A stretch of DNA of 64,000 bases, taken from contig NZ_JABBNU010000006.1 in the NCBI RefSeq assembly GCF_012926615.1, positions 248,001 to 312,000 of the forward strand, written 5' to 3'. Below the pieces are notes generated by a model. The model did no database searches and was not told the origin of the DNA. It saw nothing but the letters and a program-made list of their open reading frames with translations. The position numbers and the translations under genes are program-made. The stretch is from Marinigracilibium pacificum. GTDB lineage: Bacteria; Bacteroidota; Bacteroidia; Cytophagales; Cyclobacteriaceae. Positions 1-64,000 of the stretch are shown one piece after another. Each line of letters begins with the position of its first letter. Position 1 is the first letter of the stretch.

Positions 1-1526
1 TGACTTACCGGGTCATTATTATGCCATGATATTAGCATGTTCAGAATCCAAGGTTCAAATACTGTTGAACTAGTGCCATTAAGTACAGCATCAGAGTATG
101 AACTCTTATTTTCCCAACCTGATATAATATCTTCATATCTGGTGGCCATATAAAAGTAAGCTCTGGCTATATCGCCCTTGAATTCATCAATTGGTTCAAA
201 GACAGTTCCCGAATAGCCAAGTCCTGAACTTGCATTTCCTAATTTACTACCATTACCTGAAGTGTAGGATGCAGAGCCAACTTCACCATATGGATAGCTG
301 CTTCTTTTACTATTAACATATCCATCTGTCAGGAAAATATGGTGTATATCTGATTCCATAGGTGCTGCAGATCCAAACCAGCTTTTAGGAAATGAATGCT
401 CTCTATTGTAACAATCTCCTTCTCCACTGTAGTTTCCACATTGTTGACTAGTGCTTGTATAAGTATATGGGTCATTTCCATTTGGATTCTCACTATAAAT
501 ATCAAGGAAGGAGTTATCATTTTCATAATATAAGTCTCTGCTATTCGAAGTATAAAACCCCCAGATTGAGCTATAAGACTTTGGAGTATGCGAATTTTTA
601 ACGATTGTATGCAAAGCAGATTTTAATTGGAAACCAGTAAGTCCATTTGCATCGCTGTAATATCCGGTTAAAGGGTCCCCAGGTCCCGGGCCAGTATTTC
701 CGATCGTAAAGTATGTTGTTTCAGAACTTCCAAAATCACCTCCCGTTACAATGGTTTGATTATTTGAATCAAGTGAATAGTTGCCATTTCCATAAAAACA
801 ACAAATTCCATCGCCGTAGCTATCATATATAGTAAATGAATAGTCTCCTTCGCCAAGACAAAAGTCTGTAACAACAGTTTCATTGTTCTGGAAATCTGAA
901 CCTGAATCAATTGTGTTGCCATTATCTTCATTTTTCAATACCCATGAAGTTTCTGCACCATAGTTGTCAGTAGTTATTGAAAGGGTTACTTGAGTATCGG
1001 TACACCCGCCACCAGTATCCGGGGGTGTTGAAGAATCACCAGGCTGGAAGTTGTCAACATAAACTATTTCATTACCGTCAAATCCTGGCTGGTCATAAAA
1101 CCTTAGTCCTATTTCAATTGATGATGTAACCGGAGCATATGTATATTCAATTTTTTGCCATTGTCCGGTTAGATTTTTATCAGAATAATTTCTGTAACCA
1201 TCAATGTATAATCTGGCCGAAACATTTCCTTCGGTATGATATACCCATACTGAAAAGGTATGGGCCTGGCCGGGTGTTACAGATATGGTTTGTCGAAAAT
1301 CAGTACTACTTTGAGTTGTGGTAAGAACTGTTATTTTTGCTGATTTTGAACCTGCCTGATTAGGGCTGGTAGCTGGGGCAATACTGATTCCGTTATCAAT
1401 TGTTGTCCAGTCTTGCGGGGTGTTGGAAGACCATGATTCAAAAGAACCGTTCAGTATTTGGGAATTTGCATAAAAAGATAGCGAGCTGAACAATAAAAAC
1501 AGCAGTTTAAGGCGAATTGTATTCAT
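1..1526 (-). CDS. Secreted endonuclease I family nuclease (3' end off window)
   Basis: The minus strand is open from an ATG at 1524-1526 to the window edge, giving about 508 residues without a stop; the C-terminus is missing. The first ~22 residues are a hydrophobic signal peptide (MNTIRLKLLFLLFSS...). A β-sandwich-like segment follows (about residues 25-160, starting GSFESWSSNTPQDWTT). Next is a Cys-containing module (YSFTIYDSYGDGICC) of the kind found as an accessory in secreted Bacteroidota enzymes. The remainder matches the endonuclease I (EndA/NucM) family, with the diagnostic NREHSFPKSWF segment holding the catalytic His, followed by ESDIHHIFLTDGYVN. These enzymes are secreted, divalent-metal, non-specific DNases/RNases. 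The role is probably nutrient or eDNA scavenging. A type IX sorting tail might lie beyond the edge but cannot be seen. Confidence 0.85.
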   Translation of the reverse strand, partial: MNTIRLKLLFLLFSSLSFYANSQILNGSFESWSSNTPQDWTTIDNGISIAPATSPNQAGSKSAKITVLTTTQSSTDFRQTISVTPGQAHTFSVWVYHTEGNVSARLYIDGYRNYSDKNLTGQWQKIEYTYAPVTSSIEIGLRFYDQPGFDGNEIVYVDNFQPGDSSTPPDTGGGCTDTQVTLSITTDNYGAETSWVLKNEDNGNTIDSGSDFQNNETVVTDFCLGEGDYSFTIYDSYGDGICCFYGNGNYSLDSNNQTIVTGGDFGSSETTYFTIGNTGPGPGDPLTGYYSDANGLTGFQLKSALHTIVKNSHTPKSYSSIWGFYTSNSRDLYYENDNSFLDIYSENPNGNDPYTYTSTSQQCGNYSGEGDCYNREHSFPKSWFGSAAPMESDIHHIFLTDGYVNSKRSSYPYGEVGSASYTSGNGSKLGNASSGLGYSGTVFEPIDEFKGDIARAYFYMATRYEDIISGWENKSSYSDAVLNGTSSTVFEPWILNMLISWHNNDPVS

Positions 1527-1699
1527 TTGTTCTAAGTGTTTGGTTGATAGATGATTAATATTAGTCAAATGAAATAATTTTTACCCATAAATGAAATTAA
1601 GATTAATTAAATCATTGTTAAGCCAATAATAAATGATAAAAAACATTAGCCTTTTAGATGAATAATAAAAATCATTAAATTGCGAGCCGAATTTTAATC

Positions 1700-3103
1700 A
1701 TGAATATGAAATTAGAACAGATATATACGAGTTGTCTGGCACAAGGGGCCTATTATATTGAATCTGAAGGGGAGGTAGCTATAATTGATCCTCTGAGAGA
1801 AACCGAACCATATCTGGAAAGAGCGAATAATTCCGGTGCTAAAATAAAATATGTTTTTGAAACTCATTTTCATGCTGATTTTGTTTCAGGACACATGGAA
1901 CTGGCAGATAAAACCGGTGCTGAAATTATCTATGGACCTGGTGCAAAAACTGACTTTACGATTACTGAAGGCAAAGATGGCGATGAGTTTAAGGTAGGTA
2001 AATTGACAATAAAACTTATTCATACTCCTGGACATACGCTGGAAAGCAGTTGTTATCTGTTGTCTGATGAAACAGGAACTCCCAAAGCCTTGTTTTCTGG
2101 AGACACATTATTTATAGGAGATGTTGGCAGGCCGGATTTGGCAATCAAATCAGATCTGACAAAGGAAGATCTTGCCGGTATGTTGTATGATAGCCTTAGA
2201 AATAAGGTTATGACCTTACCAGACGATATAATTGTTTACCCGGCTCATGGAGCGGGTTCTGCATGTGGTAAAAACATGAGTAATGAAACTTCGGATACTC
2301 TTGGTAACCAGAAGCAAACAAACTATGCTTTGGCAGAAGACCTTTCAAAGGAAGATTTTATAAAAGAGGTAACCTGTGGTATTATGCCTCCGCCACAATA
2401 CTTCGCTAAAAATGCCCAGTTAAATAAGTCGGGAGTTCGTAATCTTGATGATGTACTTGAGGTGGGAACAAGAGGATTGGCAGTTGATCAGTTTTTGGAA
2501 ATAAAAGAAACTGAAAAGGCTATGATTCTAGATGTCCGATCTGCAGATGACTATGCAGCCGGCGCAATACCAGGGTCAATATTTATAGGTATTGATGGTA
2601 GTTTTGCACCATGGGTAGGTGCATTGGTTACAGATCTTGAGACTCCAATTTTGTTAGTTACTCCTGATGGCAGAGAAGAAGAAACAGTTACCCGTCTTGC
2701 GAGGGTAGGATATGATAATACGCTTGGATTTTTGAAGGGAGGTATTGAAGTCTGGAAGGAAGCAGGCAATGATATTCAGACAATAAACCGAGTAACTGCT
2801 GAAGAGTTTGAAGAAAATTATTCTAATTACAAGCAACCGGTAGATGTGAGAAAGCCAGGTGAATATGAAAATGAACATGTGAGTGGGTCTCCTTTAAAAC
2901 CATTGGATTTTATTGTTGATTGGCAAGATGAATTTGCTAAAGATACTGAACTGACGTTATTTTGTAGAGGAGGTTATCGTAGTATGATTGCCGCTTCAAT
3001 CTTGAAAGCCAGAGGATATCAGAATTTGACTGATGTTATCGGAGGGTTCAATAAAATCAAACAAACAGGATTAAAAATCGTTTCTCTTTCAAAAGTTAAT
3101 TAA
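1700..3103 (+). CDS. Persulfide dioxygenase-like MBL hydrolase fused to two rhodanese domains
   Basis: 467 residues. The N-terminal ~240 residues are a metallo-β-lactamase fold of the ETHE1/persulfide dioxygenase branch: THFHADFVSGH metal motif, HTPGHTLESSCY, FSGDTLFIGDVGRPD and YPAHGAGSACG. Two rhodanese repeats follow. The first (about 265-355) has the ILDVRSADDY start, but where the active-site Cys loop belongs it reads LLVTPDGREEE, so it is probably inactive. The second (about 375-460) keeps a Cys loop, LFCRGGYRS. The family oxidises glutathione or low-molecular-weight persulfides to sulfite in the cytoplasm, and the rhodanese domain transfers sulfane sulfur. It is followed after 13 nt by a stand-alone rhodanese, so the two form a sulfide-detoxification operon. 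Met3 is an equally possible start. The exact thiol substrate is inferred. Confidence 0.88.
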   Translation: MNMKLEQIYTSCLAQGAYYIESEGEVAIIDPLRETEPYLERANNSGAKIKYVFETHFHADFVSGHMELADKTGAEIIYGPGAKTDFTITEGKDGDEFKVGKLTIKLIHTPGHTLESSCYLLSDETGTPKALFSGDTLFIGDVGRPDLAIKSDLTKEDLAGMLYDSLRNKVMTLPDDIIVYPAHGAGSACGKNMSNETSDTLGNQKQTNYALAEDLSKEDFIKEVTCGIMPPPQYFAKNAQLNKSGVRNLDDVLEVGTRGLAVDQFLEIKETEKAMILDVRSADDYAAGAIPGSIFIGIDGSFAPWVGALVTDLETPILLVTPDGREEETVTRLARVGYDNTLGFLKGGIEVWKEAGNDIQTINRVTAEEFEENYSNYKQPVDVRKPGEYENEHVSGSPLKPLDFIVDWQDEFAKDTELTLFCRGGYRSMIAASILKARGYQNLTDVIGGFNKIKQTGLKIVSLSKVN

Positions 3104-3116
3104 ATTAAAATAAAAA

Positions 3117-3425
3117 ATGTACAAAGATATTGATCCGGAAGAAGCCAGGGAATTAATGGAACAGCCGGAAACAATCATAATAGACGTTAGAACTCCTCAG
3201 GAATGGGAAGAAGGAATTATTCCGGGAGCTTTAAAAATGAATATTATGGATCAGGATTTCGCCCAGAGAATTTCTGAAATGGATAAGGATAAAAAGTATC
3301 TTATGGTATGTCGCAGCGGAAATAGAAGTGCAAAAGCATGCCAGTATATGTCTTCTATCGGATTTAGTCATTTATACAATCTTGATGGTGGGATGCTTGA
3401 CTGGGATGGTGAAGTCGAAGAATAA
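3117..3425 (+). CDS. Single-domain rhodanese-like sulfurtransferase
   Basis: 102 residues forming one rhodanese domain: IIIDVRTPQEWEEGIIPGA near the start and the active-site loop VCRSGNRSAKAC with the catalytic Cys, ending LDGGMLDW. There is no signal peptide, so it is cytoplasmic. It begins 13 nt after the MBL/rhodanese fusion and shares the terminator that follows, so the two are co-transcribed. It probably passes sulfane sulfur between persulfide carriers, either supplying the dioxygenase or disposing of its product. The family is certain; the partner is inferred from position. Confidence 0.88.
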   Translation: MYKDIDPEEARELMEQPETIIIDVRTPQEWEEGIIPGALKMNIMDQDFAQRISEMDKDKKYLMVCRSGNRSAKACQYMSSIGFSHLYNLDGGMLDWDGEVEE

Positions 3426-3448
3426 CATAACATAAATATAATATTAAT

Positions 3449-3484
3449 AAAGCCGGCTGTTTTTAACGAGAGCCGGTTTTTTTT
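3449..3484 (+). terminator. Rho-independent terminator after rhodanese operon
   Basis: Ten-base-pair stem AAAGCCGGCT / AGCCGGTTTT (3449-3458 with 3471-3480, one G-U pair), a 12-nt loop, then a run of T. It lies 24 nt after the rhodanese stop and closes the two-gene sulfur operon. Confidence 0.88.
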
Positions 3485-3575
3485 GTCTTATGTCAGGTTA
3501 TGATTAATTGTATGGTAAAAGAGGAGTTGATTTTTGGTTCTTTTTGATTATTTTCAAATCTGACTTAATAAACCT

Positions 3576-4850
3576 ATGGAAAAAATACTTGAACTGAATG
3601 TTTCTGGTTTAAGTCAGAAGTATTTGAAGGTCAGGGATATGGTGTTGGAGCTGACTGTTCCGCTTAAGCCCGGTGATTTTTATGTTAAGCCTAATAGTGA
3701 CCATCAATCCGTTGCATGGCACATGGGACATACAACCTGGTTTTTTGAATACTTCGTTTTAAGGCCTCATAAAAAGAATTATGAGTTTTTCAGGTCTGAG
3801 CTTGAACAATGGTTTAATACCGGACTTACTTTTACAGAAACATTTGAAAAGAAACAAAGGCAAATTCATTACAGTCGTCCTTCGGTTGGTGAGATAATAA
3901 AGTATCGTAATCATGTTGATCAGCATATGCTCGACTTGTTTGAAAACGATAAGGAAAAAACAAAGGAGATTGAATTTCTTATTCATGCCGGCATTAGTCA
4001 TGAGTTGAGTCATATCGAGCGAATGCTCAATGATATCAAGTTTTTATTGGGAAGCAATCCATTCAAGCCGATCTATCATAGGTTTGACTCCGGAATTGAG
4101 CCTAACCTTAAGATATTCAAGGAGAACTATCTAGAGTTTGATGATGGTATTTATGAAATTGGTAGTCGCTTGAATAATCATTTTTCTTACGATAATGAAA
4201 GAGGAAAGCATAATGTCTATCTCGATGCTTTTCAGGTGCTGGATCGATTGGTTTTAAATGGTGAGTATGTCGAATTCATGGAAGCCGGTGGTTATGATGA
4301 AGAAAAATACTGGACTGAAGATGGATGGCTATGGGTCAAAAAGAACAAGATAAATAGCCCGCTATACTGGGAGAAAGACAGTAAAAGCTGGTATGAATAT
4401 ACCTTACGGGGTTACAATAATTTGAATCCATACGAGCCATTAGCACATATTAGTTATTACGAGGCGGAGGCTTATGCTCGCTGGAGGGGAAAGCGTTTAC
4501 TTACCGAATTTGAATGGGAAGTAGCATGCAGGAAATTGAGAGAGGAAATCCCTCAGACGGCAAACTTTCTTGAAAAACGAAAATTCCACCCACAAGCAAG
4601 GGTTGAAAAGACCTATCAGTTTTATGGTGATTGTTGGGAGTGGACAAGTAGCCCGATGACTCAATATCCTGGATATGTTGCGACAGAAATGCCTTTGGGT
4701 AAATTTATGAGACCGGTAAGTAGGGGACAGGTATTGAGAGGAGGGTCATCATTAAGTTCTGTAGATGTTATCAGGAATACTTGTAGACTAGGAATTTCAC
4801 CAACAGACAGGTTCTGGATGACAGGATTAAGACTTGCGGAATATATTTAA
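3576..4850 (+). CDS. egtB: EgtB-like iron-dependent sulfoxide synthase
   Basis: 424 residues with the EgtB architecture. The N-terminal DinB-like four-helix bundle carries the first iron-ligand His region (SVAWHMGHTTWFFE) and the HX3HXE motif in GISHELSHIERML. The C-terminal half is a formylglycine-generating-enzyme/sulfatase-modifying fold (HISYYEAEAYARWRGKRL, GDCWEWTSSPMTQYPGY, VLRGGSS, RNTCRLGISPTDRFWMTGLRL). EgtB joins a thiol donor (γ-glutamylcysteine or cysteine) to hercynine using O2 and non-haem iron during ergothioneine synthesis. Its usual partner, the histidine methyltransferase EgtD, is not in this window, so the substrate is not proven; an ovothiol- or selenoneine-type relative cannot be excluded. 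A 5'-flanking tract of about 90 bp separates it from the preceding terminator, so it is likely monocistronic. Confidence 0.85.
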   Translation: MEKILELNVSGLSQKYLKVRDMVLELTVPLKPGDFYVKPNSDHQSVAWHMGHTTWFFEYFVLRPHKKNYEFFRSELEQWFNTGLTFTETFEKKQRQIHYSRPSVGEIIKYRNHVDQHMLDLFENDKEKTKEIEFLIHAGISHELSHIERMLNDIKFLLGSNPFKPIYHRFDSGIEPNLKIFKENYLEFDDGIYEIGSRLNNHFSYDNERGKHNVYLDAFQVLDRLVLNGEYVEFMEAGGYDEEKYWTEDGWLWVKKNKINSPLYWEKDSKSWYEYTLRGYNNLNPYEPLAHISYYEAEAYARWRGKRLLTEFEWEVACRKLREEIPQTANFLEKRKFHPQARVEKTYQFYGDCWEWTSSPMTQYPGYVATEMPLGKFMRPVSRGQVLRGGSSLSSVDVIRNTCRLGISPTDRFWMTGLRLAEYI

Positions 4851-4916
4851 AAAATTCCATTCCCATATTGGGAAAATATTTCATTATACAATAGTTTTGC
4901 TGCCCTATCAGGCACT

Positions 4917-5000
4917 GCCCAGGTGCTGGAATTGGTAGACAGGCATGGTTGAGGGCCATGTGTCCGTATGGGCGTGCGGGTTCGACTCCCGCTCTGGGCA
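4917..5000 (+). tRNA. tRNA-Leu (anticodon GAG)
   Basis: 84 nt fold as a class II tRNA. The acceptor GCCCAGG pairs with TCTGGGC and the D-arm contains AATTGGTAGAC. The anticodon stem CATGG/CCATG encloses loop TTGAGGG, giving anticodon GAG. A long variable arm follows, then T-arm GCGGG-TTCGACT-CCCGC and discriminator A. CCA is not encoded. It reads the CUC and CUU leucine codons. Confidence 0.96.
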
Positions 5001-5003
5001 CAT

Positions 5004-5058
5004 AAAACAGTATTGAGAATGTAAGCGAGAGCGAGTATTCTCAATACTGTTTTTTTTA
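5004..5058 (+). terminator. Strong terminator after tRNA-Leu(GAG)
   Basis: A perfect 17-bp inverted repeat (5004-5020 with 5037-5053) closes a 16-nt loop and runs into eight T. It begins 3 nt after the tRNA 3' end. The stem is unusually long, probably to secure tRNA 3' processing and stop read-through into the lipoprotein gene. Confidence 0.93.
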
Positions 5059-5185
5059 TTACTCACTCACACAATATCATAGTTTGTAACAATTCTCCCT
5101 TATGTAATAAATCTATCAACTTTGTACTGTTTATTAGTTTCATGGCTTCTTATCTTTAAAGCTTTTAAAGAAAAGATATACTTTT

Positions 5186-5638
5186 ATGTTTCGACCAGTT
5201 AATTTTTTAATCATCCTGTTTGTATTAATAGCAGGGGTTTCTTGTTCAGAAGAATCTGTGACAAAAAAAGAAACAAAAAATCCTGAAGGTGTAGTTGTCA
5301 GGAATTTGAATGGGGACTATTATGTCGATGTTTATTTTGGACTCATTTCGGCTAATTCGTCCGGAGTATTAAGTGGAACAGGGGATTATTATAGTTTTGT
5401 AATTAGTTCTGAAGATCTTAATGGTAATTATAACCTTTCATCTTCAGATGTAAGTGCTTCTGCATACATTGATTTTAATTCAAATAATTTTGACAATACA
5501 ACCGTCAAAATGCCTTCGGGTGGTTATATAAGTATTGAAAGAACCAACTCTGAAATTATCTCAGTTTCATATTCACTAACTTATGAAGGTACTGAATATA
5601 GTGGTTCAACTACTACTGATATACTTGAAGTTCAGTAA
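5186..5638 (+). CDS. Small putative lipoprotein, function unknown
   Basis: 150 residues. A lipoprotein signal peptide ends in a lipobox, LIAGVSC, with Cys20 as the lipidated residue followed by SEES. The mature part is rich in Ser, Asn, Tyr and Gly with alternating polar/hydrophobic strands (NGDYYVDVYFG, GDYYSFVISS), suggesting a small β-sandwich or β-barrel. I recognise no family. It stands alone between the tRNA terminator and the convergent oxidoreductase gene, whose stop codon directly abuts this one (5638/5639). Confidence 0.7.
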   Translation: MFRPVNFLIILFVLIAGVSCSEESVTKKETKNPEGVVVRNLNGDYYVDVYFGLISANSSGVLSGTGDYYSFVISSEDLNGNYNLSSSDVSASAYIDFNSNNFDNTTVKMPSGGYISIERTNSEIISVSYSLTYEGTEYSGSTTTDILEVQ

Positions 5639-6619
5639 TCAAAAAGTAATTACAAGCTTCCCGATGTTTTCATTATTCTCCATGCATCGGGTAGCTTCTT
5701 TTATATCTTCAAATCTGAATGTTTTATAGATAACAGGCTTTATACTACCTGAGGAAAAAGCATGAAGTACCTCTCTTTTGAAGCTATCTATTAATTTCCC
5801 TTTGTAATCAAGTGATCTTGCTCTCAGTGTAGTCCCGGTAAGCTTGATTCTTTTGCTTAGTATTTTGAATAATGGAAACTGCTCAGCTCTGGCTCCCCCC
5901 ATAAAAGCAATCAAAATCCAATTGCCATCCACAGCTAAAACATCAGTATTTCTTTCAACATATGGCTTACCAATTACATCCATTACAATGTTGATTTTAT
6001 TTTTTCCGTATTCTTTCTCAATTTCGTCTTTAAAGTCTGCCTCCTTATAATTAATTGTTAGGCTAGCTCCCAGATGCTTACAGAAAGCTAGTTTTTCGTC
6101 AGTGCCAGCAGTAACAATGCTTGTAGCGTTAAAAAGATTACAGATTTGAATTGCAGCTGTTCCTAGTCCGCTACCACCTGCATGTATTAATACTTTGTTG
6201 CCATCATGAACATGACCTAATACTCTCAAGCATTGGTAGGCAGTTAAAAATGATTCAGGTATGGCGGCAGCTTGTACGAAATCAAGGTTTTCGGGAATTG
6301 CCATACACAATGCTTCATTTACAACTACTTCGGTGGCATAACCACCACCTGCTAATAAACACATTACACGATCGCCTACCTTAAATTTTGAGCAGTTTTT
6401 ACCCGTTTCAATTACTTCTCCCGAGCATTCAAGTCCCAGTATTGAACTTTCTCCTGGAGGCGGTGGGTACATTCCCTCTCTTTGAAGGAGGTCTGCCCTG
6501 TTTAATGAAAAAGCTTTTACATTGATTTTAACTTGTTCATCCCCAGTAGTTAGGCTCTTTCCATCCATCCATTCCATTGAGTCTATACTTCCGGAATCAT
6601 TATATATTATATGCTTCAT
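5639..6619 (-). CDS. Zinc-independent NAD(P)H quinone oxidoreductase (PIG3/QOR-type)
   Basis: 326 residues of the medium-chain dehydrogenase/reductase superfamily, quinone oxidoreductase branch. The N-terminal GroES-like domain has FSLNRADLLQREGMYPPPPG and ILGLECSGEV, typical of the PIG3 subgroup. The Rossmann domain has the nucleotide motif VLIHAGGSGLGTAAIQIC. The structural-zinc Cys cluster of alcohol dehydrogenases is absent, as expected. The likely reaction is NADPH-dependent reduction of quinones or α,β-unsaturated carbonyls in the cytoplasm. The gene is divergent from corA and convergent with the lipoprotein gene, with no spacing at the stop codons. Confidence 0.9.
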   Translation of the reverse strand: MKHIIYNDSGSIDSMEWMDGKSLTTGDEQVKINVKAFSLNRADLLQREGMYPPPPGESSILGLECSGEVIETGKNCSKFKVGDRVMCLLAGGGYATEVVVNEALCMAIPENLDFVQAAAIPESFLTAYQCLRVLGHVHDGNKVLIHAGGSGLGTAAIQICNLFNATSIVTAGTDEKLAFCKHLGASLTINYKEADFKDEIEKEYGKNKINIVMDVIGKPYVERNTDVLAVDGNWILIAFMGGARAEQFPLFKILSKRIKLTGTTLRARSLDYKGKLIDSFKREVLHAFSSGSIKPVIYKTFRFEDIKEATRCMENNENIGKLVITF

Positions 6620-6655
6620 AGTTTCAGGGTAATGTTATTTTTTCTATTTTCAATT

Positions 6656-7729
6656 ATGCTTTCACCTTTTAGATTTAAACATTCACCGCAAAAGCCTGGT
6701 ATGCAACCCGGCTCTTTGGTTTATACTGGTCATAATGTAGATCAGAAAACAGATATCCAGTTGATCAGATATAATTCTGACTGGTATGATGAAAATACTT
6801 CATTTTTTGATCTTGAACAATTCAAAAGTCAAATGAATGATGACCATATCAGTTGGCTGAATTTCCATGGCCTCAATGAAGTAGAACATATCAAAAAGCT
6901 TGGTGATCAGCTTTCAATCAGCAATATGATTATGGAAGATATGCTTGATACCCGGCAGCGACCAAAGCTTGAGGAAATGGAAGATTATCTCTTCTTCACT
7001 CTAAAATCTATTACTAATGCCCGTGAGGATGAAGATGAAATGAATATAGAACAAATAAGTTTTATAGTAGGTAAGAATTATGTTGTGTCCCTTCAGGAGA
7101 AGAAAGCAGATATTTTTGAAGAGTTAAGAAAACGAATAAGGAATAATTCGGGAGTAGTAAGAAGTAAGGGAAGCGATTACTTATTGTTTAGCCAGCTCGA
7201 TGCAATCATTGATCAATATTATTATGTGCTTGACCAGATAATAGAGAAAATTGAAAAGCTTGAAGAAGATGTGATGGAGAACTATAACCGGAGAATTCTA
7301 ATTGATATTGAGACCCAAAGAAAGAAACTCAATAACCTGATGAGAGTTATCAATCCTTTGAAAGATGCAGCATTTAGTCTGGAAATAAGACAGAAGTATA
7401 TTCAAAAGAAGAATATGAAATACTTCCATGACCTTAAGGATAACGTGCAAAATATCATTGACCAGATAGATTTCAACAGGAACATTATTGATGGTCTCAG
7501 TAACTTGTATTTTTCTAATTTGAGTCAAAACCAGAACGATATCTTCAGAGTTTTAACAGTGATATCTTCCATTTTTATTCCTATTACATTTATAGCTGGT
7601 GTTTTTGGAATGAATTTTAACAATATGTTTGGATTAGACAGCCCTGCTGGATTTGAAATTACGATGGGGGCAATGTTATTTATCGTGATTGCAATGCTAT
7701 TTTATTTTAAACGAAAGGGTTGGCTGTAG
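6656..7729 (+). CDS. corA: CorA family magnesium/cobalt transporter
   Basis: 357 residues from the ATG at 6656. In-frame starts at 6611 and 6632 would add a hydrophobic leader and overlap the divergent oxidoreductase gene, so I prefer 6656 (MLSPFRFKHSPQKPG), which matches the usual basic N-terminus. The cytoplasmic α/β domain (LEEMEDYLFFTLKSI) is followed by a long helical stalk and two C-terminal membrane helices. The signature YGMN-type loop is present as GVFGMNFNN at about residue 321. The C-terminus is FKRKGWL, typical of the family. It works as a pentameric Mg2+ channel in the inner membrane. It lies 62 bp before the response regulator, without evident co-regulation. Confidence 0.92.
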   Translation: MLSPFRFKHSPQKPGMQPGSLVYTGHNVDQKTDIQLIRYNSDWYDENTSFFDLEQFKSQMNDDHISWLNFHGLNEVEHIKKLGDQLSISNMIMEDMLDTRQRPKLEEMEDYLFFTLKSITNAREDEDEMNIEQISFIVGKNYVVSLQEKKADIFEELRKRIRNNSGVVRSKGSDYLLFSQLDAIIDQYYYVLDQIIEKIEKLEEDVMENYNRRILIDIETQRKKLNNLMRVINPLKDAAFSLEIRQKYIQKKNMKYFHDLKDNVQNIIDQIDFNRNIIDGLSNLYFSNLSQNQNDIFRVLTVISSIFIPITFIAGVFGMNFNNMFGLDSPAGFEITMGAMLFIVIAMLFYFKRKGWL

Positions 7730-7791
7730 TTTATACTCAAAGTTTCTTCAGAATTTCATGTTAGGTTTAAAAAAAGTATACTGATTTTTTA

Positions 7792-8463
7792 ATGAAAATA
7801 CTGGTAGTAGAAGATAATAAAGATCTGTCTGATAATATAAAAACCTACCTTTCGAAAGAAGGAGTTATCGTTTCTGTGGCTGAATCATACAATCAGTCCC
7901 TGGAAAAACTTGTGTCATTTGATTATGATGTTGTTTTGCTTGATTTGATGCTGCCTGATAAAGAAGGGTTTGAACTAATTCCTTATCTGAAAAAGACATT
8001 TCCCTCTACAGGCATTTTGATTATGTCTGCACGCGATGGTCTTGAAGATAAGGTTAAGGGTTTGGATATGGGGGCAGATGATTATCTTCCCAAGCCATTT
8101 AACCTGGCAGAACTTTCAGCAAGAGTTCGTGCACTTTATCGAAGAAGAAGTTTAAGTGGATCTTCTGAATTAAAATTTGAGAATATTACAATTGATACTG
8201 ATAATAACCTTGTCAGTATTGGAGGTTCTCAGCTTGATTTAACTGCAAAGGAATTACAGCTATTAGTATTTTTTGTTGTGAATAAGAAAAAGTTAATATC
8301 TAAGAATGCTATTGCAGAACATCTTTGGGGAGACTATATGGAAGATGCTGATTCATTTGATTTTGTTTATCAGCATGTTAAAAACCTGAGAAAGAAGCTT
8401 AAGGATTTTGGTGCCGAGCCTGAAATCAAAACTGTATATGGTTTAGGATATCGATTTGGTTGA
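7792..8463 (+). CDS. OmpR-family response regulator
   Basis: 223 residues: a receiver domain with acidic residues EDN near the start, phospho-acceptor Asp51 in VVLLDLMLPD and Lys101 in LPKPFNLAEL, then a winged-helix Trans_reg_C domain (LDLTAKELQLLVFFVVNKK, ... TVYGLGYRF). It is directly upstream of its cognate histidine kinase (2 nt gap to the kinase ATG). The pair probably regulates the adjacent TonB-dependent receptor gene, which is inferred only from position. Confidence 0.93.
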   Translation: MKILVVEDNKDLSDNIKTYLSKEGVIVSVAESYNQSLEKLVSFDYDVVLLDLMLPDKEGFELIPYLKKTFPSTGILIMSARDGLEDKVKGLDMGADDYLPKPFNLAELSARVRALYRRRSLSGSSELKFENITIDTDNNLVSIGGSQLDLTAKELQLLVFFVVNKKKLISKNAIAEHLWGDYMEDADSFDFVYQHVKNLRKKLKDFGAEPEIKTVYGLGYRFG

Positions 8464-8465
8464 TC

Positions 8466-9734
8466 ATGAGATTAATAATAAAACTAACTTTCATTTACCT
8501 TTTTATAACAGTTTGCTCCTTTTTGATTGGAGGAGTGATTGTATATAATGCAATGGAAAGTGAAATTGAAATTGAGCAGAAAAGATTTTTACTTGAACGA
8601 TATTCTAATGCCAAAGGACGAATTGAACGTATCCGACCTACTGAACCCTTTGTTATTCCTAAATATGGAGTTTACCCTTTAGATTCAACTATTACCGAAG
8701 AATCGTATGAGTTTTCGGATACCGTGGTAATGCATAGCCAACTTCAAAGGCTTGAGCCTCACTTTAAACTTACAGCTTATTTTGGTTTTGATTCTTTAGC
8801 CTATAAAGTAGTAATTTATGATGTAATCATCGAAAGTGATGACATAGAAGATGGTGTCAGGTCGTCAATGATTAAAGTGTTCTTTTTATTATCGATACTC
8901 ACTTTAATTGTTGCAGTAATTAGTTCGAATGTATTATTAAAGCCATTTTATAATACTCTTGAGCAACTACATCAATTTAGTATCAAGTCGGGTAAAACTC
9001 TTGAATTGCCTGAAACAAAAACTAAAGAACTAAAAGAGCTCAATTCAGAATTGTACATGCTTTCTGAAAAGGTGATTCGGGATTATAATTCACTTAAGGA
9101 ATTTTCAGAAAATGCTAGTCATGAGCTACAAACACCAGTAGCTATAGCACGAGGTAAACTTGATATTTTGCTTGATAAGCATGGAGAGGAGATGTCTGAG
9201 GAACAGACATCCTTAATATTATCTGCTCAAAATGCATTGAAGAGTATTAGTAGGTTGAGCAGGTCTTTAGGTTTGCTAATGCGAATAGATAATAAGGAAT
9301 TTGATAAAGTTGTTGAGATAGAATTTGCCAAGGAACTAAATAATAAACTGGATCAGTTTAAAGAATTATTTGACCTGAAACGAATTAAAATTGAAAAAGG
9401 AGAGATCGCCTCATCTAAAGTTAAGGCAGATCCGGCATTGATTGAAATTTTATTGATGAACCTGTTTCAAAATGCCCTTAAGCACAATGTGGAGGGGGGA
9501 TATCTGAAAGTTGAATTACAAAATAATAAACTGGTATTAATCAATACCGGAAAAGAGGTGGGTTCAGATCCAAAGGAATACTTTGCAAGATTTAAAAAAG
9601 GGGATGTTTCAACAGAAAGTCCGGGGCTTGGACTTGCGATTGTTAAAAAGATATGTGATTTCTACAAATTCAAAATAGATTATACCTACCAAAAAGAAAA
9701 CTATATTCACAAAATAAGTGTTAGTCTAGTGTGA
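8466..9734 (+). CDS. Membrane sensor histidine kinase
   Basis: 422 residues from the ATG at 8466; a TTG at 8460 would overlap the regulator stop and is less likely. A membrane helix at about 4-27 is followed by a ~115-residue periplasmic sensor and a second helix (FFLLSILTLIVAVISSNVLL). Next come a short HAMP-like linker, a HisKA domain with phospho-acceptor His219 in ASHELQTPVAIARGK, and an HATPase_c domain (N-box NLFQNALKHN, G2 box SPGLGLAIVKKI). It pairs with the preceding OmpR regulator. The sensor domain matches no ligand-binding family I recognise, so the stimulus is unknown. Confidence 0.92.
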   Translation: MRLIIKLTFIYLFITVCSFLIGGVIVYNAMESEIEIEQKRFLLERYSNAKGRIERIRPTEPFVIPKYGVYPLDSTITEESYEFSDTVVMHSQLQRLEPHFKLTAYFGFDSLAYKVVIYDVIIESDDIEDGVRSSMIKVFFLLSILTLIVAVISSNVLLKPFYNTLEQLHQFSIKSGKTLELPETKTKELKELNSELYMLSEKVIRDYNSLKEFSENASHELQTPVAIARGKLDILLDKHGEEMSEEQTSLILSAQNALKSISRLSRSLGLLMRIDNKEFDKVVEIEFAKELNNKLDQFKELFDLKRIKIEKGEIASSKVKADPALIEILLMNLFQNALKHNVEGGYLKVELQNNKLVLINTGKEVGSDPKEYFARFKKGDVSTESPGLGLAIVKKICDFYKFKIDYTYQKENYIHKISVSLV

Positions 9735-9784
9735 ATCTTCAGGATTACTTCAAATTCTAAAATTAGATTTGCTGTTATAACCAA

Positions 9785-12214
9785 ATGAAAACGATGAGAC
9801 ATATAGCGCTTATTTTTTTAAGTTTCTTAGTATTAAATACTTATGGCCAGATGTCGAAGGCCACTGTTTCAGGAACTGTGATTGATGGAGAGACGGGACA
9901 ACCGGTAGAATTTGCCTCAGTTGGTCTCCTAAACCCTTCAGATTCTTCACTTGTAACAGGTAATATAACCAATGTTGAAGGAAAATTTGAAATTCCTGTT
10001 GAACGTGGCAGGTATCTGATAATGGTTCAGTTTATTTCTTATGAAAACGGATATGCGGGACCATTTGATGTGGCAGGAAAGACTAATGTGGGGACAATAA
10101 AAATTTCTCCGAATTCCACCGCACTTGAAGAAGTTGTAGTAGCAGGTGAGAAAACTCAAATGGAAGTTAAACTTGACAAAAGAGTTTATAATATAGGAAA
10201 AGACCTTTCGAATACTGCGGCTACAGCAGCAGACGTACTTGACAGACTTCCAAGTATCACAGTAGATGTTGATGGAAATGTAAGTTTAAGAGGTGGTGAA
10301 GGAGTGAGAATCCTCATCGATGGGAAACCATCAGGTTTATTAGGCATTGGTAATGGAGCTCAAGGTCTTCAGCAATTAACTGGTGAAATGATTGAGCGTG
10401 TAGAGGTTGTTACTAACCCTTCTGCTCGTTATGACGCTGAGGGAACTTCGGGTATCATCAATATTATCTTGAAAAAAGATAGAAGAAATGGTGTAAACGG
10501 TTCAATTCAAATGAATACTGGTTATCCTCACAATCATGGTGTTTCTGCTAATATTAATTTTAGAAGAAAGTGGTACAATCTTTTCCTTAATTATGGAATT
10601 AGCTATCGTGATGTAACTGGGGGAGGAAAAGAAACTCAGTATTATGATTTTGGTTCTACCAGCTCAATTCTTGAAAGAGATAGAGATTTTACTCGTTTTG
10701 GTTTGAACCAGAGCTTTAGATTAGGTAGTGAGTTTTTCTTGAATGATAAGAATACAATAACAATATCCGGACTATATAGATATGGTGACGATGGTAATGA
10801 ATTTGAAATAAGTATAGATAGTTTATCAAGTGCTGGAGATCTTTTAAATCAAAGAGTCAGACTTCAAAATGAGTCAGAGGACGATCAGAATTATCAGGTA
10901 TCGGTGAATTACAAAAGAACTTTTGATAAAAAAGGGCAGGAATTAAGTGCTGACTTTCAATATCAGGATAAGGGTGAAATAGAAGGTGCAGATATTAATG
11001 GTTTTGATATCGAAAATGGAAATAGGATTCCAACGACTTTCCAGAAATCAGAAAATGATGAAGGAGAGAAAGAAATATTTACTCAGTTGAATTATAAGCA
11101 CCCAATTGGTGAAAAGGGAGTATTTGAAACTGGTTACAGAGGGCAAATTAGAGAAATTCAAAATGCATACACCGTATTTAATGAAAATGACAATGGTGAA
11201 TTAGTGGTAAACCCTGATTTTACTAATGATTTTTATTATCGTGAGAATGTTCAAGCATTATTTGCTCAATATGGCAATGAAGCAGGGAAGTGGTCATACC
11301 AGTTGGGATTGAGGTTTGAATATACAGATATCCTTACTGAATTAAGACTGACAAATGAGGTTAATCCTAGAGACTATAAAAATCTATTCCCTAGTTTATT
11401 CCTTACTTACGATCTGACCGAGAAAAATTCATTACAATTAAATTATAGCCGAAGAATTCAAAGACCAAGATTCTGGTTCTTGAACCCATTCTTTACAATT
11501 GCTGATGACCAGAACATCAGGGCAGGAAATCCAAATCTAAATCCTGAGTTTACAGATTCGTATGAGTTTGGGTTATTAAATGAATTTGAAAAAGGGTCAT
11601 TATATACTGCAGTATATTACAGAAGAACACAAGATGTGATCTTTAGAGCTAGTTATCGTGTTGATTCCATAAACTATTCAATTCCAGCCAACCTTGGACT
11701 GGGAAGTAACCTTGGAGTAGAAGTGAACTATAACATGGATTTTACAAAATGGTGGAATATGAACTTGAGCTTGAATGGCTTTAGAAATATTACTGAAGGT
11801 ACTTTCTCTCAGGAAGGTTTTGAAGATCAGGAATTTTATGTTGAAGCAATATCATTTAATGCCCGTATGAGCAACAGGTTTAAAGTGGGTAAAAAAGTCG
11901 ATATGCAGTTAAATGCACGATATATTGCTCCTCAAGAACAAGCTCAGGGAAGAAGAAAGAGTCTTTTTATTATGGACTTTGCAGTAAGTAAAGATATTCT
12001 TAAAAATAAAGGTACTCTGGCATTTAATGTTAGTGATGTATTTAATACTGGGAAATGGAGATCAGAAACTGAGTTTGCAAACCTATATTCTGAAAGTGAA
12101 TTTCAGTGGAGACCAAGGCAATTTACGCTATCATTCACATATAGAATAAATCAAAGAAAGAGACCACAACGTCCTGATGGAAATTACGGAGGTGGTGATA
12201 TGATGGAATTTTAA
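9785..12214 (+). CDS. TonB-dependent outer-membrane receptor with CarboxypepD_reg-like domain
   Basis: 809 residues. A signal peptide (~21 aa ending NTYGQ) is followed by a carboxypeptidase-regulatory-like β-sandwich (VSGTVIDGETGQPVEFASV). A plug domain follows (NTAATAADVLDRLPSITVD, GEGVRILIDGKPSG, ERVEVVTNPSARYDAEGTSGIINI), then a long C-terminal barrel of the 'outer membrane beta-barrel family' type ending FTLSFTYRIN plus a basic tail. It transports an unknown ligand using TonB/ExbBD energy. It begins 50 bp after the kinase gene and is closed by its own terminator, so it is likely co-transcribed with or controlled by the two-component pair. No SusD partner is present, which argues against a glycan PUL. 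Confidence 0.9.
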   Translation: MKTMRHIALIFLSFLVLNTYGQMSKATVSGTVIDGETGQPVEFASVGLLNPSDSSLVTGNITNVEGKFEIPVERGRYLIMVQFISYENGYAGPFDVAGKTNVGTIKISPNSTALEEVVVAGEKTQMEVKLDKRVYNIGKDLSNTAATAADVLDRLPSITVDVDGNVSLRGGEGVRILIDGKPSGLLGIGNGAQGLQQLTGEMIERVEVVTNPSARYDAEGTSGIINIILKKDRRNGVNGSIQMNTGYPHNHGVSANINFRRKWYNLFLNYGISYRDVTGGGKETQYYDFGSTSSILERDRDFTRFGLNQSFRLGSEFFLNDKNTITISGLYRYGDDGNEFEISIDSLSSAGDLLNQRVRLQNESEDDQNYQVSVNYKRTFDKKGQELSADFQYQDKGEIEGADINGFDIENGNRIPTTFQKSENDEGEKEIFTQLNYKHPIGEKGVFETGYRGQIREIQNAYTVFNENDNGELVVNPDFTNDFYYRENVQALFAQYGNEAGKWSYQLGLRFEYTDILTELRLTNEVNPRDYKNLFPSLFLTYDLTEKNSLQLNYSRRIQRPRFWFLNPFFTIADDQNIRAGNPNLNPEFTDSYEFGLLNEFEKGSLYTAVYYRRTQDVIFRASYRVDSINYSIPANLGLGSNLGVEVNYNMDFTKWWNMNLSLNGFRNITEGTFSQEGFEDQEFYVEAISFNARMSNRFKVGKKVDMQLNARYIAPQEQAQGRRKSLFIMDFAVSKDILKNKGTLAFNVSDVFNTGKWRSETEFANLYSESEFQWRPRQFTLSFTYRINQRKRPQRPDGNYGGGDMMEF

Positions 12215-12238
12215 AATTTAGTTCGGGAAATATTCAAG

Positions 12239-12270
12239 ATGGCATTGCGAGAGCAATGCCATTTTATTTT
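12239..12270. terminator. Bidirectional terminator between receptor and STAS-like gene
   Basis: A perfect 10-bp stem ATGGCATTGC / GCAATGCCAT (12239-12248 with 12253-12262) closed by a GAGA tetraloop, followed by TTTATTTT on the plus strand. It serves the receptor gene and may also serve the convergent gene whose stop lies at 12264. Confidence 0.87.
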
Positions 12271-12659
12271 GTAAGCCAGTCAAGACCGTCTTTAAAAGAG
12301 TCAAATTTTTTAATAATGGGACTAATTGGCATGGCTTCTTCAGCAGATAAAGAAGCGAAAACCCCTTCAGGGAAAATCCATGCAAATTTTTGTAATCCGG
12401 CGGTTGCCATATGCGGAAACCAGTATTCTTCAGTCCATTTTGATGCGGTGTTCCACGGACCCCTTACCTCTCGGTTGTCATTTAAAACTTTCTTACAATC
12501 ATGGCCACGAAATATATTAAGAATCTTAAGCCCGGTAGAAATAATCTGCTCCTCAGTCTGGAATCCAATCCAGTTTAGGTAAATAATGTCCTTATCAACA
12601 AGATAGGACATCTTTAGATTAGGTTGATCAATAAGGATAGTTTCTTTAACATTAATCAT
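12264..12659 (-). CDS. SpoIIAA/STAS-like small protein, paralogue 1
   Basis: 131 residues, no signal peptide. The pattern of β-strands and amphipathic helices (YLVDKDIIYLNWIGFQTEEQI, VLNDNREVRGPWNTA, KFAWIFPEG) resembles the STAS/SpoIIAA-like fold of small regulatory or lipid-binding proteins; I infer the fold rather than recognise an exact family. It is a close paralogue of the gene at 12824-13234, sharing NDNREV-GPWNTA, W-FP, KFAW-FPE and a C-terminal helix ending in W-L. It lies downstream of the PKS/lipocalin genes but behind a terminator, so it may have its own promoter in the 110 bp upstream. Confidence 0.72.
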   Translation of the reverse strand: MINVKETILIDQPNLKMSYLVDKDIIYLNWIGFQTEEQIISTGLKILNIFRGHDCKKVLNDNREVRGPWNTASKWTEEYWFPHMATAGLQKFAWIFPEGVFASLSAEEAMPISPIIKKFDSFKDGLDWLTK

Positions 12660-12773
12660 GATCGATCCTGATATTTAATGTATTTCCAGTTAACTGGATA
12701 CATATAAAAGCTAACCCCCCAGCTATATTTATATGAATACAATTTTTAATTATCTATAATATACTAATTAATG

Positions 12774-12800
12774 AAAAAAGCAGCCACAAGGCTGCTTTTA
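12774..12800 (-). terminator. Terminator after STAS-like paralogue 2
   Basis: On the minus strand a 9-bp stem AAAGCAGCC / GGCTGCTTT with a 4-nt loop is followed by a T-run. It lies 24 nt beyond the stop at 12824 and probably ends the PKS-lipocalin-STAS transcript. Confidence 0.85.
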
Positions 12801-12823
12801 TATTATTTATGCAAAGTTAATTA

Positions 12824-13234
12824 TTATTCAGCTAACCATTGCTCTGCTTCAATGTATGAATTGAATTTTTTAACTAATTCATTATCAGGCATTGCCTTAG
12901 CCGCTGATAACTCAGCAAAGATATTCTCAGGGAATACCCATGCAAATTTAGTTAACCCAGCTTGGATCATTCTTGGGAACCAGTTGTTTAAAGTCCACTC
13001 AGCTGCAGTGTTCCAAGGTCCTTTGACTTCTCTGTTGTCATTAAGGATGTTTTTGCAGTCAAGTTTCTGGAAGATTTTAAGAACTTCTTCACCACTTTCG
13101 ATGATTCCTTCTTCTTTCTGGAAACCAACCCATCTTAAATACACATAATTCTCTTCGACATTATGTGTAACAATAAGGTTTTTTCTTTCTAATAAAACCT
13201 TGTGATTCTTTGCTGTTTTAAAAGTACTAGACAT
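12824..13234 (-). CDS. SpoIIAA/STAS-like small protein, paralogue 2
   Basis: 136 residues, paralogous over its whole length to the 12264-12659 product. The shared core includes ILNDNREVKGPWNTAAEW, YVYLRWVGFQ and KFAWVFPEN. There is no membrane segment or signal peptide. The gene sits 27 nt after the lipocalin-like gene, before a terminator, so it is the third gene of the PKS operon. The fold assignment to STAS/SpoIIAA is by pattern only. A regulatory or small-molecule-binding role for the polyketide pathway is inferred from position. Confidence 0.75.
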   Translation of the reverse strand: MSSTFKTAKNHKVLLERKNLIVTHNVEENYVYLRWVGFQKEEGIIESGEEVLKIFQKLDCKNILNDNREVKGPWNTAAEWTLNNWFPRMIQAGLTKFAWVFPENIFAELSAAKAMPDNELVKKFNSYIEAEQWLAE

Positions 13235-13261
13235 AATATTAAAATTTATGGGGTATAATTA

Positions 13262-13696
13262 TTATTGTTTTTTCCACCTTACTTTAAATGATATCGGACC
13301 ATCATTTGTATTTGTAGGTGGGGTACTAAGTGTTAAAATTTCATTGTTAAAAGATGCATATCTAATATGGATATCTCCTTTCCAGTTTGGGAATAAGGAA
13401 TTTTGAACTGTATGCTTTAAAACACCAGGATCAGTTTCCTCATATGTCCCGAAATATCCCATATAGGTTTTGTATGCCTCTGCAAGTTCCTCAGTAATGC
13501 CTGAGTCAAATGATTCACTATTTAAAGCCTGCCTTGGTTCTTTTGCAATTTGAACACTCATCCATCCAGAGTCGTCAAATACCAGAAGACCATCCGGAGC
13601 ATCACCGTAGAAGTGTTGTTTTTCACCGGTTTCTTCATTTTCGAAGACCCATTCAACAAGTCTCCAAGCACCAATAAGTTTATCTCTTACTTCCAT
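13262..13696 (-). CDS. Lipocalin-like domain protein linked to PKS
   Basis: 144 residues, cytoplasmic. The start LIGAWRLVEWVFENEETGE, the GLLVFDDSGWMSVQI segment and the terminal strand PISFKVRWKK fit the Lipocalin_5 family of short, unsecreted lipocalin-like barrels. Its 5' end overlaps the PKS stop codon by 10 nt (13687-13696), implying translational coupling, so its product is needed with the synthase. A binding, cyclising or dehydrating role on the polyketide chain is possible but is inference; no catalytic residue can be assigned from sequence alone. Confidence 0.8.
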   Translation of the reverse strand: MEVRDKLIGAWRLVEWVFENEETGEKQHFYGDAPDGLLVFDDSGWMSVQIAKEPRQALNSESFDSGITEELAEAYKTYMGYFGTYEETDPGVLKHTVQNSLFPNWKGDIHIRYASFNNEILTLSTPPTNTNDGPISFKVRWKKQ

Positions 13697-16600
13697 TCTA
13701 GTTTTTGCTTTTTAGAGTTTGTTTTGACCATTTCCTTAATGAATGCAATTGCTTTATCTTTTGCTTCACTACCATAAAGGTATCCGTGATCACCTTCAAA
13801 TTTTCTAATTACTGCTTCCTTAGTAGTAAGCTTAATCCAACCCAATGCCTGCTCAGTACTAACCTGATCATCATTTAAGGCATACCATACCTCAGTTTCA
13901 GTATTTAATACTCTATCTCTGTTGTATCTGTATTTATTAACCAGCTTTAAGTCTGACTTTAATAGTGACAAAAGATATTTTGTTGTTTCTTCTGAATCAG
14001 ATATCGCATTTATGTGAGGGAATGACTTTAATAAATCTTCCTCTTTTAATTCTGCATTGTATCTTTCCGGATTGTAGCTATTTAAAGCAGGAGTTGATGA
14101 TACTATTAACTTGTAAGGAGTGATTCCTTCCTCTTCAAGTTTAAGGCAGACCTCCGTTGCTATAGCTCCTCCCATACTGTGACCCAGAAGGATTATTTTT
14201 GAATCAGAATTTGTTTTGATTTTGTTAGCGACATTCTCAACAATTGCTTCGATACTATCAAATTGAGAATATTGGTCAGCCATTCCTCTTCCAGGTAAAT
14301 CAACTGATGCAATGGTACAGTTTTCAGGTAGATTATTTTGCCATTCACTATATAACGCGCTACTACCGCCTGCATCGTGGAATGCAAATATCAGTACCTC
14401 TGCATTTTTATCTCCTTGCCAGTTGATTTCTGTATCAGCTACAGCTTCAACTTCAGCTTCTTTGGCTAGTTTATTGTATTCAGAGAATGCAAAATTAGTC
14501 AGGCCTTCAATAGTTTCTGATTTCCAGATTTGTGAAATAGGCAACTTGAAGTTTAATCCTGATTCAATATAGTTTCTGAATTGTACCGCCATTAATGAAT
14601 CAAGCCCCATTGCCTTAAAGCCTTTGCTACTTGATATGTCATCGAAACTTATCTGGGTAATATTGGCGATTCCTCTTTTAAGGTAATCTTCTATAACAGA
14701 AAGCTTTGAGTTATCATCCTTGCACTCTTCGATTAGTTCGGAGATTTTTGATCCAGAATCACTGGATTCACTGTCATCAGCAAGTAAACTGAAGTATTCC
14801 TGATCATTAAGACTTCTGAAATACTCTTTGGCTTTACTCCAGTCTATATCAATGATACCGATATTTCCGTAATGTCTATTATAGTTCTGAACAAATGAGT
14901 TTAAAGCATTTTTCATCATCATTGGGATAAAGCCTTCCAGTTCGGCGTATTTTGCCAAATGCTCATTGTCAGCAACCATACCGGCGTCTTTTATAACACC
15001 CCAGTTTACAGAAACTGCTGCTTTACCTTTTGAAACTCTGTTTTTTGCAATAGCATCAAGCATTGAATTTGCAGTGATGTATGCTCCTTGTCCATTAAGA
15101 CCCATGTAAACAGATGCAGATGAGAACAAGATAAAATGCTTCAGATTATTATTTACATCAAACTGATCCATTGTTATTGCACCATTAAGTTTAACTGCAA
15201 TAATCTTTTTGATTGTCTCCAGATCAAGTGAATCAATTCGCTCAGGTTCAATTATACCAGCAGCATGAATGAATCCTGTAATCTTTCCTAGGCAATTTTC
15301 AATATTTGTCAGACAGTTTTTGAAATCTTCAGAATCTGAAACATCACAAGCATATCTAACAAACTCGACATTGTTATTTTCTTGCCACTCTTTGAATTGC
15401 TTCTCTTTTTCTTCATTCAAATGTGGATTTCTACTGATGAGAGCAATTTTTTGTACTCCTGATCTTACCAGATGTCCAATAAATTCGAATGCAGCTCCTT
15501 TAAATCCAGTAATAACCATTACATCGTCTGCCGAGAAGTAATCCGGTAAAACTTGCTTACCTTGACGGTCTGCAGGCTTACCCTGATAATAAGAGTTTTC
15601 TCTTACTACAGATTGTACAGGAAGTTCAGCTGCAATGTGATTATCTATAGATTCAAATCCTTCAGAGTCTAAATCAATTACCCTGATTTTAATTTCAGGA
15701 TTTTCGTTGAAAGCTGTACGAGTAGCCTGCCATATACCTGCATGAGATAGATTAACCTCTTCGCTGTTAATTCCGGAAGCTCTATTTGTCAAAATCGTTA
15801 TCGAAGAAGGCTTACTTTGAATTATTTTACCAAGGTTGAATACGTTCTCAGCTGATATTTCAGCTAGATTAGCATGAGTACCTTCAGCAGAAACAGGAAT
15901 ATAAAGAACGTCTTTGTGCTCCAGTTTGGTCAAATCAGTTGTTCCATCTATGTTGATGATTTCAGAGCTTATATTTTCAAGATTCGACTTGATCTCATCA
16001 GTAATGCTATTCTTGAATCCAACAATTGAAAGAGTAGTGCTTTCCTCATTATTATTATCAACGTTTATCTCTTCCCATACAAGCTGATAAGGTTTAGGAA
16101 GTGAAGTATTCGTTGAAATTGAAGGAATTAACTGTGCTTTTACCTGTTCTATTTTTAGAACCGGGTCTCCATCCATATTGTATACATAAATCCTTGCCTG
16201 AGGATTTATTTCAGTTGAATGACTTAGGAAAGAAGCTTCAACTAAATACGGGATATTTTTATTTAGAGAATCATAAATCTTAATTCCTTTAATGCTTTCC
16301 AGATATCCTGAACTAAAATTTTCTGGCTTATCAGTTGAAGCAAAAATCATTTGCATGCAGCAATCCAGTATTGCCGGATTGATCATTGTATCATTAAATT
16401 CCGGAGATCCTTCTTGTGGGCTTATAAGTCCGAAATAATAACCATTGCTACCATGGATATTTGATATTCCATTAAAAGAACCCGAATATGATATGCCTAA
16501 ATTTTCAGTTCTTGAATAGAAGTCTTTGCCAGATATTTCTATATCAAAGTCTTCAGGTCTGTCTAATAAAGGTAACCGAGCTGTTTGGTTTAATGTAACA

Positions 16601-19584
16601 GTTGCAATTGCTGTTTTTACCCAGCCTGATTCATCCTTCATATAAAAACCAATTGAAACGTTATTGCCTTCCTGACTAACTTTAGACTGAATAGTAACAG
16701 ATCCATTGTTTAAAGTGACAGGAGAAGTGAATTTTAGCTCGTTGATTACGAATTTATCATGACCAAGTTCGTCTATAATTTCTGTAATTATAGATGCATA
16801 AGTTGTTCCCGGTAAAACGATTTCACCAGATACTTTGTGACCTCTTAAAAATGGAAACTGGTCAATTGAATATTGCTTAGTCCAGATTTTGAATTGATCG
16901 TCACATAGTTCGATTTTTGACCCTGAAAATCTATTGCCTGTAGTAGTAATAGTTGTTTTTTCTCTGGTGTCCGGAACCAATGTGGTTCTTTGCATTTGGT
17001 ATTGAGGAAGACATGTTAAATCCGGAGATCCACTAAAGATCATTTTAGTGAAGTCAACCTTAAGACCAGATGAATTAATATTACCTAAAGATGCCAGAAT
17101 GCTAGTGTTTTCATTCTTTTCTCTTAATAAACTATAAGTTTGAGTTACATCTTTTCTACTATCCTTTGCAATGCTATTAATTGCCTGGGTAAGTACCGGA
17201 TGCGGACTCATTTCTATGAACACATCAATATCATCATTAAGGGCTTTTTCAACTGCAATGTTAAACTGAACAGCATCTCTAAGGTTTCTTGTCCAATAAT
17301 TTGGCGTTAATAAAGAGAATTGGTCTTGTTCAGGAATTACAGTAGAATAGAAAGGTAATTCAGGCTTTTTAGGTGTTATTGATTGTAAGCTTTCAAACAA
17401 CGGAGCTACAAGAGGTTCCATTTGAAGACTATGACTGGCAACATCAACCTTAACCTCTTTACAGAATATTCCTTCAGCGTCAAGTTTTTCAAGAACAACA
17501 CTTAGTTCTTCAGTTTTTCCTGCTATTACAGTTGAGCTATTGGAATTATAAACTGCAACTGAAAGCGAGTCGAATCCTGAGATATATTTGTTAATATCAA
17601 CTGAATTAAGCTCAGTAACAGCCATGCCGTATCCCTGACCTGCAACAGAAGCCATAAGTTTGCTTCTTTTAGTTATGATTTTTGCAGCATCAGTAAGATC
17701 TAAAGCTCCTGCGATATAGGCAGCAGCACACTCGCCCATCGAATGCCCGATAATTGCATCTGGTTTGATACCCCATGATTCCCAGAGTTTTGCAAGGGCG
17801 ATTTCGATAGCGAAAAGTGCTGGCTGAATTATATCAATGCGCTCCAAATATGAGTTGTCAGTAGCATTTAGCACTTCCAAAAGGTTCCAATCAACATATT
17901 CAGATAATGATTCGGATATTTCTTCCAATGCATTTCTGAATACATCAGATGATTTCATCAGATCTTTACCCATACCAACCCACTGGCTGCCTTGTCCAGG
18001 GAAAATAAAGCATACTTTTCCTTTAAGGTTTTTGTTTGCTGGTATTGGTTTTATTTCGTTTTCAATGATTGAAGTAAGCTTATCAATCAGTTCAGATTTG
18101 TTATTTGCTGCAATATTTTTTGAAAATTCAACTGGATAGTTTTTCAATAATGATGCCGCACAAATCATCTGAATTTTTTCTTCAGAAGAAGCTTCGATTT
18201 CTTTAAGATACATCGAAGCATTTTCTTTTATGGCTGTTTTAGTATGTCCGTGAATTCGAAGCATTACCCCAGGGTAATTATGCTTGAATTCTGATTTTTC
18301 AGAAATAAATGATGATAGCGCTACGTGAGCATTTGTACCTCCCCAGCCAAATGAATTTACACCTGCCAGATATTTTTCTTCTTTAGAAACAGGCCATGGT
18401 GTTGTTTCAGACTGAACTTTAACTTTTAATCCTTCAAAGTCAATTTCAGGATTTGGATTGTCAGAATGTAAACTTGGAGGGATCTGATCATATTTAAATG
18501 CAAGAAGGACTTTTATAAGCCCTGCGATTCCTGCCGCACCTTCAAGGTGACCAATATTTGTTTTTACAGAGCCAACAGATAGTGGAGTTGTTCTGTTTTC
18601 GCCAAAAAATCTACCAAGTGCTCTGGTTTCTGTCGGATCACCGAGTCTTGTACCTGTACCATGAGCCTCGATGTAATGAACTTCAGGTGGTTTAACATCC
18701 GTGTTTCTATATGCATCATGGAGCATTGATATCTGTCCTTCAGTACTAGTGGCAGGTAGTGAGGCGTTAAATCCATTATTGTTAACAGAAGTCCCTTCTA
18801 TTACAGCAAGAATTTCATCTCCATCTTCAATTGCTTTGTCAAGAGGCTTTACTAAAACAATTCCAGCTCCTTCACCTCTTACAAAACCATCTGCGTCATC
18901 ACTAAATGTACTACATCTTCCTTTTTTTGATAATCCACCAAACTTTGAAAGAATAACATATTGATCAGGATCTAAAATATGGTTTACTCCACCAACTACA
19001 GCTTGATCAATACTATTATCTAAAATACTTTGGACAGCCTGATGTAGTGCAACAATTGAAGATGAGCACCCTGTGTCAACTATTAAGCTGGCACCACTAA
19101 ATCCAAAAGTATAGGATATTCTGTTAGCAATTATATTTGATGCCTGGCCAACCGCAGAGTGTGATGTAGTAATCGCATTGATGTGTTTGCGATGATGCTC
19201 ATAATCACTCCAGATGTTACCTACGTATACACCGGTTTTGGTACCAAGCCAGTTATTGAAGGTAGAATTTGAATTAGCGATCGCTTCCCATACAAGCTCA
19301 AGCATAAGCTTTTGAGAAGGATTCATTTCTTTAGCTTCAGCAGGAGAAATGTTAAAAAGCCCTGCATCGAAGTCGTTGATGTCGTTTAAAAAAGCACCTT
19401 TATTTTGATATGATTTTTCGGCTGCTTTTGGGTCCGGATCAAAAAAATCACAAACCTTCCAGCGGTCTTCATTCATCATACCAATAGAATCAGTTCTACC
19501 TAAAAGTGAATTCCAAAAATCTTGTGGTGTACTACCGTTAGGGAAACGGCAGGACATTCCTACTATAGCTACTTTATTACTCAT
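13687..19584 (-). CDS. Single-module type I polyketide synthase (KS-AT-DH-KR-ACP-TE)
   Basis: 1965 residues from the ATG at 19584 (MSNKVAIVGMSCRFP). An upstream in-frame start at 19617 would add 11 residues and is less likely. Domains in order: KS with active Cys near residue 172 (DTGCSSSIVALH) and the two His motifs (EAHGTGTRLGD, NIGHLEGAAG); AT with Ser near 615 (GHSMGECAAAY) and a VASHS specificity segment; DH near 915 (HKVSGEIVLPG, and DCCMQ); KR near 1358-1500 keeping the Ser/Tyr/Asn set (FSSASVYMG, GAYITANSM) but with an altered glycine motif (ITGFKGAAF); ACP near 1660 (GLDSLMAVQFRN); and a C-terminal thioesterase (GHSMGG, near 1803, with His in EGDHGYL). There is no ER. One module with TE suggests an iterative enzyme or a short product. 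The extender unit cannot be predicted safely. It heads an operon with the lipocalin-like and STAS-like genes. Confidence 0.93.
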   Translation of the reverse strand: MSNKVAIVGMSCRFPNGSTPQDFWNSLLGRTDSIGMMNEDRWKVCDFFDPDPKAAEKSYQNKGAFLNDINDFDAGLFNISPAEAKEMNPSQKLMLELVWEAIANSNSTFNNWLGTKTGVYVGNIWSDYEHHRKHINAITTSHSAVGQASNIIANRISYTFGFSGASLIVDTGCSSSIVALHQAVQSILDNSIDQAVVGGVNHILDPDQYVILSKFGGLSKKGRCSTFSDDADGFVRGEGAGIVLVKPLDKAIEDGDEILAVIEGTSVNNNGFNASLPATSTEGQISMLHDAYRNTDVKPPEVHYIEAHGTGTRLGDPTETRALGRFFGENRTTPLSVGSVKTNIGHLEGAAGIAGLIKVLLAFKYDQIPPSLHSDNPNPEIDFEGLKVKVQSETTPWPVSKEEKYLAGVNSFGWGGTNAHVALSSFISEKSEFKHNYPGVMLRIHGHTKTAIKENASMYLKEIEASSEEKIQMICAASLLKNYPVEFSKNIAANNKSELIDKLTSIIENEIKPIPANKNLKGKVCFIFPGQGSQWVGMGKDLMKSSDVFRNALEEISESLSEYVDWNLLEVLNATDNSYLERIDIIQPALFAIEIALAKLWESWGIKPDAIIGHSMGECAAAYIAGALDLTDAAKIITKRSKLMASVAGQGYGMAVTELNSVDINKYISGFDSLSVAVYNSNSSTVIAGKTEELSVVLEKLDAEGIFCKEVKVDVASHSLQMEPLVAPLFESLQSITPKKPELPFYSTVIPEQDQFSLLTPNYWTRNLRDAVQFNIAVEKALNDDIDVFIEMSPHPVLTQAINSIAKDSRKDVTQTYSLLREKNENTSILASLGNINSSGLKVDFTKMIFSGSPDLTCLPQYQMQRTTLVPDTREKTTITTTGNRFSGSKIELCDDQFKIWTKQYSIDQFPFLRGHKVSGEIVLPGTTYASIITEIIDELGHDKFVINELKFTSPVTLNNGSVTIQSKVSQEGNNVSIGFYMKDESGWVKTAIATVTLNQTARLPLLDRPEDFDIEISGKDFYSRTENLGISYSGSFNGISNIHGSNGYYFGLISPQEGSPEFNDTMINPAILDCCMQMIFASTDKPENFSSGYLESIKGIKIYDSLNKNIPYLVEASFLSHSTEINPQARIYVYNMDGDPVLKIEQVKAQLIPSISTNTSLPKPYQLVWEEINVDNNNEESTTLSIVGFKNSITDEIKSNLENISSEIINIDGTTDLTKLEHKDVLYIPVSAEGTHANLAEISAENVFNLGKIIQSKPSSITILTNRASGINSEEVNLSHAGIWQATRTAFNENPEIKIRVIDLDSEGFESIDNHIAAELPVQSVVRENSYYQGKPADRQGKQVLPDYFSADDVMVITGFKGAAFEFIGHLVRSGVQKIALISRNPHLNEEKEKQFKEWQENNNVEFVRYACDVSDSEDFKNCLTNIENCLGKITGFIHAAGIIEPERIDSLDLETIKKIIAVKLNGAITMDQFDVNNNLKHFILFSSASVYMGLNGQGAYITANSMLDAIAKNRVSKGKAAVSVNWGVIKDAGMVADNEHLAKYAELEGFIPMMMKNALNSFVQNYNRHYGNIGIIDIDWSKAKEYFRSLNDQEYFSLLADDSESSDSGSKISELIEECKDDNSKLSVIEDYLKRGIANITQISFDDISSSKGFKAMGLDSLMAVQFRNYIESGLNFKLPISQIWKSETIEGLTNFAFSEYNKLAKEAEVEAVADTEINWQGDKNAEVLIFAFHDAGGSSALYSEWQNNLPENCTIASVDLPGRGMADQYSQFDSIEAIVENVANKIKTNSDSKIILLGHSMGGAIATEVCLKLEEEGITPYKLIVSSTPALNSYNPERYNAELKEEDLLKSFPHINAISDSEETTKYLLSLLKSDLKLVNKYRYNRDRVLNTETEVWYALNDDQVSTEQALGWIKLTTKEAVIRKFEGDHGYLYGSEAKDKAIAFIKEMVKTNSKKQKLEWK

Positions 19585-19886
19585 ATCTGTTGAAACGGTC
19601 AAAAAAATGGTTTGCAAATTAACTTTAGATAAAATGATATTGGTAATGGAATTTTATTTTACAGTATCCATGTAATAGTTTTTCCGAAATGTGATGAGAA
19701 TTTGTTAAAGATTCTTTACATAATATGTTAATTTGGAAATAAGGCAGGTGGATCTTGACAATTGATAATGATTGTAATGGTTTTTGGTAGTTAGATTATC
19801 TTTTATTTAATAAATAATCATTATTTTTTTGTGACTTTCATTATTTCCTTGCATGGTTATTATGTTTTAATAAAAATTTAGTATGC
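19585..19886. promoter_or_regulatory. Divergent PKS / phosphopantetheinyl transferase control region
   Basis: 302 bp of AT-rich sequence between the PKS start (minus) and the phosphopantetheinyl transferase start (plus). It must hold both promoters and is the natural site for shared regulation. I see no convincing TAnnTTTG box, riboswitch or strong dyad in it. Confidence 0.5.
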
Positions 19887-20513
19887 ATGACGAACATATC
19901 GGTTTTTTCCTCAAGTTTGGATTCATTAATTCATCTCTACAATGAGGAGAGAATTGTTAGAGAATTGAGCTTAAGAGACAAGTTAACTTATGAAGAATAC
20001 AATGGATTAGTAAGAGATCAGTTTATTGCAGGAAGAATTTTACTGAATAATGTATTGCTTACTGAAGGAATAAAGTCGACAATTAAAGAGATTGAATATT
20101 TGCCTACAGGGAAGATATTAATAAACGGACTCAGTTTTAACATTTCTCATTCAGGAAATTTTGCATGTATTGCATATTGTAAAGAGGATATTGAACTGGG
20201 AGTTGATATGGAAGTTTTTGATAGAGCTGACCAGGAAGTTGAAAGTTTATATAATCTAAATCCTGGTTTATTTAATGTTTATAACTCTAAAAAGGAGAAT
20301 TTGATTAACTGGACAATTGCTGAATCTATTGTGAAATGTGGGAATTTTGGGCTGGATGAAATTGAGTTAATTCGAAAAATTGAACCTAATATTTATAGTG
20401 TTGATAATGAGTTGTTTAGGTTGGAAAGTTGGATTTTTGATGAATTTGTTATTAGTTGTTCGGTAAATATAACTTCGCTAGTTAGTTCGGAATTATATTT
20501 TGATTTAAAATAA
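19887..20513 (+). CDS. Sfp/AcpT-type 4'-phosphopantetheinyl transferase
   Basis: 208 residues. The superfamily motifs are present: FNISHSGNFACIAY, the metal-binding LGVDMEVFDRA and the WT-ESxxK motif in NWTIAESIVKCGNFGL. The enzyme moves phosphopantetheine from CoA onto the conserved Ser of a carrier protein in the cytoplasm. It is divergent from the PKS and 302 bp away, so the PKS ACP (GLDSL) is the obvious substrate; it could also serve other carriers. Sequence is low in GC, like its surroundings. Confidence 0.9.
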   Translation: MTNISVFSSSLDSLIHLYNEERIVRELSLRDKLTYEEYNGLVRDQFIAGRILLNNVLLTEGIKSTIKEIEYLPTGKILINGLSFNISHSGNFACIAYCKEDIELGVDMEVFDRADQEVESLYNLNPGLFNVYNSKKENLINWTIAESIVKCGNFGLDEIELIRKIEPNIYSVDNELFRLESWIFDEFVISCSVNITSLVSSELYFDLK

Positions 20514-20549
20514 ATAAGGCCTGATTGTAATATTAATCAGGCCTTATTT
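20512..20549. terminator. Bidirectional terminator between PPTase and SulP
   Basis: A perfect 14-bp inverted repeat AAATAAGGCCTGAT / ATCAGGCCTTATTT (20512-20525 with 20536-20549) with a 10-nt loop. The left arm overlaps the PPTase stop codon, and the convergent SulP gene ends 15 bp away. Confidence 0.85.
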
Positions 20550-20564
20550 GTAAAATATTTTAGT

Positions 20565-22205
20565 TTATATTTCCTGAGAGCTGGTAGTTTGTTCTTTAGT
20601 AGTGTTGTCTACTATTACCATCGTCTCGGCAAAATGTCTTTCTGAATCCTTCATTGGGTTTTCTTTTGGCCACCCGATTACTTTATATTTAATGTTCTTA
20701 TGTCCTGCAGTAGTTCTGAAGTCTTTAAGTATTTCACTTACGTCAAAATCCATGACTTTTGTTTTCGTTGCATCAACAACTATGTTGCTGTTTTCAGGAA
20801 CAGTATTTAAAGCCTTTAAAATTGCTGCTTTATTTAAGAATGAGACTTCCTCAGATAATTCAATGGTTACTTCTTTCTCATTAATGTGGTCTTCATCTTT
20901 AAAGTAGAATGGATTTTTAAGGTTGTAGTAAAGAATAATGAATATTGCTACAGCTAATCCAATTCCAATTCCAACTAATAAATCAGTGGCAACAATTGCA
21001 ATAACTGTTACTACAAATGGAACAAACTGGGTTATACCATTTTTCCACATTTGAGTGAAAAGAGAAGGTTTCGCAAGTTTATATCCAACAAGGAATAATA
21101 CTGCTGCTAATGAAGCGTATGGTATTTGATTTAATACATTTGGGAATAGAAGTACTGAAGCTAATAGCATTACACCATGGATGATTGCACTCGCCTTAGT
21201 TTTTCCACCAGATTGGATATTAGCACTACTTCTAACAATTACCTGTGTAATTGGAAGACCTCCAATCATACCAGATATTAAGTTTCCAATACCTTGTGCT
21301 TTTAATTCTTTATTTGTTGGTGTGATTCTTTTTTGAGGGTCAAGTTTGTCTGTTGCTTCCACAGATAATAGGGTTTCAATAGAAGCGACTACAGCTATTG
21401 TTACCCCAGCTAACAATACTGCACTAGAATTGTCAATGAAAATATTAAAATCTGGAGTACGGAAGTTACCCAGAAACTCAGTTAAATTTTTAGGAGTTGG
21501 TAATGATACTAACTGATCGGAATTTAATCCAAACGTATTGTTCCCCTTAAATAAATAGTTTAATACAATACCGGCAACAACCGCAACTAATGGTCCCTGA
21601 ATTAATGTGAAGACCTTGTTTTTCTTCATGAATGGCTGTTCCCAGATAATCAGGATGGCTAGAGAGATAACAGTAATTAATATTGCTCCAGGACTTAAAA
21701 AGTCTAGCATGTAATACAATTCAGAGAATGTATTGTGTCCATCAGCTTGCCAGAAACTTAAATCTCCTTCGTAATCTCCATCATATCCTACTGCATGAGG
21801 AATTTGCTTTAGTATAATTATTATACCAATTGCAGTTAACATTCCTTTAATGACAGAATTTGGGAAGTAATAACCTATAATCCCAGCCTTCATAAATCCA
21901 AGTGTTATCTGGATTATTCCGGCTAATACTGTTGCTGCTAATAATGCCTCAAATGATCCCAAAGTATTTTGAGCACTTATTACAATTGCAACTAATCCAG
22001 CAGCCGGACCACTTACTCCTAGCGAAGATCCACTAAAGAATCCAACAACTATTCCTCCAACAATCCCTGCAATAATTCCTGCGAACATCGGTGCTTCTGA
22101 TGCCAGAGCGATTCCTAAACATAATGGAACTGCAACTAAAAATACGATAATACTTGCAGGAAGATCATATTTAATATTTGAAAAAAATCCTTCTTTTAAG
22201 CTCAT
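20565..22205 (-). CDS. SulP family inorganic anion transporter with STAS domain
   Basis: 546 residues. About 10-12 membrane helices start with DLPASIIVFLVAVPLCLGIALAS and the SSLGVSGPAAGLVAI segment, which are SulP signatures. A cytoplasmic STAS domain occupies about 440-530 (TIELSEEVSFLNKAAILKAL, NIVVDATKTKVMDFDVSEIL). SulP proteins move sulfate, bicarbonate or other anions across the inner membrane. Bacteroidota relatives of this length are often placed beside carbonic anhydrases, which would favour bicarbonate, but none is present here. The nearby Rrf2 regulator and a separate DAB carbon pump at 37-42 kb make either substrate plausible. Confidence 0.9.
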   Translation of the reverse strand: MSLKEGFFSNIKYDLPASIIVFLVAVPLCLGIALASEAPMFAGIIAGIVGGIVVGFFSGSSLGVSGPAAGLVAIVISAQNTLGSFEALLAATVLAGIIQITLGFMKAGIIGYYFPNSVIKGMLTAIGIIIILKQIPHAVGYDGDYEGDLSFWQADGHNTFSELYYMLDFLSPGAILITVISLAILIIWEQPFMKKNKVFTLIQGPLVAVVAGIVLNYLFKGNNTFGLNSDQLVSLPTPKNLTEFLGNFRTPDFNIFIDNSSAVLLAGVTIAVVASIETLLSVEATDKLDPQKRITPTNKELKAQGIGNLISGMIGGLPITQVIVRSSANIQSGGKTKASAIIHGVMLLASVLLFPNVLNQIPYASLAAVLFLVGYKLAKPSLFTQMWKNGITQFVPFVVTVIAIVATDLLVGIGIGLAVAIFIILYYNLKNPFYFKDEDHINEKEVTIELSEEVSFLNKAAILKALNTVPENSNIVVDATKTKVMDFDVSEILKDFRTTAGHKNIKYKVIGWPKENPMKDSERHFAETMVIVDNTTKEQTTSSQEI

Positions 22206-22292
22206 GATAAATGTATTTGAAATAATTCAATAACGAAATTATTCATCCCGGACTAACCCGAATGAAATTAGATTTAATAAGGTTTATATGAA

Positions 22293-22640
22293 TTAGATCA
22301 AATTCCGGGGAGGTGGTACTGAATGGTCTTTTAAAACATCTTCATGAGATTTAAGGTATGGGACCTCTATATTTTGAAGTAATACCAGTACATTTTTATC
22401 TAAATGAACATAGTAATCATGGCAAACCACACTTTCTTCTTCTTCAAGCAACACATTTGAAGTAAAAGGGTCATTATCCTCAGTTTGATGATGTTCTTTT
22501 CGAATATCATTGTATTTATCAAGTGTGATATTAATCATCACTGAATTGATAAAAAAACACAGAGAACCTAATACCAATAATGTTACCGGTATTGACCGAA
22601 TGGCAGAAAGCAACTGATATTTGAGATCCCTGGATTTCAT
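22293..22640 (-). CDS. Small single-span membrane protein, unknown
   Basis: 115 residues. A basic N-terminus (MKSRDLKYQ) is followed by one membrane helix (about 19-38, VTLLVLGSLCFFINSVMI). The soluble part is acidic and His-containing (KEHHQTEDNDP, LLEEEESVVCHDYYVH) and ends PPPRNLI. I recognise no family. It lies 87 bp upstream of, and in the same direction as, the SulP gene, so it may be the first gene of that transcript, and it is divergent from the Rrf2 regulator. Confidence 0.6.
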   Translation of the reverse strand: MKSRDLKYQLLSAIRSIPVTLLVLGSLCFFINSVMINITLDKYNDIRKEHHQTEDNDPFTSNVLLEEEESVVCHDYYVHLDKNVLVLLQNIEVPYLKSHEDVLKDHSVPPPRNLI

Positions 22641-22831
22641 TTTATAACAAATATAAAGAATAATTATGATTGATTTTCTTGTTAGGTACTAATAATATGA
22701 AATTGTTTTAGTAAAGGATTGGGTATCATTTTATCAAGTATTGTAACTTGATGGGGAGAATAAATTTGGATTCTGTTATTAATTTAGTGCCATTTCCCTT
22801 AAAATTGTAGTTGACCAATCAGCATACTACT

Positions 22832-23275
22832 ATGCTTTCTAAAAAAGCAAAATACGCTATCAATGCTTTAGTTTTTCTTGCCAAAAAAAGAGGTGAGGGG
22901 CCAGTTCAAATTAGTACTATTGCTGAGTCTGAAAAAATACCTCAAAAATTTTTGGAAGCAATACTTCTTGATATGAAAAATGCCGGAATTCTTAGAAGTA
23001 AGAAGGGTAAAGGTGGTGGATACTTGCTTTTTAAGGAACCATCAGAAGTTAATATGGCTGAAGTGATGAGGTTGTTTGATGGTGCTATTGCTTTTTTACC
23101 ATGTGTTACTCACAAGTATTATGAGCGATGTGATGAATGTAAAGATGAAGAAGTCTGTGGAATTAGGGATGTGTTTATGGATGTCAGAAATTCTACTGTC
23201 GAACTATTGAAAAATGCTACACTTGAAAAAATAATTGAAAGGGAAAATGTTTTATCTTCCCTTTATAAGAATTAA
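22832..23275 (+). CDS. Rrf2 family transcriptional regulator
   Basis: 147 residues from the ATG at 22832 (MLSKKAKYAINALVFLAKK), the usual start of the family; an upstream TTG at 22811 is less likely. The winged-helix domain includes ISTIAESEKIPQKFLEAIL and SKKGKGGGYLL. The C-terminal half holds four Cys (LPCVTHKYYERCDECKDEEV-C), compatible with a redox-sensitive iron-sulfur cluster as in IscR/NsrR/CymR relatives. It is divergent from the small membrane protein/SulP genes and could control them. Its stop overlaps the convergent lipoprotein gene by 4 nt. Confidence 0.9.
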   Translation: MLSKKAKYAINALVFLAKKRGEGPVQISTIAESEKIPQKFLEAILLDMKNAGILRSKKGKGGGYLLFKEPSEVNMAEVMRLFDGAIAFLPCVTHKYYERCDECKDEEVCGIRDVFMDVRNSTVELLKNATLEKIIERENVLSSLYKN

Positions 23276-23700
23276 TTGCATTTTTCTCCACTGTAAAAAG
23301 GATTGCCAAATCCTTGGTTACATTTGTATGATTTTCTGATTGTCAATATCTCCCAGAAATTTGTCCTTTCCTTCATGTAATACTCAGTTCTAATGCCATA
23401 AGTATTGTCTTCGGGAAGAAGCTCTCTATAGACAGTTATCCTCACACTATCTCTCAAAGGCCTTTTGCTTAATACATCTTCGACGATAGCAAATTTCGCG
23501 GCATCATTTGGGTAATCATAAAAATGCTGAATGATAGTCATTGGTTGTAAAGTCCATTCTTCATTATTTTCAGCAGCAAGTGCTATTCTAATATTTAGGT
23601 CCTTTGGATTTATTTCTTCATGTGTATTGTCGAATTTTTTACATCCGGCAATTATTGTGATCAATAGTAAATATGGGAAAAGAATTTTTTTGAAAGTCAT
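23272..23700 (-). CDS. Putative lipoprotein, function unknown
   Basis: 142 residues from the ATG at 23700; a start at 23721 would add a poorly matching leader. The signal peptide (MTFKKILFPYLLLITIIAGC) ends in a lipobox with the lipidated Cys at residue 20. The mature part has no recognised domain and ends with a Cys-containing segment (KCNQGFGNPFYSGEKCN) that could form a disulfide. The stop overlaps the convergent Rrf2 gene by 4 nt. Confidence 0.65.
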   Translation of the reverse strand: MTFKKILFPYLLLITIIAGCKKFDNTHEEINPKDLNIRIALAAENNEEWTLQPMTIIQHFYDYPNDAAKFAIVEDVLSKRPLRDSVRITVYRELLPEDNTYGIRTEYYMKERTNFWEILTIRKSYKCNQGFGNPFYSGEKCN

Positions 23701-23768
23701 TTCTATAAAAATTTTCAGCAAAGATAATATAAAGCAACTAAAACATAGATTTGAATCGGCTCAATAAA

Positions 23769-23796
23769 TGTCATGATTCATGAACAAATTGTCATG
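23769..23796 (+). promoter_or_regulatory. Direct repeat upstream of TonB-dependent receptor
   Basis: TGTCATG occurs at 23769-23775 and again at 23790-23796, exactly 21 bp (two helical turns) apart, about 72 bp before the receptor ATG. A near match to a -7 box (TAATATTG, 23819-23826) lies downstream. The spacing suits a dimeric activator or repressor. This is pattern only, with no known regulator assigned. Confidence 0.35.
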
Positions 23797-23867
23797 TTTT
23801 GTCACATTGTAGGTTACCTAATATTGTAGTCAAGAATATACGATATAAATCATCTAGTATAACTACA

Positions 23868-26021
23868 ATGTTAAAATCACTATTACGTATTAATTTTTTA
23901 CTGTTAATTTCTTTTTTCTCCTCGGTTGCCCAGGATGCAGATAATGGAGAAAAAGATCTTTTTGATATGTCTTTGGAGGAGTTGATGGAGGTAGAAATTT
24001 TTTCTGCTTCAAAAAAATCTGAAAGTAGTTTTGATGCTCCTCTTTCATCAACCGTAATCACTAGTGAGGAGATTCAATCATATGGCGCAACTACAATTGA
24101 AGAAGCTCTTCGCTTGGTGCCAGGTTTGGTTGTTAGAGAAGAATCTAATGGGAATTTTGATGTTCATGTTAGAGGAAATGAATCTTTACCTCCCGGAAAT
24201 TTTACCTTCTATACTGAGAACAGTCTTACTCTTGTAATGATTGATGGTCGCAGGGTTTATAATTACATCAATGGAGGAACTTTTTGGGAAGCACTTCCTA
24301 TTGGTTTAGCAGATGTTGATAGAATTGAGGTAGTAAGAGGACCTTCATCACCTCTTTATGGTCCGAACGCAGTTAGTGGAGTGATAAATATTATCACAAA
24401 ACAAGCAATGGCTAATGATAAATCTTCGGTAGCAGCTAATGTTCAAGGAGGTAGCAAAGGAACTTTTGTTGGTAGTTTTAATGCTTTGAAAAGGCTAAAA
24501 AATGATAAATTTTCAATTGGATTAAGTGGAAACTTTGAGACAAGAGACAGGGACCATGATGAATACTATAATTGGATTACCGGAGATTACACTTCCAAAT
24601 ATGAGTTGATTAATTATTCAATTGGAAATCAGTTTGATGATTCATATGGATGGTTTTCTGAGGTTGAAATGGCTAAAGAAAGATTAGGGGTTAATGCTTT
24701 TATTAATTATGATATCAGTGAAGAAGTAAGTTTGGATTTAAAAACCGGTTATCAGAATTCGTTATCTCAATCTGCATTTTTTGAGAATTTCTATACCGTT
24801 CTTGGTGATAGAACATCAGAATCATATTATATCGATTTAACAACAAAAATAAAGGGAGTTAATTTACAAGCCTCAACAGAAAGAGGAATTCAAGATATTG
24901 CCAGAGGATCAGCATTTATATCTAAATTTGATTATAATAAAACTGATTTAAATGTCGACTACTCCTTTGAATTTGAGAATTTTTCTCTTCAACCAGCATT
25001 CAGTTATCAACAAGCTACATACTCTGATCTCGATTATGTAGAAAGTTCGAATACTGTAGGTTTAATGAATGCTGAACAGAAGTTAAGTAATCTTGGAGTA
25101 TCATTGAAAGCTGATTACAGGCTGTTTGATAATAAACTACGTTTGGTTGCTGCCGGACGGTTGGATAAATATAATGTTCCGGATGATGTTTATTTCACAT
25201 ATCAATTTATTTCAACATATAAGTTTAATGATAAACACCTGATCAGAGCTGTTGCTTCTCGGTCTAACCGAAGTTCCTTCTTCATTGATTCATACGCTAA
25301 TTATTATGTTGATGGAGATATCGATGTGGCATACAATGGTAATAAAGAGTTATCACTCCCTACTATAAATATGGTAGAATTTGGATATAGAGGAAAGCTT
25401 TCTGATATAATATTAGTTGATATTGAATTATTCAGAACAGTGTTTGAAAATGCTATAGACTTCCAGCCTACTGAATTTTATAACACTGCCAACGGACCAG
25501 TTTTGGAGTTTAATTACTTTAACGGGGATTTGGTGTCAACTCAAAATGGTATCACTTCAACAATTAGTATTGCTGCTTCAAAGAAACTTCAGATGAGGGT
25601 ATTTGGAACAATCCAAAAAACTGAATTGATGGATTACGACAAAAAAGTATCCTCAATAAACCCGATGACCCTGGCGTTGCCGACTTATACCAGAGTAGAT
25701 CAGGAAAATGAAAGGACACCTGGTTTTTATGGAGGAATGACATTCAATTATAAACCTATTGATAAGTTGTCTGTTTATTCAAGCATTTACTATATGGGAA
25801 AACAGGTTTACCGTCATGAAAGAGCTTCAACAAATGAGACTCTTGGAACTGCAGATGTTGATCCTGTTACTACTATGACTTTAAAAGTTTCTTATGAATT
25901 CACCAAAGGGATTAAAGCCTTTGTAAACGCAAGAAACTTGCTTGCAGGAGAGAAGGATCAGTTTGGTTTTACAGATAGGATCGGTGCACTTTATTTAGCC
26001 GGAATAAATGTTAATTTATAA
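23868..26021 (+). CDS. TonB-dependent outer-membrane receptor
   Basis: 717 residues from the ATG at 23868, where a signal peptide begins (MLKSLLRINFLLLISFF, cut near SVAQ); the in-frame start 69 nt upstream would bury it. The N-terminus carries FDMSLEELMEVEIFSASKK, a TonB-box-like segment common in vitamin/siderophore-type receptors. The plug domain follows (SYGATTIEEALRLVPGLVV, LVMIDGRRVYN, DVDRIEVVRGPSSPLYGPNAVSGVINI), then a β-barrel ending GALYLAGINVNL. It has no CarboxypepD_reg domain, unlike the receptor at 9785. Substrate unknown. It is monocistronic with a strong terminator behind it. Confidence 0.9.
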   Translation: MLKSLLRINFLLLISFFSSVAQDADNGEKDLFDMSLEELMEVEIFSASKKSESSFDAPLSSTVITSEEIQSYGATTIEEALRLVPGLVVREESNGNFDVHVRGNESLPPGNFTFYTENSLTLVMIDGRRVYNYINGGTFWEALPIGLADVDRIEVVRGPSSPLYGPNAVSGVINIITKQAMANDKSSVAANVQGGSKGTFVGSFNALKRLKNDKFSIGLSGNFETRDRDHDEYYNWITGDYTSKYELINYSIGNQFDDSYGWFSEVEMAKERLGVNAFINYDISEEVSLDLKTGYQNSLSQSAFFENFYTVLGDRTSESYYIDLTTKIKGVNLQASTERGIQDIARGSAFISKFDYNKTDLNVDYSFEFENFSLQPAFSYQQATYSDLDYVESSNTVGLMNAEQKLSNLGVSLKADYRLFDNKLRLVAAGRLDKYNVPDDVYFTYQFISTYKFNDKHLIRAVASRSNRSSFFIDSYANYYVDGDIDVAYNGNKELSLPTINMVEFGYRGKLSDIILVDIELFRTVFENAIDFQPTEFYNTANGPVLEFNYFNGDLVSTQNGITSTISIAASKKLQMRVFGTIQKTELMDYDKKVSSINPMTLALPTYTRVDQENERTPGFYGGMTFNYKPIDKLSVYSSIYYMGKQVYRHERASTNETLGTADVDPVTTMTLKVSYEFTKGIKAFVNARNLLAGEKDQFGFTDRIGALYLAGINVNL

Positions 26022-26040
26022 ATCAATCAAATAGCAATAA

Positions 26041-26072
26041 AAAAGGAGCTGATTTTCAGCTCCTTTTTTTAT
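26041..26072. terminator. Bidirectional terminator between receptor and tolC
   Basis: 12-bp stem AAAAGGAGCTGA / TCAGCTCCTTTT (26041-26052 with 26056-26067), 3-nt loop, followed by T on the plus strand and preceded by an A-run that gives a T-run on the minus strand. It separates the convergent receptor and export operons. Confidence 0.9.
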
Positions 26073-27475
26073 TGATTAGTAAGTTGTTCTTTCCATTCGA
26101 TTAACATACCAGAAGTATTTAGCCATTTTAAATATGATTCCTGTGTTTTTCGGGTCATATTGATTAGCTTAATTTGAGCTTCCATGTATTTGTTTTCCCT
26201 TGAAAATACAAGGAATAATGTTGATTCACCTGCTTCGAATAATCTTCTTTCAGCCTCCATCATTAGCCTGAAATATTCTGCATTTTTTCTAACAGTTTCA
26301 AGCTGTTTTATGAGGTTTTCCCATTGTGTAAAAGCCAATCGTTGCTTAGTTAGCCATTCATTTTGTTTATATCTCCATTGAAGACTTGTCATTTCAAGTC
26401 TTGCTTTTTGAATATTCAGGCTTCCTCTTTCTTTGCGCAGTAAAATAGGGAAATTCACATTGATACCTGCATAAAAGTTTTCATCAATTGCATTAGTCTT
26501 ATTAAGGCTTTCATTTTCAAAATCAGAAAACAAATAATATCCTTCAAGCTTGATTTCAGGTAATAGTCTTTGTCTCATCAGGCTTGTTGTATTTTCCAGA
26601 ATGGCAATTTCTGATTGGTAATATCTGGAAATGGGGTGATCGTAAGCTAACGAATCAACCATACCATTAACAATGGGTTCTATAAGTTTTTCTTCAGGTT
26701 TTTTATTAGCAGCAATGTTTTGCGCAACCTCAAGAGAGTCTTGCCATAGATAAAGGTCCAGTCGTTGACTCAACAGTTCAAACATTAATTTTGCCTCAAG
26801 CAGATCTGTTTGTCGCTGGGTTAACTGGGTAAGAGCTTCCAGAGTATCGACAGCAGCATAATCTCCTAATTCAGCAGACCTTTTTACCCCACTAAATCGT
26901 TGCGTACCTATTGATATCAATTCCTGTTGTAACTGAAGGTATTCGTAAGCTGCCTGCCACTCAAAATAGGCTGATGCTGCAGAAAATATTAATTCATTAA
27001 TATTAATGTTAGCTTCAGCATTAGCCTTATCAACCTTTAATGAAGCATTCTTCAGATCAGTTCTTTCCTCATCTCTAAATAATCCTCTTCCAAGATCAAA
27101 ACTTAAGCCAGCTTTCCAGAGTCCTTCATCCGGGACTGTAAGTTCAGGATTGAGGTAATATCCTTCGTTTTGTTCAAACCCGGCTTTGAAATCTAGTCCT
27201 GCTGCAGCTGTAGGAATACTGATACCTCCCTCTCGATGGGTATAATAATCTGAACCATTAAACTTCTTGGTATCAAATTTACCGTAAAGTTTAGGGTCGA
27301 ATGAACCACGCTTAGCCTGAAGTTCTGCCTCAGCTTCTTTAACTGATAACCAGATTCTTCCGGCTTCAGGATGGTTGTCGATTAGTTTTATTACATCAAC
27401 TAAAGCTAATGAATCCTGGCCGTTGATCTGAAATGCACAGACCAGCAGCAGTAATAATTTTACCAGTCTTTGCAT
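26069..27475 (-). CDS. TolC-family outer-membrane efflux protein
   Basis: 468 residues with a signal peptide (MQRLVKLLLLLVCAFQINGQ) and the long helical repeats of the outer-membrane efflux protein family (IDNHPEAGRIWLSVKEAEAEL, TDLKNASLKVDKANAEANI, QRQTDLLEAKLMFELLSQRL, LRKERGSLNIQKARLEM). It forms the outer-membrane channel of a tripartite export machine. Its start follows the HlyD-like gene stop by 1 nt, so the three export genes are one operon. It is the last gene before the terminator. Confidence 0.88.
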   Translation of the reverse strand: MQRLVKLLLLLVCAFQINGQDSLALVDVIKLIDNHPEAGRIWLSVKEAEAELQAKRGSFDPKLYGKFDTKKFNGSDYYTHREGGISIPTAAAGLDFKAGFEQNEGYYLNPELTVPDEGLWKAGLSFDLGRGLFRDEERTDLKNASLKVDKANAEANININELIFSAASAYFEWQAAYEYLQLQQELISIGTQRFSGVKRSAELGDYAAVDTLEALTQLTQRQTDLLEAKLMFELLSQRLDLYLWQDSLEVAQNIAANKKPEEKLIEPIVNGMVDSLAYDHPISRYYQSEIAILENTTSLMRQRLLPEIKLEGYYLFSDFENESLNKTNAIDENFYAGINVNFPILLRKERGSLNIQKARLEMTSLQWRYKQNEWLTKQRLAFTQWENLIKQLETVRKNAEYFRLMMEAERRLFEAGESTLFLVFSRENKYMEAQIKLINMTRKTQESYLKWLNTSGMLIEWKEQLTNQ

Positions 27476-27476
27476 G

Positions 27477-28835
27477 TTATTTTTTATCTTCTAATAAGGT
27501 TTCTCTTTTTTCTTTGTAGAAATCAGGAGGGAATCCATTGATTCTTCGCCATACTTCATACCATAAAGGTACGTCATTTAGCAAGATAATTCCTCGGGCA
27601 CCTGAGCCGGGTCTTAAAGCTTTTGGCCAACCATAATCAGCATATTTTTCACCACTTGGGGCTACAAGTATACGATAGGTACCATCTGATTGACTGAAAT
27701 TATCAATAGCGACAATTTCTCCACTGAATGTTCCGTGGGAAGCTCCGGGCCATCCACTAAAAACAATAGCAGGCCATCCATCAAACAAACACCTTATTTC
27801 CTGTCCTACTTCAAGTAAAGGCAGGTTAACAGGGTTTACATAATATTCGGCAGCAATTTGATAATTTTGAGGCATGATTGTGATCAGACGTTCACCAGCC
27901 TTGATATTTTCACCAATACCATTTTTGCTTGCCTGTGTGATATACCCATCTTGTGGTGCAAGAATATAATAGAACGACGATCTGAGTTCATAATTACTCA
28001 GCGTGTTTTCCATTTTTGCCAAATCGCCCTCTGCGGTAAATAGGTTACTTGATGCCTCAGCATAATCAGACCTGTTTTTCGCAATTTTATCATTGTAATC
28101 AGCATCGATACTTTGAAGTGCGATTCTGGCATTAATGTATTCGTTTTTTGCTTTAAGAAATTTATTATAAGCAGAAGTTCTTTTTGCCTGACCTTCCTGA
28201 AGCTTCATTTGACCTGTCTCAAATTCGGTTTTTGACTTTAAACCGTCTTTATATAAAGCCTCAATACGGTCAAAACGTGCTTTTGCAACATCAAGGTTTG
28301 TTTCGGAAGCTTTCCACTCCATACTGTCAATTTGTACAGTCAATCTGGCTTGCTCAAGTTTATTCGTGGCTTCCTGAAGCTTGAATTCTCTGGCATTAAC
28401 AAGTGCCTGATACTGATTGTTCAGTGCTTGCATCTTACTTTTGTAAGAATTAATACCTCCCTTTTTTGCCATTACCTGTGATCCTGTTCTTTCGATTAGA
28501 TTCGGGTCCAGGTACTCAGGTTTTACTTCACCAATTTTAAGGATAGTATCTCCCTTAGAAACAAGCTCTCCTTCACGTACATACCATTTTTCTATTCGTC
28601 CATCAATAAAACTTTGGATAGACTGAGGTCTTTCAGATGGAAGTAGTGCTGTAACTTCGCCTTTTGTCTGAATATTTTGTGTCCATGGAACAAAGAATAT
28701 CAATGGGATAATTAGTAACCAGAAATACTTATAATTTCCGGAGCGCTCGGGCTCAAATTCATCAATTTTTTTAAATGAATTATATCCCGTAGTATCTATT
28801 TCGTCTTTAACTCTTTTTTCGCTGAGATTAAGCAT
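27477..28835 (-). CDS. HlyD-family periplasmic adaptor
   Basis: 452 residues. A cytoplasmic N-terminus of ~37 residues leads into one membrane helix (YFWLLIIPLIFFVPW). A biotinyl/lipoyl-like half follows (FIDGRIEKWYVREGELVSKGDTILKI), then a long coiled coil (about 110-280) and the second lipoyl half (ILAPQDGYITQASKNGIGENI). A β-barrel domain (GQEIRCLFDGWPAIVFSGWPG) and a C-terminal region complete it. This is the membrane-fusion protein of a type I-like secretion or efflux system, linking the ABC protein (start 4 nt upstream) to TolC (1 nt downstream). Confidence 0.9.
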   Translation of the reverse strand: MLNLSEKRVKDEIDTTGYNSFKKIDEFEPERSGNYKYFWLLIIPLIFFVPWTQNIQTKGEVTALLPSERPQSIQSFIDGRIEKWYVREGELVSKGDTILKIGEVKPEYLDPNLIERTGSQVMAKKGGINSYKSKMQALNNQYQALVNAREFKLQEATNKLEQARLTVQIDSMEWKASETNLDVAKARFDRIEALYKDGLKSKTEFETGQMKLQEGQAKRTSAYNKFLKAKNEYINARIALQSIDADYNDKIAKNRSDYAEASSNLFTAEGDLAKMENTLSNYELRSSFYYILAPQDGYITQASKNGIGENIKAGERLITIMPQNYQIAAEYYVNPVNLPLLEVGQEIRCLFDGWPAIVFSGWPGASHGTFSGEIVAIDNFSQSDGTYRILVAPSGEKYADYGWPKALRPGSGARGIILLNDVPLWYEVWRRINGFPPDFYKEKRETLLEDKK

Positions 28836-28839
28836 TCAT

Positions 28840-30426
28840 TTAAATATTTAAGACTTCTGCTGGTGAAAAATCTTTTGGCCAGTAATAAACTTTATCGAAA
28901 TCGTAGTTCTTAAAAATTTGAGGATTGCGCTTTGTAATAATTGCAATCGGAATATTTTTTAGTATTATTTCTTCTAAAAATTGCTCAGTGACATGCTCTT
29001 CATGAAAAGTGTCTTCATTCCAGCATATAATTTCAGGGTCCATACTTAAACACCTGGCAGCAATAATTGCATACCTACTACCAAAATCAATATTTGTACC
29101 CTTTGGTAAAATATGTTTTTGGACATCTATGTCCCCAATTCCATTAAAATTGTACCCACACTTCTTTAATAAACTGATGATTTCGGAATCTTCAAGCTCG
29201 CCATAAGTTCCAACATTTTGGGCTAGAGTTCCTTCAAATATATTTTCAATTCCATTAAGAAGACCTATTCTGAACGGTGCTTTTGCGTTTTGTTCTATTG
29301 TAAATGAAACATTATGTATATCATTTTCAGTCGGAAGTTGAATTCTTACTTTTTGACCACGCAATATATTTAATGAACCTTTTCTTTTGTTTTCGGTATC
29401 AAAAATGTTTAGTGTATATGTGCCTTTAGATGTATTTACTCTACTTTTATCATCTACCAAAGGAATGTCAGCAAGTTTACCTAGTTTTTCAGATGCTGTA
29501 AGCGTGTCGTATAAAGTTTCCATGCTGAGAATAAGTTTTTCGACTGCATTCATTAGCATGATAATGATGATTTCTCCTGCAACAAATTGGCCGATGTTCA
29601 TATTATCATTTATAACTAGAAGTCCACCAGGTATTAATAGCAATGCAGCAATTAATACTTTTAATGTTAGTAGGCTGTAAAACTGCTTGATTAATACTTT
29701 AAAGTGTTTATTTCGGCTTTCAAGGTAACTTGAAACATATGAATCGGTTCTATTAAAGGCATGTTTACCACTATTTTTGTCATAGAATACTTCTTTTGTT
29801 CTGGCAACTTCTTGCAACCAAAAGGCAGTTTTGTATTTGTAGTCAGATTCCTCCAGACTACTTCTAAGACCTTTTTCACCAGTAAAACGCCAAACCAGCA
29901 ATAAACCACCAAATAGTATTAATGATATAGCAAGGAAAACAGGGTGGTAAATTCCAAGCAATATTAAACCGAATAGTATCTGAAGTGCCGCTGTGGTAAA
30001 ATCAAATAGTAATTTTGAAAATCCTTTTTGAATATTAATGGTGTCAAAAAATCTATTTACCAATTCTGGCGGATAACTACTTTTTATATATTCTGGCATC
30101 CATCTTGGAATTCGGTAAGTCAATTCAAAAGCAGATCTGGTAAAGATTTTCTGTTGAATGCTTTCAGTAATATACATTTGCTTAACCTGTAACCAGCCAT
30201 GAACAACTAATCCAACTAACACTAATATAACCAGTAAAATCCAGGAAGTAGTCACCTGCCTTGCCATGATAAGGTTGATGATAGCTTGAATACCCAAGGG
30301 TAAACTAAGGTATACAATCCCCTGGAAAAAGGCATAAAGATAAATTCTCAGGATATTTTCTCTGTCGTTGTTGATCAGCCTAAAAAATCGTTTGAAGGCA
30401 ATATTTGTCTTTTTACTTTTTGTCAT
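28840..30426 (-). CDS. ABC half-transporter with degenerate, Walker A-less nucleotide-binding domain
   Basis: 528 residues. The N-terminal ~320 residues are an ABC exporter membrane domain (about six helices, e.g. IYLYAFFQGIVYLSLPLGIQ, TSWILLVILVLVGLVVHGW). The C-terminal domain aligns with an exporter ATPase but lacks the expected motifs. After GSLNILRGQKVRI, where the Walker A loop belongs, there is LPTENDIHNV with no GKS/T. The Q-loop region survives as NIFEGTLAQNV. The LSGGQ signature is replaced by FGSRYAIIAAR (near 450). Walker B reads EIICWNED, with Asp changed to Asn, and the H-loop His is Lys in IITKRNPQ. The frame is uninterrupted, so this is a stable pseudo-ATPase, not a frameshift. 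There is no C39 peptidase domain. It is first gene of the ABC-HlyD-TolC operon. An ATP-competent partner encoded elsewhere is inferred. Confidence 0.85.
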   Translation of the reverse strand: MTKSKKTNIAFKRFFRLINNDRENILRIYLYAFFQGIVYLSLPLGIQAIINLIMARQVTTSWILLVILVLVGLVVHGWLQVKQMYITESIQQKIFTRSAFELTYRIPRWMPEYIKSSYPPELVNRFFDTINIQKGFSKLLFDFTTAALQILFGLILLGIYHPVFLAISLILFGGLLLVWRFTGEKGLRSSLEESDYKYKTAFWLQEVARTKEVFYDKNSGKHAFNRTDSYVSSYLESRNKHFKVLIKQFYSLLTLKVLIAALLLIPGGLLVINDNMNIGQFVAGEIIIIMLMNAVEKLILSMETLYDTLTASEKLGKLADIPLVDDKSRVNTSKGTYTLNIFDTENKRKGSLNILRGQKVRIQLPTENDIHNVSFTIEQNAKAPFRIGLLNGIENIFEGTLAQNVGTYGELEDSEIISLLKKCGYNFNGIGDIDVQKHILPKGTNIDFGSRYAIIAARCLSMDPEIICWNEDTFHEEHVTEQFLEEIILKNIPIAIITKRNPQIFKNYDFDKVYYWPKDFSPAEVLNI

Positions 30427-30565
30427 ATGTATACGTTACCTACCTCGCATTACAAATTACGCTAATGATTGTGTTAAGGTTGTTAACTTTTTAGTTATGT
30501 ATAACCTATTTTGCATAAATTTTGTTTATAATTATTATAACTATAAAAATAATTTATGTTTCGAA

Positions 30566-31318
30566 TTAACGCAATTGTTTAATAATCAATACAAAGCCAC
30601 TAACAACCATCATAGCAATAACCCATACTCTAAAGCTTTTTTCGGTCATTTTGTTCAAAGTACTTTTACCTATGATATTGCCAATTGTTGCTCCTAGTCC
30701 TAACGAGAGGCCAAAGATCCATAAATTATTATTTAATAGCCCGAAAAATGCATATGAACTTATTTGGAATATTCCAGTAAAAAATGAATTAGCAGTTTTT
30801 GTGCCGGTTAATTTTTCTTTTGAGATACCTGTGTTTAAATAGAAAGGGTTTAAAATGGGACCAACGGCACCTATTATGGTGCTAATAAATGTGACAATGA
30901 ATCCAAGAAAAAAGAAATAATGCTTTTTTACAGGAAACGATATTTGTTTTTTACCAAATCTGTATTGAAATACGGTGCTGATCAAAAATACTCCAGCGAG
31001 AACTTGAAGCAGACCGATATTGGTTTTCTCGAATAACCACCCCGCCAATATTGATCCAAATAATGCTGAAGGAATATAATAAGCAGAAATAGTCCAGTCA
31101 ATATCATTTCTGAAAAGCCAAAGCCTAACCGGTCTGCCTATAAAAGTCCCAAGGTTTAGAGCCGGTGCTGTTGCTTTTGCTCCAATTAATAGATTGAGAA
31201 GAGGAACCAGAACTAAAGCACCGCCACCTCCCGATATGGTTGAGAGTATAAAGGCTCCCAAACCTAATATAAATAAAATCAAACAAGTCAGTAAATCAAT
31301 ATCACCAATTGAAATCAT
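30566..31318 (-). CDS. TauE/SafE family permease
   Basis: 250 residues with about eight membrane helices and the family pattern LSTISGGGGALVLVPLL near the start and FIVTFISTIIGAVGPILNPF in the second half. TauE/SafE proteins export sulfite, sulfoacetate or other organosulfonates across the inner membrane. It lies 18 bp downstream of the YjdI-CDGSH gene on the same strand, so they may be co-transcribed. A link to the sulfur-oxidising genes at 1.7-3.4 kb is possible but only thematic. Confidence 0.88.
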   Translation of the reverse strand: MISIGDIDLLTCLILFILGLGAFILSTISGGGGALVLVPLLNLLIGAKATAPALNLGTFIGRPVRLWLFRNDIDWTISAYYIPSALFGSILAGWLFEKTNIGLLQVLAGVFLISTVFQYRFGKKQISFPVKKHYFFFLGFIVTFISTIIGAVGPILNPFYLNTGISKEKLTGTKTANSFFTGIFQISSYAFFGLLNNNLWIFGLSLGLGATIGNIIGKSTLNKMTEKSFRVWVIAMMVVSGFVLIIKQLR

Positions 31319-31336
31319 TAATGACCGGAAAATTTA

Positions 31337-31750
31337 TTATTTATCAAATTCAACTGTTTTGTGGGAGCCATCACAAAATGGTTTGTTTTGACTTGCCCCA
31401 CATCTACAAAGTGCAGCTGATTTTTCAACAGTTTTAGAATCACCATTTGATAATTCTATGGTACATGGACCTGAAACTAATAATGGTCCACCCTGATTTA
31501 CTTTTATTTTTACATCACTCATATTGTTGGTATTTGAAGTTTCCGCATCTTTTATGCTTAATGCTCCCGATGGACATTTAGCAACCTGGTTTCTAATCGC
31601 TTCTTCAGTAGCACCATCCATATTAATCCAGGGCCTTACTTTTGGATCAAATACTTCAGGCAATCCTCTAAAACAGTTTTCGGAATGGATGCACTTATCT
31701 GCATCCCAAACCACTGTTGTATTTCCTTTAGTGTAGGTTTTAGTTTTCAT
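31337..31750 (-). CDS. YjdI-type 4Fe-4S domain fused to CDGSH iron-sulfur domain
   Basis: 137 residues from the ATG at 31750; a TTG at 31768 would overlap the neighbouring peptidase stop. The N-terminal half is a divergent mono-cluster ferredoxin (Fer4_19/YjdI type): VVWDADKCIHSENCFRGLPEVF with a further Cys in VAKCPSGALSI. The C-terminal half is a CDGSH domain with its three Cys and one His in CRCGASQNKPFCDGSH. One soluble protein thus carries a 4Fe-4S-like site and a redox/pH-labile 2Fe-2S site, suggesting electron transfer or cluster sensing. It lies between an S9 peptidase and TauE, 20 nt from the peptidase stop. Confidence 0.88.
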   Translation of the reverse strand: MKTKTYTKGNTTVVWDADKCIHSENCFRGLPEVFDPKVRPWINMDGATEEAIRNQVAKCPSGALSIKDAETSNTNNMSDVKIKVNQGGPLLVSGPCTIELSNGDSKTVEKSAALCRCGASQNKPFCDGSHKTVEFDK

Positions 31751-31769
31751 AGGATAATAATTTAACAAA

Positions 31770-34157
31770 TTATTCTATACCCAGCAGGTGCTTTTGAAAT
31801 AAGTTATAAATTCTTGTATACTCATCGGTCCAACTTGCGGCCTCTTTAAATCCGTGAGGTTCAACCGGGTAATACATCGTTTCCCAATTGTACTTGCCTA
31901 ATTCAATTAGCCTTTGTGACAGTCTGATTACGTCTTGAGGTTGTACATTGTCGTCTTGTAAGCCATGCAGAATTAAAAGTGGATCTTCAAGGTTCTCAGC
32001 AAAGTAAATTGGAGAGCTTTTACGGTACGCTTCAGGGTCAAGTTGAGGAGTATTCAGCCTGTTAGAAGTATATCCATGATTGTAATGAGCCCAGTCTGTA
32101 ACAGATCGTATTCCGGCACCAGCAGCAAATGTTTCAGATGCGTTAAAAAGAGCCATTAATGTAATAAAACCTCCATATGAGCCTCCGTAAATTCCGATTT
32201 TATCTTTATCAATACCATGTTCACTAACAAGATATTTAGCGCCGTCGACTTGATCTGACAGGTCTTTTCCTCCCATATGTCTGTAAACAGCAGTTCGCCA
32301 TTCTTCTCCATATCCTGCACTTGCCCTGAAATCTATGTCAAGTACTGTGTAACCATTATCAGCGAGGAAATTGTGAAACATATATTCACGGAAATATGCT
32401 GACCACCAATGGTGAACGTTTTGAAGATAACCAGCTCCATGAACAAAGATTATTGCAGCATTATTTTTTGTGTTTTCCGCGGGCTTATAAATCCTGGCCG
32501 GAACCTCGGTGCCATCCTCAGCTTTAAATGTGATTATTTCAGGTGCACGCCAATTATAACTTTCAAATTCATCCGTGGTACTTTCAGTTATTCTTTCCAT
32601 TTCTTTACCGGGCTTATTAGGCATGATGAAAATGTCCCATGGCTTATTTGAAAAACTGTAACGTACTGCAAGCCATTTTTCATCCGGGGAAAGATTTACT
32701 TCAAAGTTACCTTCACCTGTAGTGATCTGGGTGAGTTTACCGCCAGTCACTGGCATAGAATAAAAATGCTGGTCAAATGGCGATTGTTTGTTTGCAGTGA
32801 TATAAAATAACTTTTTATCATTTGATAGGTTTGCATCAAGTACTTCCCAATTTCCTGTGGTCAATTGCTTCTTTTCACCTGTCTGAATGTTTACAGTATA
32901 AAGATGAGAGTAACCTGTTTCTTCTGATTGATAATACAGAATATCCGGATTATCTGTAAAGCCAATATTTCCTGTTGAGAAATTCCATGAGCTTATTCCC
33001 GGGCCACCAACCCATTTATCATTATGCTCTCTATGTAGTAAGGAAAATTCACCAGTCTCAGGATTTACTTTCATGATCCAGCGATCTTTATTATCCTGTG
33101 ACCTGATGATTACAACAGCATCATTTTTTTTGTTAAACATCAGGTTAACGAAGATAACATCTCTCGGGTCTTCATATTTATCTTTATACTCTTCTTCACC
33201 AGTATGATATTCTTTTAAAAACTCTGGTTTATCATAAATTCCAGGTATCTGTTTTACATCAAATGTATAAGTTGTATCACGGTCTCTATCATAAATATAG
33301 GTCTCAAGAGTACTTTGTGGACCTCCAACTTTCGGTCTTGCATCAAATTCTTTGGCAAAGCCCGACTCATTTACAAACTCCATCATTTTAGTGCTTTTAG
33401 ATGAAGCTCTGTTGTAAAGAGTATAAGCAATGAATCTTTGATTTGGAGAAATTTCCAGTGAGCTAACGCTTTTGTTTCCAATATAAATCGTTTCAGGTCT
33501 TTTAGGGTTTGATAATTCAGACCTTTCCTCACTTGCCTTTTTTCGTGCCTTGCTTTGTTTTACTGTATTGAAAAGCGCCTCTTCTTCATTTAATAAAAAC
33601 TCTTCATCACCATTTGATTTGTCTTCCGGCGGTTTATTACCACTTTTTATATCGGTAAACTGTAAAAGAGTGCCATTTTGAATATTCCAGCTATATAGAT
33701 TATTGCCATTTCTGAAAATAATATGGTTTTCATCATCTGAAAATATCGGGTTGTTCTCACCTTCTATTGTATTAGTAATTTGTAATACCTGTTTTGACTT
33801 GGCATCATAAAGATAAAGGTCTCCATTTTTACCATACACCTTTTTAGTATGGGAGGCATTCCACACACCTCTTGAAGGAATGTTATTATAATTCTCCGGC
33901 TCTAATTTGATTGTTTTTTTGCTGTTCAGATCATAATAGTATTGATCATCAATAATAGAACTATCAGGGTTCCACTTGAAAAATATCTTTTCGCTATCAT
34001 CAGACCATGAAATGTTTTCAGGTAGGTGACCAACAAAATTATCTCCTTGCATGAAATTTTCTATTTTCAAGGAAGACTGGTTTTTATATGCCTCTTGAGC
34101 ATTACTAAAAAAAACAGATGTTAAGGCTAAAAGTAGTAATGAAGCTTTTTTTAACAT
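31770..34157 (-). CDS. Secreted S9 family (prolyl oligopeptidase/DPP-IV type) serine peptidase
   Basis: 795 residues with a ~21-residue signal peptide. The N-terminal half is a β-propeller with repeated TolB/DPP-IV-like strands ([27 protein letters not shown]). The C-terminal α/β hydrolase has the nucleophile in [13 protein letters not shown], an Asp in [13 protein letters not shown] and a His in VEPHGFKE, the S9 catalytic triad. It probably acts in the periplasm, removing dipeptides from peptides taken up by the cell. It is upstream of the iron-sulfur fusion and TauE genes, without evident functional link. Confidence 0.92.
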
Positions 34158-34395
34158 GATATAGGATTGTCGATGTAGATTAATAATTCTTTTACCGATA
34201 AAATGTTTATCAAAATGCGATAAGAAAATAATAATTGCAAGGGATTTTCTTTTGATTATAAATGTTAATCGAAACTAATTAGAAATTGAATTTGGTGGTG
34301 GTGAGAGAATAGGAGATGTAAATTTTTTTTTATTGAAATATTATCAGAGGGAAATCAATATTGACTGGGATGTAAATGGAGTTTGAATAGGATTT

Positions 34396-34430
34396 AAAAA
34401 ATACTGCCGGCATTTCTTAAACGCCGGCAG
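34396..34430 (-). terminator. Terminator after class II ribonucleotide reductase
   Basis: Minus-strand hairpin CTGCCGGC / GCCGGCAG (34423-34430 with 34404-34411), 11-nt loop, followed by TATTTTTT. It lies 7 nt beyond the nrdJ stop codon. The remaining ~240 bp up to the S9 peptidase start hold nothing I can identify. Confidence 0.88.
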
Positions 34431-34436
34431 AGATTG

Positions 34437-36989
34437 TTAACCACATTTACTATAACCACAGTTGTTACATAGCAAACACGACTCCTGATAACTCATTGCA
34501 GGAGATTTACAATTTGGACACACATTTTCTGTTGGCACTGTTCCATCTGGAATGAATTGAAGTAAGGCTCGCTTAACTCCATTTTTCCATGTATTTAAAG
34601 TTGGACCATCCAGATAGAGATCATCTATCATTTCTACGGCATATTTTAGAGGCATGCCGTGCCTAAGTACGCCACTAATAAGCTTGGCATAGTTCCAGTA
34701 TTCTTTGTTAAAAGTTCTTGAGAGTCCTTCGATTGTCACTTTGTATCCATCTGAATCAAGGTATTGAAAATCGTACCTGTTTTTACCGTTTTTTCCTTTT
34801 GCTTTAAGTACTTTTCCTTGTTTTACCTTGGAAAGTATGGAGAATGAATCATCAGCTTTACCAGTAAATATTTCATAAGGTTTGTTATTAAGTAGACCTA
34901 CTACTGCTACCCATTTTTCATCATTATTCATGAATTGAATAACTCTGGCATCAAGAGATATGGGTCTTTTTGGTGCGATTGTTTCCTGGAAATCAGTTAT
35001 TTTTTTACCTGGTTCACTTACTAATATTCCTGATCGGCTACCTTCTCTATAAACTGTGATTCCTTTACATCCTGCTTCCCACGCATCCATATAAAGTTCT
35101 GAAATAACCTCTTTTGAAGTGTCTTGCGGTAAATTGACCGTCACACTAATTGAATGATCAACCCACTTTTGGAGTTTTCCCTGTAATTTCACCTTTGCCT
35201 TATAATTAATGTGTTCACTACTCGATTGCTTGTAAGGAGAATTTTCGATTAGTTTATCAAGATCTTTAGGTTTTAGCTGGGCAATTTCTTCCTTAGTAAA
35301 ACCTTTGGTTGTAAGCCAGTCACGGAATTTATGGTGAATGATAGCAAACTCTTCATATTTGTCTCCATTTTCATCAGTGAAATATTGTTTACCGGGAGTC
35401 TCTACAGAATCATTTACTTTTTTTCTTCTCGTATAATATATACGGAATACCGGTTCTATACCTGAAGTGGTTTGTGTTAGTAAACTCGTCGATCCGGTTG
35501 GTGCTATGGTAAGCATGGCAATATTTCTTCTACCATACTCTTTCATCCTTTTGATTATATGTGGAGCTTCTTTTTCAATTCTTGCCAGGAAAGGATGGTC
35601 CTTTTCTTTTGATTCATTGTAAATCGGGAAGGCACCTCTTTGCTGAGCAAGCGATACTGAACTTGAATAGGCAGATACAGCCAGTGTTTTTTGCACCTTT
35701 TCAGCGATAATTATTGAAGCATCAGAACCATATTGGATGCCAAGTGCAGCAAGCATATCTCCTAATGCTGTAATTCCAAGCCCTGTTCTTCTTCCTTTTG
35801 AAGTTTTGTTTTTTATCTTTTCCCATAAATTCCGTTCCCTCAGTTTATATTGATTATCCTCCGGATCCATGTCAATCTTATGAAGAATTCTATCAATTTT
35901 TTCTAGTTCAAGATCGACAAGGTCATCCATTAATCTCAGTGCTTTCTTTACATGGTCTTCAAATAATTCAAAATCAAAGGAAGCTTCTTTGGTAAATGGT
36001 TTTTTAACATAGCTGAACAAGTTCATTGCCATCAATCGACAGCTATCATACGGACAAAGTGGGATTTCCCCACATGGGTTGGTCGAAGTGGTAGTAAAGC
36101 CTTCTTTGTTATAGCGGTCTGGTAGTGATTCTCTTTGTACCGTATCCCAGAAAATAACCCCAGGCTCTGCAGATTTCCATGCTCCTTCAATTATTTCCTC
36201 CCAAAGATCTTCCGCCTTGATTTTTTTGGTTATGAGCGGGGTTGATGAGTCTATCGGAAATCGTTGTTCATATTCACCATGATTTTTTACTGCTTGAACA
36301 AAAGCATCGTCAACTCTTAGCGAAATGTTGGCTCCTGTAACTGATGTTGTATCTCTTTTTGCCTTGGTAAAATCGAATGCATCAGGATGCCTGGAGGAGA
36401 CAGTTAGCATTAATGCTCCACGCCGACCTCCCTGGGCAACTTCTCTTGTCGAATTAGAAAAACGATTCATAAATGGAACAATTCCTGTTGCTGTTAATGC
36501 TGAGTTGTGCACTCTGCTTCCTTTGGGTCTGATTGTAGATAAGTCAAGGCCTACACCACCACGCCGTTTCATAAGCTGTACAAGTTCTTCGTCCATGCTC
36601 ATTACAGAACCATAAGAGTCAGCATTGTTTTCTACTCCGATTACAAAGCAATTCGACAATGAAGAAACCTGAAGCTTATTTCCAATACCTGCCATTGGGC
36701 TTCCTTGTGGAATGATATATTTGAAGTTTTTAAGCAGGTTATAAATTTCTTCTCTAGAAAGAGGTGATGGATAGTTTTTTTCAATTCTGGCAAATTCCTT
36801 TGCAATTCGTTTATGCATGTCATCGGGAGATTTTTCAAAGTACTTTCCAGATGTATTCTTTAATGCATATTTATTTTTCCAGACTTCCGCTGCTAGTGCG
36901 TCTCCTTTAAAATATTTAAAACTTGATTCGGAAACCTCATTTTCTGAAACAGTTTCGGGATGTTTTTTTATAGTTGTGGTAAGTGCCAT
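34437..36989 (-). CDS. nrdJ: Class II (adenosylcobalamin-dependent) ribonucleoside-diphosphate reductase
   Basis: 850 residues. Recognisable RNR elements are SNCFVIG (first redox Cys), MKRRGGVGLDLSTIRPKGS, the active-site NPCGEIPLCPYDSC with the radical-bearing Cys region, and the phosphate-binding TIAPTGSTSLL. The C-terminal zinc-ribbon/redox tail has four or more Cys (CPNCKSPAMSY, CLLCNNCGYSKCG), typical of the long B12-dependent NrdJ. It makes deoxyribonucleotides without oxygen-dependent radical formation, so the cell needs cobalamin. It is monocistronic with its own terminator. I looked for a cobalamin riboswitch upstream and did not find one. Confidence 0.94.
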   Translation of the reverse strand: MALTTTIKKHPETVSENEVSESSFKYFKGDALAAEVWKNKYALKNTSGKYFEKSPDDMHKRIAKEFARIEKNYPSPLSREEIYNLLKNFKYIIPQGSPMAGIGNKLQVSSLSNCFVIGVENNADSYGSVMSMDEELVQLMKRRGGVGLDLSTIRPKGSRVHNSALTATGIVPFMNRFSNSTREVAQGGRRGALMLTVSSRHPDAFDFTKAKRDTTSVTGANISLRVDDAFVQAVKNHGEYEQRFPIDSSTPLITKKIKAEDLWEEIIEGAWKSAEPGVIFWDTVQRESLPDRYNKEGFTTTSTNPCGEIPLCPYDSCRLMAMNLFSYVKKPFTKEASFDFELFEDHVKKALRLMDDLVDLELEKIDRILHKIDMDPEDNQYKLRERNLWEKIKNKTSKGRRTGLGITALGDMLAALGIQYGSDASIIIAEKVQKTLAVSAYSSSVSLAQQRGAFPIYNESKEKDHPFLARIEKEAPHIIKRMKEYGRRNIAMLTIAPTGSTSLLTQTTSGIEPVFRIYYTRRKKVNDSVETPGKQYFTDENGDKYEEFAIIHHKFRDWLTTKGFTKEEIAQLKPKDLDKLIENSPYKQSSSEHINYKAKVKLQGKLQKWVDHSISVTVNLPQDTSKEVISELYMDAWEAGCKGITVYREGSRSGILVSEPGKKITDFQETIAPKRPISLDARVIQFMNNDEKWVAVVGLLNNKPYEIFTGKADDSFSILSKVKQGKVLKAKGKNGKNRYDFQYLDSDGYKVTIEGLSRTFNKEYWNYAKLISGVLRHGMPLKYAVEMIDDLYLDGPTLNTWKNGVKRALLQFIPDGTVPTENVCPNCKSPAMSYQESCLLCNNCGYSKCG

Positions 36990-37250
36990 TTTTATGTATT
37001 TAACTCTTTAATTCTTGCGTTTTGTAGGCCTTGGCCAAGTACTAATCTTATTAACGAGTTAAATTTAGCAAGGTGTAATTTTCTATTATATGACCTGAAT
37101 CATATCATTTCAAATCATATTTCCTGATTAATAATTTGCCTTTTCAGAAAAGGTTTATGGTGATGGTTTTTAGTGAGGATTATCCCAAATATTGATTTTA
37201 GGGAAGCAAATTGAATAAAAAAATGATTGAGTTAATTTGATGAATTGTTT
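36990..37250 (-). promoter_or_regulatory. nrdJ upstream region with a dyad
   Basis: This intergenic stretch should contain the nrdJ promoter. The clearest element is an imperfect 20-bp dyad at 37025-37044 (TAGGCCTTGGCCAAGTACTA, 16 of 20 positions symmetric) about 36-55 bp before the start codon. It is a candidate operator. No NrdR-type paired boxes or B12 riboswitch are apparent. Confidence 0.35.
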
Positions 37251-37287
37251 TAAAAAAAAAAGGTGGAATTTTTAACGTCCCACCTTT
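37251..37287 (-). terminator. Terminator of the dab operon
   Basis: Minus-strand stem AAAGGTGG / CCACCTTT (37280-37287 with 37259-37266) with a 13-nt loop followed by a run of ten T. It lies 16 nt past the stop of the small third gene, showing that this gene belongs to the dab transcript. Confidence 0.88.
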
Positions 37288-37302
37288 CTAATATTTCAAA
37301 TA

Positions 37303-37620
37303 TCAAACAGCCATGGATTCTTCCATTTTGTGTTGTTCCTTCTTATTGGTTACTTTGATCTCCAGGTTAAAATTGATATCTATTTGAGAATCTTCATTGT
37401 CGAAGTTATCTAACAGTTCCTGAAGCTCTTTTTTTGCATCCTTCAGGTTTTTAATTTTTTGGGTACTTACACTGGAAGATGTTTCGTGATTTTGCACCCA
37501 ATCAGATAAAAATTGTCGTTTGTAATCCTGGATTTGATTTTTTATCAAATTTAATATCATAGTTTTTCCTGCCGGAATGTCTAATCCTTTTTCTTCAATG
37601 ATTACTGCTTTTTTGTTCAT
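37303..37620 (-). CDS. Small dab-operon protein, unknown
   Basis: 105 residues from the ATG at 37620, 10 nt after the dabA stop; a TTG at 37644 would overlap dabA and is less likely. It is soluble and highly charged. The opening MNKKAVIIEEKGLDIPAGK is followed by a central helix and an acidic/Lys-rich tail (KDAKKELQELLDNFDNEDSQ, NKKEQHKMEES). I recognise no family. Its tight position between dabA and the terminator argues for a role with the DAB complex, for example assembly or regulation. Confidence 0.65.
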   Translation of the reverse strand: MNKKAVIIEEKGLDIPAGKTMILNLIKNQIQDYKRQFLSDWVQNHETSSSVSTQKIKNLKDAKKELQELLDNFDNEDSQIDINFNLEIKVTNKKEQHKMEESMAV

Positions 37621-37630
37621 AAGAATTGAA

Positions 37631-40093
37631 TTATATAGGTTCAACTAAATATTCTGTTTTATTTATTTTTACTGCCTTATTTTCCTTGTAACTACTCCAT
37701 GTTAGATTACCGGTATATCGGTGGCTCAGGATACCATTTTGGTCCAGAATCTGAAGAGTCATCCATTCATTGTCGAATAGTTCTCTGATATTATCATGCT
37801 TCTTCAATATTTCGGTAATAGCCTCTTTTGGAGCTTCAATGATTACGTTTAGTCGTTGAGGTAAGTGCTGGTAATTATTCCCATCATGTATTGACTGAAG
37901 TGGAAGTCCAATCCTTAAGTCTCCTTTGGCTCCTTCCAGAACTCCCAATCCTCCTGTCACATTGTGCAAAGTTTTGTTTCCAGCACCCATACGCTTATTG
38001 TCAACCGTACTGGCGTAGTATTGAAGGTTTATCCAGTTCGTAACTACCATTGGAGCAGTCATAATTGTTTCAAGAACTTTAAACTGATGATCTGTCTGCC
38101 AATCGTAAGAGTGAAGAAATGCCCGACCATTCAGGTCCATGCCTTTAGTTCTCATTCGTGGCGCAATGATAAATGAGCTGCATCCTGCAAGTCCCCATTC
38201 TGGTCTTACCTGTGACCAATCGTTTGCCCTTTGCTTGATTTTTTCATCAACCTGCTTTTTATTAATGCCAAGTCTTGTCGATCGGTTTAATCGTGCATTC
38301 TTGCTAGCTTGTGATAATGATGATTTAATTGATTTTAATTCATTTTGATGTGACTCAGGTATAACTGAATCATCAATTATTGTGATTTCGTCAGTTGTAG
38401 TGTTATGTAAACAAGCAAGGAAATATGTGTCATCAGGAATGTTGATGTCATATTCTTTTAATGCAGAACGGATTGCCGGATCGTTAAGAATGAGTTGAGC
38501 CGTTAGGGCATTGATCTCTCCGGAATTTCCTCCGCATGCACCACAATCAAGTCCTGAAGCATGAGGATTGTTCACACTTGTAGAACCGTGACCTGTGATT
38601 AAAACAAAAGGAGCAAAGTGCCTTGTTATTCCCATTGCCGTTAGCGCTGATTTGGCCATTGTAACTCGGTCATTAAATGGTATTCCGCTGATGTCAAGCT
38701 TTCCTTGACCCGATAGAATGCTTCCGAATTCTTTCTGCTTTGGACTTTCGATAGGTTTAGTCCATCCAAACGAATCGCTAATCAACTTAGGTAAGTAATA
38801 AATTCCTAAAGGACTCACAAAGCTGAACGAAGAAACGGGTCCCGACTTGAATTTTGTCCATGCTTCTTCAAATTTGCCTGATATTTGTCTTGACTTTTTC
38901 TCTTTGGCCAGGTCATCTGAATTTACAGTTGTTTCACGAACAGTTGGTCCTGATGGAATTAGTACGGGGCATTGGTTTCTCCCATTTCTATGATTTATTG
39001 GTGAATATTTAATTGGGAAACCAAAAAATCCGGCAAATCCTACTGTCTCGATCTGGTCATTTACAGCTTCCAGATTTCTGCGGTAAACTTCCGACCTTAC
39101 ATCAATGCAAAATACCATCTGAGCTTTTGGACGCTGGAAAGTATGATTTTCTTTTGTCTCTGAATGAAGCTTGAATTTAGAAACTAATTGTTCCTCTAAT
39201 GCAAAATCGTAGGCATCTTGTAAGATTGATTTAGCGTTGAATATTTTACTGTTATCATTCTCATAATCAGATAGATTTAGGTTGTTCAAGTGCTTTTTCC
39301 AGCTAGACTCGATTTTATCAAACGATTTTAAGATTGCAGCTTCCCAGCTGACTAAAGTAGCTAAAAAGGCTTTCAGAAAATTGGTGTCACCACCATAAAG
39401 GTTGTTTTGCCAATCAACTCCTGAACAATATGATGACCAACCAATAAGTTTTAATAAAAGGGTATGGAGATAGGCCTCAGTATATTCTTCTGGTATCGCT
39501 ATCATGCGAAGTCCTTCCTGAATAGAAGTTTCGATATCTTCAGGTAAGCTCTTGACAGCATTCCTGAATCCTTTGAAACCCATAATTTCAGGAAGTAGGT
39601 CTACTTGTGCATTTTTCTTCCAGTTAGTAAACATTTCCTCTGAACCATTTTTAGATGATTCAGGATTTTTGAAATAGGTGGATATCCAGGAAGAAGTAAA
39701 CTCTATAAGAATTTTTGGCAAATCGATGTTATACTGATCCTTTGCCATATCAGATAATATCTTTAATGTAGGATTAGTTTTTTCCCTTTCTTCCAGTTTC
39801 TGAACTGAATTAATAAACTCTTTTACTGTTGTGTTTATGTTTTTCTTTTCTAACGCTTTTTTTAAGGCGTCTTCACTGATGTTGTTATTTTGATATTGTG
39901 CCAGATAAAATGTTATTGGCATATACATTTGAATATTTCCCCGGTCATTTAAGACTTTTGCAGCTTTATCAAATGAAAGGTCAGAAAGTCCTACATAAGG
40001 GTTGACTGCTACGCTGTTATCGAGTGGCCATGCCGGAGCGATACGCTTGCATGCCTTATTTATTAATCCTTCAAGTGTTTTTGAATACATCAT
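37631..40093 (-). CDS. dabA: DabA, inorganic carbon uptake protein (DUF2309)
   Basis: 820 residues, the DUF2309/DabA family. It carries the β-carbonic-anhydrase-like zinc site: FCIDVRSEVYRR with Cys and Asp near residues 329-331, LITGHGSTSVNNP with His near 500, and GLDCGACGGNSGE with Cys near 514. DabA is a cytoplasmic, membrane-associated subunit that converts CO2 to bicarbonate one way, driven by cation flux through DabB. The dabB gene is 17 nt upstream. An ATG one codon later is an alternative start. In a heterotroph the complex would supply bicarbonate for carboxylases. Confidence 0.93.
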   Translation of the reverse strand: MMYSKTLEGLINKACKRIAPAWPLDNSVAVNPYVGLSDLSFDKAAKVLNDRGNIQMYMPITFYLAQYQNNNISEDALKKALEKKNINTTVKEFINSVQKLEEREKTNPTLKILSDMAKDQYNIDLPKILIEFTSSWISTYFKNPESSKNGSEEMFTNWKKNAQVDLLPEIMGFKGFRNAVKSLPEDIETSIQEGLRMIAIPEEYTEAYLHTLLLKLIGWSSYCSGVDWQNNLYGGDTNFLKAFLATLVSWEAAILKSFDKIESSWKKHLNNLNLSDYENDNSKIFNAKSILQDAYDFALEEQLVSKFKLHSETKENHTFQRPKAQMVFCIDVRSEVYRRNLEAVNDQIETVGFAGFFGFPIKYSPINHRNGRNQCPVLIPSGPTVRETTVNSDDLAKEKKSRQISGKFEEAWTKFKSGPVSSFSFVSPLGIYYLPKLISDSFGWTKPIESPKQKEFGSILSGQGKLDISGIPFNDRVTMAKSALTAMGITRHFAPFVLITGHGSTSVNNPHASGLDCGACGGNSGEINALTAQLILNDPAIRSALKEYDINIPDDTYFLACLHNTTTDEITIIDDSVIPESHQNELKSIKSSLSQASKNARLNRSTRLGINKKQVDEKIKQRANDWSQVRPEWGLAGCSSFIIAPRMRTKGMDLNGRAFLHSYDWQTDHQFKVLETIMTAPMVVTNWINLQYYASTVDNKRMGAGNKTLHNVTGGLGVLEGAKGDLRIGLPLQSIHDGNNYQHLPQRLNVIIEAPKEAITEILKKHDNIRELFDNEWMTLQILDQNGILSHRYTGNLTWSSYKENKAVKINKTEYLVEPI

Positions 40094-40110
40094 ATTTTTT
40101 TGAAGTGTGA

Positions 40111-41676
40111 TTACCTATTTAATTGAGCGTTACCTGAATTAATTATTCGGTCAAAAAGTAGATGGAGGTAAAATCCATTTCTCCGGTATGTTTCCCATTT
40201 AATGGATGTGTCGTTGTTTTTGCCTTTGTTATATATCATGTAAAATATGGTGGTCACAAAAAACATCAACATGGCAATAGATATGATTTTAGTTGTGAAG
40301 TCTGGTGTTGATAAAACTGGTATTTGTGACTCAATCAGGTGACTGATTGCATTTTCAAAGATGAAAAATGATAGTAGAACGAAACCTGATATTATTATGC
40401 TACGCAGCGTGCTTCCCAGTCCATTTCTTACCGAAATAGTTTCCATTGTGAAATATGAAACTCCGGCAAGGATAATTATGCCCAGAATATTAAACTGGAA
40501 ATTCAGATGCGCGAACCCTCCCCAAAAATTGGCGATAGCTGTAAATATTAAACATGTGGTTATAAAGCCAGTCAGAGTATTCCAAAAGGTTGATGCAGGT
40601 TTTGCAGAATTTCTTAATTGATTTAGTCTGTACTTATCGATTGCACTTCCTGACGAAAGAAATGAATGTGCCTTATAAAATGAATGAGCTATGATATGAA
40701 GTAATGCTGCAGAGTAAAGACCTAACCCACAGATCATAAGGCTGAAGCCCATATGTCCTATGCTGGAATAGGCTAAACTGGTTTTGATTGCAGGCTGCGA
40801 TGGAAAAACAATCGTTCCATATAGCGCTGTGATCCCTCCGAAGACAAGTAAAACGACAGGAGCTGTGGTTAAATCCATTAAGAAGGCAAACCGAACAATC
40901 AAATATGGTCCTGCATTCAAAATTCCGGCATGAAGCAATGCTGAAACCGGTGTTGGAGCTTCCATTACATCCAAAATCCAACCGTGAAAAGGAATTTGAA
41001 CTGATTTGATGATTGCTGCCAGAACCAGAAAGAACGCTGAAAGTTCAAGGTATAGTGAAACGTGTTCCTTTGAGATTGCCTTAAGCGCATTGAAAATATC
41101 GCCTAAATTCGTGCTTCCAATCTCAAGATATAAAAATGATAATCCTCCCAGCAGGAATAGATCGCTAATTCGAGCAATTATGAATTTCTTTCTTACAACT
41201 ACCTTCGTTTCTTCTCTGTCATTGTAATAATTGATGAGTGATTGCAGACTAATGCTTGTGGCAACCCATGCAATGAAAAGGGTGATAATTGTTCCTGATA
41301 CTACCAGTATCTGAACCAATGCTACTGTTGTTAATAATCGTTTCAAAAATAGTGATTGACGATTGTCTCCATTCAAGTAATTCCTACTGAATTTGAACAC
41401 GATAAGTCCGATTATTGAGACCATGGAATAGATTGTTGTACTGACCGTGTCAAACCGCACTGCAATTATACTGGCATCTACCGCTGGAATTTTAGCTACC
41501 AGTTGACCTCCCATGACAAGGTAAATCAGTAATGACGCCGAGCTTAGAATTCCTATACCCAGAAGGGAACTTCCTGTGATAAATACAGGCTTTATACTGC
41601 TTTTACTTTTTATGAAAGTAGTCCCTAATAATGCTATCGGGATAAAAGCGGAAATGAATAAAAGTATATCAACCAT
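40111..41676 (-). CDS. dabB: DabB, NuoL-like cation-translocating subunit
   Basis: 521 residues with about 13 membrane helices. It is a relative of the complex I antiporter-like subunit NuoL: HGWILDVMEAPTPVSALLHAGILNAGPYL in the middle, then SLAYSSIGHMGFSLMICGLG. It is the first gene of the dabB-dabA-small protein operon, 82 bp from the divergent LysR gene. In the DAB complex it is thought to couple proton or sodium flux to CO2 hydration by DabA. It stands apart from any nuo genes, supporting DabB over NADH dehydrogenase. Confidence 0.92.
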   Translation of the reverse strand: MVDILLFISAFIPIALLGTTFIKSKSSIKPVFITGSSLLGIGILSSASLLIYLVMGGQLVAKIPAVDASIIAVRFDTVSTTIYSMVSIIGLIVFKFSRNYLNGDNRQSLFLKRLLTTVALVQILVVSGTIITLFIAWVATSISLQSLINYYNDREETKVVVRKKFIIARISDLFLLGGLSFLYLEIGSTNLGDIFNALKAISKEHVSLYLELSAFFLVLAAIIKSVQIPFHGWILDVMEAPTPVSALLHAGILNAGPYLIVRFAFLMDLTTAPVVLLVFGGITALYGTIVFPSQPAIKTSLAYSSIGHMGFSLMICGLGLYSAALLHIIAHSFYKAHSFLSSGSAIDKYRLNQLRNSAKPASTFWNTLTGFITTCLIFTAIANFWGGFAHLNFQFNILGIIILAGVSYFTMETISVRNGLGSTLRSIIISGFVLLSFFIFENAISHLIESQIPVLSTPDFTTKIISIAMLMFFVTTIFYMIYNKGKNNDTSIKWETYRRNGFYLHLLFDRIINSGNAQLNR

Positions 41677-41758
41677 TTCAATAATTTTTTTGCAAACATA
41701 ATTACCATAGTTGATAACTTTTTATATATATTTAAGATCATAATCATAATGAAGTTTT

Positions 41759-42658
41759 ATGAACTACACATTGAATCAGCTTAGAGTTTTTCATAAAGTG
41801 GTGGAAACCAAGAGTATAACCAGGGCTGCTGAAGAGCTGTTTATGACACAGCCAGCGGTGTCAATTCAGTTAAAAAATTTTCAGGATCAGTTTGATATTC
41901 CACTAACCGAGCTTAAAGGCAGGCGTATTCAGGTCACTGATTTTGGTTATGAAATTGCTGCGATAACTGAAAAAGCTCTCGAACAATTACTCAATTTGCA
42001 ATACAAAACCAAGGAGTATAAAGGGGTTGTAACAGGTAAATTAAGAATAGCTTCAGCATCGACGGGTAAATATGTGATCCCATATTTTTTATCCAAGTTT
42101 TTGGAAGACCACCCTGGGATAGATCTGGTATTGGATGTAACAAATAAATCTCAAGTGATTTCTGAACTGAAGAATAAGGAGATAGAATTTGCAGTTGTTT
42201 CAGTTTTGCCCGAGGATATAGATGTTGATATAGAAGAAGAAGTATTGATTGAAAATAAACTGTATTTGGTTAGTAAATCAGAATCAATGGTCAAATCAAA
42301 ACCGTTGATTTTCAGAGAGCCCGGGTCAGCAACCCGGAGAGAAATGGAAAATTATTTCCAGCACAAGTCAAACAGAGAGCGTGGTAGAATTGAGTTGACA
42401 TCTAATGAAGCCGTAAAACAAGCTGTAATAGCTGGAATAGGTAGTTCTATTTTGCCTTTAATAGGAATAAAGAATGAACTTGTAGATGGAACACTTAAAA
42501 TTATTGAAAGGAAAGGATTGCCTATCGTTACGACATGGCGAATCATCTGGCTGAAAAAAAAGCAATTAACTCCAGTGGCCGAAGCCTATTTAAAATTTCT
42601 TAGAGAAGAAAAAAATAAAATTCTTGAAGAAAGTTTTTCCTGGTATTTGAAAAATTGA
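41759..42658 (+). CDS. LysR family regulator (CbbR-like), divergent from dab operon
   Basis: 299 residues. An N-terminal helix-turn-helix (TLNQLRVFHKVVETKSITRAAEELFMTQPAVSIQLKN) leads into a LysR substrate-binding domain with the CbbR-like segment GKLRIASASTGKYVIPYFLSKF. It is divergent from dabB across only 82 bp, the classic arrangement for a LysR protein controlling its neighbour, so it probably senses inorganic-carbon status and activates dabBA. I could not place a clear T-N11-A operator in the short intergenic gap. Confidence 0.9.
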   Translation: MNYTLNQLRVFHKVVETKSITRAAEELFMTQPAVSIQLKNFQDQFDIPLTELKGRRIQVTDFGYEIAAITEKALEQLLNLQYKTKEYKGVVTGKLRIASASTGKYVIPYFLSKFLEDHPGIDLVLDVTNKSQVISELKNKEIEFAVVSVLPEDIDVDIEEEVLIENKLYLVSKSESMVKSKPLIFREPGSATRREMENYFQHKSNRERGRIELTSNEAVKQAVIAGIGSSILPLIGIKNELVDGTLKIIERKGLPIVTTWRIIWLKKKQLTPVAEAYLKFLREEKNKILEESFSWYLKN

Positions 42659-42683
42659 TTTATATCCTAACCAAGGACATAAA

Positions 42684-42711
42684 AAAAGCCCTTTCATCAG
42701 AAAGAGCTTTT
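42684..42711. terminator. Terminator shared by LysR gene and displaced tRNA 3' end
   Basis: 12-bp stem AAAAGCCCTTTC / GAAAGAGCTTTT (42684-42695 with 42700-42711, one G-U pair) with a 4-nt loop. It ends the LysR transcript on the plus strand. On the minus strand it directly follows a copy of the tRNA-Leu 3' end and has a T-run, as expected for a tRNA terminator. Confidence 0.8.
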
Positions 42712-42735
42712 AGTACCAAAGGAGGGAATCGAACC
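42708..42735 (-). repeat. Displaced 3' end of tRNA-Leu(CAA): 28-bp direct repeat, putative att site
   Basis: These 28 bp are identical to 43799-43826, which cover the acceptor 3' strand and T-loop of the intact tRNA-Leu(CAA). Beyond position 42735 the similarity fades (5' T-stem reads AAAGG, not GAGGG), and no D-arm or anticodon arm can be found, so this is not a functional tRNA. It is followed by its own terminator. A near-perfect dyad GGCAAACTAGTTAGCC lies 25 bp away at 42760-42775. The arrangement is what site-specific integration at a tRNA 3' end leaves behind. Confidence 0.8.
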
Positions 42736-42925
42736 TTTACATGGTGCATCGCTTTTTCAGGCAAACTAGTTAGCCTTTTGCTAATGATTAGGCCTAGACT
42801 TATACAGATTATGAAAATTATGATGAGACCTATGGGACATTCCAGGCAATGACTATTTAGGTAGGTGGGGTAATGAAATAAATAAAAATATAATTACCTT
42901 TAAGAAATAAATATTTAATGCGCGA

Positions 42926-43165
42926 ATGGATATACATTCTGTTAAAATCGATCTTATTCACTGGCTTACAGAGCTTCAGGACAAATCAATCTTAGAAAAG
43001 CTGCAAGTAATTAAAGAACAGCAAGAGAGTTCTTTTAAATTAACTTCATTACAGAAAAAGGAATTAGACGACAGGCTTAAAAAGTACGATGCAGAAGAAA
43101 TGAAATTTTCCTCCTGGGACAAAGTGAAAGAACGAATCAGGAAGCGCGCAAAAGATGACCTATAA
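42926..43165 (+). CDS. Addiction module antitoxin (RelB/ParD-like)
   Basis: 79 residues, all-helical and charged (MDIHSVKIDLIHWLTELQD, KKELDDRLKKYDAEEMKFSSWDKVKERIRKR). The C-terminal SSWDKVKERI segment is the toxin-wrapping motif typical of antitoxins paired with RelE/ParE toxins. It overlaps the toxin gene by 11 nt. It should bind and neutralise the toxin and repress its own promoter, which would lie in the ~60 bp upstream. Confidence 0.85.
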   Translation: MDIHSVKIDLIHWLTELQDKSILEKLQVIKEQQESSFKLTSLQKKELDDRLKKYDAEEMKFSSWDKVKERIRKRAKDDL

Positions 43166-43457
43166 TTATCGTTTATCCGAGGAAGCAGAATCGGATATTT
43201 ATGACTCATATCTTTGGTATGAAAAGCAGCAATCCGGTTTAGGAGAAAAATTTTTGAAAGTGCTGGATGAAGCTGAACAAGCAATTATCACTAATCCCAA
43301 TGCATATCAAATATTATATAAAAAGAAAATAAGAGCATTTGTTGTCAATCGTTTTCCTTACTTGATTTTATATATTGTAAATGGAAAAAATATTGATGTG
43401 ATATCAGTATTTAATACCAATCAACATGATGAGAAATGGAAAAAGCGTGTAGAATAA
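43155..43457 (+). CDS. RelE/ParE family toxin
   Basis: 100 residues of the ParE/RelE superfamily: RLSEEAESDIYDSYLWYEKQ at the start, GLGEKFLKVLDEAEQAIITNP in the middle, and the β-strand core VVNRFPYLILYIV followed by IDVISVFNTNQHDEKW. This subgroup includes ParE-like gyrase inhibitors and RelE-like mRNA interferases; the target cannot be told from sequence. It is translationally coupled to the antitoxin. The pair is the only intact content of the segment between the tRNA and its displaced 3' end. Confidence 0.88.
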   Translation: MTYNYRLSEEAESDIYDSYLWYEKQQSGLGEKFLKVLDEAEQAIITNPNAYQILYKKKIRAFVVNRFPYLILYIVNGKNIDVISVFNTNQHDEKWKKRVE

Positions 43458-43762
43458 TTTAATGCTTTTCCAAGGGCAAGATTGCTTTTTTCAGCAAAAT
43501 ATTATCCGCAATTATCAAACATATCAATTAATTTGATAAGCATTAATTTTTAAGTATTCCTGGATTTTTGATTTTTATCTTTATTTAAATTGAAAAATCA
43601 TCGAGTCATTGACTTAGCATTTATTGAAGAGTATTATTCTGATGTGATTAATCTAACCGTTAAAGGTTGGTATAACGAATGACATTACAGAAAACTTTAA
43701 ACATAAGATGAGTTTTTAAGTTGAAAACTCTGAAAGTGTCCCCCAAATCGACCCCTTTAAAA
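43458..43762. other. Gene-poor stretch with a possible gene remnant
   Basis: About 300 AT-rich bases between the toxin gene and the tRNA terminator. A 30-codon open segment at 43590-43682 (TTG start, LKNHRVIDLAFIEEYYSDV..GWYNE) has protein-like composition and may be the end of a decayed gene from the integrated element. No ribosome site or homologue is recognised, so it is not called a gene. Confidence 0.35.
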
Positions 43763-43801
43763 ATACAAAACCCTGATAATCAATAAAGATATCAGGGTTT
43801 T
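43763..43801 (-). terminator. Terminator after tRNA-Leu(CAA)
   Basis: A perfect 12-bp stem AAAACCCTGATA / TATCAGGGTTTT (43767-43778 with 43790-43801) closes an 11-nt loop, located 4 nt past the tRNA 3' end on the minus strand. Its sequence differs from the terminator following the displaced copy at 42.7 kb. Confidence 0.85.
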
Positions 43802-43804
43802 TAG

Positions 43805-43886
43805 TACCAAAGGAGGGAATCGAACCCTCACTCCCGAAGGAACACGAGTTTGAGTCGTGCGCGTCTACCAATTCCGCCACTTTGGC
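43805..43886 (-). tRNA. tRNA-Leu (anticodon CAA)
   Basis: 82 nt. The acceptor GCCAAAG pairs with CTTTGGT, and the D-arm contains AATTGGTAGAC. The anticodon stem CACGA/TCGTG has loop CTCAAAC, giving CAA. The long variable arm is typical of leucine tRNAs, followed by T-arm GAGGG-TTCGATT-CCCTC and discriminator A. No CCA is encoded. It reads UUG. Its 3' end is duplicated at 42708-42735. Confidence 0.95.
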
Positions 43887-43954
43887 TTGTTTGGGATGCA
43901 AATCTGATTAAAGATTTTTAAAACATCAACACAAATCAAACAAATTTTATCAGG

Positions 43955-44245
43955 CTATCCTATTTTCTTCTCGTAACTGTATGCCTGAGGTTTGTCGTTA
44001 AACAATACTTTTGTTTTTGCCCAGGTATTTTTAAATAGTTCAGAATGCCTGTATTGCTGTAGATACTTGTCTTCCTCCCATAAGCTATAAGTAGAAAAAA
44101 CATTGGGTGTATCCAGATCCTGAAGTAGCTCGACATGCAAGCACCCTTCAGAAGCTTTAATCTTATCCTTGCTAGACTTGAATATTTCTATAAACTCTTC
44201 AGTTTTTGAAGGATCAAAACTCATTCGGACTATTCTGATTAGCAT
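43955..44245 (-). CDS. Antibiotic biosynthesis monooxygenase (ABM)-domain protein
   Basis: 96 residues from the ATG at 44245 (MLIRIVRMSFDPSKTEEFIEIF); an upstream in-frame start at 44284 would run into the neighbouring gene and is less likely. The dimeric α/β ABM fold is evident from EFIEIFKSSKDKIKASEGCLH and FSTYSLWEEDKYLQQYRHSELF. Members include quinol monooxygenases (YgiN), haem-degrading and small-molecule oxidases. The substrate is unknown. It lies 42 nt downstream of the V4R-like gene on the same strand and is probably co-transcribed. Confidence 0.85.
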   Translation of the reverse strand: MLIRIVRMSFDPSKTEEFIEIFKSSKDKIKASEGCLHVELLQDLDTPNVFSTYSLWEEDKYLQQYRHSELFKNTWAKTKVLFNDKPQAYSYEKKIG

Positions 44246-44287
44246 TTTTTGCTTAAAAATAAGTTTAACAGTCCGTAATAGCACTAT

Positions 44288-45496
44288 TTATTTAGCATAA
44301 ACCCTGATCTGGTCTATGTCATCACCATTGATTCTTGAGTGCAGAACCTCTGATCCAAACTTTTTCAGTCCGATTCCATTTAGTTTAAAGAGTTTTTTCT
44401 GATCTTTTTTGCTTTGTATAAATCGGGTTATTCCGGACAACAGTCCTCTGGTAAATAAATAGTCTTCTGTTCGGTTTTCAGTTTTTACAGATCCAATTTG
44501 AGAATTAGATTCGAAATTGTTTTCAATTGTAACAATTAGCTCTGTATTATCTTTGTAAGAATCTCTGATAATTCTTCCATAGCCAAGTGCATTGATGAAT
44601 GCTAACAGGCAATCTGCCATGTCTTGGTTTCTATGAATTAATTTATCTGTTAATCCTTTCCATTCTGTTGATCTATATAAGTGTTCAAAAAAGTGAATGA
44701 AAAGATCTGAGATCTGTCTCACATATTTTTTATTTAAAGGAACTCCCTCTAAGTCTTGGGTGGCCACTTCAGCTACCAAAAACGGGAAAAGAGCAATGTA
44801 ATTACTGAAAGTCTTTGTTAGTTTATTGTTTAGAATGTGGATTTCACCATTGTGGTCACCATAAAATGGCATTGAAATTACAGTTTCGGAGATAATGCCA
44901 AATTCATTATCATGCCCGGTAGTTTGTGCAATCTGGAAATTTCCCCATTCAGGCGATTTGTAGCAAAAAGGATTTTCTTCAGCTACCAGTTCAATGTTAT
45001 AAAGACAATAAGTGTCTCCAGTATTTTTGCAAGATAATTTCTGTGAAACGAATGTTTCCTCTTCGCCTAACTCATAAGCTGCACCCAGAGCTCCACATAA
45101 AACTCCCATAGCATATGGATTTTGGAATGGCATGAAATCCCCTGTGCTTTTACATAAAGATGTTGTAATTACCTCACCACCTGTTTTAGAAATTGATGAC
45201 AAATCAATATTTCCTAGACCACTATCCTTTATATATCTTGATATTATAAATTTCTTTTCAGAAAAGCTGAATTCCTTGTCATTGAAATATTTCACAAACA
45301 TATTCCTGGACAGCTCGGAGGCATAATAGAATAATCGTTTATTTATTTCATCTTGCTTTCCGGTTGATTCGATAAGCTTTTCAGTAACTGAAAACCATGC
45401 GTTATCAATAACAATTACCGGCTCGGTAAGGTGAGAAATATTTTGCTCTTCGTTTATTCTTTTGTCCTGGATGATCTGTGAAAAAGTATCTGACAT
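44288..45496 (-). CDS. V4R-like domain protein, unknown role
   Basis: 402 residues, soluble, no signal peptide. The N-terminal half (about 60-180) resembles the V4R (4-vinyl reductase/predicted hydrocarbon-binding) fold: YAMGVLCGALGAAYELGEE followed by KLSCKNTGDTYCLYNIEL, with the paired Cys of that family. The C-terminal half (about 230-380) may be a second, more diverged copy (LLAFINALGYGRIIRDSY, YLFTRGLLSGITRFI) lacking the Cys pair. V4R domains bind small hydrophobic molecules and often act as sensors, here without a DNA-binding or signalling domain. It heads a two-gene unit with the ABM monooxygenase. Domain assignment is by pattern only. Confidence 0.6.
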   Translation of the reverse strand: MSDTFSQIIQDKRINEEQNISHLTEPVIVIDNAWFSVTEKLIESTGKQDEINKRLFYYASELSRNMFVKYFNDKEFSFSEKKFIISRYIKDSGLGNIDLSSISKTGGEVITTSLCKSTGDFMPFQNPYAMGVLCGALGAAYELGEEETFVSQKLSCKNTGDTYCLYNIELVAEENPFCYKSPEWGNFQIAQTTGHDNEFGIISETVISMPFYGDHNGEIHILNNKLTKTFSNYIALFPFLVAEVATQDLEGVPLNKKYVRQISDLFIHFFEHLYRSTEWKGLTDKLIHRNQDMADCLLAFINALGYGRIIRDSYKDNTELIVTIENNFESNSQIGSVKTENRTEDYLFTRGLLSGITRFIQSKKDQKKLFKLNGIGLKKFGSEVLHSRINGDDIDQIRVYAK

Positions 45497-45602
45497 AGTT
45501 AAAAAGTTATAAGTGCAAATATGGATGTCAGCTCCTAGGGAAAAAAATCAAAACAAAATCAAATTATATCAATGTATGGTTTAGGGTATAAACTGAATTA
45601 TG

Positions 45603-46376
45603 TTAGTTATTTTCGTCAAAAAGAATACTCACAGGGCTGTCAAAATCCAGACCTAATAATTCAGAAGCATTGCCTTGCGAAATACCTATTTCAAGCACTC
45701 CATTACTGTTAAAAAGTGTGAAGCACTCTCCGGGTTCTATCTCATTGTAGTTTTTGAAGACTTTAGAATGCTTTTCCCTGCCAAAAATGATAGTGAATTT
45801 TCTTTCTTTCGAGAGAATATCAAAATCTTGTTTGAGAATATTTGTTATAAGATTGCCAAAATGATCTACATGTATGACATGTCCCTGAATTTGTTTTTTT
45901 GATGCTCTGGAGGTTCTATTGAGCAGTTTTCTCATTTCTGGCTTACGTGGTCCGAGGTTATGTATTGTTTCTCCGCTAGCCAGCTTAGCCGCAGCTTCTG
46001 CCAATATGTTTTTTTCAGGAAAGGTAGATTCAGCTCCTACTGCAAGTTCGACAACCCCCATTGGCATTTGTTGAGAAAGCAAACTAAAAAGTCCATTATC
46101 TCTACCTACAAAATACTGGTCTTCAAGTTTGATAGCAATCATCTCATCATCGCCTTGCTGTCCTCCTGCAATACAAACCAAGTGAACTGTGCCCGGAGGA
46201 AACTCACGATATACATTATTAAGTATGTAAGAGCAATGGATCAGGTTGTGTTTTTGGATAGCATGAGATATGTCTACAATCTGTAAACTTGGGTTTACAC
46301 GAAGCATTTTTGCCTTTACGGCTGCTACATAATGATCGGTGTTACCAAAATCTGACAGAAAAGTGACTATTGCCAT
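45603..46376 (-). CDS. SAM hydroxide adenosyltransferase (DUF62)
   Basis: 257 residues. The N-terminal domain begins IVTFLSDFGNTDHYVAAVKA, the motif of the S-adenosylmethionine hydroxide/halide adenosyltransferase family, followed by DISHAIQKHNLIHCSYIL and the C-terminal β-barrel (HVIHVDHFGNLITNI). Such enzymes split SAM to adenosine and methionine, and relatives are fluorinases/chlorinases. Nothing in the neighbourhood suggests halogenation, so the hydrolase role is preferred. It is divergent from phoH. Confidence 0.9.
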   Translation of the reverse strand: MAIVTFLSDFGNTDHYVAAVKAKMLRVNPSLQIVDISHAIQKHNLIHCSYILNNVYREFPPGTVHLVCIAGGQQGDDEMIAIKLEDQYFVGRDNGLFSLLSQQMPMGVVELAVGAESTFPEKNILAEAAAKLASGETIHNLGPRKPEMRKLLNRTSRASKKQIQGHVIHVDHFGNLITNILKQDFDILSKERKFTIIFGREKHSKVFKNYNEIEPGECFTLFNSNGVLEIGISQGNASELLGLDFDSPVSILFDENN

Positions 46377-46397
46377 ACGAGGGTTTAAATTATTGAT

Positions 46398-46405
46398 TAA
46401 TTTTG
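46398..46405 (+). promoter_or_regulatory. Candidate -7 box upstream of phoH
   Basis: TAATTTTG matches the Bacteroidota -7 consensus TAnnTTTG, about 64 bp before the phoH TTG start. No clear -33 TTTG is found at the expected distance, so this is tentative. Confidence 0.3.
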
Positions 46406-46468
46406 TTGTGGCAAAACTAAAAATTTTTACCTAGTATTCAGTATTGAACCATATAAATTGAAAATCAT

Positions 46469-47443
46469 TTGGTAGAAAAAATTATTACTCTTGAAAATGT
46501 CTCGCTCATTGATTTTTTGGGGGTTGACAACCAAAATATAAATGAAGTAGCTGCTGCTTTTCCTAAAAGTAAGATAATTTCGCGTGGCAATGAAATCAAA
46601 ATAAAGGGAAATACTTCTGAGATTCTTCGCATTAATGATATTTTAAATGCTCTTGTAGCTCATTATCATAAATATGGAAAAGTTACTTCTGATAATGTCA
46701 GGGTCTATATCCAGAAGGAAGAAGAAAATGTTGCAGCTGCAGCTACCGATGGTGTTGTAATTTATGGAACAAAAGGTTTTAAGGTAACTCCTAAAACTAA
46801 AAATCAAAAGGTACTGGTAGATAAGATCGTTGGCAATGATATGATCTTTGCAATCGGTCCTGCAGGTACAGGTAAAACATATATTTCAGTTGCCCTCGCA
46901 GTAAGAGCACTAAAAAATAAAGAGGTAAAAAAGATTATCATCACTCGTCCGGCAGTTGAGGCTGGTGAAAATCTGGGATTTCTTCCTGGTGATTTAAAAG
47001 AGAAAATTGATCCTTATCTAAGGCCGATTTATGATGCACTGGATGATATGTTGCCTGCAGAAAAGCTTTCGTATTATCTTGAAAACAGGGTTATAGAAAT
47101 AGCTCCTCTGGCCTATATGAGAGGTAGAACGCTTAACAATGCTTTTATCTTACTCGATGAAGCCCAGAATACCACCACCATGCAGATGAAGATGTTCCTG
47201 ACAAGGATGGGACCAAATTCGAAGTTGATAATTAATGGTGACCGTTCCCAGATTGACCTTCCAAAAAATCAACGATCAGGATTACTTGAGGCAATTTCTG
47301 TTTTGAAAGGAGTAAAGGGAATAGAATTTATTTATTTCGATGGTGGAGATGTGATCAGACATAAACTTGTAAGAAGTATTATCGAAGCATACGATAAAGC
47401 TTCTGAAAAGAAGAAAGAAGAAAAAGAATCTAAAAATGATTAA
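46469..47443 (+). CDS. phoH: PhoH family ATPase
   Basis: 324 residues. Walker A GPAGTGKTYISVALAVRAL, RPAVEAGENLGFLPGDLKEKIDPYLRP, Walker B AFILLDEAQN and the family-typical LITGD-like NGDRSQIDLPKNQRSG are present. PhoH proteins are ATP-binding, RNA-associated enzymes. The first available start is TTG at 46469, since an in-frame stop lies at 46454 and no ATG occurs between; homologues begin at a matching place (VEKIITLENVSLIDFLGVDN). It opens a plus-strand series phoH-GNAT-comEC-enoyl-CoA hydratase-recQ; the GNAT gene overlaps it by 8 nt. Confidence 0.9.
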   Translation: MVEKIITLENVSLIDFLGVDNQNINEVAAAFPKSKIISRGNEIKIKGNTSEILRINDILNALVAHYHKYGKVTSDNVRVYIQKEEENVAAAATDGVVIYGTKGFKVTPKTKNQKVLVDKIVGNDMIFAIGPAGTGKTYISVALAVRALKNKEVKKIIITRPAVEAGENLGFLPGDLKEKIDPYLRPIYDALDDMLPAEKLSYYLENRVIEIAPLAYMRGRTLNNAFILLDEAQNTTTMQMKMFLTRMGPNSKLIINGDRSQIDLPKNQRSGLLEAISVLKGVKGIEFIYFDGGDVIRHKLVRSIIEAYDKASEKKKEEKESKND

Positions 47444-47873
47444 AGTAAAACATGTTACTGATGATCCTCAACTGGATCAGGTATATGCCATCAGGAAAAA
47501 GGTTTTTGTTGAAGAACAGAATGTGGAACCTGAAGATGAGTTTGATCAATTTGAAGAGACGAGCAGGCATTTTCTTGCTTATTATGATGACATACCTTGT
47601 GGTACAGCAAGGTGGAGGTTTACATCAAACGGAATTAAACTTGAGCGTTTTGCCGTACTTGAACAATATCGTGGTCATATGGTAGGACATCATCTTGTTG
47701 AAGCTGTGATCAGAGATATAATGGATCATCCGGAGTCTAAAGGAAAACAATTGTATCTTCATGCCCAGCTACCAGCTGTCTCACTTTATAGCCGGTTTGG
47801 GTTTACCAAAGAAGGTGAACAATTTGAGGAATGCGATATTATGCATTACAAAATGATTAAGCCTGCCTTTTAA
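47436..47873 (+). CDS. GNAT family N-acetyltransferase (ElaA-like)
   Basis: 145 residues with a GNAT core: IRKKVFVEEQNVEPEDEFDQ, GTARWRFTSNGIKLERFAVL, then the acetyl-CoA-binding turn EQYRGHMVGHHLVEAVI, and LYLHAQLPAVSLYSRFGF. The IRxxVFVxEQxVxxxxExD start is characteristic of the ElaA/YjcF-like subgroup. The substrate is unknown. The gene overlaps phoH by 8 nt and is likely translationally coupled to it. Confidence 0.87.
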   Translation: MIKVKHVTDDPQLDQVYAIRKKVFVEEQNVEPEDEFDQFEETSRHFLAYYDDIPCGTARWRFTSNGIKLERFAVLEQYRGHMVGHHLVEAVIRDIMDHPESKGKQLYLHAQLPAVSLYSRFGFTKEGEQFEECDIMHYKMIKPAF

Positions 47874-47919
47874 ACGGCTAGAATTTTAATAGTTTCTCTC
47901 TTGCTATTATATTTCAGGC

Positions 47920-49911
47920 GTGAATATAGATTTGCGCTTTCAGCCCTTTTATAAACTATTTCTCGCCTTATCTGCTGGTATTTTGCTGGTTAGAACTGGG
48001 GTTGTTTCTCCTGTTAAATATCAGTTCTACCTCCTGCCGGTTTTTCTATTTCTCTTCTGGATACTCAGATATATTAATTTACCATTAAAACCAAAGATCA
48101 GTTCTATTTCCATCTTAGGTCTTGCACTATTATTAACTATTGGTATTGTCGTTGGCGAAGCTTCAAAAGTCGAAGATGTTAGTTACGGTTCGGATGAATG
48201 TGTTTTTGAAGTATTGTCAATTCCGGAGGTGAAAAATGGAAGAATTTCAGTTGGTGCCAGACTTATAAATCATGAAAAGGAGCCCCAGGTTTTATTAAAT
48301 GTAGAGGGAGATGATGCCGAAAGGTTATTGTTACCGGGAAATATCCTTCAGGTAAAAACGAGTGTTTTCATGCCAGAAAGAATAAATCTTCAAGGTGTAT
48401 TCGATTACCAAGGTTATTTGAAAAATGAAGGGATTCAAGGAGTTACTTATACTTCAGTAGATAAACTTATTTTAAGAGCTACCAAAAATGATCTTATAAC
48501 CAGGGTAAAAAGATGTGTTTACTTTGTCAGGTGTGATATCCGGGAAATACTGATACAGTCAATAAATGATTATGATAGCAGGTCAATTCTGGAGGCTTTG
48601 ATTTTAGGAGATAGATCTGGTATTGATAATGAACTTTCAGATCAATATGCCAGGCTTGGTCTTCTCCATGTCCTTGCAGTTTCCGGAATGCATGTAGGAT
48701 TTGTTTTTATCTTGTTGTCCGGGCTGCTAAAACTATATCTTAAATACATCAAAAAGGGAGTTTTTCCATTACTTGTTTTTGGAATCCTTGTTTTGTGTAG
48801 TTATGCAATAATTAGTGGGGGAGCACCCTCTGTTTGCAGGGCTGCATTTATGTTTTCTTTAATCTGGATTGGTAGCTGCCTGAAGAAAAAGTATTCAGTT
48901 TTAAATGCTGTATTTGCATCAGCTTTCTTTTTATGTTTATTCGATCCTTCAAATATTTTCAGGCTTTCATTTCAGTTGTCATATGCTGCAGTAATTGGAA
49001 TTATTCTTTTATACCCTGTACTCAGAAGAATATATAGATTTAGCTACAAGGGGTTAAATATTATTGCTGATATCGTTAATGTTAGCCTAGCTGCACAGAT
49101 CGCTACTTTCCCACTGATGATCTATCATTTTGGCTATTGGTCACCACTTTCATTGTTAGTAAACATTCCGATGGCTGTTTTAATACCGTTTTATTTATAT
49201 AGTGGGTGGGTTATTGTTTTTTTATCTTTTCTTTTTAATAGTATCCCTTTTTTACCCGGGCTTTTAGAGAGAATTATTTTCTGGCAACATCAAATAATGG
49301 ATACGATCTTTAGCTCCAGATTTGTTTTTAATTTCCCCCGACCGGATAGCTTAGCAATTTTAATTTTTGGCATTGGTATAATATTTCTGATTAACCTTTT
49401 AGCTTCCGGAAATAAAAGAGCTTTCAGGATTGTTGCAATCTCAATGTTTTCATTTTTAATAATCCAGACATTAACCAAGCAGTATTTCAATGCGGAACAA
49501 AAAATAAAATTAGTGAGGTTGAATGATGAGTTATTCGTGTTGGATAGTAAAATGAATATTGCAACTCATGTTTCGGGAAGCTCAATGGAGGTGTCAGATT
49601 TTGAAAGATCGCTTCTTAATAGTGTTAACAGATCTTCAGGTGGATGTGGGGATATAGAAATTTATAAGGGCAAAACAAATCATAAAAGTACACTTCTTGT
49701 CAGTAGAAATAAAAATGAATTATATAAGTATTACCTGATTAATGAGGAGCTTGACAGTGGAATGTTGAAAGACATTTGTAAAGTTAATCCGGATGCAGTT
49801 ATATTGTCTGAAGATCATTTACAAGATAGTATGTTAATCACTGCCATTGAGGAAAAACGGATAAACATATTAACTTTGGCAAGATTTCAATCATTAACCC
49901 TAACCAGATGA
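47920..49911 (+). CDS. comEC: ComEC/Rec2 family DNA-uptake channel
   Basis: 663 residues from a GTG at 47920. N-terminal helices lead into a DUF4131-type OB-like domain, then the Competence domain with LLHVLAVSGMHVGFVFILLS and the LSFQLSYAAVIGIILLYPVL stretch, with some ten membrane helices in all. The C-terminal metallo-β-lactamase domain of longer ComEC proteins is missing; instead there is a ~130-residue tail without metal motifs. ComEC moves single-stranded DNA across the inner membrane in natural transformation. The enoyl-CoA hydratase gene overlaps its stop by 4 nt. Confidence 0.9.
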   Translation: MNIDLRFQPFYKLFLALSAGILLVRTGVVSPVKYQFYLLPVFLFLFWILRYINLPLKPKISSISILGLALLLTIGIVVGEASKVEDVSYGSDECVFEVLSIPEVKNGRISVGARLINHEKEPQVLLNVEGDDAERLLLPGNILQVKTSVFMPERINLQGVFDYQGYLKNEGIQGVTYTSVDKLILRATKNDLITRVKRCVYFVRCDIREILIQSINDYDSRSILEALILGDRSGIDNELSDQYARLGLLHVLAVSGMHVGFVFILLSGLLKLYLKYIKKGVFPLLVFGILVLCSYAIISGGAPSVCRAAFMFSLIWIGSCLKKKYSVLNAVFASAFFLCLFDPSNIFRLSFQLSYAAVIGIILLYPVLRRIYRFSYKGLNIIADIVNVSLAAQIATFPLMIYHFGYWSPLSLLVNIPMAVLIPFYLYSGWVIVFLSFLFNSIPFLPGLLERIIFWQHQIMDTIFSSRFVFNFPRPDSLAILIFGIGIIFLINLLASGNKRAFRIVAISMFSFLIIQTLTKQYFNAEQKIKLVRLNDELFVLDSKMNIATHVSGSSMEVSDFERSLLNSVNRSSGGCGDIEIYKGKTNHKSTLLVSRNKNELYKYYLINEELDSGMLKDICKVNPDAVILSEDHLQDSMLITAIEEKRINILTLARFQSLTLTR

Positions 49912-50681
49912 AAACAATTATAACGAATATTGAAGGACGTACAGGAATTATTACGCTTAACAGGCCTGAGAAAAGAAATGCCTTGAATCAGGAACTGGTT
50001 TCTGAATTGAAAGGACAGCTTTTAGCCTGGCAAGATGAGCCTTCAGTAAAAACAATTGTTATAAAAGGAAGCGGAAAGGCCTTTTGTGCCGGTGCAGATC
50101 TTGAATACCTTCAACAACTACAGAAAAACACTTATGAGGAGAACCTTGCAGATTCAAATCACTTGAAGGAATTATTTTTTATGATCTATGATTATCCGAA
50201 AACAATCATAGCTTGTGTTCAGGGGCATGCAATTGCCGGAGGCTGCGGATTGGCAAATGTATGTGATTTTACGTTTTCTGTTCCTGAGGCAAAGTTTGGT
50301 TATACCGAAGTAAAGATCGGTTTTGTACCTGCTATGGTGCTGGTATTTTTAATCAGGAAAATCGGTGAAGCCAGAGCAAAGGAACTATTATTAAGTGGAG
50401 AGTTAATAACTGCAGAAAGAGCTGAGATAATAGGTATAGTTAATAAAGTAGTTGATAAAGATGAGCTGGGTGAGTACGTATTGGAATTTGCTGAAAAGCT
50501 AAATAATACGAATTCAGGAGAATCAATATCTATTACTAAAAAGATGATTCACAAAGTTCAGAATATGACAATTGATGAAGCGTTAAATTATGCTTCGGAG
50601 ATGAATGCTAAAGCAAGGGCTACTGATGATTGTAAAACGGGAATTGATTCATTTTTAAGTAAAAAACCACTAACCTGGTAA
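49908..50681 (+). CDS. Enoyl-CoA hydratase/isomerase family protein
   Basis: 257 residues of the crotonase superfamily: GIITLNRPEKRNALNQELV, the oxyanion-hole segments GSGKAFCAGADLEYL and AIAGGCGLANVCDF, and FGYTEVKIGFVPAMV carrying a Glu in the catalytic region. It likely hydrates or isomerises an acyl-CoA in fatty-acid or branched-chain amino-acid breakdown. It begins inside the comEC stop (4-nt ATGA overlap) and recQ begins immediately after it, so these unrelated genes share a transcript. Confidence 0.9.
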   Translation: MKTIITNIEGRTGIITLNRPEKRNALNQELVSELKGQLLAWQDEPSVKTIVIKGSGKAFCAGADLEYLQQLQKNTYEENLADSNHLKELFFMIYDYPKTIIACVQGHAIAGGCGLANVCDFTFSVPEAKFGYTEVKIGFVPAMVLVFLIRKIGEARAKELLLSGELITAERAEIIGIVNKVVDKDELGEYVLEFAEKLNNTNSGESISITKKMIHKVQNMTIDEALNYASEMNAKARATDDCKTGIDSFLSKKPLTW

Positions 50682-52604
50682 ATGACGCCGGAAGAGATAT
50701 TACGTAAATATTGGGGATATAGTGAATTCAGACCCAAACAACGAGATATAATCGGATCGTTGTTAAATGGGAAGGATGTACTTGCTTTACTACCTACCGG
50801 GGGAGGCAAATCTATATGCTATCAGGTGCCGGCGTTATTAATGCCAGGACTAACCGTAGTGATCTCTCCGCTGATTGCCCTGATGAAAGATCAGGTAGAG
50901 ACCTTGAAAAGGCTTGGAATACCGGCTGCTTCAGTTCAATCTTCGATGTCAGGCAGGGAGGTAGATGTTATTCTTGATAATGCAGTTCACGGCGCGATAA
51001 AAATACTTTACGTATCACCCGAACGAGTACATACCAAACTTTTTATTGAAAGAATGAAAAGGGCGGAAGTGTCTATGATTGCAGTAGATGAGGCTCATTG
51101 TATATCTCAATGGGGTCATGATTTTAGGCCTTCCTATCTTCAGATAAAAGATATTTTCGAATATATAGACCGATGCCCGGTAATTGCTGTGACAGCAACG
51201 GCAACTACGAAGGTAAGAGAGGAGATATCTGAACTCCTCGAGCTGAAGTCTCCCGATATTTACATGGGGTCTTTTGCAAGAACTAACCTTTCTCTTTCGG
51301 TCAGGACAGTTGAGGATAAAGAAAGAAAGCTAGAAGAAATTCTCAAGAAGATCCCCGGTTCAGGTATAGTCTATGCAAACAGCAGAAAGCAGACAGCAGT
51401 AATCGCACGCTATCTTTATACTCATAATATTACCGCAAATTACTATCATGCAGGTCTTAAAAATGATGATAGAAATGTAAGGCAGGATGATTGGCTTAAT
51501 AATCGTATTAGAATCATTTCTGCAACAAATGCTTTCGGTATGGGGATTGACAAGCCGGATGTGAGGGTTGTTATCCATTATGATCTTCCCGGTGTATTAG
51601 AAGGTTATTATCAGGAAGCCGGAAGAGCTGGGCGCGATGGAAAGAATTCCTTCGGTGTTCTTTTATTATATCCGAATGAAACCAGACAATCATTAGAGCG
51701 TTTTGAGGCAATGTTTCCGGATCTTCCTTATATCAAAAAGGTTTATCAGGCAATTGCTAACTTTTATAAACTTGCTATCGGTTCAGCCGAGTTTGAAAGT
51801 TATGATATTGATCTCACCCGTTTTTGTGATACTTATTCCCTTGATGTTATAAAGACCTTCAAGGTTCTGGAACTCCTTTCAGAGCATGGTTTGATGGAGC
51901 TTAATGCAGCATTTCATACGCCATCTAAAGTTAAGTTTGAGGTAAGCCATGAGGAGATGTATAAATTTATGATAGCCAATTCTGCATTCGAGAAGTTGTT
52001 GAAAACAATACTCAGGATGTATGGGGGAGAGATTTATACTCAGGTTATTGTTATTGATGAATTTAAAATAGCACAGGCTGCAGCTGTGCCGGTTAGTGAA
52101 ATTCATAGTCTTCTATTAAAGATGTCAGAACAGAATTATATTTATTATGTTCCTAAAAATGATAATCCGAAAATAACCTTTTTAACTCCGCGTCTTGATG
52201 TAGAGAAGCTTCCAATCACAAAAAAAATGCTTGAGAATCAAAAGGAGATTGAAAAAGGGAAGATAAAGGCTGTGATTGATTATGCTGAGATGAAACAAGG
52301 CTGTCGGATGCAATATCTGCAGGAATATTTTGGTGAAAAAGATACTGAGCCATGTGGAAGGTGCGATCTATGCCTTGAAAAAAAGAAGCTTGAAAAATCC
52401 AGGTCAGAAGAAGAGCAATCTTTGGAAAATGAGATTTTAGATATACTCTCCACTGAGTCAAAAACAACAGATCAATTGGTAGAATTAATCAATTTTGTTG
52501 ATAAGAAGTCAATAGAAATTATTGTAAGACAGTTAATTGATTGGGAAAAGATTCGAATTGATCATTCAGGAAGGTTAACCATAGTAAATTTCGATAATCA
52601 TTGA
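50682..52604 (+). CDS. recQ: RecQ family ATP-dependent DNA helicase
   Basis: 640 residues. Helicase motifs: EFRPKQRDII (motif 0), LLPTGGGKSICYQ (Walker A), AVDEAHCISQWGHDFRPSY (DEAH plus the RecQ aromatic loop), VTATAT, and GMGIDKPDVR with YYQEAGRAGRDG. A zinc-binding RecQ-Ct region follows (CRMQYLQEYFGE, CGRCDLC) with a winged helix. A shorter than usual C-terminus without an obvious HRDC domain ends the protein. It unwinds DNA in recombination repair. It starts directly at the hydratase stop. Confidence 0.92.
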   Translation: MTPEEILRKYWGYSEFRPKQRDIIGSLLNGKDVLALLPTGGGKSICYQVPALLMPGLTVVISPLIALMKDQVETLKRLGIPAASVQSSMSGREVDVILDNAVHGAIKILYVSPERVHTKLFIERMKRAEVSMIAVDEAHCISQWGHDFRPSYLQIKDIFEYIDRCPVIAVTATATTKVREEISELLELKSPDIYMGSFARTNLSLSVRTVEDKERKLEEILKKIPGSGIVYANSRKQTAVIARYLYTHNITANYYHAGLKNDDRNVRQDDWLNNRIRIISATNAFGMGIDKPDVRVVIHYDLPGVLEGYYQEAGRAGRDGKNSFGVLLLYPNETRQSLERFEAMFPDLPYIKKVYQAIANFYKLAIGSAEFESYDIDLTRFCDTYSLDVIKTFKVLELLSEHGLMELNAAFHTPSKVKFEVSHEEMYKFMIANSAFEKLLKTILRMYGGEIYTQVIVIDEFKIAQAAAVPVSEIHSLLLKMSEQNYIYYVPKNDNPKITFLTPRLDVEKLPITKKMLENQKEIEKGKIKAVIDYAEMKQGCRMQYLQEYFGEKDTEPCGRCDLCLEKKKLEKSRSEEEQSLENEILDILSTESKTTDQLVELINFVDKKSIEIIVRQLIDWEKIRIDHSGRLTIVNFDNH

Positions 52605-52815
52605 AAAGTGCAATTTTATTTGGGTGTTAGTGTCTGAATGGTAATATATTTTATGTTTTAGTGATATTGAGTTATAATATTTGCATTGTTCGCATTGTAT
52701 TTTATTAATTTTTTAATTTAATATCTGAAGAAATTTAAAATATTGCCAAAAAAGCAAAACTTTTGTCTTTATTTTACGATTATAATAATGAGAGTTATCG
52801 AATGCGATGATGCGA
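52605..52815. other. Non-coding stretch before the arginine operon promoter
   Basis: About 210 very AT-rich bases after recQ with no terminator, gene or repeat that I can support. At its 3' edge a short direct repeat GCGATgatGCGAT (52804-52816) lies just upstream of the -33 box of the arginine operon promoter and might be a regulator site. Confidence 0.4.
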
Positions 52816-52847
52816 TTGTTTTATAAGAAATAATTGCGTTATCTTTG
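52816..52847 (+). promoter_or_regulatory. Promoter of the arginine operon leader
   Basis: A TTG at 52816-52818 (-33) and a perfect TAnnTTTG box, TATCTTTG at 52840-52847 (-7), are separated by 21 bp, the Bacteroidota σ-factor arrangement. Transcription should begin near 52853-52856, right at the first ATG of the leader. This is the clearest promoter in the window. Confidence 0.72.
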
Positions 52848-52888
52848 TAGCACTAATGAATAATAACGGAACATATAGCAAATCATTT

Positions 52889-52966
52889 ATGGCGACATTT
52901 ACTCCTGTCGTTCTTCCGTTATTCTATGCTATTAGATCTAGGAGGCCCCTCGCGGGCACTATCTGA
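52889..52966 (+). CDS. Putative arginine-operon leader peptide
   Basis: A 25-codon open frame reads MATFTPVVLPLFYAIRSRRP then LAGTI and stop. It contains three Arg codons in a span of four, AGA TCT AGG AGG (52934-52945), just before a GC-rich hairpin region. An in-frame ATG at 52856 would lengthen it by 11 residues but lies at the predicted transcription start, so it would need leaderless translation. It stands between the promoter and the arginine biosynthesis genes. Ribosome stalling at the Arg codons would sense arginine. Function is inferred from codon content and position; the composition is unlike a random frame. Confidence 0.6.
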   Translation: MATFTPVVLPLFYAIRSRRPLAGTI

Positions 52967-53040
52967 TATTGTTGGGTTACGTACCCGGCACTCCTCCAAT
53001 GTTGACGCATTCAGTCAGAAAAAAATCAAGAAAAACTTAA
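52941..53040 (+). promoter_or_regulatory. Structured leader RNA of the arginine operon
   Basis: GGAGG at 52941-52945, which includes the two AGG Arg codons, can pair with CCTCC at 52993-52997, enclosing two hairpins: GCCC/GGGC (52945-52948 with 52954-52957) and GTTGGGT/ACCCGGC (52971-52977 with 52983-52989). A stalled ribosome at the Arg codons would open the closing stem. No T-run follows, so a standard terminator is not evident and the mechanism is open. A second small frame (52999-53040, MLTHSVRKKSRKT) with two AGA codons ends 39 nt before the first enzyme gene. Confidence 0.5.
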
Positions 53041-53079
53041 TTGAAGTTTAATCTAACAATTTAATTTATTTACAAAAAG

Positions 53080-53709
53080 ATGGAAACAATAGTTGCAGTA
53101 GCAAGTGAAGAACATTTGCAGTATGCATCACACATCTGTAAACTTATCGAGAAAGCTGCTAAACAGAGAGGGACGGGAATAGCGAAGCGACACCCACTTC
53201 AAATTCAGCGTAAGATGATGGAAGGATCAGCGATAATCGCCTTAATTGGTGAAGAGGTCGCAGGGTTTTGCTACGTTCAACCTTATGAGAAGGGTAAATT
53301 TGTTTCTCACTCAGCTTTAATCGTAAATCCTAAATTCCGTGGTAAAGGGATTGCCAAAATGGTAAAACAGCGAGCATTTGATCTTGCTGTTGAAAAGTAT
53401 CCTGATGCCAAAATTTTTGGAATTACAACTAGTTTACCTGTATTAAAAATTAATTCCAACCTCGGCTATAAGCCAGTTACTTTTGATCAGCTCCCACAAA
53501 CTGATGAGTTTTGGGATGGATGTAAGCAATGTAAAAACCACGATGTACTTATGCGTACTGGTAGAAAACATTGTTTATGTACCGGTATGGTATACAATCC
53601 GGCAGATCAGAAATCTATTTTACCGGCTGTAGAAGTGCCTAAAATCAAGAAAGGTATTTCCGGTATGATGAATTTTTTCAGGCGCAGTCCAAAACCTGTA
53701 ACTGTGTAA
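53080..53709 (+). CDS. GNAT acyltransferase heading the arginine operon (candidate glutamate N-acyltransferase)
   Basis: 209 residues. The GNAT domain (about 1-145) includes GSAIIALIGEEVAGFCYVQP and the acyl-CoA loop NPKFRGKGIAKMVKQRAFDLA. A Cys-rich tail follows at about 148-170, with CxxC, a gap of 13 residues and CxC, which may bind zinc, then a basic end. It is the first gene of an arg operon that contains no argA or argJ, so it is the natural candidate for making N-acylglutamate (N-succinyl or N-acetyl). The family is certain; the exact reaction is inferred from position. Confidence 0.82.
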   Translation: METIVAVASEEHLQYASHICKLIEKAAKQRGTGIAKRHPLQIQRKMMEGSAIIALIGEEVAGFCYVQPYEKGKFVSHSALIVNPKFRGKGIAKMVKQRAFDLAVEKYPDAKIFGITTSLPVLKINSNLGYKPVTFDQLPQTDEFWDGCKQCKNHDVLMRTGRKHCLCTGMVYNPADQKSILPAVEVPKIKKGISGMMNFFRRSPKPVTV

Positions 53710-53765
53710 ATCTGAATTAATTCATTAACAACCTACGGTTGAAGGTAAAACCGTCATCAAATAAA

Positions 53766-54968
53766 ATGGAAAACAAAAAAGTTGTATTGGCTTACAGTGG
53801 TGGACTGGATACGTCTTACTGTGTCAAATATTTAACGGAAGTTAAAGGTCTCGAGGTTCATTCTGCATTCGTTCATACCGGAGGATTTTCCAAGGAGGAA
53901 TTAGAAGAAATCGAGAAGAATGCATACACCATTGGTGTGAAATCGCATACTACACTTGAGAAAACAGAAGAGTTTTATCAGAAGGCAATTAAATACTTGC
54001 TTTTCGGTAATGTACTTCGTAATAATACCTATCCTTTATCCGTTAGTGCCGAACGAGCATTTCAAGCCAAGGCAATTGTGGAATATGCACAGTTAGTTGG
54101 TGCGGGTAAAGTAGCACATGGATCTACTGGTGCAGGTAATGATCAGGTTCGTTTTGATCTGATGATCAATGTTTTGGCTCCGGATATAGAAATAATTACT
54201 CCTATACGAGATCAAAAATTAAGTCGTATGGAAGAAATTGAATTTCTAAAGAAATATGGAGTCGAGAAAGAATGGTCGAAAGCCAAATACTCAATAAATA
54301 AAGGTCTTTGGGGTACTTCTGTAGGAGGTGCTGAAACTTTGACTTCTAATCAACCATTGCCAGAATCAGCCTGGCCAACGCAGGTAACATCTAAGGAACC
54401 GATGGACATCACACTTCATTTTGAAGAAGGTGAATGTGTGGGGCTTAATGGAGAGAAGATGTCACAAACTGACCTTATCTTCAAATTACATCAAATTGCT
54501 GCTCCTTATGGAATAGGGCGTGATATTCACGTTGGTGATACAATCATTGGTATCAAAGGTCGTGTTGGATTTGAAGCAGCAGCTTCATTGATATTAATTA
54601 AAGCACATCATCTTCTTGAAAAGCATACTTTGTCTAAATGGCAAATGCAATGGAAGTCACAATTAGGCGACTGGTACGGAATGATGCTTCATGAAGCTCA
54701 ATACCTTGAGCCTGTAATGCGTGATATTGAAGGGTTTCTTTCTTCAACACAGAAATCTGTTACAGGAAAGGTCTTTATAACACTACTTCCTTATCGTTTT
54801 CAATTGAATGGAATTGAAAGTGAATATGACATAATGCAATCTAAAGCCGGACAATATGGTGAAATGAATAATGCATGGTCAGGTGAAGACGTAAAAGGAT
54901 TTACAAAAATATTATCAAACGCATCTAAATTATATTATCAAGTTAACAAACTAGAGAAAAATGCTTAA
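53766..54968 (+). CDS. argG: Argininosuccinate synthase
   Basis: 400 residues from the ATG at 53766 (MENKKVVLAYSGGLDTSYCV); the upstream in-frame TTG at 53739 adds residues not seen in the family. The ATP pyrophosphatase loop SGGLDTS, AHGSTGAGNDQVRFDL and the YSINKGLWGTSVGG segment are diagnostic. It joins citrulline and aspartate using ATP in the cytoplasm, the seventh step of arginine synthesis. It follows the GNAT gene, and argC overlaps its end by 8 nt. Confidence 0.95.
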   Translation: MENKKVVLAYSGGLDTSYCVKYLTEVKGLEVHSAFVHTGGFSKEELEEIEKNAYTIGVKSHTTLEKTEEFYQKAIKYLLFGNVLRNNTYPLSVSAERAFQAKAIVEYAQLVGAGKVAHGSTGAGNDQVRFDLMINVLAPDIEIITPIRDQKLSRMEEIEFLKKYGVEKEWSKAKYSINKGLWGTSVGGAETLTSNQPLPESAWPTQVTSKEPMDITLHFEEGECVGLNGEKMSQTDLIFKLHQIAAPYGIGRDIHVGDTIIGIKGRVGFEAAASLILIKAHHLLEKHTLSKWQMQWKSQLGDWYGMMLHEAQYLEPVMRDIEGFLSSTQKSVTGKVFITLLPYRFQLNGIESEYDIMQSKAGQYGEMNNAWSGEDVKGFTKILSNASKLYYQVNKLEKNA

Positions 54969-55941
54969 AACAGGAATTATAGGAGGAGCAGGATATACAG
55001 CAGGAGAACTAATTCGTTTATTGATAAACCATCCTGAAGTGGAAATTTCATTTATTCACAGTAATAGTCAGGCAGGCAAACCTGTTTGGTCTATCCATCA
55101 GGATCTTATCGGTGAAATTGACATTAACTTTACAAATGAGTTAAGCAATGATGTTGACTTAGTTTTTCTTTGCATGGGTCATGGTGCCTCTGTAAAATTC
55201 TTAAAGGAAAAGGGATTATCAGAAAATATAAAAATCATTGATCTGAGTAGAGACTTTCGTCTTAAGCCAGAGGATAGCTGGAATGGAAAACAGTTTGTCT
55301 ATGGTCTACCAGAAAAAAATAAACATTTGATCAAAGAAGCTGAGGCAATTGCTAACCCAGGATGTTTCGCAACTGCGATACAGTTAGCTCTACTTCCTGC
55401 AGCTTCAGTTGGTGCATTTAAGGATGAAGAAGCTCATGTTCATGCCATTACAGGTTCGACAGGAGCTGGTCAAAAACCGACAAGTACTTCACATTTTAGC
55501 TGGAGAAATAACAATATGTCTGTTTATAAAGCTTTTTCTCACCAGCACCTTGATGAAATTAAACAGCAGATGGCTGAAGTTCAAGGTGAAGATGTTAAAG
55601 GAATAAACTTCATTCCAATGCGTGGAGATTTCACCAGAGGGATATTTGCGACAGTTTATTTCAAAAGTGATATGTCTGAAGAAGAAGCTAAAAACCTTTA
55701 TGAAAACTTCTATAAAGATGCTGCTTTTACTCATGTTTCAAATGATGAAGTTCACTTGAAGCAGGTCGTGAATAGTAATAAGGCCTTGATCAAAGTTGAG
55801 AAGCATGGCGACAAAGTTATGGTTACTTCAATGATAGATAACCTGCTTAAAGGTGCTTCTGGTCAGGCTGTTCAAAACATGAACCTGATGATGGGCTGGC
55901 CTGAAAAACTTGGTCTTGGATTAAAACCTGTCTTCTTTTAG
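54961..55941 (+). CDS. argC: N-acyl-γ-glutamyl-phosphate reductase
   Basis: 326 residues. Nucleotide-binding GIIGGAGYTAGELIRLLINHP and the catalytic Cys in ANPGCFATAIQLALLP identify ArgC, as does HAITGSTGAGQKP. It reduces the acylated γ-glutamyl phosphate to the semialdehyde with NADPH. It overlaps argG by 8 nt, and argD starts 48 nt after its stop. Confidence 0.95.
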   Translation: MLKTGIIGGAGYTAGELIRLLINHPEVEISFIHSNSQAGKPVWSIHQDLIGEIDINFTNELSNDVDLVFLCMGHGASVKFLKEKGLSENIKIIDLSRDFRLKPEDSWNGKQFVYGLPEKNKHLIKEAEAIANPGCFATAIQLALLPAASVGAFKDEEAHVHAITGSTGAGQKPTSTSHFSWRNNNMSVYKAFSHQHLDEIKQQMAEVQGEDVKGINFIPMRGDFTRGIFATVYFKSDMSEEEAKNLYENFYKDAAFTHVSNDEVHLKQVVNSNKALIKVEKHGDKVMVTSMIDNLLKGASGQAVQNMNLMMGWPEKLGLGLKPVFF

Positions 55942-55989
55942 TAGTAAATTATATAAATCAATAACTGAACTTAAGAAATAACATATAAA

Positions 55990-57153
55990 ATGGAATTATT
56001 TGACGTCTACCCGCTGTTTGATATTACACCTGTTAAAGGCGAGGGGACATGGATATATGATGATAAAGGAAATAAGTACATGGATTTCTACGGAGGTCAT
56101 GCAGTAATTTCTATTGGTCATAGTCATCCGCATTATGTTGAAAAAATTAAAACACAGGCAGAGAATTTAATATTCTATTCTAATTCAGTTCAAAACCCGA
56201 TTCAGCAGCAATTAGCCAAGAAGTTGGGTGAGTTGAGTGGTATGGAAGATTATCAGTTGTTTCTGTGTAATTCAGGTGCTGAAGCCAATGAGAATGCTAT
56301 TAAACTCGCTTCATTTCACACCGGTCGTAAAAAAGTTGTAGCTCTTCATAAAGGATTTCATGGTCGAACCAGTGCTGCGGTGGCTGCAACGGATAATCCA
56401 AAGATAGTAGCACCAGTCAATGCTAATCATGAAGTTGAGCACCTTCCGATGAATGATATATCTGCATTGGAGAACTCACTTAAGAATGAAGATGTTGCTG
56501 CACTGATTATTGAAGGAATTCAAGGTGTTGCAGGTTGCTACATGCCTGAAAAGGAGTATTTACAGGAAGCTGAAAAGCTTTGTAAGAAGTATGGAACCAT
56601 GCTTATCATGGATGAAGTACAGGCCGGTTATGGTCGAAGCGGGAAGTTTTTCTCGTTCCAACTTTCTGACCTTAATCCGGATATTGTAACTATGGCTAAA
56701 GGTATGGGAAATGGTTTTCCTGTTGGAGGAATATTAATCGCCCCTCACATTAAGCCATGGAAAGGTATGCTGGGAACCACTTTTGGTGGGAATCACCTGG
56801 CTAGTACCGCTGCACTTGCAGTATTAGAAGTAATAGAAAATGAAGATCTATTAAATAAAGTTACTGAAAAAGGAAAGTGGCTGGTTGAACAGTTAAAAGA
56901 TCTTTCAGGTGTAAAAGAAATACGAGGTGCCGGTCTTATGATCGGTCTGGAGTTCAACTATCCCGTAGCTGAACTCAGGAAAAGCTTGTTAAATGATTAC
57001 CGAATTTTTACCGGATCATCCGGGAATGCAAACACGTTGCGACTTCTTCCTCCATTAAATGTAAGTCAGGAGGAGATGCAGTTGTTTGTAAGTACAATTA
57101 AACAAGCAATTTCCAAATTAGAAGAAAATGAAACAGTTCACCTCAATTCATGA
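55990..57153 (+). CDS. argD: N-acylornithine aminotransferase
   Basis: 387 residues of the class III aminotransferase family: NSGAEANENAIKLASFHTGR, the PLP-Asp region LIMDEVQAGYGRSGKFF and the PLP-binding Lys in TMAKGMGNGFPVGG. It converts the N-acylglutamate semialdehyde to N-acylornithine with glutamate as amino donor. Its 3' end overlaps argF' by 26 nt, suggesting translational coupling. Confidence 0.94.
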   Translation: MELFDVYPLFDITPVKGEGTWIYDDKGNKYMDFYGGHAVISIGHSHPHYVEKIKTQAENLIFYSNSVQNPIQQQLAKKLGELSGMEDYQLFLCNSGAEANENAIKLASFHTGRKKVVALHKGFHGRTSAAVAATDNPKIVAPVNANHEVEHLPMNDISALENSLKNEDVAALIIEGIQGVAGCYMPEKEYLQEAEKLCKKYGTMLIMDEVQAGYGRSGKFFSFQLSDLNPDIVTMAKGMGNGFPVGGILIAPHIKPWKGMLGTTFGGNHLASTAALAVLEVIENEDLLNKVTEKGKWLVEQLKDLSGVKEIRGAGLMIGLEFNYPVAELRKSLLNDYRIFTGSSGNANTLRLLPPLNVSQEEMQLFVSTIKQAISKLEENETVHLNS

Positions 57154-58108
57154 TGTTAAAAATGTAGATGCCCTAATAGAAAAAGCACTTTTCTTTAAGC
57201 AAAACCCTATTCACAGTTACATTGGAGAACGAAAGGTACTGGGGATGGTTTTTTTTAACCCAAGTCTGAGAACCCGGATGAGCACGCAAAAGGCAGCATA
57301 TAATTTAGGGATGGATGTTATTGCCCTTAATGCCGGAGCTGATGGGTGGGCTATCGAAACTAAAGACGGTGTTATCATGAATGGTGATAAACCTGAACAC
57401 ATTAATGAGGCCGTTCAGATTATGAGCAGCTATTGCGATATTCTGGGAGTGAGAACGTTCGCCGGGTTAAAAAATCGCAATGAGGACTATGCTGAGTCGA
57501 TATTAACAAAATTTCTTGAACTTTCATCTGTTCCGGTACTAAGCCTTGAAAGCTCGACTCTGCATCCACTACAGTCATTAACTGATATGATGACGATTCG
57601 TGAAAATGGAATAAAAAAGCCAAAGGTAGTTTTAACCTGGGCTCCGCATCCAAAAGCTTTGCCCCAAGCGGTGCCTAATTCATTTTTACAGTGGGTTACC
57701 AAATCAGATGCGGAGGTGGTAGTTACCCATCCGGAAGGATATGAGCTGGATATTCAGTTTACCCAGGGTGCAACAATCGAGTATGATCAGAATAAGGCTT
57801 TTGAAGGCGCTGATATTATTTATGCTAAAAACTGGTCATCCTATTCAGCATATGGACAGATTTTGTCAACAGACCGATCATGGATGGTAACAAAAGAGAA
57901 GATGGCTTTAACAAATAATGCATCATTTATGCATTGCCTGCCTATACGCCGTAATATGATTGCAACCGATGAGGTTATTAATGAATCTCAAGTGATTAAT
58001 CAGGCAGGGAATCGAGTGTGGGCAGCTCAGGCGGTATTAAATGAATTATTGAATTACGAAAAAGAGAATCCAAATATAAATGAGCAAGGATCAATTGCAT
58101 ATCGTTAA
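57128..58108 (+). CDS. argF': N-acylornithine carbamoyltransferase (predicted N-succinyl type)
   Basis: 326 residues of the aspartate/ornithine carbamoyltransferase superfamily, in the acylated-substrate branch. The carbamoyl-phosphate site reads FFNPSLRTRMSTQ and the loop DGWAIETKDGVIMNGDKPEH is typical. At the position that separates N-succinyl- from N-acetylornithine enzymes (Pro in the Bacteroides fragilis type, Glu in the Xanthomonas type) this protein has Pro89 in DKPEH, predicting N-succinylornithine. It makes an acylcitrulline, to be deacylated by ArgE. It overlaps argD by 26 nt and argB by 29 nt. Confidence 0.9.
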   Translation: MKQFTSIHDVKNVDALIEKALFFKQNPIHSYIGERKVLGMVFFNPSLRTRMSTQKAAYNLGMDVIALNAGADGWAIETKDGVIMNGDKPEHINEAVQIMSSYCDILGVRTFAGLKNRNEDYAESILTKFLELSSVPVLSLESSTLHPLQSLTDMMTIRENGIKKPKVVLTWAPHPKALPQAVPNSFLQWVTKSDAEVVVTHPEGYELDIQFTQGATIEYDQNKAFEGADIIYAKNWSSYSAYGQILSTDRSWMVTKEKMALTNNASFMHCLPIRRNMIATDEVINESQVINQAGNRVWAAQAVLNELLNYEKENPNINEQGSIAYR

Positions 58109-58865
58109 AATAGGAGGAAATATAACCGGGAATGAAGAGAAATTAGATGATTTCCTCCTTCGTTTCCACAAACTCAAAGGAAAAAAAATAATTGTACATG
58201 GTGGAGGGCGCCAGGCGACCGAGCTATCTGAAAAACTTGGAATTCAGGCTAAAATGCATGAAGGAAGAAGGATTACTGATGATGAGGCAATTACAGTAGC
58301 AGTTCAGGTTTATGCAGGTCTGGTAAATAAGAAGATTGTTTCAAAACTACAGGCTCTGGGTACAAATGCTATCGGATTGACAGGTGCAGATATGAATCTG
58401 ATCAAGTGTAGTATTCGTCCAAAAGATCCGATTGATTTTGGCTGGGTAGGTGATATCGAGCCGGATTCTGTAAATGTTGAACAGCTTGATAAACTGCTAA
58501 GTACAGGAGCTGTACCTGTTTTTTGTGCTATTACCCATGATGGAGCAGGTCACTTGTTAAATACGAATGCTGATACTATTGCTTCCGCATTATCAGCAGG
58601 CATGGCAAAGGTATACACTGAAGTCGATCTTACGTATTGCTTCGAGATGCCTGGGGTGATGCGTGACATAAAAGATCCCGGATCGCTGATTAAAGAAATT
58701 GATTCTAAGCTTTATGATCAGTTGAAAGCAGAGGAGGTGGTAAAAGACGGGATGATTCCAAAATTGGATAATGCCTTCAATGCCATAGAATCCGGGGTGT
58801 CAAAAGTACATATTCAGGAGGCTTCAACTTTAGGAAATGAATCAGGGACAACACTTATAAAATAA
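58080..58865 (+). CDS. argB: N-acylglutamate kinase
   Basis: 261 residues of the amino-acid kinase family: HIVKIGGNITGNEEKL, the ATP/substrate loop IIVHGGGRQATELSEKLG and LLNTNADTIASALSAGMAK. It phosphorylates the N-acyl (acetyl or succinyl) glutamate. The allosteric N-terminal helix of arginine-inhibited kinases is absent, so feedback control may act elsewhere. It overlaps argF' by 29 nt and argE by 1 nt. Confidence 0.93.
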   Translation: MSKDQLHIVKIGGNITGNEEKLDDFLLRFHKLKGKKIIVHGGGRQATELSEKLGIQAKMHEGRRITDDEAITVAVQVYAGLVNKKIVSKLQALGTNAIGLTGADMNLIKCSIRPKDPIDFGWVGDIEPDSVNVEQLDKLLSTGAVPVFCAITHDGAGHLLNTNADTIASALSAGMAKVYTEVDLTYCFEMPGVMRDIKDPGSLIKEIDSKLYDQLKAEEVVKDGMIPKLDNAFNAIESGVSKVHIQEASTLGNESGTTLIK

Positions 58866-59965
58866 TGATGATTGCAGATAAGATAGATATAGATAAGCAG
58901 AGATTGGGAAAGCTTCAAAGTGAAGCAATTGAGACTTTAAAAAATCTGATTTCAAATCCAAGTTATTCAGGTGAAGAAACTGAAACAGCACTTATACTTG
59001 AAGGCTGGTTAAAAGAATATGGTTTTGAGCCTAACAGACAATTTAATAATGTGTGGGCAACAAGCCCTGGCTTTGACGAATCTAAACCAACAATATTATT
59101 AAACTCACACCATGATACTGTTTTCCCAAATGAAGGGTATACAAAAGATCCTCATACACCCATAGTTGAAGACGGAACGCTTTATGGCCTGGGTAGTAAT
59201 GATGCAGGAGGTCCGCTAGTAAGCTTACTGGCTACATTCTTGTATTTTTCGCAGGAAGATGAAGTGCCTTTTAATCTGATATTTGCCGGAACAGGTGAAG
59301 AAGAAACTTCAGGTCCACACGGATTAAATAATCTGATACCTGAGTTGCCGCATTTTGATTATGCAATTGTTGGTGAACCTACTCAGATGGAAATGGCCAC
59401 TGCAGAGAAGGGACTAATTGTCTTGAAATGTGTAGCTAAAGGCGTTTCAGGGCATGCCGCAAGAGATGTAGGTGATAATGCTATTTACAAGGCAATGAAA
59501 GATATTGAATGGTTTAAATCTTACAGTTTCGGCAATGATTCACCGAAACTGGGGCCGGTTAAAATGACTGTAACAATGATAAATGCAGGGACTCAGCATA
59601 ATGTTGTTCCTGATACCTGTGAATTTACTGTCGATATTCGAACCACAGATACAGTTTCAAATGAAGAGGTTATGAAGGTTGTAAAGGAAAATATCACTTC
59701 TGAAATTGTAAGTGCATCAACCCGATTGAGACCTTCAGGAATCTCAGACTCTCATCCGATAGTACAAGCAGCAAAAGAACTGGATATTGTAACTTTTGGT
59801 TCACCGACAATGTCAGATCAGGCTATGATCGAAGGACCATCTATTAAAATGGGGCCTGGTGATTCAAAGCGTTCACATACTGCCGATGAATATATAAAGC
59901 TCGATGAAATAAAACACGGAATTGAAACTTATATAACACTGCTAAAGCAGGTTAATCATAACTAA
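58865..59965 (+). CDS. argE: N-acyl-citrulline/ornithine deacylase (M20 family)
   Basis: 366 residues of the M20 metallopeptidase family. Metal ligands are visible in NSHHDTVFP, LGSNDAGGPL and the catalytic Glu pair in FAGTGEEETSG, with a dimerisation domain containing KGVSGHAARDVGDN. In the acylated pathway it removes the acyl group from acylcitrulline, after ArgF'. The start codon overlaps the argB stop by 1 nt (TAATG); the next ATG, 3 nt later, is an alternative. Confidence 0.92.
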   Translation: MMIADKIDIDKQRLGKLQSEAIETLKNLISNPSYSGEETETALILEGWLKEYGFEPNRQFNNVWATSPGFDESKPTILLNSHHDTVFPNEGYTKDPHTPIVEDGTLYGLGSNDAGGPLVSLLATFLYFSQEDEVPFNLIFAGTGEEETSGPHGLNNLIPELPHFDYAIVGEPTQMEMATAEKGLIVLKCVAKGVSGHAARDVGDNAIYKAMKDIEWFKSYSFGNDSPKLGPVKMTVTMINAGTQHNVVPDTCEFTVDIRTTDTVSNEEVMKVVKENITSEIVSASTRLRPSGISDSHPIVQAAKELDIVTFGSPTMSDQAMIEGPSIKMGPGDSKRSHTADEYIKLDEIKHGIETYITLLKQVNHN

Positions 59966-61257
59966 TGAGTAAGCAAGAAAAACTTTGGTCAAAAGGGAAG
60001 CCCCTGTCTGAAAAGATAGAGGCTTTTACAATTGGGCGTGATCTTGAATTTGATAAGATCCTGGCTAAATATGATGTTATAGGATCAAAAGCCCAGGCAA
60101 CTATGTTAGCAGAATCGGGCTTGATTTCTAAGGAAGAAGGACAACAGCTGGTTGCAGAATTAAATGGATTATTTAATGAAGTGATTGCAGATGATTTTGT
60201 TATCCCAACAGGATATGAAGATGTGCATTCATGGATTGAAGCCAGGTTAACTGACAAACTTGGAGATGCCGGAAAAAAAATTCACACTGCCCGATCAAGG
60301 AATGACCAGGTTTTGACTGATCTTCATTTGTATTGTAAGGACGTTCTGTCTCAATTGATAGAAAAAACTGAGCATCTTGCATTATTGCTGGTTGACCAGG
60401 CAAAGAAGTTTAATGATACAATAATTCCGGGTTATACTCATCTTCAAGTGGCAATGCCTTCTTCGGGAGGAATGTGGTTTTCAGCCTATGCCGAAGCACT
60501 TGCTGATGATCTGATAGTCTTAAAGTCGGCACTTAAAATAGCTGATCAAAACCCATTGGGGTCTGCTGCCGGATATGGTTCATCTTTTCCGATAGACCGT
60601 GAAGTTACCACCAATGAAATGGGCTTTTCACAGTTAAAGGTTAATAGTTTTGCAGCCCAGTTAAATCGCGGGAAGCTGGAGAAAAATGTGACCAACGCAA
60701 TTGCTTCTGTTGCCCAGACCATTGGTCGATTTGCAATGGATGTATGTCTTTATAATAGCCAGAACTTTGGTTTTATAACCCTGCCTGATGAATTGACTAC
60801 CGGAAGCAGTATAATGCCTCACAAGAAAAACCCTGATGTCTTCGAATTAATCAGAGGAAAATGTAATCTGCTTCAGGGCGTGCCATTTCAGGTGACTTCA
60901 CTGATGAATAACCTTCCGGGAGGTTATCATCGGGAATATCAATTATTAAAGGAGCTGTTATTTCCATCAGTTCATGATATGATGTCAATTCTTGAGATTC
61001 TTGAGTTTGCAGTACCTCAAATGAAATTGAAAGGTGCTGATACGAAAGATGAAAAGTACAAACTGATGTATACAGTGGAGGCAGTGAATGCTGAAGTAAT
61101 GAAAGGCAAGCCATTTAGAGATGCATATAAAATTGTTGGTGAGCAAGTTGAAAATGGTTCATTTAGCATTGAAAACGGAGATCAAAATTATACTCACATA
61201 GGTAGTATCGGTAATCCCGGATTTGATTTGATTATCAAGAAGATTAAAGCAGAGTGA
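59965..61257 (+). CDS. argH: Argininosuccinate lyase
   Basis: 430 residues of the fumarase/aspartase superfamily: KIHTARSRNDQVLTDLHLY, GYTHLQVAMPSSGGMWF and the signature TTGSSIMPHKKNPDVFELIRG with the catalytic Ser loop. It splits argininosuccinate to arginine and fumarate, the last step. The start overlaps argE by 1 nt. It ends the operon; there is no hairpin within the next 100 bp. Confidence 0.95.
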   Translation: MSKQEKLWSKGKPLSEKIEAFTIGRDLEFDKILAKYDVIGSKAQATMLAESGLISKEEGQQLVAELNGLFNEVIADDFVIPTGYEDVHSWIEARLTDKLGDAGKKIHTARSRNDQVLTDLHLYCKDVLSQLIEKTEHLALLLVDQAKKFNDTIIPGYTHLQVAMPSSGGMWFSAYAEALADDLIVLKSALKIADQNPLGSAAGYGSSFPIDREVTTNEMGFSQLKVNSFAAQLNRGKLEKNVTNAIASVAQTIGRFAMDVCLYNSQNFGFITLPDELTTGSSIMPHKKNPDVFELIRGKCNLLQGVPFQVTSLMNNLPGGYHREYQLLKELLFPSVHDMMSILEILEFAVPQMKLKGADTKDEKYKLMYTVEAVNAEVMKGKPFRDAYKIVGEQVENGSFSIENGDQNYTHIGSIGNPGFDLIIKKIKAE

Positions 61258-61374
61258 TAATATACTTACTATTGACTCTGGCTAATTCTTTGGGGTAAAA
61301 ATCTGTCTATCTCTTGCAGGGTATGGAATATTCTGTTTAACTTATATAATATAGATCACTTTTATTTGAATAAG

Positions 61375-61764
61375 ATGGACAAGATCAAAAAGATATTCAG
61401 GTGGACAATTGGAATAATTATCGTAGCAGCAATCGGGGTGTTTTTATTCCTTAATTATGCTAGCTATAGTTCCGGTTACAGAGTTGGTACACCCATAAAG
61501 CTAAGTAAGAAGGGGATGGTTATTAAAACCTGGGAAGGAGAGATGAATATTGGCGGGTTAACCAGTTCAGATGAAGGTGTTATTCCTACCTCATGGCAGT
61601 TTTCAATCCACGGTAGTGATAAAGATGTAATAGAAAACCTGAATGCTGCGATTGAAAATGGTAACAGAGTAAAGTTATTCTATAAAGAAAAATATGTCAG
61701 GTTTTTCTGGCAAGGTGATACCAAGTACTTTGTTTACGAAGTTGAAAGCGTAGGGAATAAGTAA
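61375..61764 (+). CDS. Small membrane-anchored protein, unknown
   Basis: 129 residues from the ATG at 61375 (a TTG at 61366 is less likely). An N-terminal basic segment is followed by one membrane helix (WTIGIIIVAAIGVFLFLNY), then a small extracytoplasmic β-rich domain (GTPIKLSKKGMVIKTWEGE, SWQFSIHGSDKDVIENL, KEKYVRFFWQGDTKYFVYEV). Proteins of this kind are conserved in the phylum without a known function. It is separated from argH by ~115 bp and followed by a strong terminator. Confidence 0.72.
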   Translation: MDKIKKIFRWTIGIIIVAAIGVFLFLNYASYSSGYRVGTPIKLSKKGMVIKTWEGEMNIGGLTSSDEGVIPTSWQFSIHGSDKDVIENLNAAIENGNRVKLFYKEKYVRFFWQGDTKYFVYEVESVGNK

Positions 61765-61786
61765 AGAATATTTATAAAAAAGAATT

Positions 61787-61826
61787 AAAAAGCCGGTGTT
61801 GAATAATTCACCACCGGCTTTTTTTT
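61787..61826. terminator. Bidirectional terminator
   Basis: 12-bp stem AAAAAGCCGGTG / CACCGGCTTTTT (61787-61798 with 61812-61823), 13-nt loop, then a T-run. It stops the small membrane-protein transcript and, on the minus strand, also follows the BNR-repeat gene. Confidence 0.9.
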
Positions 61827-61834
61827 GATTAATT

Positions 61835-64000
61835 TCAATTAATCCCTTCAATATATGGCCCGCCAGATTGTACAATTTTATCTGCTAGGTTTTTCATTTC
61901 ACTATTAATTGAATTTATTTCCTGTTCTATTTCTTTTATTTCACTGTCAATGATTTCCATAGTTTTAGCGTGTGTGTCAGTTGGTCCGTATGTAGAGTGA
62001 CTAATGCCTTTATATATTGCAAACATCCTGTCATTGATTGTCGGATCAGTTTTTTCACCTGCCTGAGCCTGTGCTTGATTACCATTTACTTTAGTGTTTA
62101 GGTTGTTGATCCTGTTTACTAATTCCTGATAAGAAGATGCAAAGGTTCCTGGCTCTGCTTGTGTTTTTTCAATAGCCCGTTCAATAGCTTTTATTTGTTT
62201 ATTAAGCTCTCCCAATTCTAATTGAGCTTTTGAAGTTCTCTTAATTTTATCTTCATAATCTCTAAGAAATGAAGATAATTCTGAATGGGTAGCACCTTCA
62301 AGAGCACCTTCCCGTAATGGAACAACCTCAAATTCTACAGGACCCGAAAGTATTGTGCTTACACCATCAATAACCTTCGATAAGGTGGCAGAATATTTTC
62401 CCGGAGGGGCTAGCAGACCATCAAATTCAAGTTCGTTTTCCGGACCTTCAGGTTTTTTTAATGTGATTGTTTCAGGGGCTGGATATCTAAGATCCCATGC
62501 AATAGTGTGAAAGCCTTTTTTTGGATCACCGGCTATTCTTTTTATCACATCTCCATTCGAATTTTTGATAGTAAGCCAAACCTCAGGTCCTGGTATAGAA
62601 GCTTCTTTTGCCAACTCATCGTATCCTGGAAAAGGAATGTCTGCTTTTTTCTCATTGAGTATTTTCTCAGCTTCTTTTCTTATTTCAGCTTTACTTTTAT
62701 ATCCTTCTTTTAAGTAATATCTGAAAACAGCCCCAAAGTCTGGGTTGGGTGCTGTAAAATGTGAATTTCCCTGTGAGCCAACTTTTTCATTGAACCCCAA
62801 ATGTGATTTTGGAATATACCACCATGCTTTTCTGGTTGGAAAAAGAATTGCTTCTTCTTTAAGCGTTTCTTTTGATAAGTCTCTTAAAAATTGATAGTCG
62901 TCTAATATATAAAAACCGCGTCCGAATGAGGCTCCAATAAGGTCATTTTCCCGACGTTGAATTGCCAGGTCACGGAAAGATATCGTAGGTAAACTTTCAA
63001 ACTTAATCCATTTGCTTCCTCCATCAATTGTAAAGTAGATTCCAAACTCTGTGGCTGCAAACAGTAAATCTTTGTCAATATGATCCTGAACAATTCTCCA
63101 GACGAGTGTTTTTTCAGGAATGTTTGATTTTATGGATGTCCAGGTTTTTCCCTGATCTGTACTTTTTATGAGATAAGGAGAAAAGTCTCCATATTTATGA
63201 TTGTCAAGAGCTGCATAGACTGTATTTTCTTCAAACAGGTCAGCTTTTATGTCATTTACAAAGGCAGTTGAAGGTATACCTGCGATGTTACCAACTTCTA
63301 TTTTACGCCAATTCTCACCTCCATCATTTGTAACCTGGATTAAGCCATCATCAGTTCCTGCATAAATGATATTTTCATTTTGAGGAGATTGTGCCAATGA
63401 GGTAATGGTATTGTAGTTTGACATTGCAAGAAAGTCCCATGGATTGTCATAGCTCTGTTTTCTCCCCATAATCGGAAGTTCAATTCTGTTTTGATTCCTG
63501 GTTAAATCTCCTGAAATGGCTGTCCATGAATCACCTCTGTCTTCGGATTTCCAGACTCTGTAAGAGGCAAATAATAAAGTTTTCGGGTCATGTGGGCTAA
63601 CCAAAATAGGGGCATCCCAGTTAAATCTTTCATGTGGTTCACCTTTTGTAGGTTGAGGCTGAATATCTGTAACTTCACCAGTGATCATATCTATTCTTGA
63701 GATATTACCTTCTTGTCGCTCTCCATACATAATATTTGGGTTGCCTGGTTCGGTGGCAGGCTGATGGCCATCCCAATTAAGCACAACCCGCCAGTCGGAG
63801 TTTTGGATACCATGATAATTATCCGTTCTTGAAGGCCCTCCTTCAGTACTATTGTCTTGGGTGCCTCCGAAAACATTATAAAATGGCTCAGCGTCATCCA
63901 CTGCAACTTTATAAAACTGTGTTACCGGAAGGTTTTCGATGAACTTCCATGTTTTAGCCAGGTCAAAACTTTCGTACAAGCCTCCATCAGTACCAACTAA
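61835..64000 (-). CDS. Sortilin/BNR-repeat β-propeller protein (5' end off window)
   Basis: 722 residues are visible; the frame stays open to the window edge (LVGTDGGLYESFDLAKTW), so the true start and any signal peptide lie beyond 64000. The first ~370 residues are repeated Asp-box/BNR blades of the VPS10/sortilin-like 'glycosyl hydrolase' group (KSEDRGDSWTAISGDLTRN, VTNDGGENWRKIEVG, KSTDQGKTWTSIKSN, FTIDGGSKWIKF). A β-sandwich region follows (SKAEIRKEAEKIL, VWLTIKNSNGDVIKRIAGD), then a helical C-terminus with long coiled coils (ELGELNKQIKAIERAIEK). Such proteins are exported and common in Bacteroidota; enzymatic activity has not been shown for this type, so the role is unknown. Confidence 0.85.
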   Translation of the reverse strand, partial: LVGTDGGLYESFDLAKTWKFIENLPVTQFYKVAVDDAEPFYNVFGGTQDNSTEGGPSRTDNYHGIQNSDWRVVLNWDGHQPATEPGNPNIMYGERQEGNISRIDMITGEVTDIQPQPTKGEPHERFNWDAPILVSPHDPKTLLFASYRVWKSEDRGDSWTAISGDLTRNQNRIELPIMGRKQSYDNPWDFLAMSNYNTITSLAQSPQNENIIYAGTDDGLIQVTNDGGENWRKIEVGNIAGIPSTAFVNDIKADLFEENTVYAALDNHKYGDFSPYLIKSTDQGKTWTSIKSNIPEKTLVWRIVQDHIDKDLLFAATEFGIYFTIDGGSKWIKFESLPTISFRDLAIQRRENDLIGASFGRGFYILDDYQFLRDLSKETLKEEAILFPTRKAWWYIPKSHLGFNEKVGSQGNSHFTAPNPDFGAVFRYYLKEGYKSKAEIRKEAEKILNEKKADIPFPGYDELAKEASIPGPEVWLTIKNSNGDVIKRIAGDPKKGFHTIAWDLRYPAPETITLKKPEGPENELEFDGLLAPPGKYSATLSKVIDGVSTILSGPVEFEVVPLREGALEGATHSELSSFLRDYEDKIKRTSKAQLELGELNKQIKAIERAIEKTQAEPGTFASSYQELVNRINNLNTKVNGNQAQAQAGEKTDPTINDRMFAIYKGISHSTYGPTDTHAKTMEIIDSEIKEIEQEINSINSEMKNLADKIVQSGGPYIEGIN

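Follow-up and report, generated by a model that had tools for sequence, protein, structure and literature searches.

A maintained ABC half-transporter with a dead ATPase domain in an HlyD–TolC operon, and relatives without the domain

ABC transporters are defined by their ATPase, and ABC-fold secondary transporters are already known in the form of SbmA/BacA (SLiPT). SbmA is a proton-driven transporter with the fold of the ABC transmembrane domain (TMD), derived from ABC proteins, in which glutamates are essential, and some of these are already present in its ATPase-bearing kin YddA (PMC13316013); the main difference between BacA and BclA is the absence of the ATPase (PMC12003926). The family described here resembles these pairs in its ABC-exporter TMD fold, in the loss of the nucleotide-binding domain (NBD) from an ABC ancestor, in a presumed ATP-free mode of work and in acidic TMD residues that are partly present in ATPase-bearing kin (PMC13316013, PMC12003926). 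It differs in having an exporter-type operon with HlyD and TolC and in the commonness of intermediates with a dead NBD, whereas SbmA is an importer with extra TM0 helices, none of which appear in the model of our protein; no SbmA/BacA model is among its Pfam matches at E up to 1.

Removal of the NBD can also be engineered: two reports describe MsbA without its NBD (MsbA-MD) as a TMD that alone carries out proton-coupled efflux of ethidium (PMC4979069) and that fails to replace MsbA in cells (PMC8660845). That protein is a laboratory truncation, whereas the NBD loss among the relatives considered here is natural. The ABC proteins of type I secretion (HlyB, PrtD and PCAT1) share with our protein TMD homology, fold and HlyD/TolC partners, but its NBD is without catalytic motifs and in one clade of relatives the NBD is absent; its best NCBIfam match is the NHLM/PCAT export family TIGR03796 (residues 3–329, E = 7.7e-18, far below the cut-off of that model), and its scores for the type I secretion models TIGR01846/01842/03375 are likewise far below the cut-offs. 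Degenerate-site exporters such as TM287/288, TmrAB, TAP and Pdr5 keep one good composite site, to which the degenerate subunit of a heterodimer still supplies the signature. Pdr5 and TmrAB resemble our case in having Walker B, His and signature off consensus, but our protein could form no good composite site with any partner. Among open-licence literature we found no title on an HlyD–TolC exporter family with a dying or absent ATPase, although such a family may be described elsewhere.

The protein is encoded in the window (the whole stretch of 64,000 nucleotides of Marinigracilibium pacificum that was analysed) by the first gene of a three-gene operon:

28840..30426, minus strand: ABC half-transporter with a dead ATPase domain (528 aa, ATG start; stop codon included)
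27477..28835, minus strand: HlyD-type periplasmic adaptor (452 aa; 4-nt gap after the ABC gene)
26069..27475, minus strand: TolC-family outer membrane factor (468 aa; 1-nt gap after the HlyD gene)

An intact frame and a tight operon, both claimed by an earlier sequence-only reading, are confirmed: no internal stop interrupts the 528-aa frame. The adaptor and the outer membrane factor are the partners expected of a type I secretion system, and the upstream neighbour of the operon is a TauE-type transporter.

Two domains and several motif positions can be placed on the protein:

29452..30426, minus strand: transmembrane domain, residues 1–325, with long helices and a type IV ABC exporter fold (AF2 model, Foldseek, ABC_membrane)
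28843..29451, minus strand: degenerate NBD remnant, residues 326–528 (alignments, selection, AF2 model)
29320..29337, minus strand: LPTEND (364–369), site of Walker A in relatives (alignment of 30)
29065..29094, minus strand: NIDFGSRYAI (445–454), at the place of xLSGGQxxxx (alignment to relatives and exporters)
29011..29034, minus strand: EIICWNED (465–472), Walker B, with Asn470 for Asp and Glu471 at the catalytic position (alignment)
28930..28932, minus strand: Lys499, opposite the H-loop His (placed by eye in a gapped stretch)
29572..29574, minus strand: Glu285 in TM6, conserved in the family (alignment and AF2 model)

Pfam recognizes ABC_membrane (PF00664) over part of the TMD half at 28.5 bits, against a cut-off of 28; at E up to 1 there is no match to ABC_tran (PF00005), and a weak DUF6050 is the sole other match. 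Aligned to L117, an intact exporter of the same genome that served as the motif reference, the place of Walker A (GxxxxGKS/T) holds LPTEND and gaps; in the alignment of 30 an 18-column gap follows LPTEND and a 9-column gap lies upstream of it. The missing Walker A, FGSRY for LSGGQ, Asn in Walker B and Lys at the H-loop had all been called from the sequence alone, and all are confirmed by alignment, with Lys499 placed by eye because the aligner left a gap there. The stretch NIFEGTLAQNV, earlier described as Q-loop-like, is present but lies directly downstream of the Q-loop, whose Gln has been lost. To this description we add that the catalytic-Glu position is still Glu; Glu471 apart, the hallmarks of the ATP-binding domain of an ABC exporter (Walker A, LSGGQ, Walker B Asp and H-loop) are gone. 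Judged by its motifs, the protein is ATPase-dead and would not serve as the ATP-hydrolysing ABC subunit of a type I secretion system.

Structure models agree with this division. AF2 gave a pLDDT of 80 for the window protein and 91 for an orthologue, with modest confidence for the remnant NBD (block means 54–90). Both models match PCAT1, HlyB/D, PrtD and TM287/288 in Foldseek (E = 2.2e-20 for the window model to PCAT1), as expected of an ABC exporter TMD.

The gene belongs to a broad ABC–HlyD–TolC family, mostly of Bacteroidota, with a Sphingomonadales branch. Relatives at E ≤ 1e-5 occur in 162 of the 196 genomes of the window's taxonomic family; a phylum survey gave a match in 109 of 395 genomes (11 of those weak, above 1e-10), and an order survey in 245 of 292. 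Loci were read from 70 genera of the window's family, together with 80 named loci (Flavobacteriaceae, Cyclobacteriaceae, Saprospiraceae, Crocinitomicaceae and others). Motifs were compared in a set of 203 rows, which was chosen and not random: 80 loci of the window's family (L036–L115, 70 genera); 80 named loci, the best among 565 that were retrieved with a pair of TMD patterns, of which one contains Arg125 and Asp128; 40 loci of the phylum, order and class picked for diversity and short frames; and four other exporters from the genome of the window. No fewer than two loci appear in it twice (L123/L041 and L148/L065), L057 and L229 were removed before counting because contig ends cut them, and L219 was counted as canonical.

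A tripartite exporter built on an ATPase-dead subunit had been thought unusual; it is instead the rule of a large family. LSGGQ occurs in none of the 180 NBD-bearing members sampled. Among 171 crown NBDs (a chosen sample that includes the window protein), LSGGQ is absent throughout, the Q-loop Gln is present in 3, the H-loop His in 1, the Walker B Asp in 15 and the catalytic Glu in 20, and Asp and Glu never occur together. Walker A follows another course: 148 of these NBDs have a strict GxxxxGK[ST], 16 have Gly-Lys without Ser/Thr and 7 have neither. Because Gly-Lys is thus kept in 164 of 171, Walker A is the motif that goes last. The seven exceptions are three members of the window genus, in which Walker A was lost through deletion, L047, which has no motif, and L048, L069 and L181, which have Arg in place of Lys. 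Walker A, the Walker B Asp and the catalytic Glu are all retained in nine deeper members, seven of which also have the His; in all nine the Q-loop Gln is absent, and the signatures vary (LPGG, LPQG, LSES, ISFG, LSTGE and LSTGQ). Near-signatures are found in L214 (LSTGQ), L213 (LSTGE) and the Sphingomonadales members L242 and L247 (both LSVGE). All six Sphingomonadales members examined are without Walker A, Walker B Asp and His and retain Glu285 and the operon. Their loss of ATP-site motifs is apparently independent, although their place in the tree is unsure because long branches meet there. At the Walker B Asp position, L158, L149 and L050 have Lys, Glu or Asn followed by Asp (LKDP, LEDP and LNDF), apparently a swap typical of whole subclades.

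The partner genes persist alongside this decay: dedicated HlyD and TolC genes come next in 155 of the 156 degenerate loci with enough sequence, and the one miss, L169, was scored as such although the ABC–HlyD–TolC triple is present, a long HlyD frame overlapping the ABC gene. Of seven annotated records with a named gene, five read ‘ABC transporter ATP-binding protein’ and two ‘ABC transporter transmembrane domain-containing protein’; the more frequent of these names is at odds with the way in which the proteins probably work.

Several family matches have open frames of only 334–394 aa. In all 18 such NBD-less loci that were read (17 genomes), a TMD gene of about 335 aa is followed by HlyD and then TolC, and the interval from TMD gene to HlyD ranges from an 11-bp overlap to a 118-bp gap (median, an overlap of 8 bp). 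In the order survey, short frames of NBD-less size occur in at least 53 distinct genomes, 11 of which are among the 17 checked in DNA. An apparent NBD loss in G1010 was excluded, as the contig ends there.

A tree of the TMD alone, built from 94 of the 203 rows by a quick method and with long outgroup branches, groups all 18 NBD-less rows as a single clade (99*) that arises within the degenerate rows; the neighbours of this clade have an eroded Walker A (GKH, GKE and GKN). The nine rows with Walker B Asp and catalytic Glu fall outside the degenerate and NBD-less group, and canonical exporters form the outgroup. The tree therefore gives a stepwise series from near-canonical NBDs, through NBDs in which mainly Walker A is kept, to no NBD, and because the NBD-less clade is nested among degenerate rows, the NBD was lost after the catalytic motifs. 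Members of the clade come from three family codes, with a single genome from a fourth, which makes transfer or an ancient NBD loss possible.

The form of the protein without Walker A is fixed in the window genus. All three species examined have the same 528-aa form, the congeners are 82% identical to the window protein, and no indel separates the three NBDs (203 codons); with the uninterrupted frame, this exceeds what chance would give. Between the two congeners (G120 and G063), the NBD has a dN of 0.086 against a dS of about 1.9 (ratio 0.045), and the TMD a dN of 0.025 (ratio 0.009); the ratios are rough because synonymous sites are near or at saturation. The window protein is 89–90% identical to its congeners in the TMD and 68% in the NBD, and the congeners are 97 and 86% identical to one another. 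In two other exporters of the same genomes the corresponding NBD/TMD identities are 84.5/83.7, 83.4/83.0, 94.9/92.8 and 84.2/68.1, so the relation of NBD to TMD constraint in the window exporter is inverted relative to them. The relaxed constraint on the genus NBD is real, because its non-synonymous evolution is about three times faster than that of the TMD, but the dead NBD is under purifying selection: it is kept, loosely.

The earlier view that the gene is maintained and not decaying thus gains support from the intact frame, the common form in three of three species and the selection on the NBD. A Walker A in aligned orthologues, which had been named as a finding that would speak against it, does occur in other genera, but most other motifs of those NBDs fail; the deletion, fixed in all three species of the genus examined, is therefore a lineage-specific last step and not an artefact of sequencing or decay. 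The chance that the gene is a pseudogene or an assembly error is negligible: orthologues with Walker A in other genera are the one point in favour, and the conservation of the same form in congeners, together with purifying selection on an intact frame, speaks against it.

What the dead NBD may be kept for is suggested by the columns of the TMD that depend on it. Seventeen TMD columns are conserved in members with an NBD and lost in members without one, and five of them lie at 206–218, the second coupling-helix region (helix 211–215 in the model), so the dead NBD seems still to be seated on the TMD, although the window protein departs at two of the five (Tyr215 and Asn218). Residues unchanged in the NBD of the window genus include Phe397, Gly399, Asn404 and Arg458, at positions that follow the Q-loop and the signature. 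We infer that the dead NBD stays docked as a structural or dimerising part. In the long form of L048–L053 (about 720–735 aa; for example, L051:9044-11242), an extra N-terminal domain of about 150 aa sits where PCAT proteins have their C39 peptidase; it has no Pfam match, two NCBIfam alignments reach into it, and it is possibly a degenerate C39-like domain. Matches also occur in plasmid records (22): the two best, from Persicobacter, are less than 50% identical, and the one examined belongs to the long form, carries an NBD and has GKN in its Walker A. In L249, from a Sphingopyxis plasmid, the annotation shows an IS3 transposase directly downstream of the ABC match and leaves the match itself without an ABC gene.

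The TMD keeps a set of conserved charges. Arg125, Lys134, Lys138, Lys197, Arg238, His241, Glu285, Lys297 and Lys314 are near-invariant in the 189 crown and NBD-less rows. Arg125 is also present in five of five canonical exporter rows, and Glu285 in none of the five. In the AF2 model the TM6 helix begins at 278, so that Glu285 is about seven residues along it. The six Sphingomonadales members keep it, along with Lys134 and Lys197, and do not keep Lys138 or Lys297. Judged by sequence, the family, like SLiPT proteins, combines an ABC-TMD fold with no working ATPase, given its dead NBDs and NBD-less relatives; set against the glutamate ladder of SLiPT, one near-invariant TM6 Glu and other charges are seen. 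Glu285 is present in nine of nine members with Walker B Asp and catalytic Glu and is therefore not specific to ATP-free work, since these members may still hydrolyse ATP; it may serve ATP-using and ATP-free members alike. Given the precedents of SbmA, BacA/BclA and NBD-less MsbA, ion-coupled export is plausible. As for the cargo, TetR-type regulators lie just upstream in 117 of the 163 degenerate loci with enough sequence, in none of 18 NBD-less and none of nine deeper loci (lower bounds, counted by similarity to four TetR queries), and are not found just upstream in the two congeners; their presence beside many relatives suggests small toxic molecules or lipids as substrate.

The reading that we favour, by a little better than an even chance, is that the protein is part of a homodimeric ABC-fold tripartite exporter that is not powered by its own ATP hydrolysis and is probably driven by an ion gradient. 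The 528-aa protein would be the inner-membrane subunit, a homodimer with the type IV ABC exporter fold (PCAT/HlyB type) that moves its substrate by alternating access of the TMD and presumably hands it outwards to HlyD and TolC. ATP would not be hydrolysed, as the NBD is without the elements through which ATP is bound and split in the known mechanism; what remains of the NBD would serve as a structural domain seated on the coupling helices. An ion (proton) gradient, acting by way of the conserved TMD charges, would most probably supply the free energy, with Glu285 in TM6 as the best candidate for coupling. What is observed is that the ATP-site motifs are dead, that the frame is maintained and the operon conserved, and that relatives lose the ATPase step by step until no NBD is left; because the pump and its two partners are kept throughout this decay, the exporter probably works without ATP. 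Some observations run counter to an ATP-free reading: near-signatures are kept in some members, and LSVGQ occurs in an otherwise intact exporter of the window genome.

The sequence-only reading had offered two options, a second, catalytic ABC subunit or export powered another way, and the latter is the better of them. A heterodimer in which the window protein is one half and a catalytic half-transporter encoded elsewhere supplies the ATPase is quite unlikely. Transporters with one degenerate site are common (PMC7756269), and four more ABC_membrane genes occur in the window genome, all away from the operon, of which two have full consensus motifs, one has LSVGQ and is otherwise intact, and one has Asp for the catalytic Glu. 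But the window protein has lost the signature, which degenerate-site heterodimers keep usable (it has IDFGS, and near-signatures are found in L213 and L214), along with the Walker B Asp and the His; because of this, neither composite site of a heterodimer could be consensus, which speaks against complementation by the four. A survey of 200 loci found no second half-transporter close to the family gene, and NBD-less members could pair by TMD only. A catalytic partner is thus unlikely, and docking of a free-standing ABC ATPase in trans on the TMD coupling helices is less probable still. Coupling-region residues are conserved where an NBD is fused, but they relax in NBD-less members, and in the window protein the fused dead NBD would block the docking site. 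Another open reading frame with an ABC ATPase domain occurs in 10 of the 200 loci, never with a matching TMD and in nine of the ten more than 2 kb away. Alone among the 200 loci, L169 (L169:2-1498, a Flavobacteriales contig) encodes a stand-alone Opp/Yej-type double ATPase close by, 65 nt upstream of the family gene and on its strand, but that ATPase is of importer type. Neighbours that had seemed suspicious turned out to be UvrA and FtsK in L216 and RecG in L211. When the NBD of a closely related NBD-bearing protein was used to search 12 NBD-less genomes, no detached orthologous NBD was found in any of them, although a non-orthologous ATPase could escape it; the matches listed were ordinary ABC proteins (at most 30% identity, best E = 3e-27), and in two of two NBD-bearing relatives other than the query's own genome, used as positive controls, the orthologous NBD was found (E = 1e-73 and 3e-69, 46–48% identity).

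Two further readings keep the operon and change the role of the ABC protein. That the NBD is a nucleotide-binding switch, with ATP binding through Walker A gating the exporter without hydrolysis and the window genus a special further loss, is unlikely. Gly-Lys is nearly universal in crown NBDs and the NBD fold is intact in the orthologue model, and the retention of Walker A in most of the family suggests that nucleotide binding may still matter there; but Walker A is missing from the window genus, from L047 and from the six Sphingomonadales members, the NBD-less members have no NBD, and in all of these the operon persists. Such a switch may thus hold for the relatives that keep Walker A, not for the window protein. 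We also think it improbable that the protein is no pump at all, and instead a gate, scaffold or passive channel for HlyD–TolC or a regulator of other tripartite systems. Dead transporters can become regulators or channels, as SUR (a regulator) and CFTR (a channel) illustrate; but dedicated HlyD and TolC genes accompany both the degenerate and the NBD-less loci in the proportions given above, and the charged TMD residues are almost invariant.

If the favoured ion-driven exporter is right, HlyD–TolC export with an ABC-fold pump can run without ATP in a widespread family, which would provide a natural series of graded intermediates for studying how primary pumps turn into secondary ones. The fuller claim is that an ATP-driven ABC pump has here been turned by nature, for the second time, into a secondary transporter driven by ions, now in an HlyD–TolC exporter. 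The family would span at least two phyla, its ATPase would have been disabled first and discarded later, Walker A would have been lost more than once, and every stage (near-intact NBD, Walker A only, no Walker A as in the window genus, and no NBD) would still be alive. Taken jointly, we hold this to fall slightly short of an even chance.

The surroundings of the operon contain other genes of interest. At 37631–41676 of the window, about 7 kb from the operon, a DabA gene (PF10070, E = 2.4e-250) adjoins a gene for a Proton_antipo_M protein, probably DabB; the two form a candidate inorganic-carbon pump operon, beside which a divergent LysR regulator is found at 41759–42658. In Sphingobium sp. KCTC 72723 a DabA gene (PF10070; L244:1362-3914) lies 43 bp upstream of the ABC–HlyD–TolC operon, and in the congener G120 no gene of the length of DabA is present within 9 kb upstream of it; the closeness of DabA to the operon in the window and in L244 is probably due to chance. 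A second TonB-dependent receptor paralogue is found beside the operon in a congener (L036:16442-18550) and is 43% identical to the product of the gene at 23868–26021 of the window.
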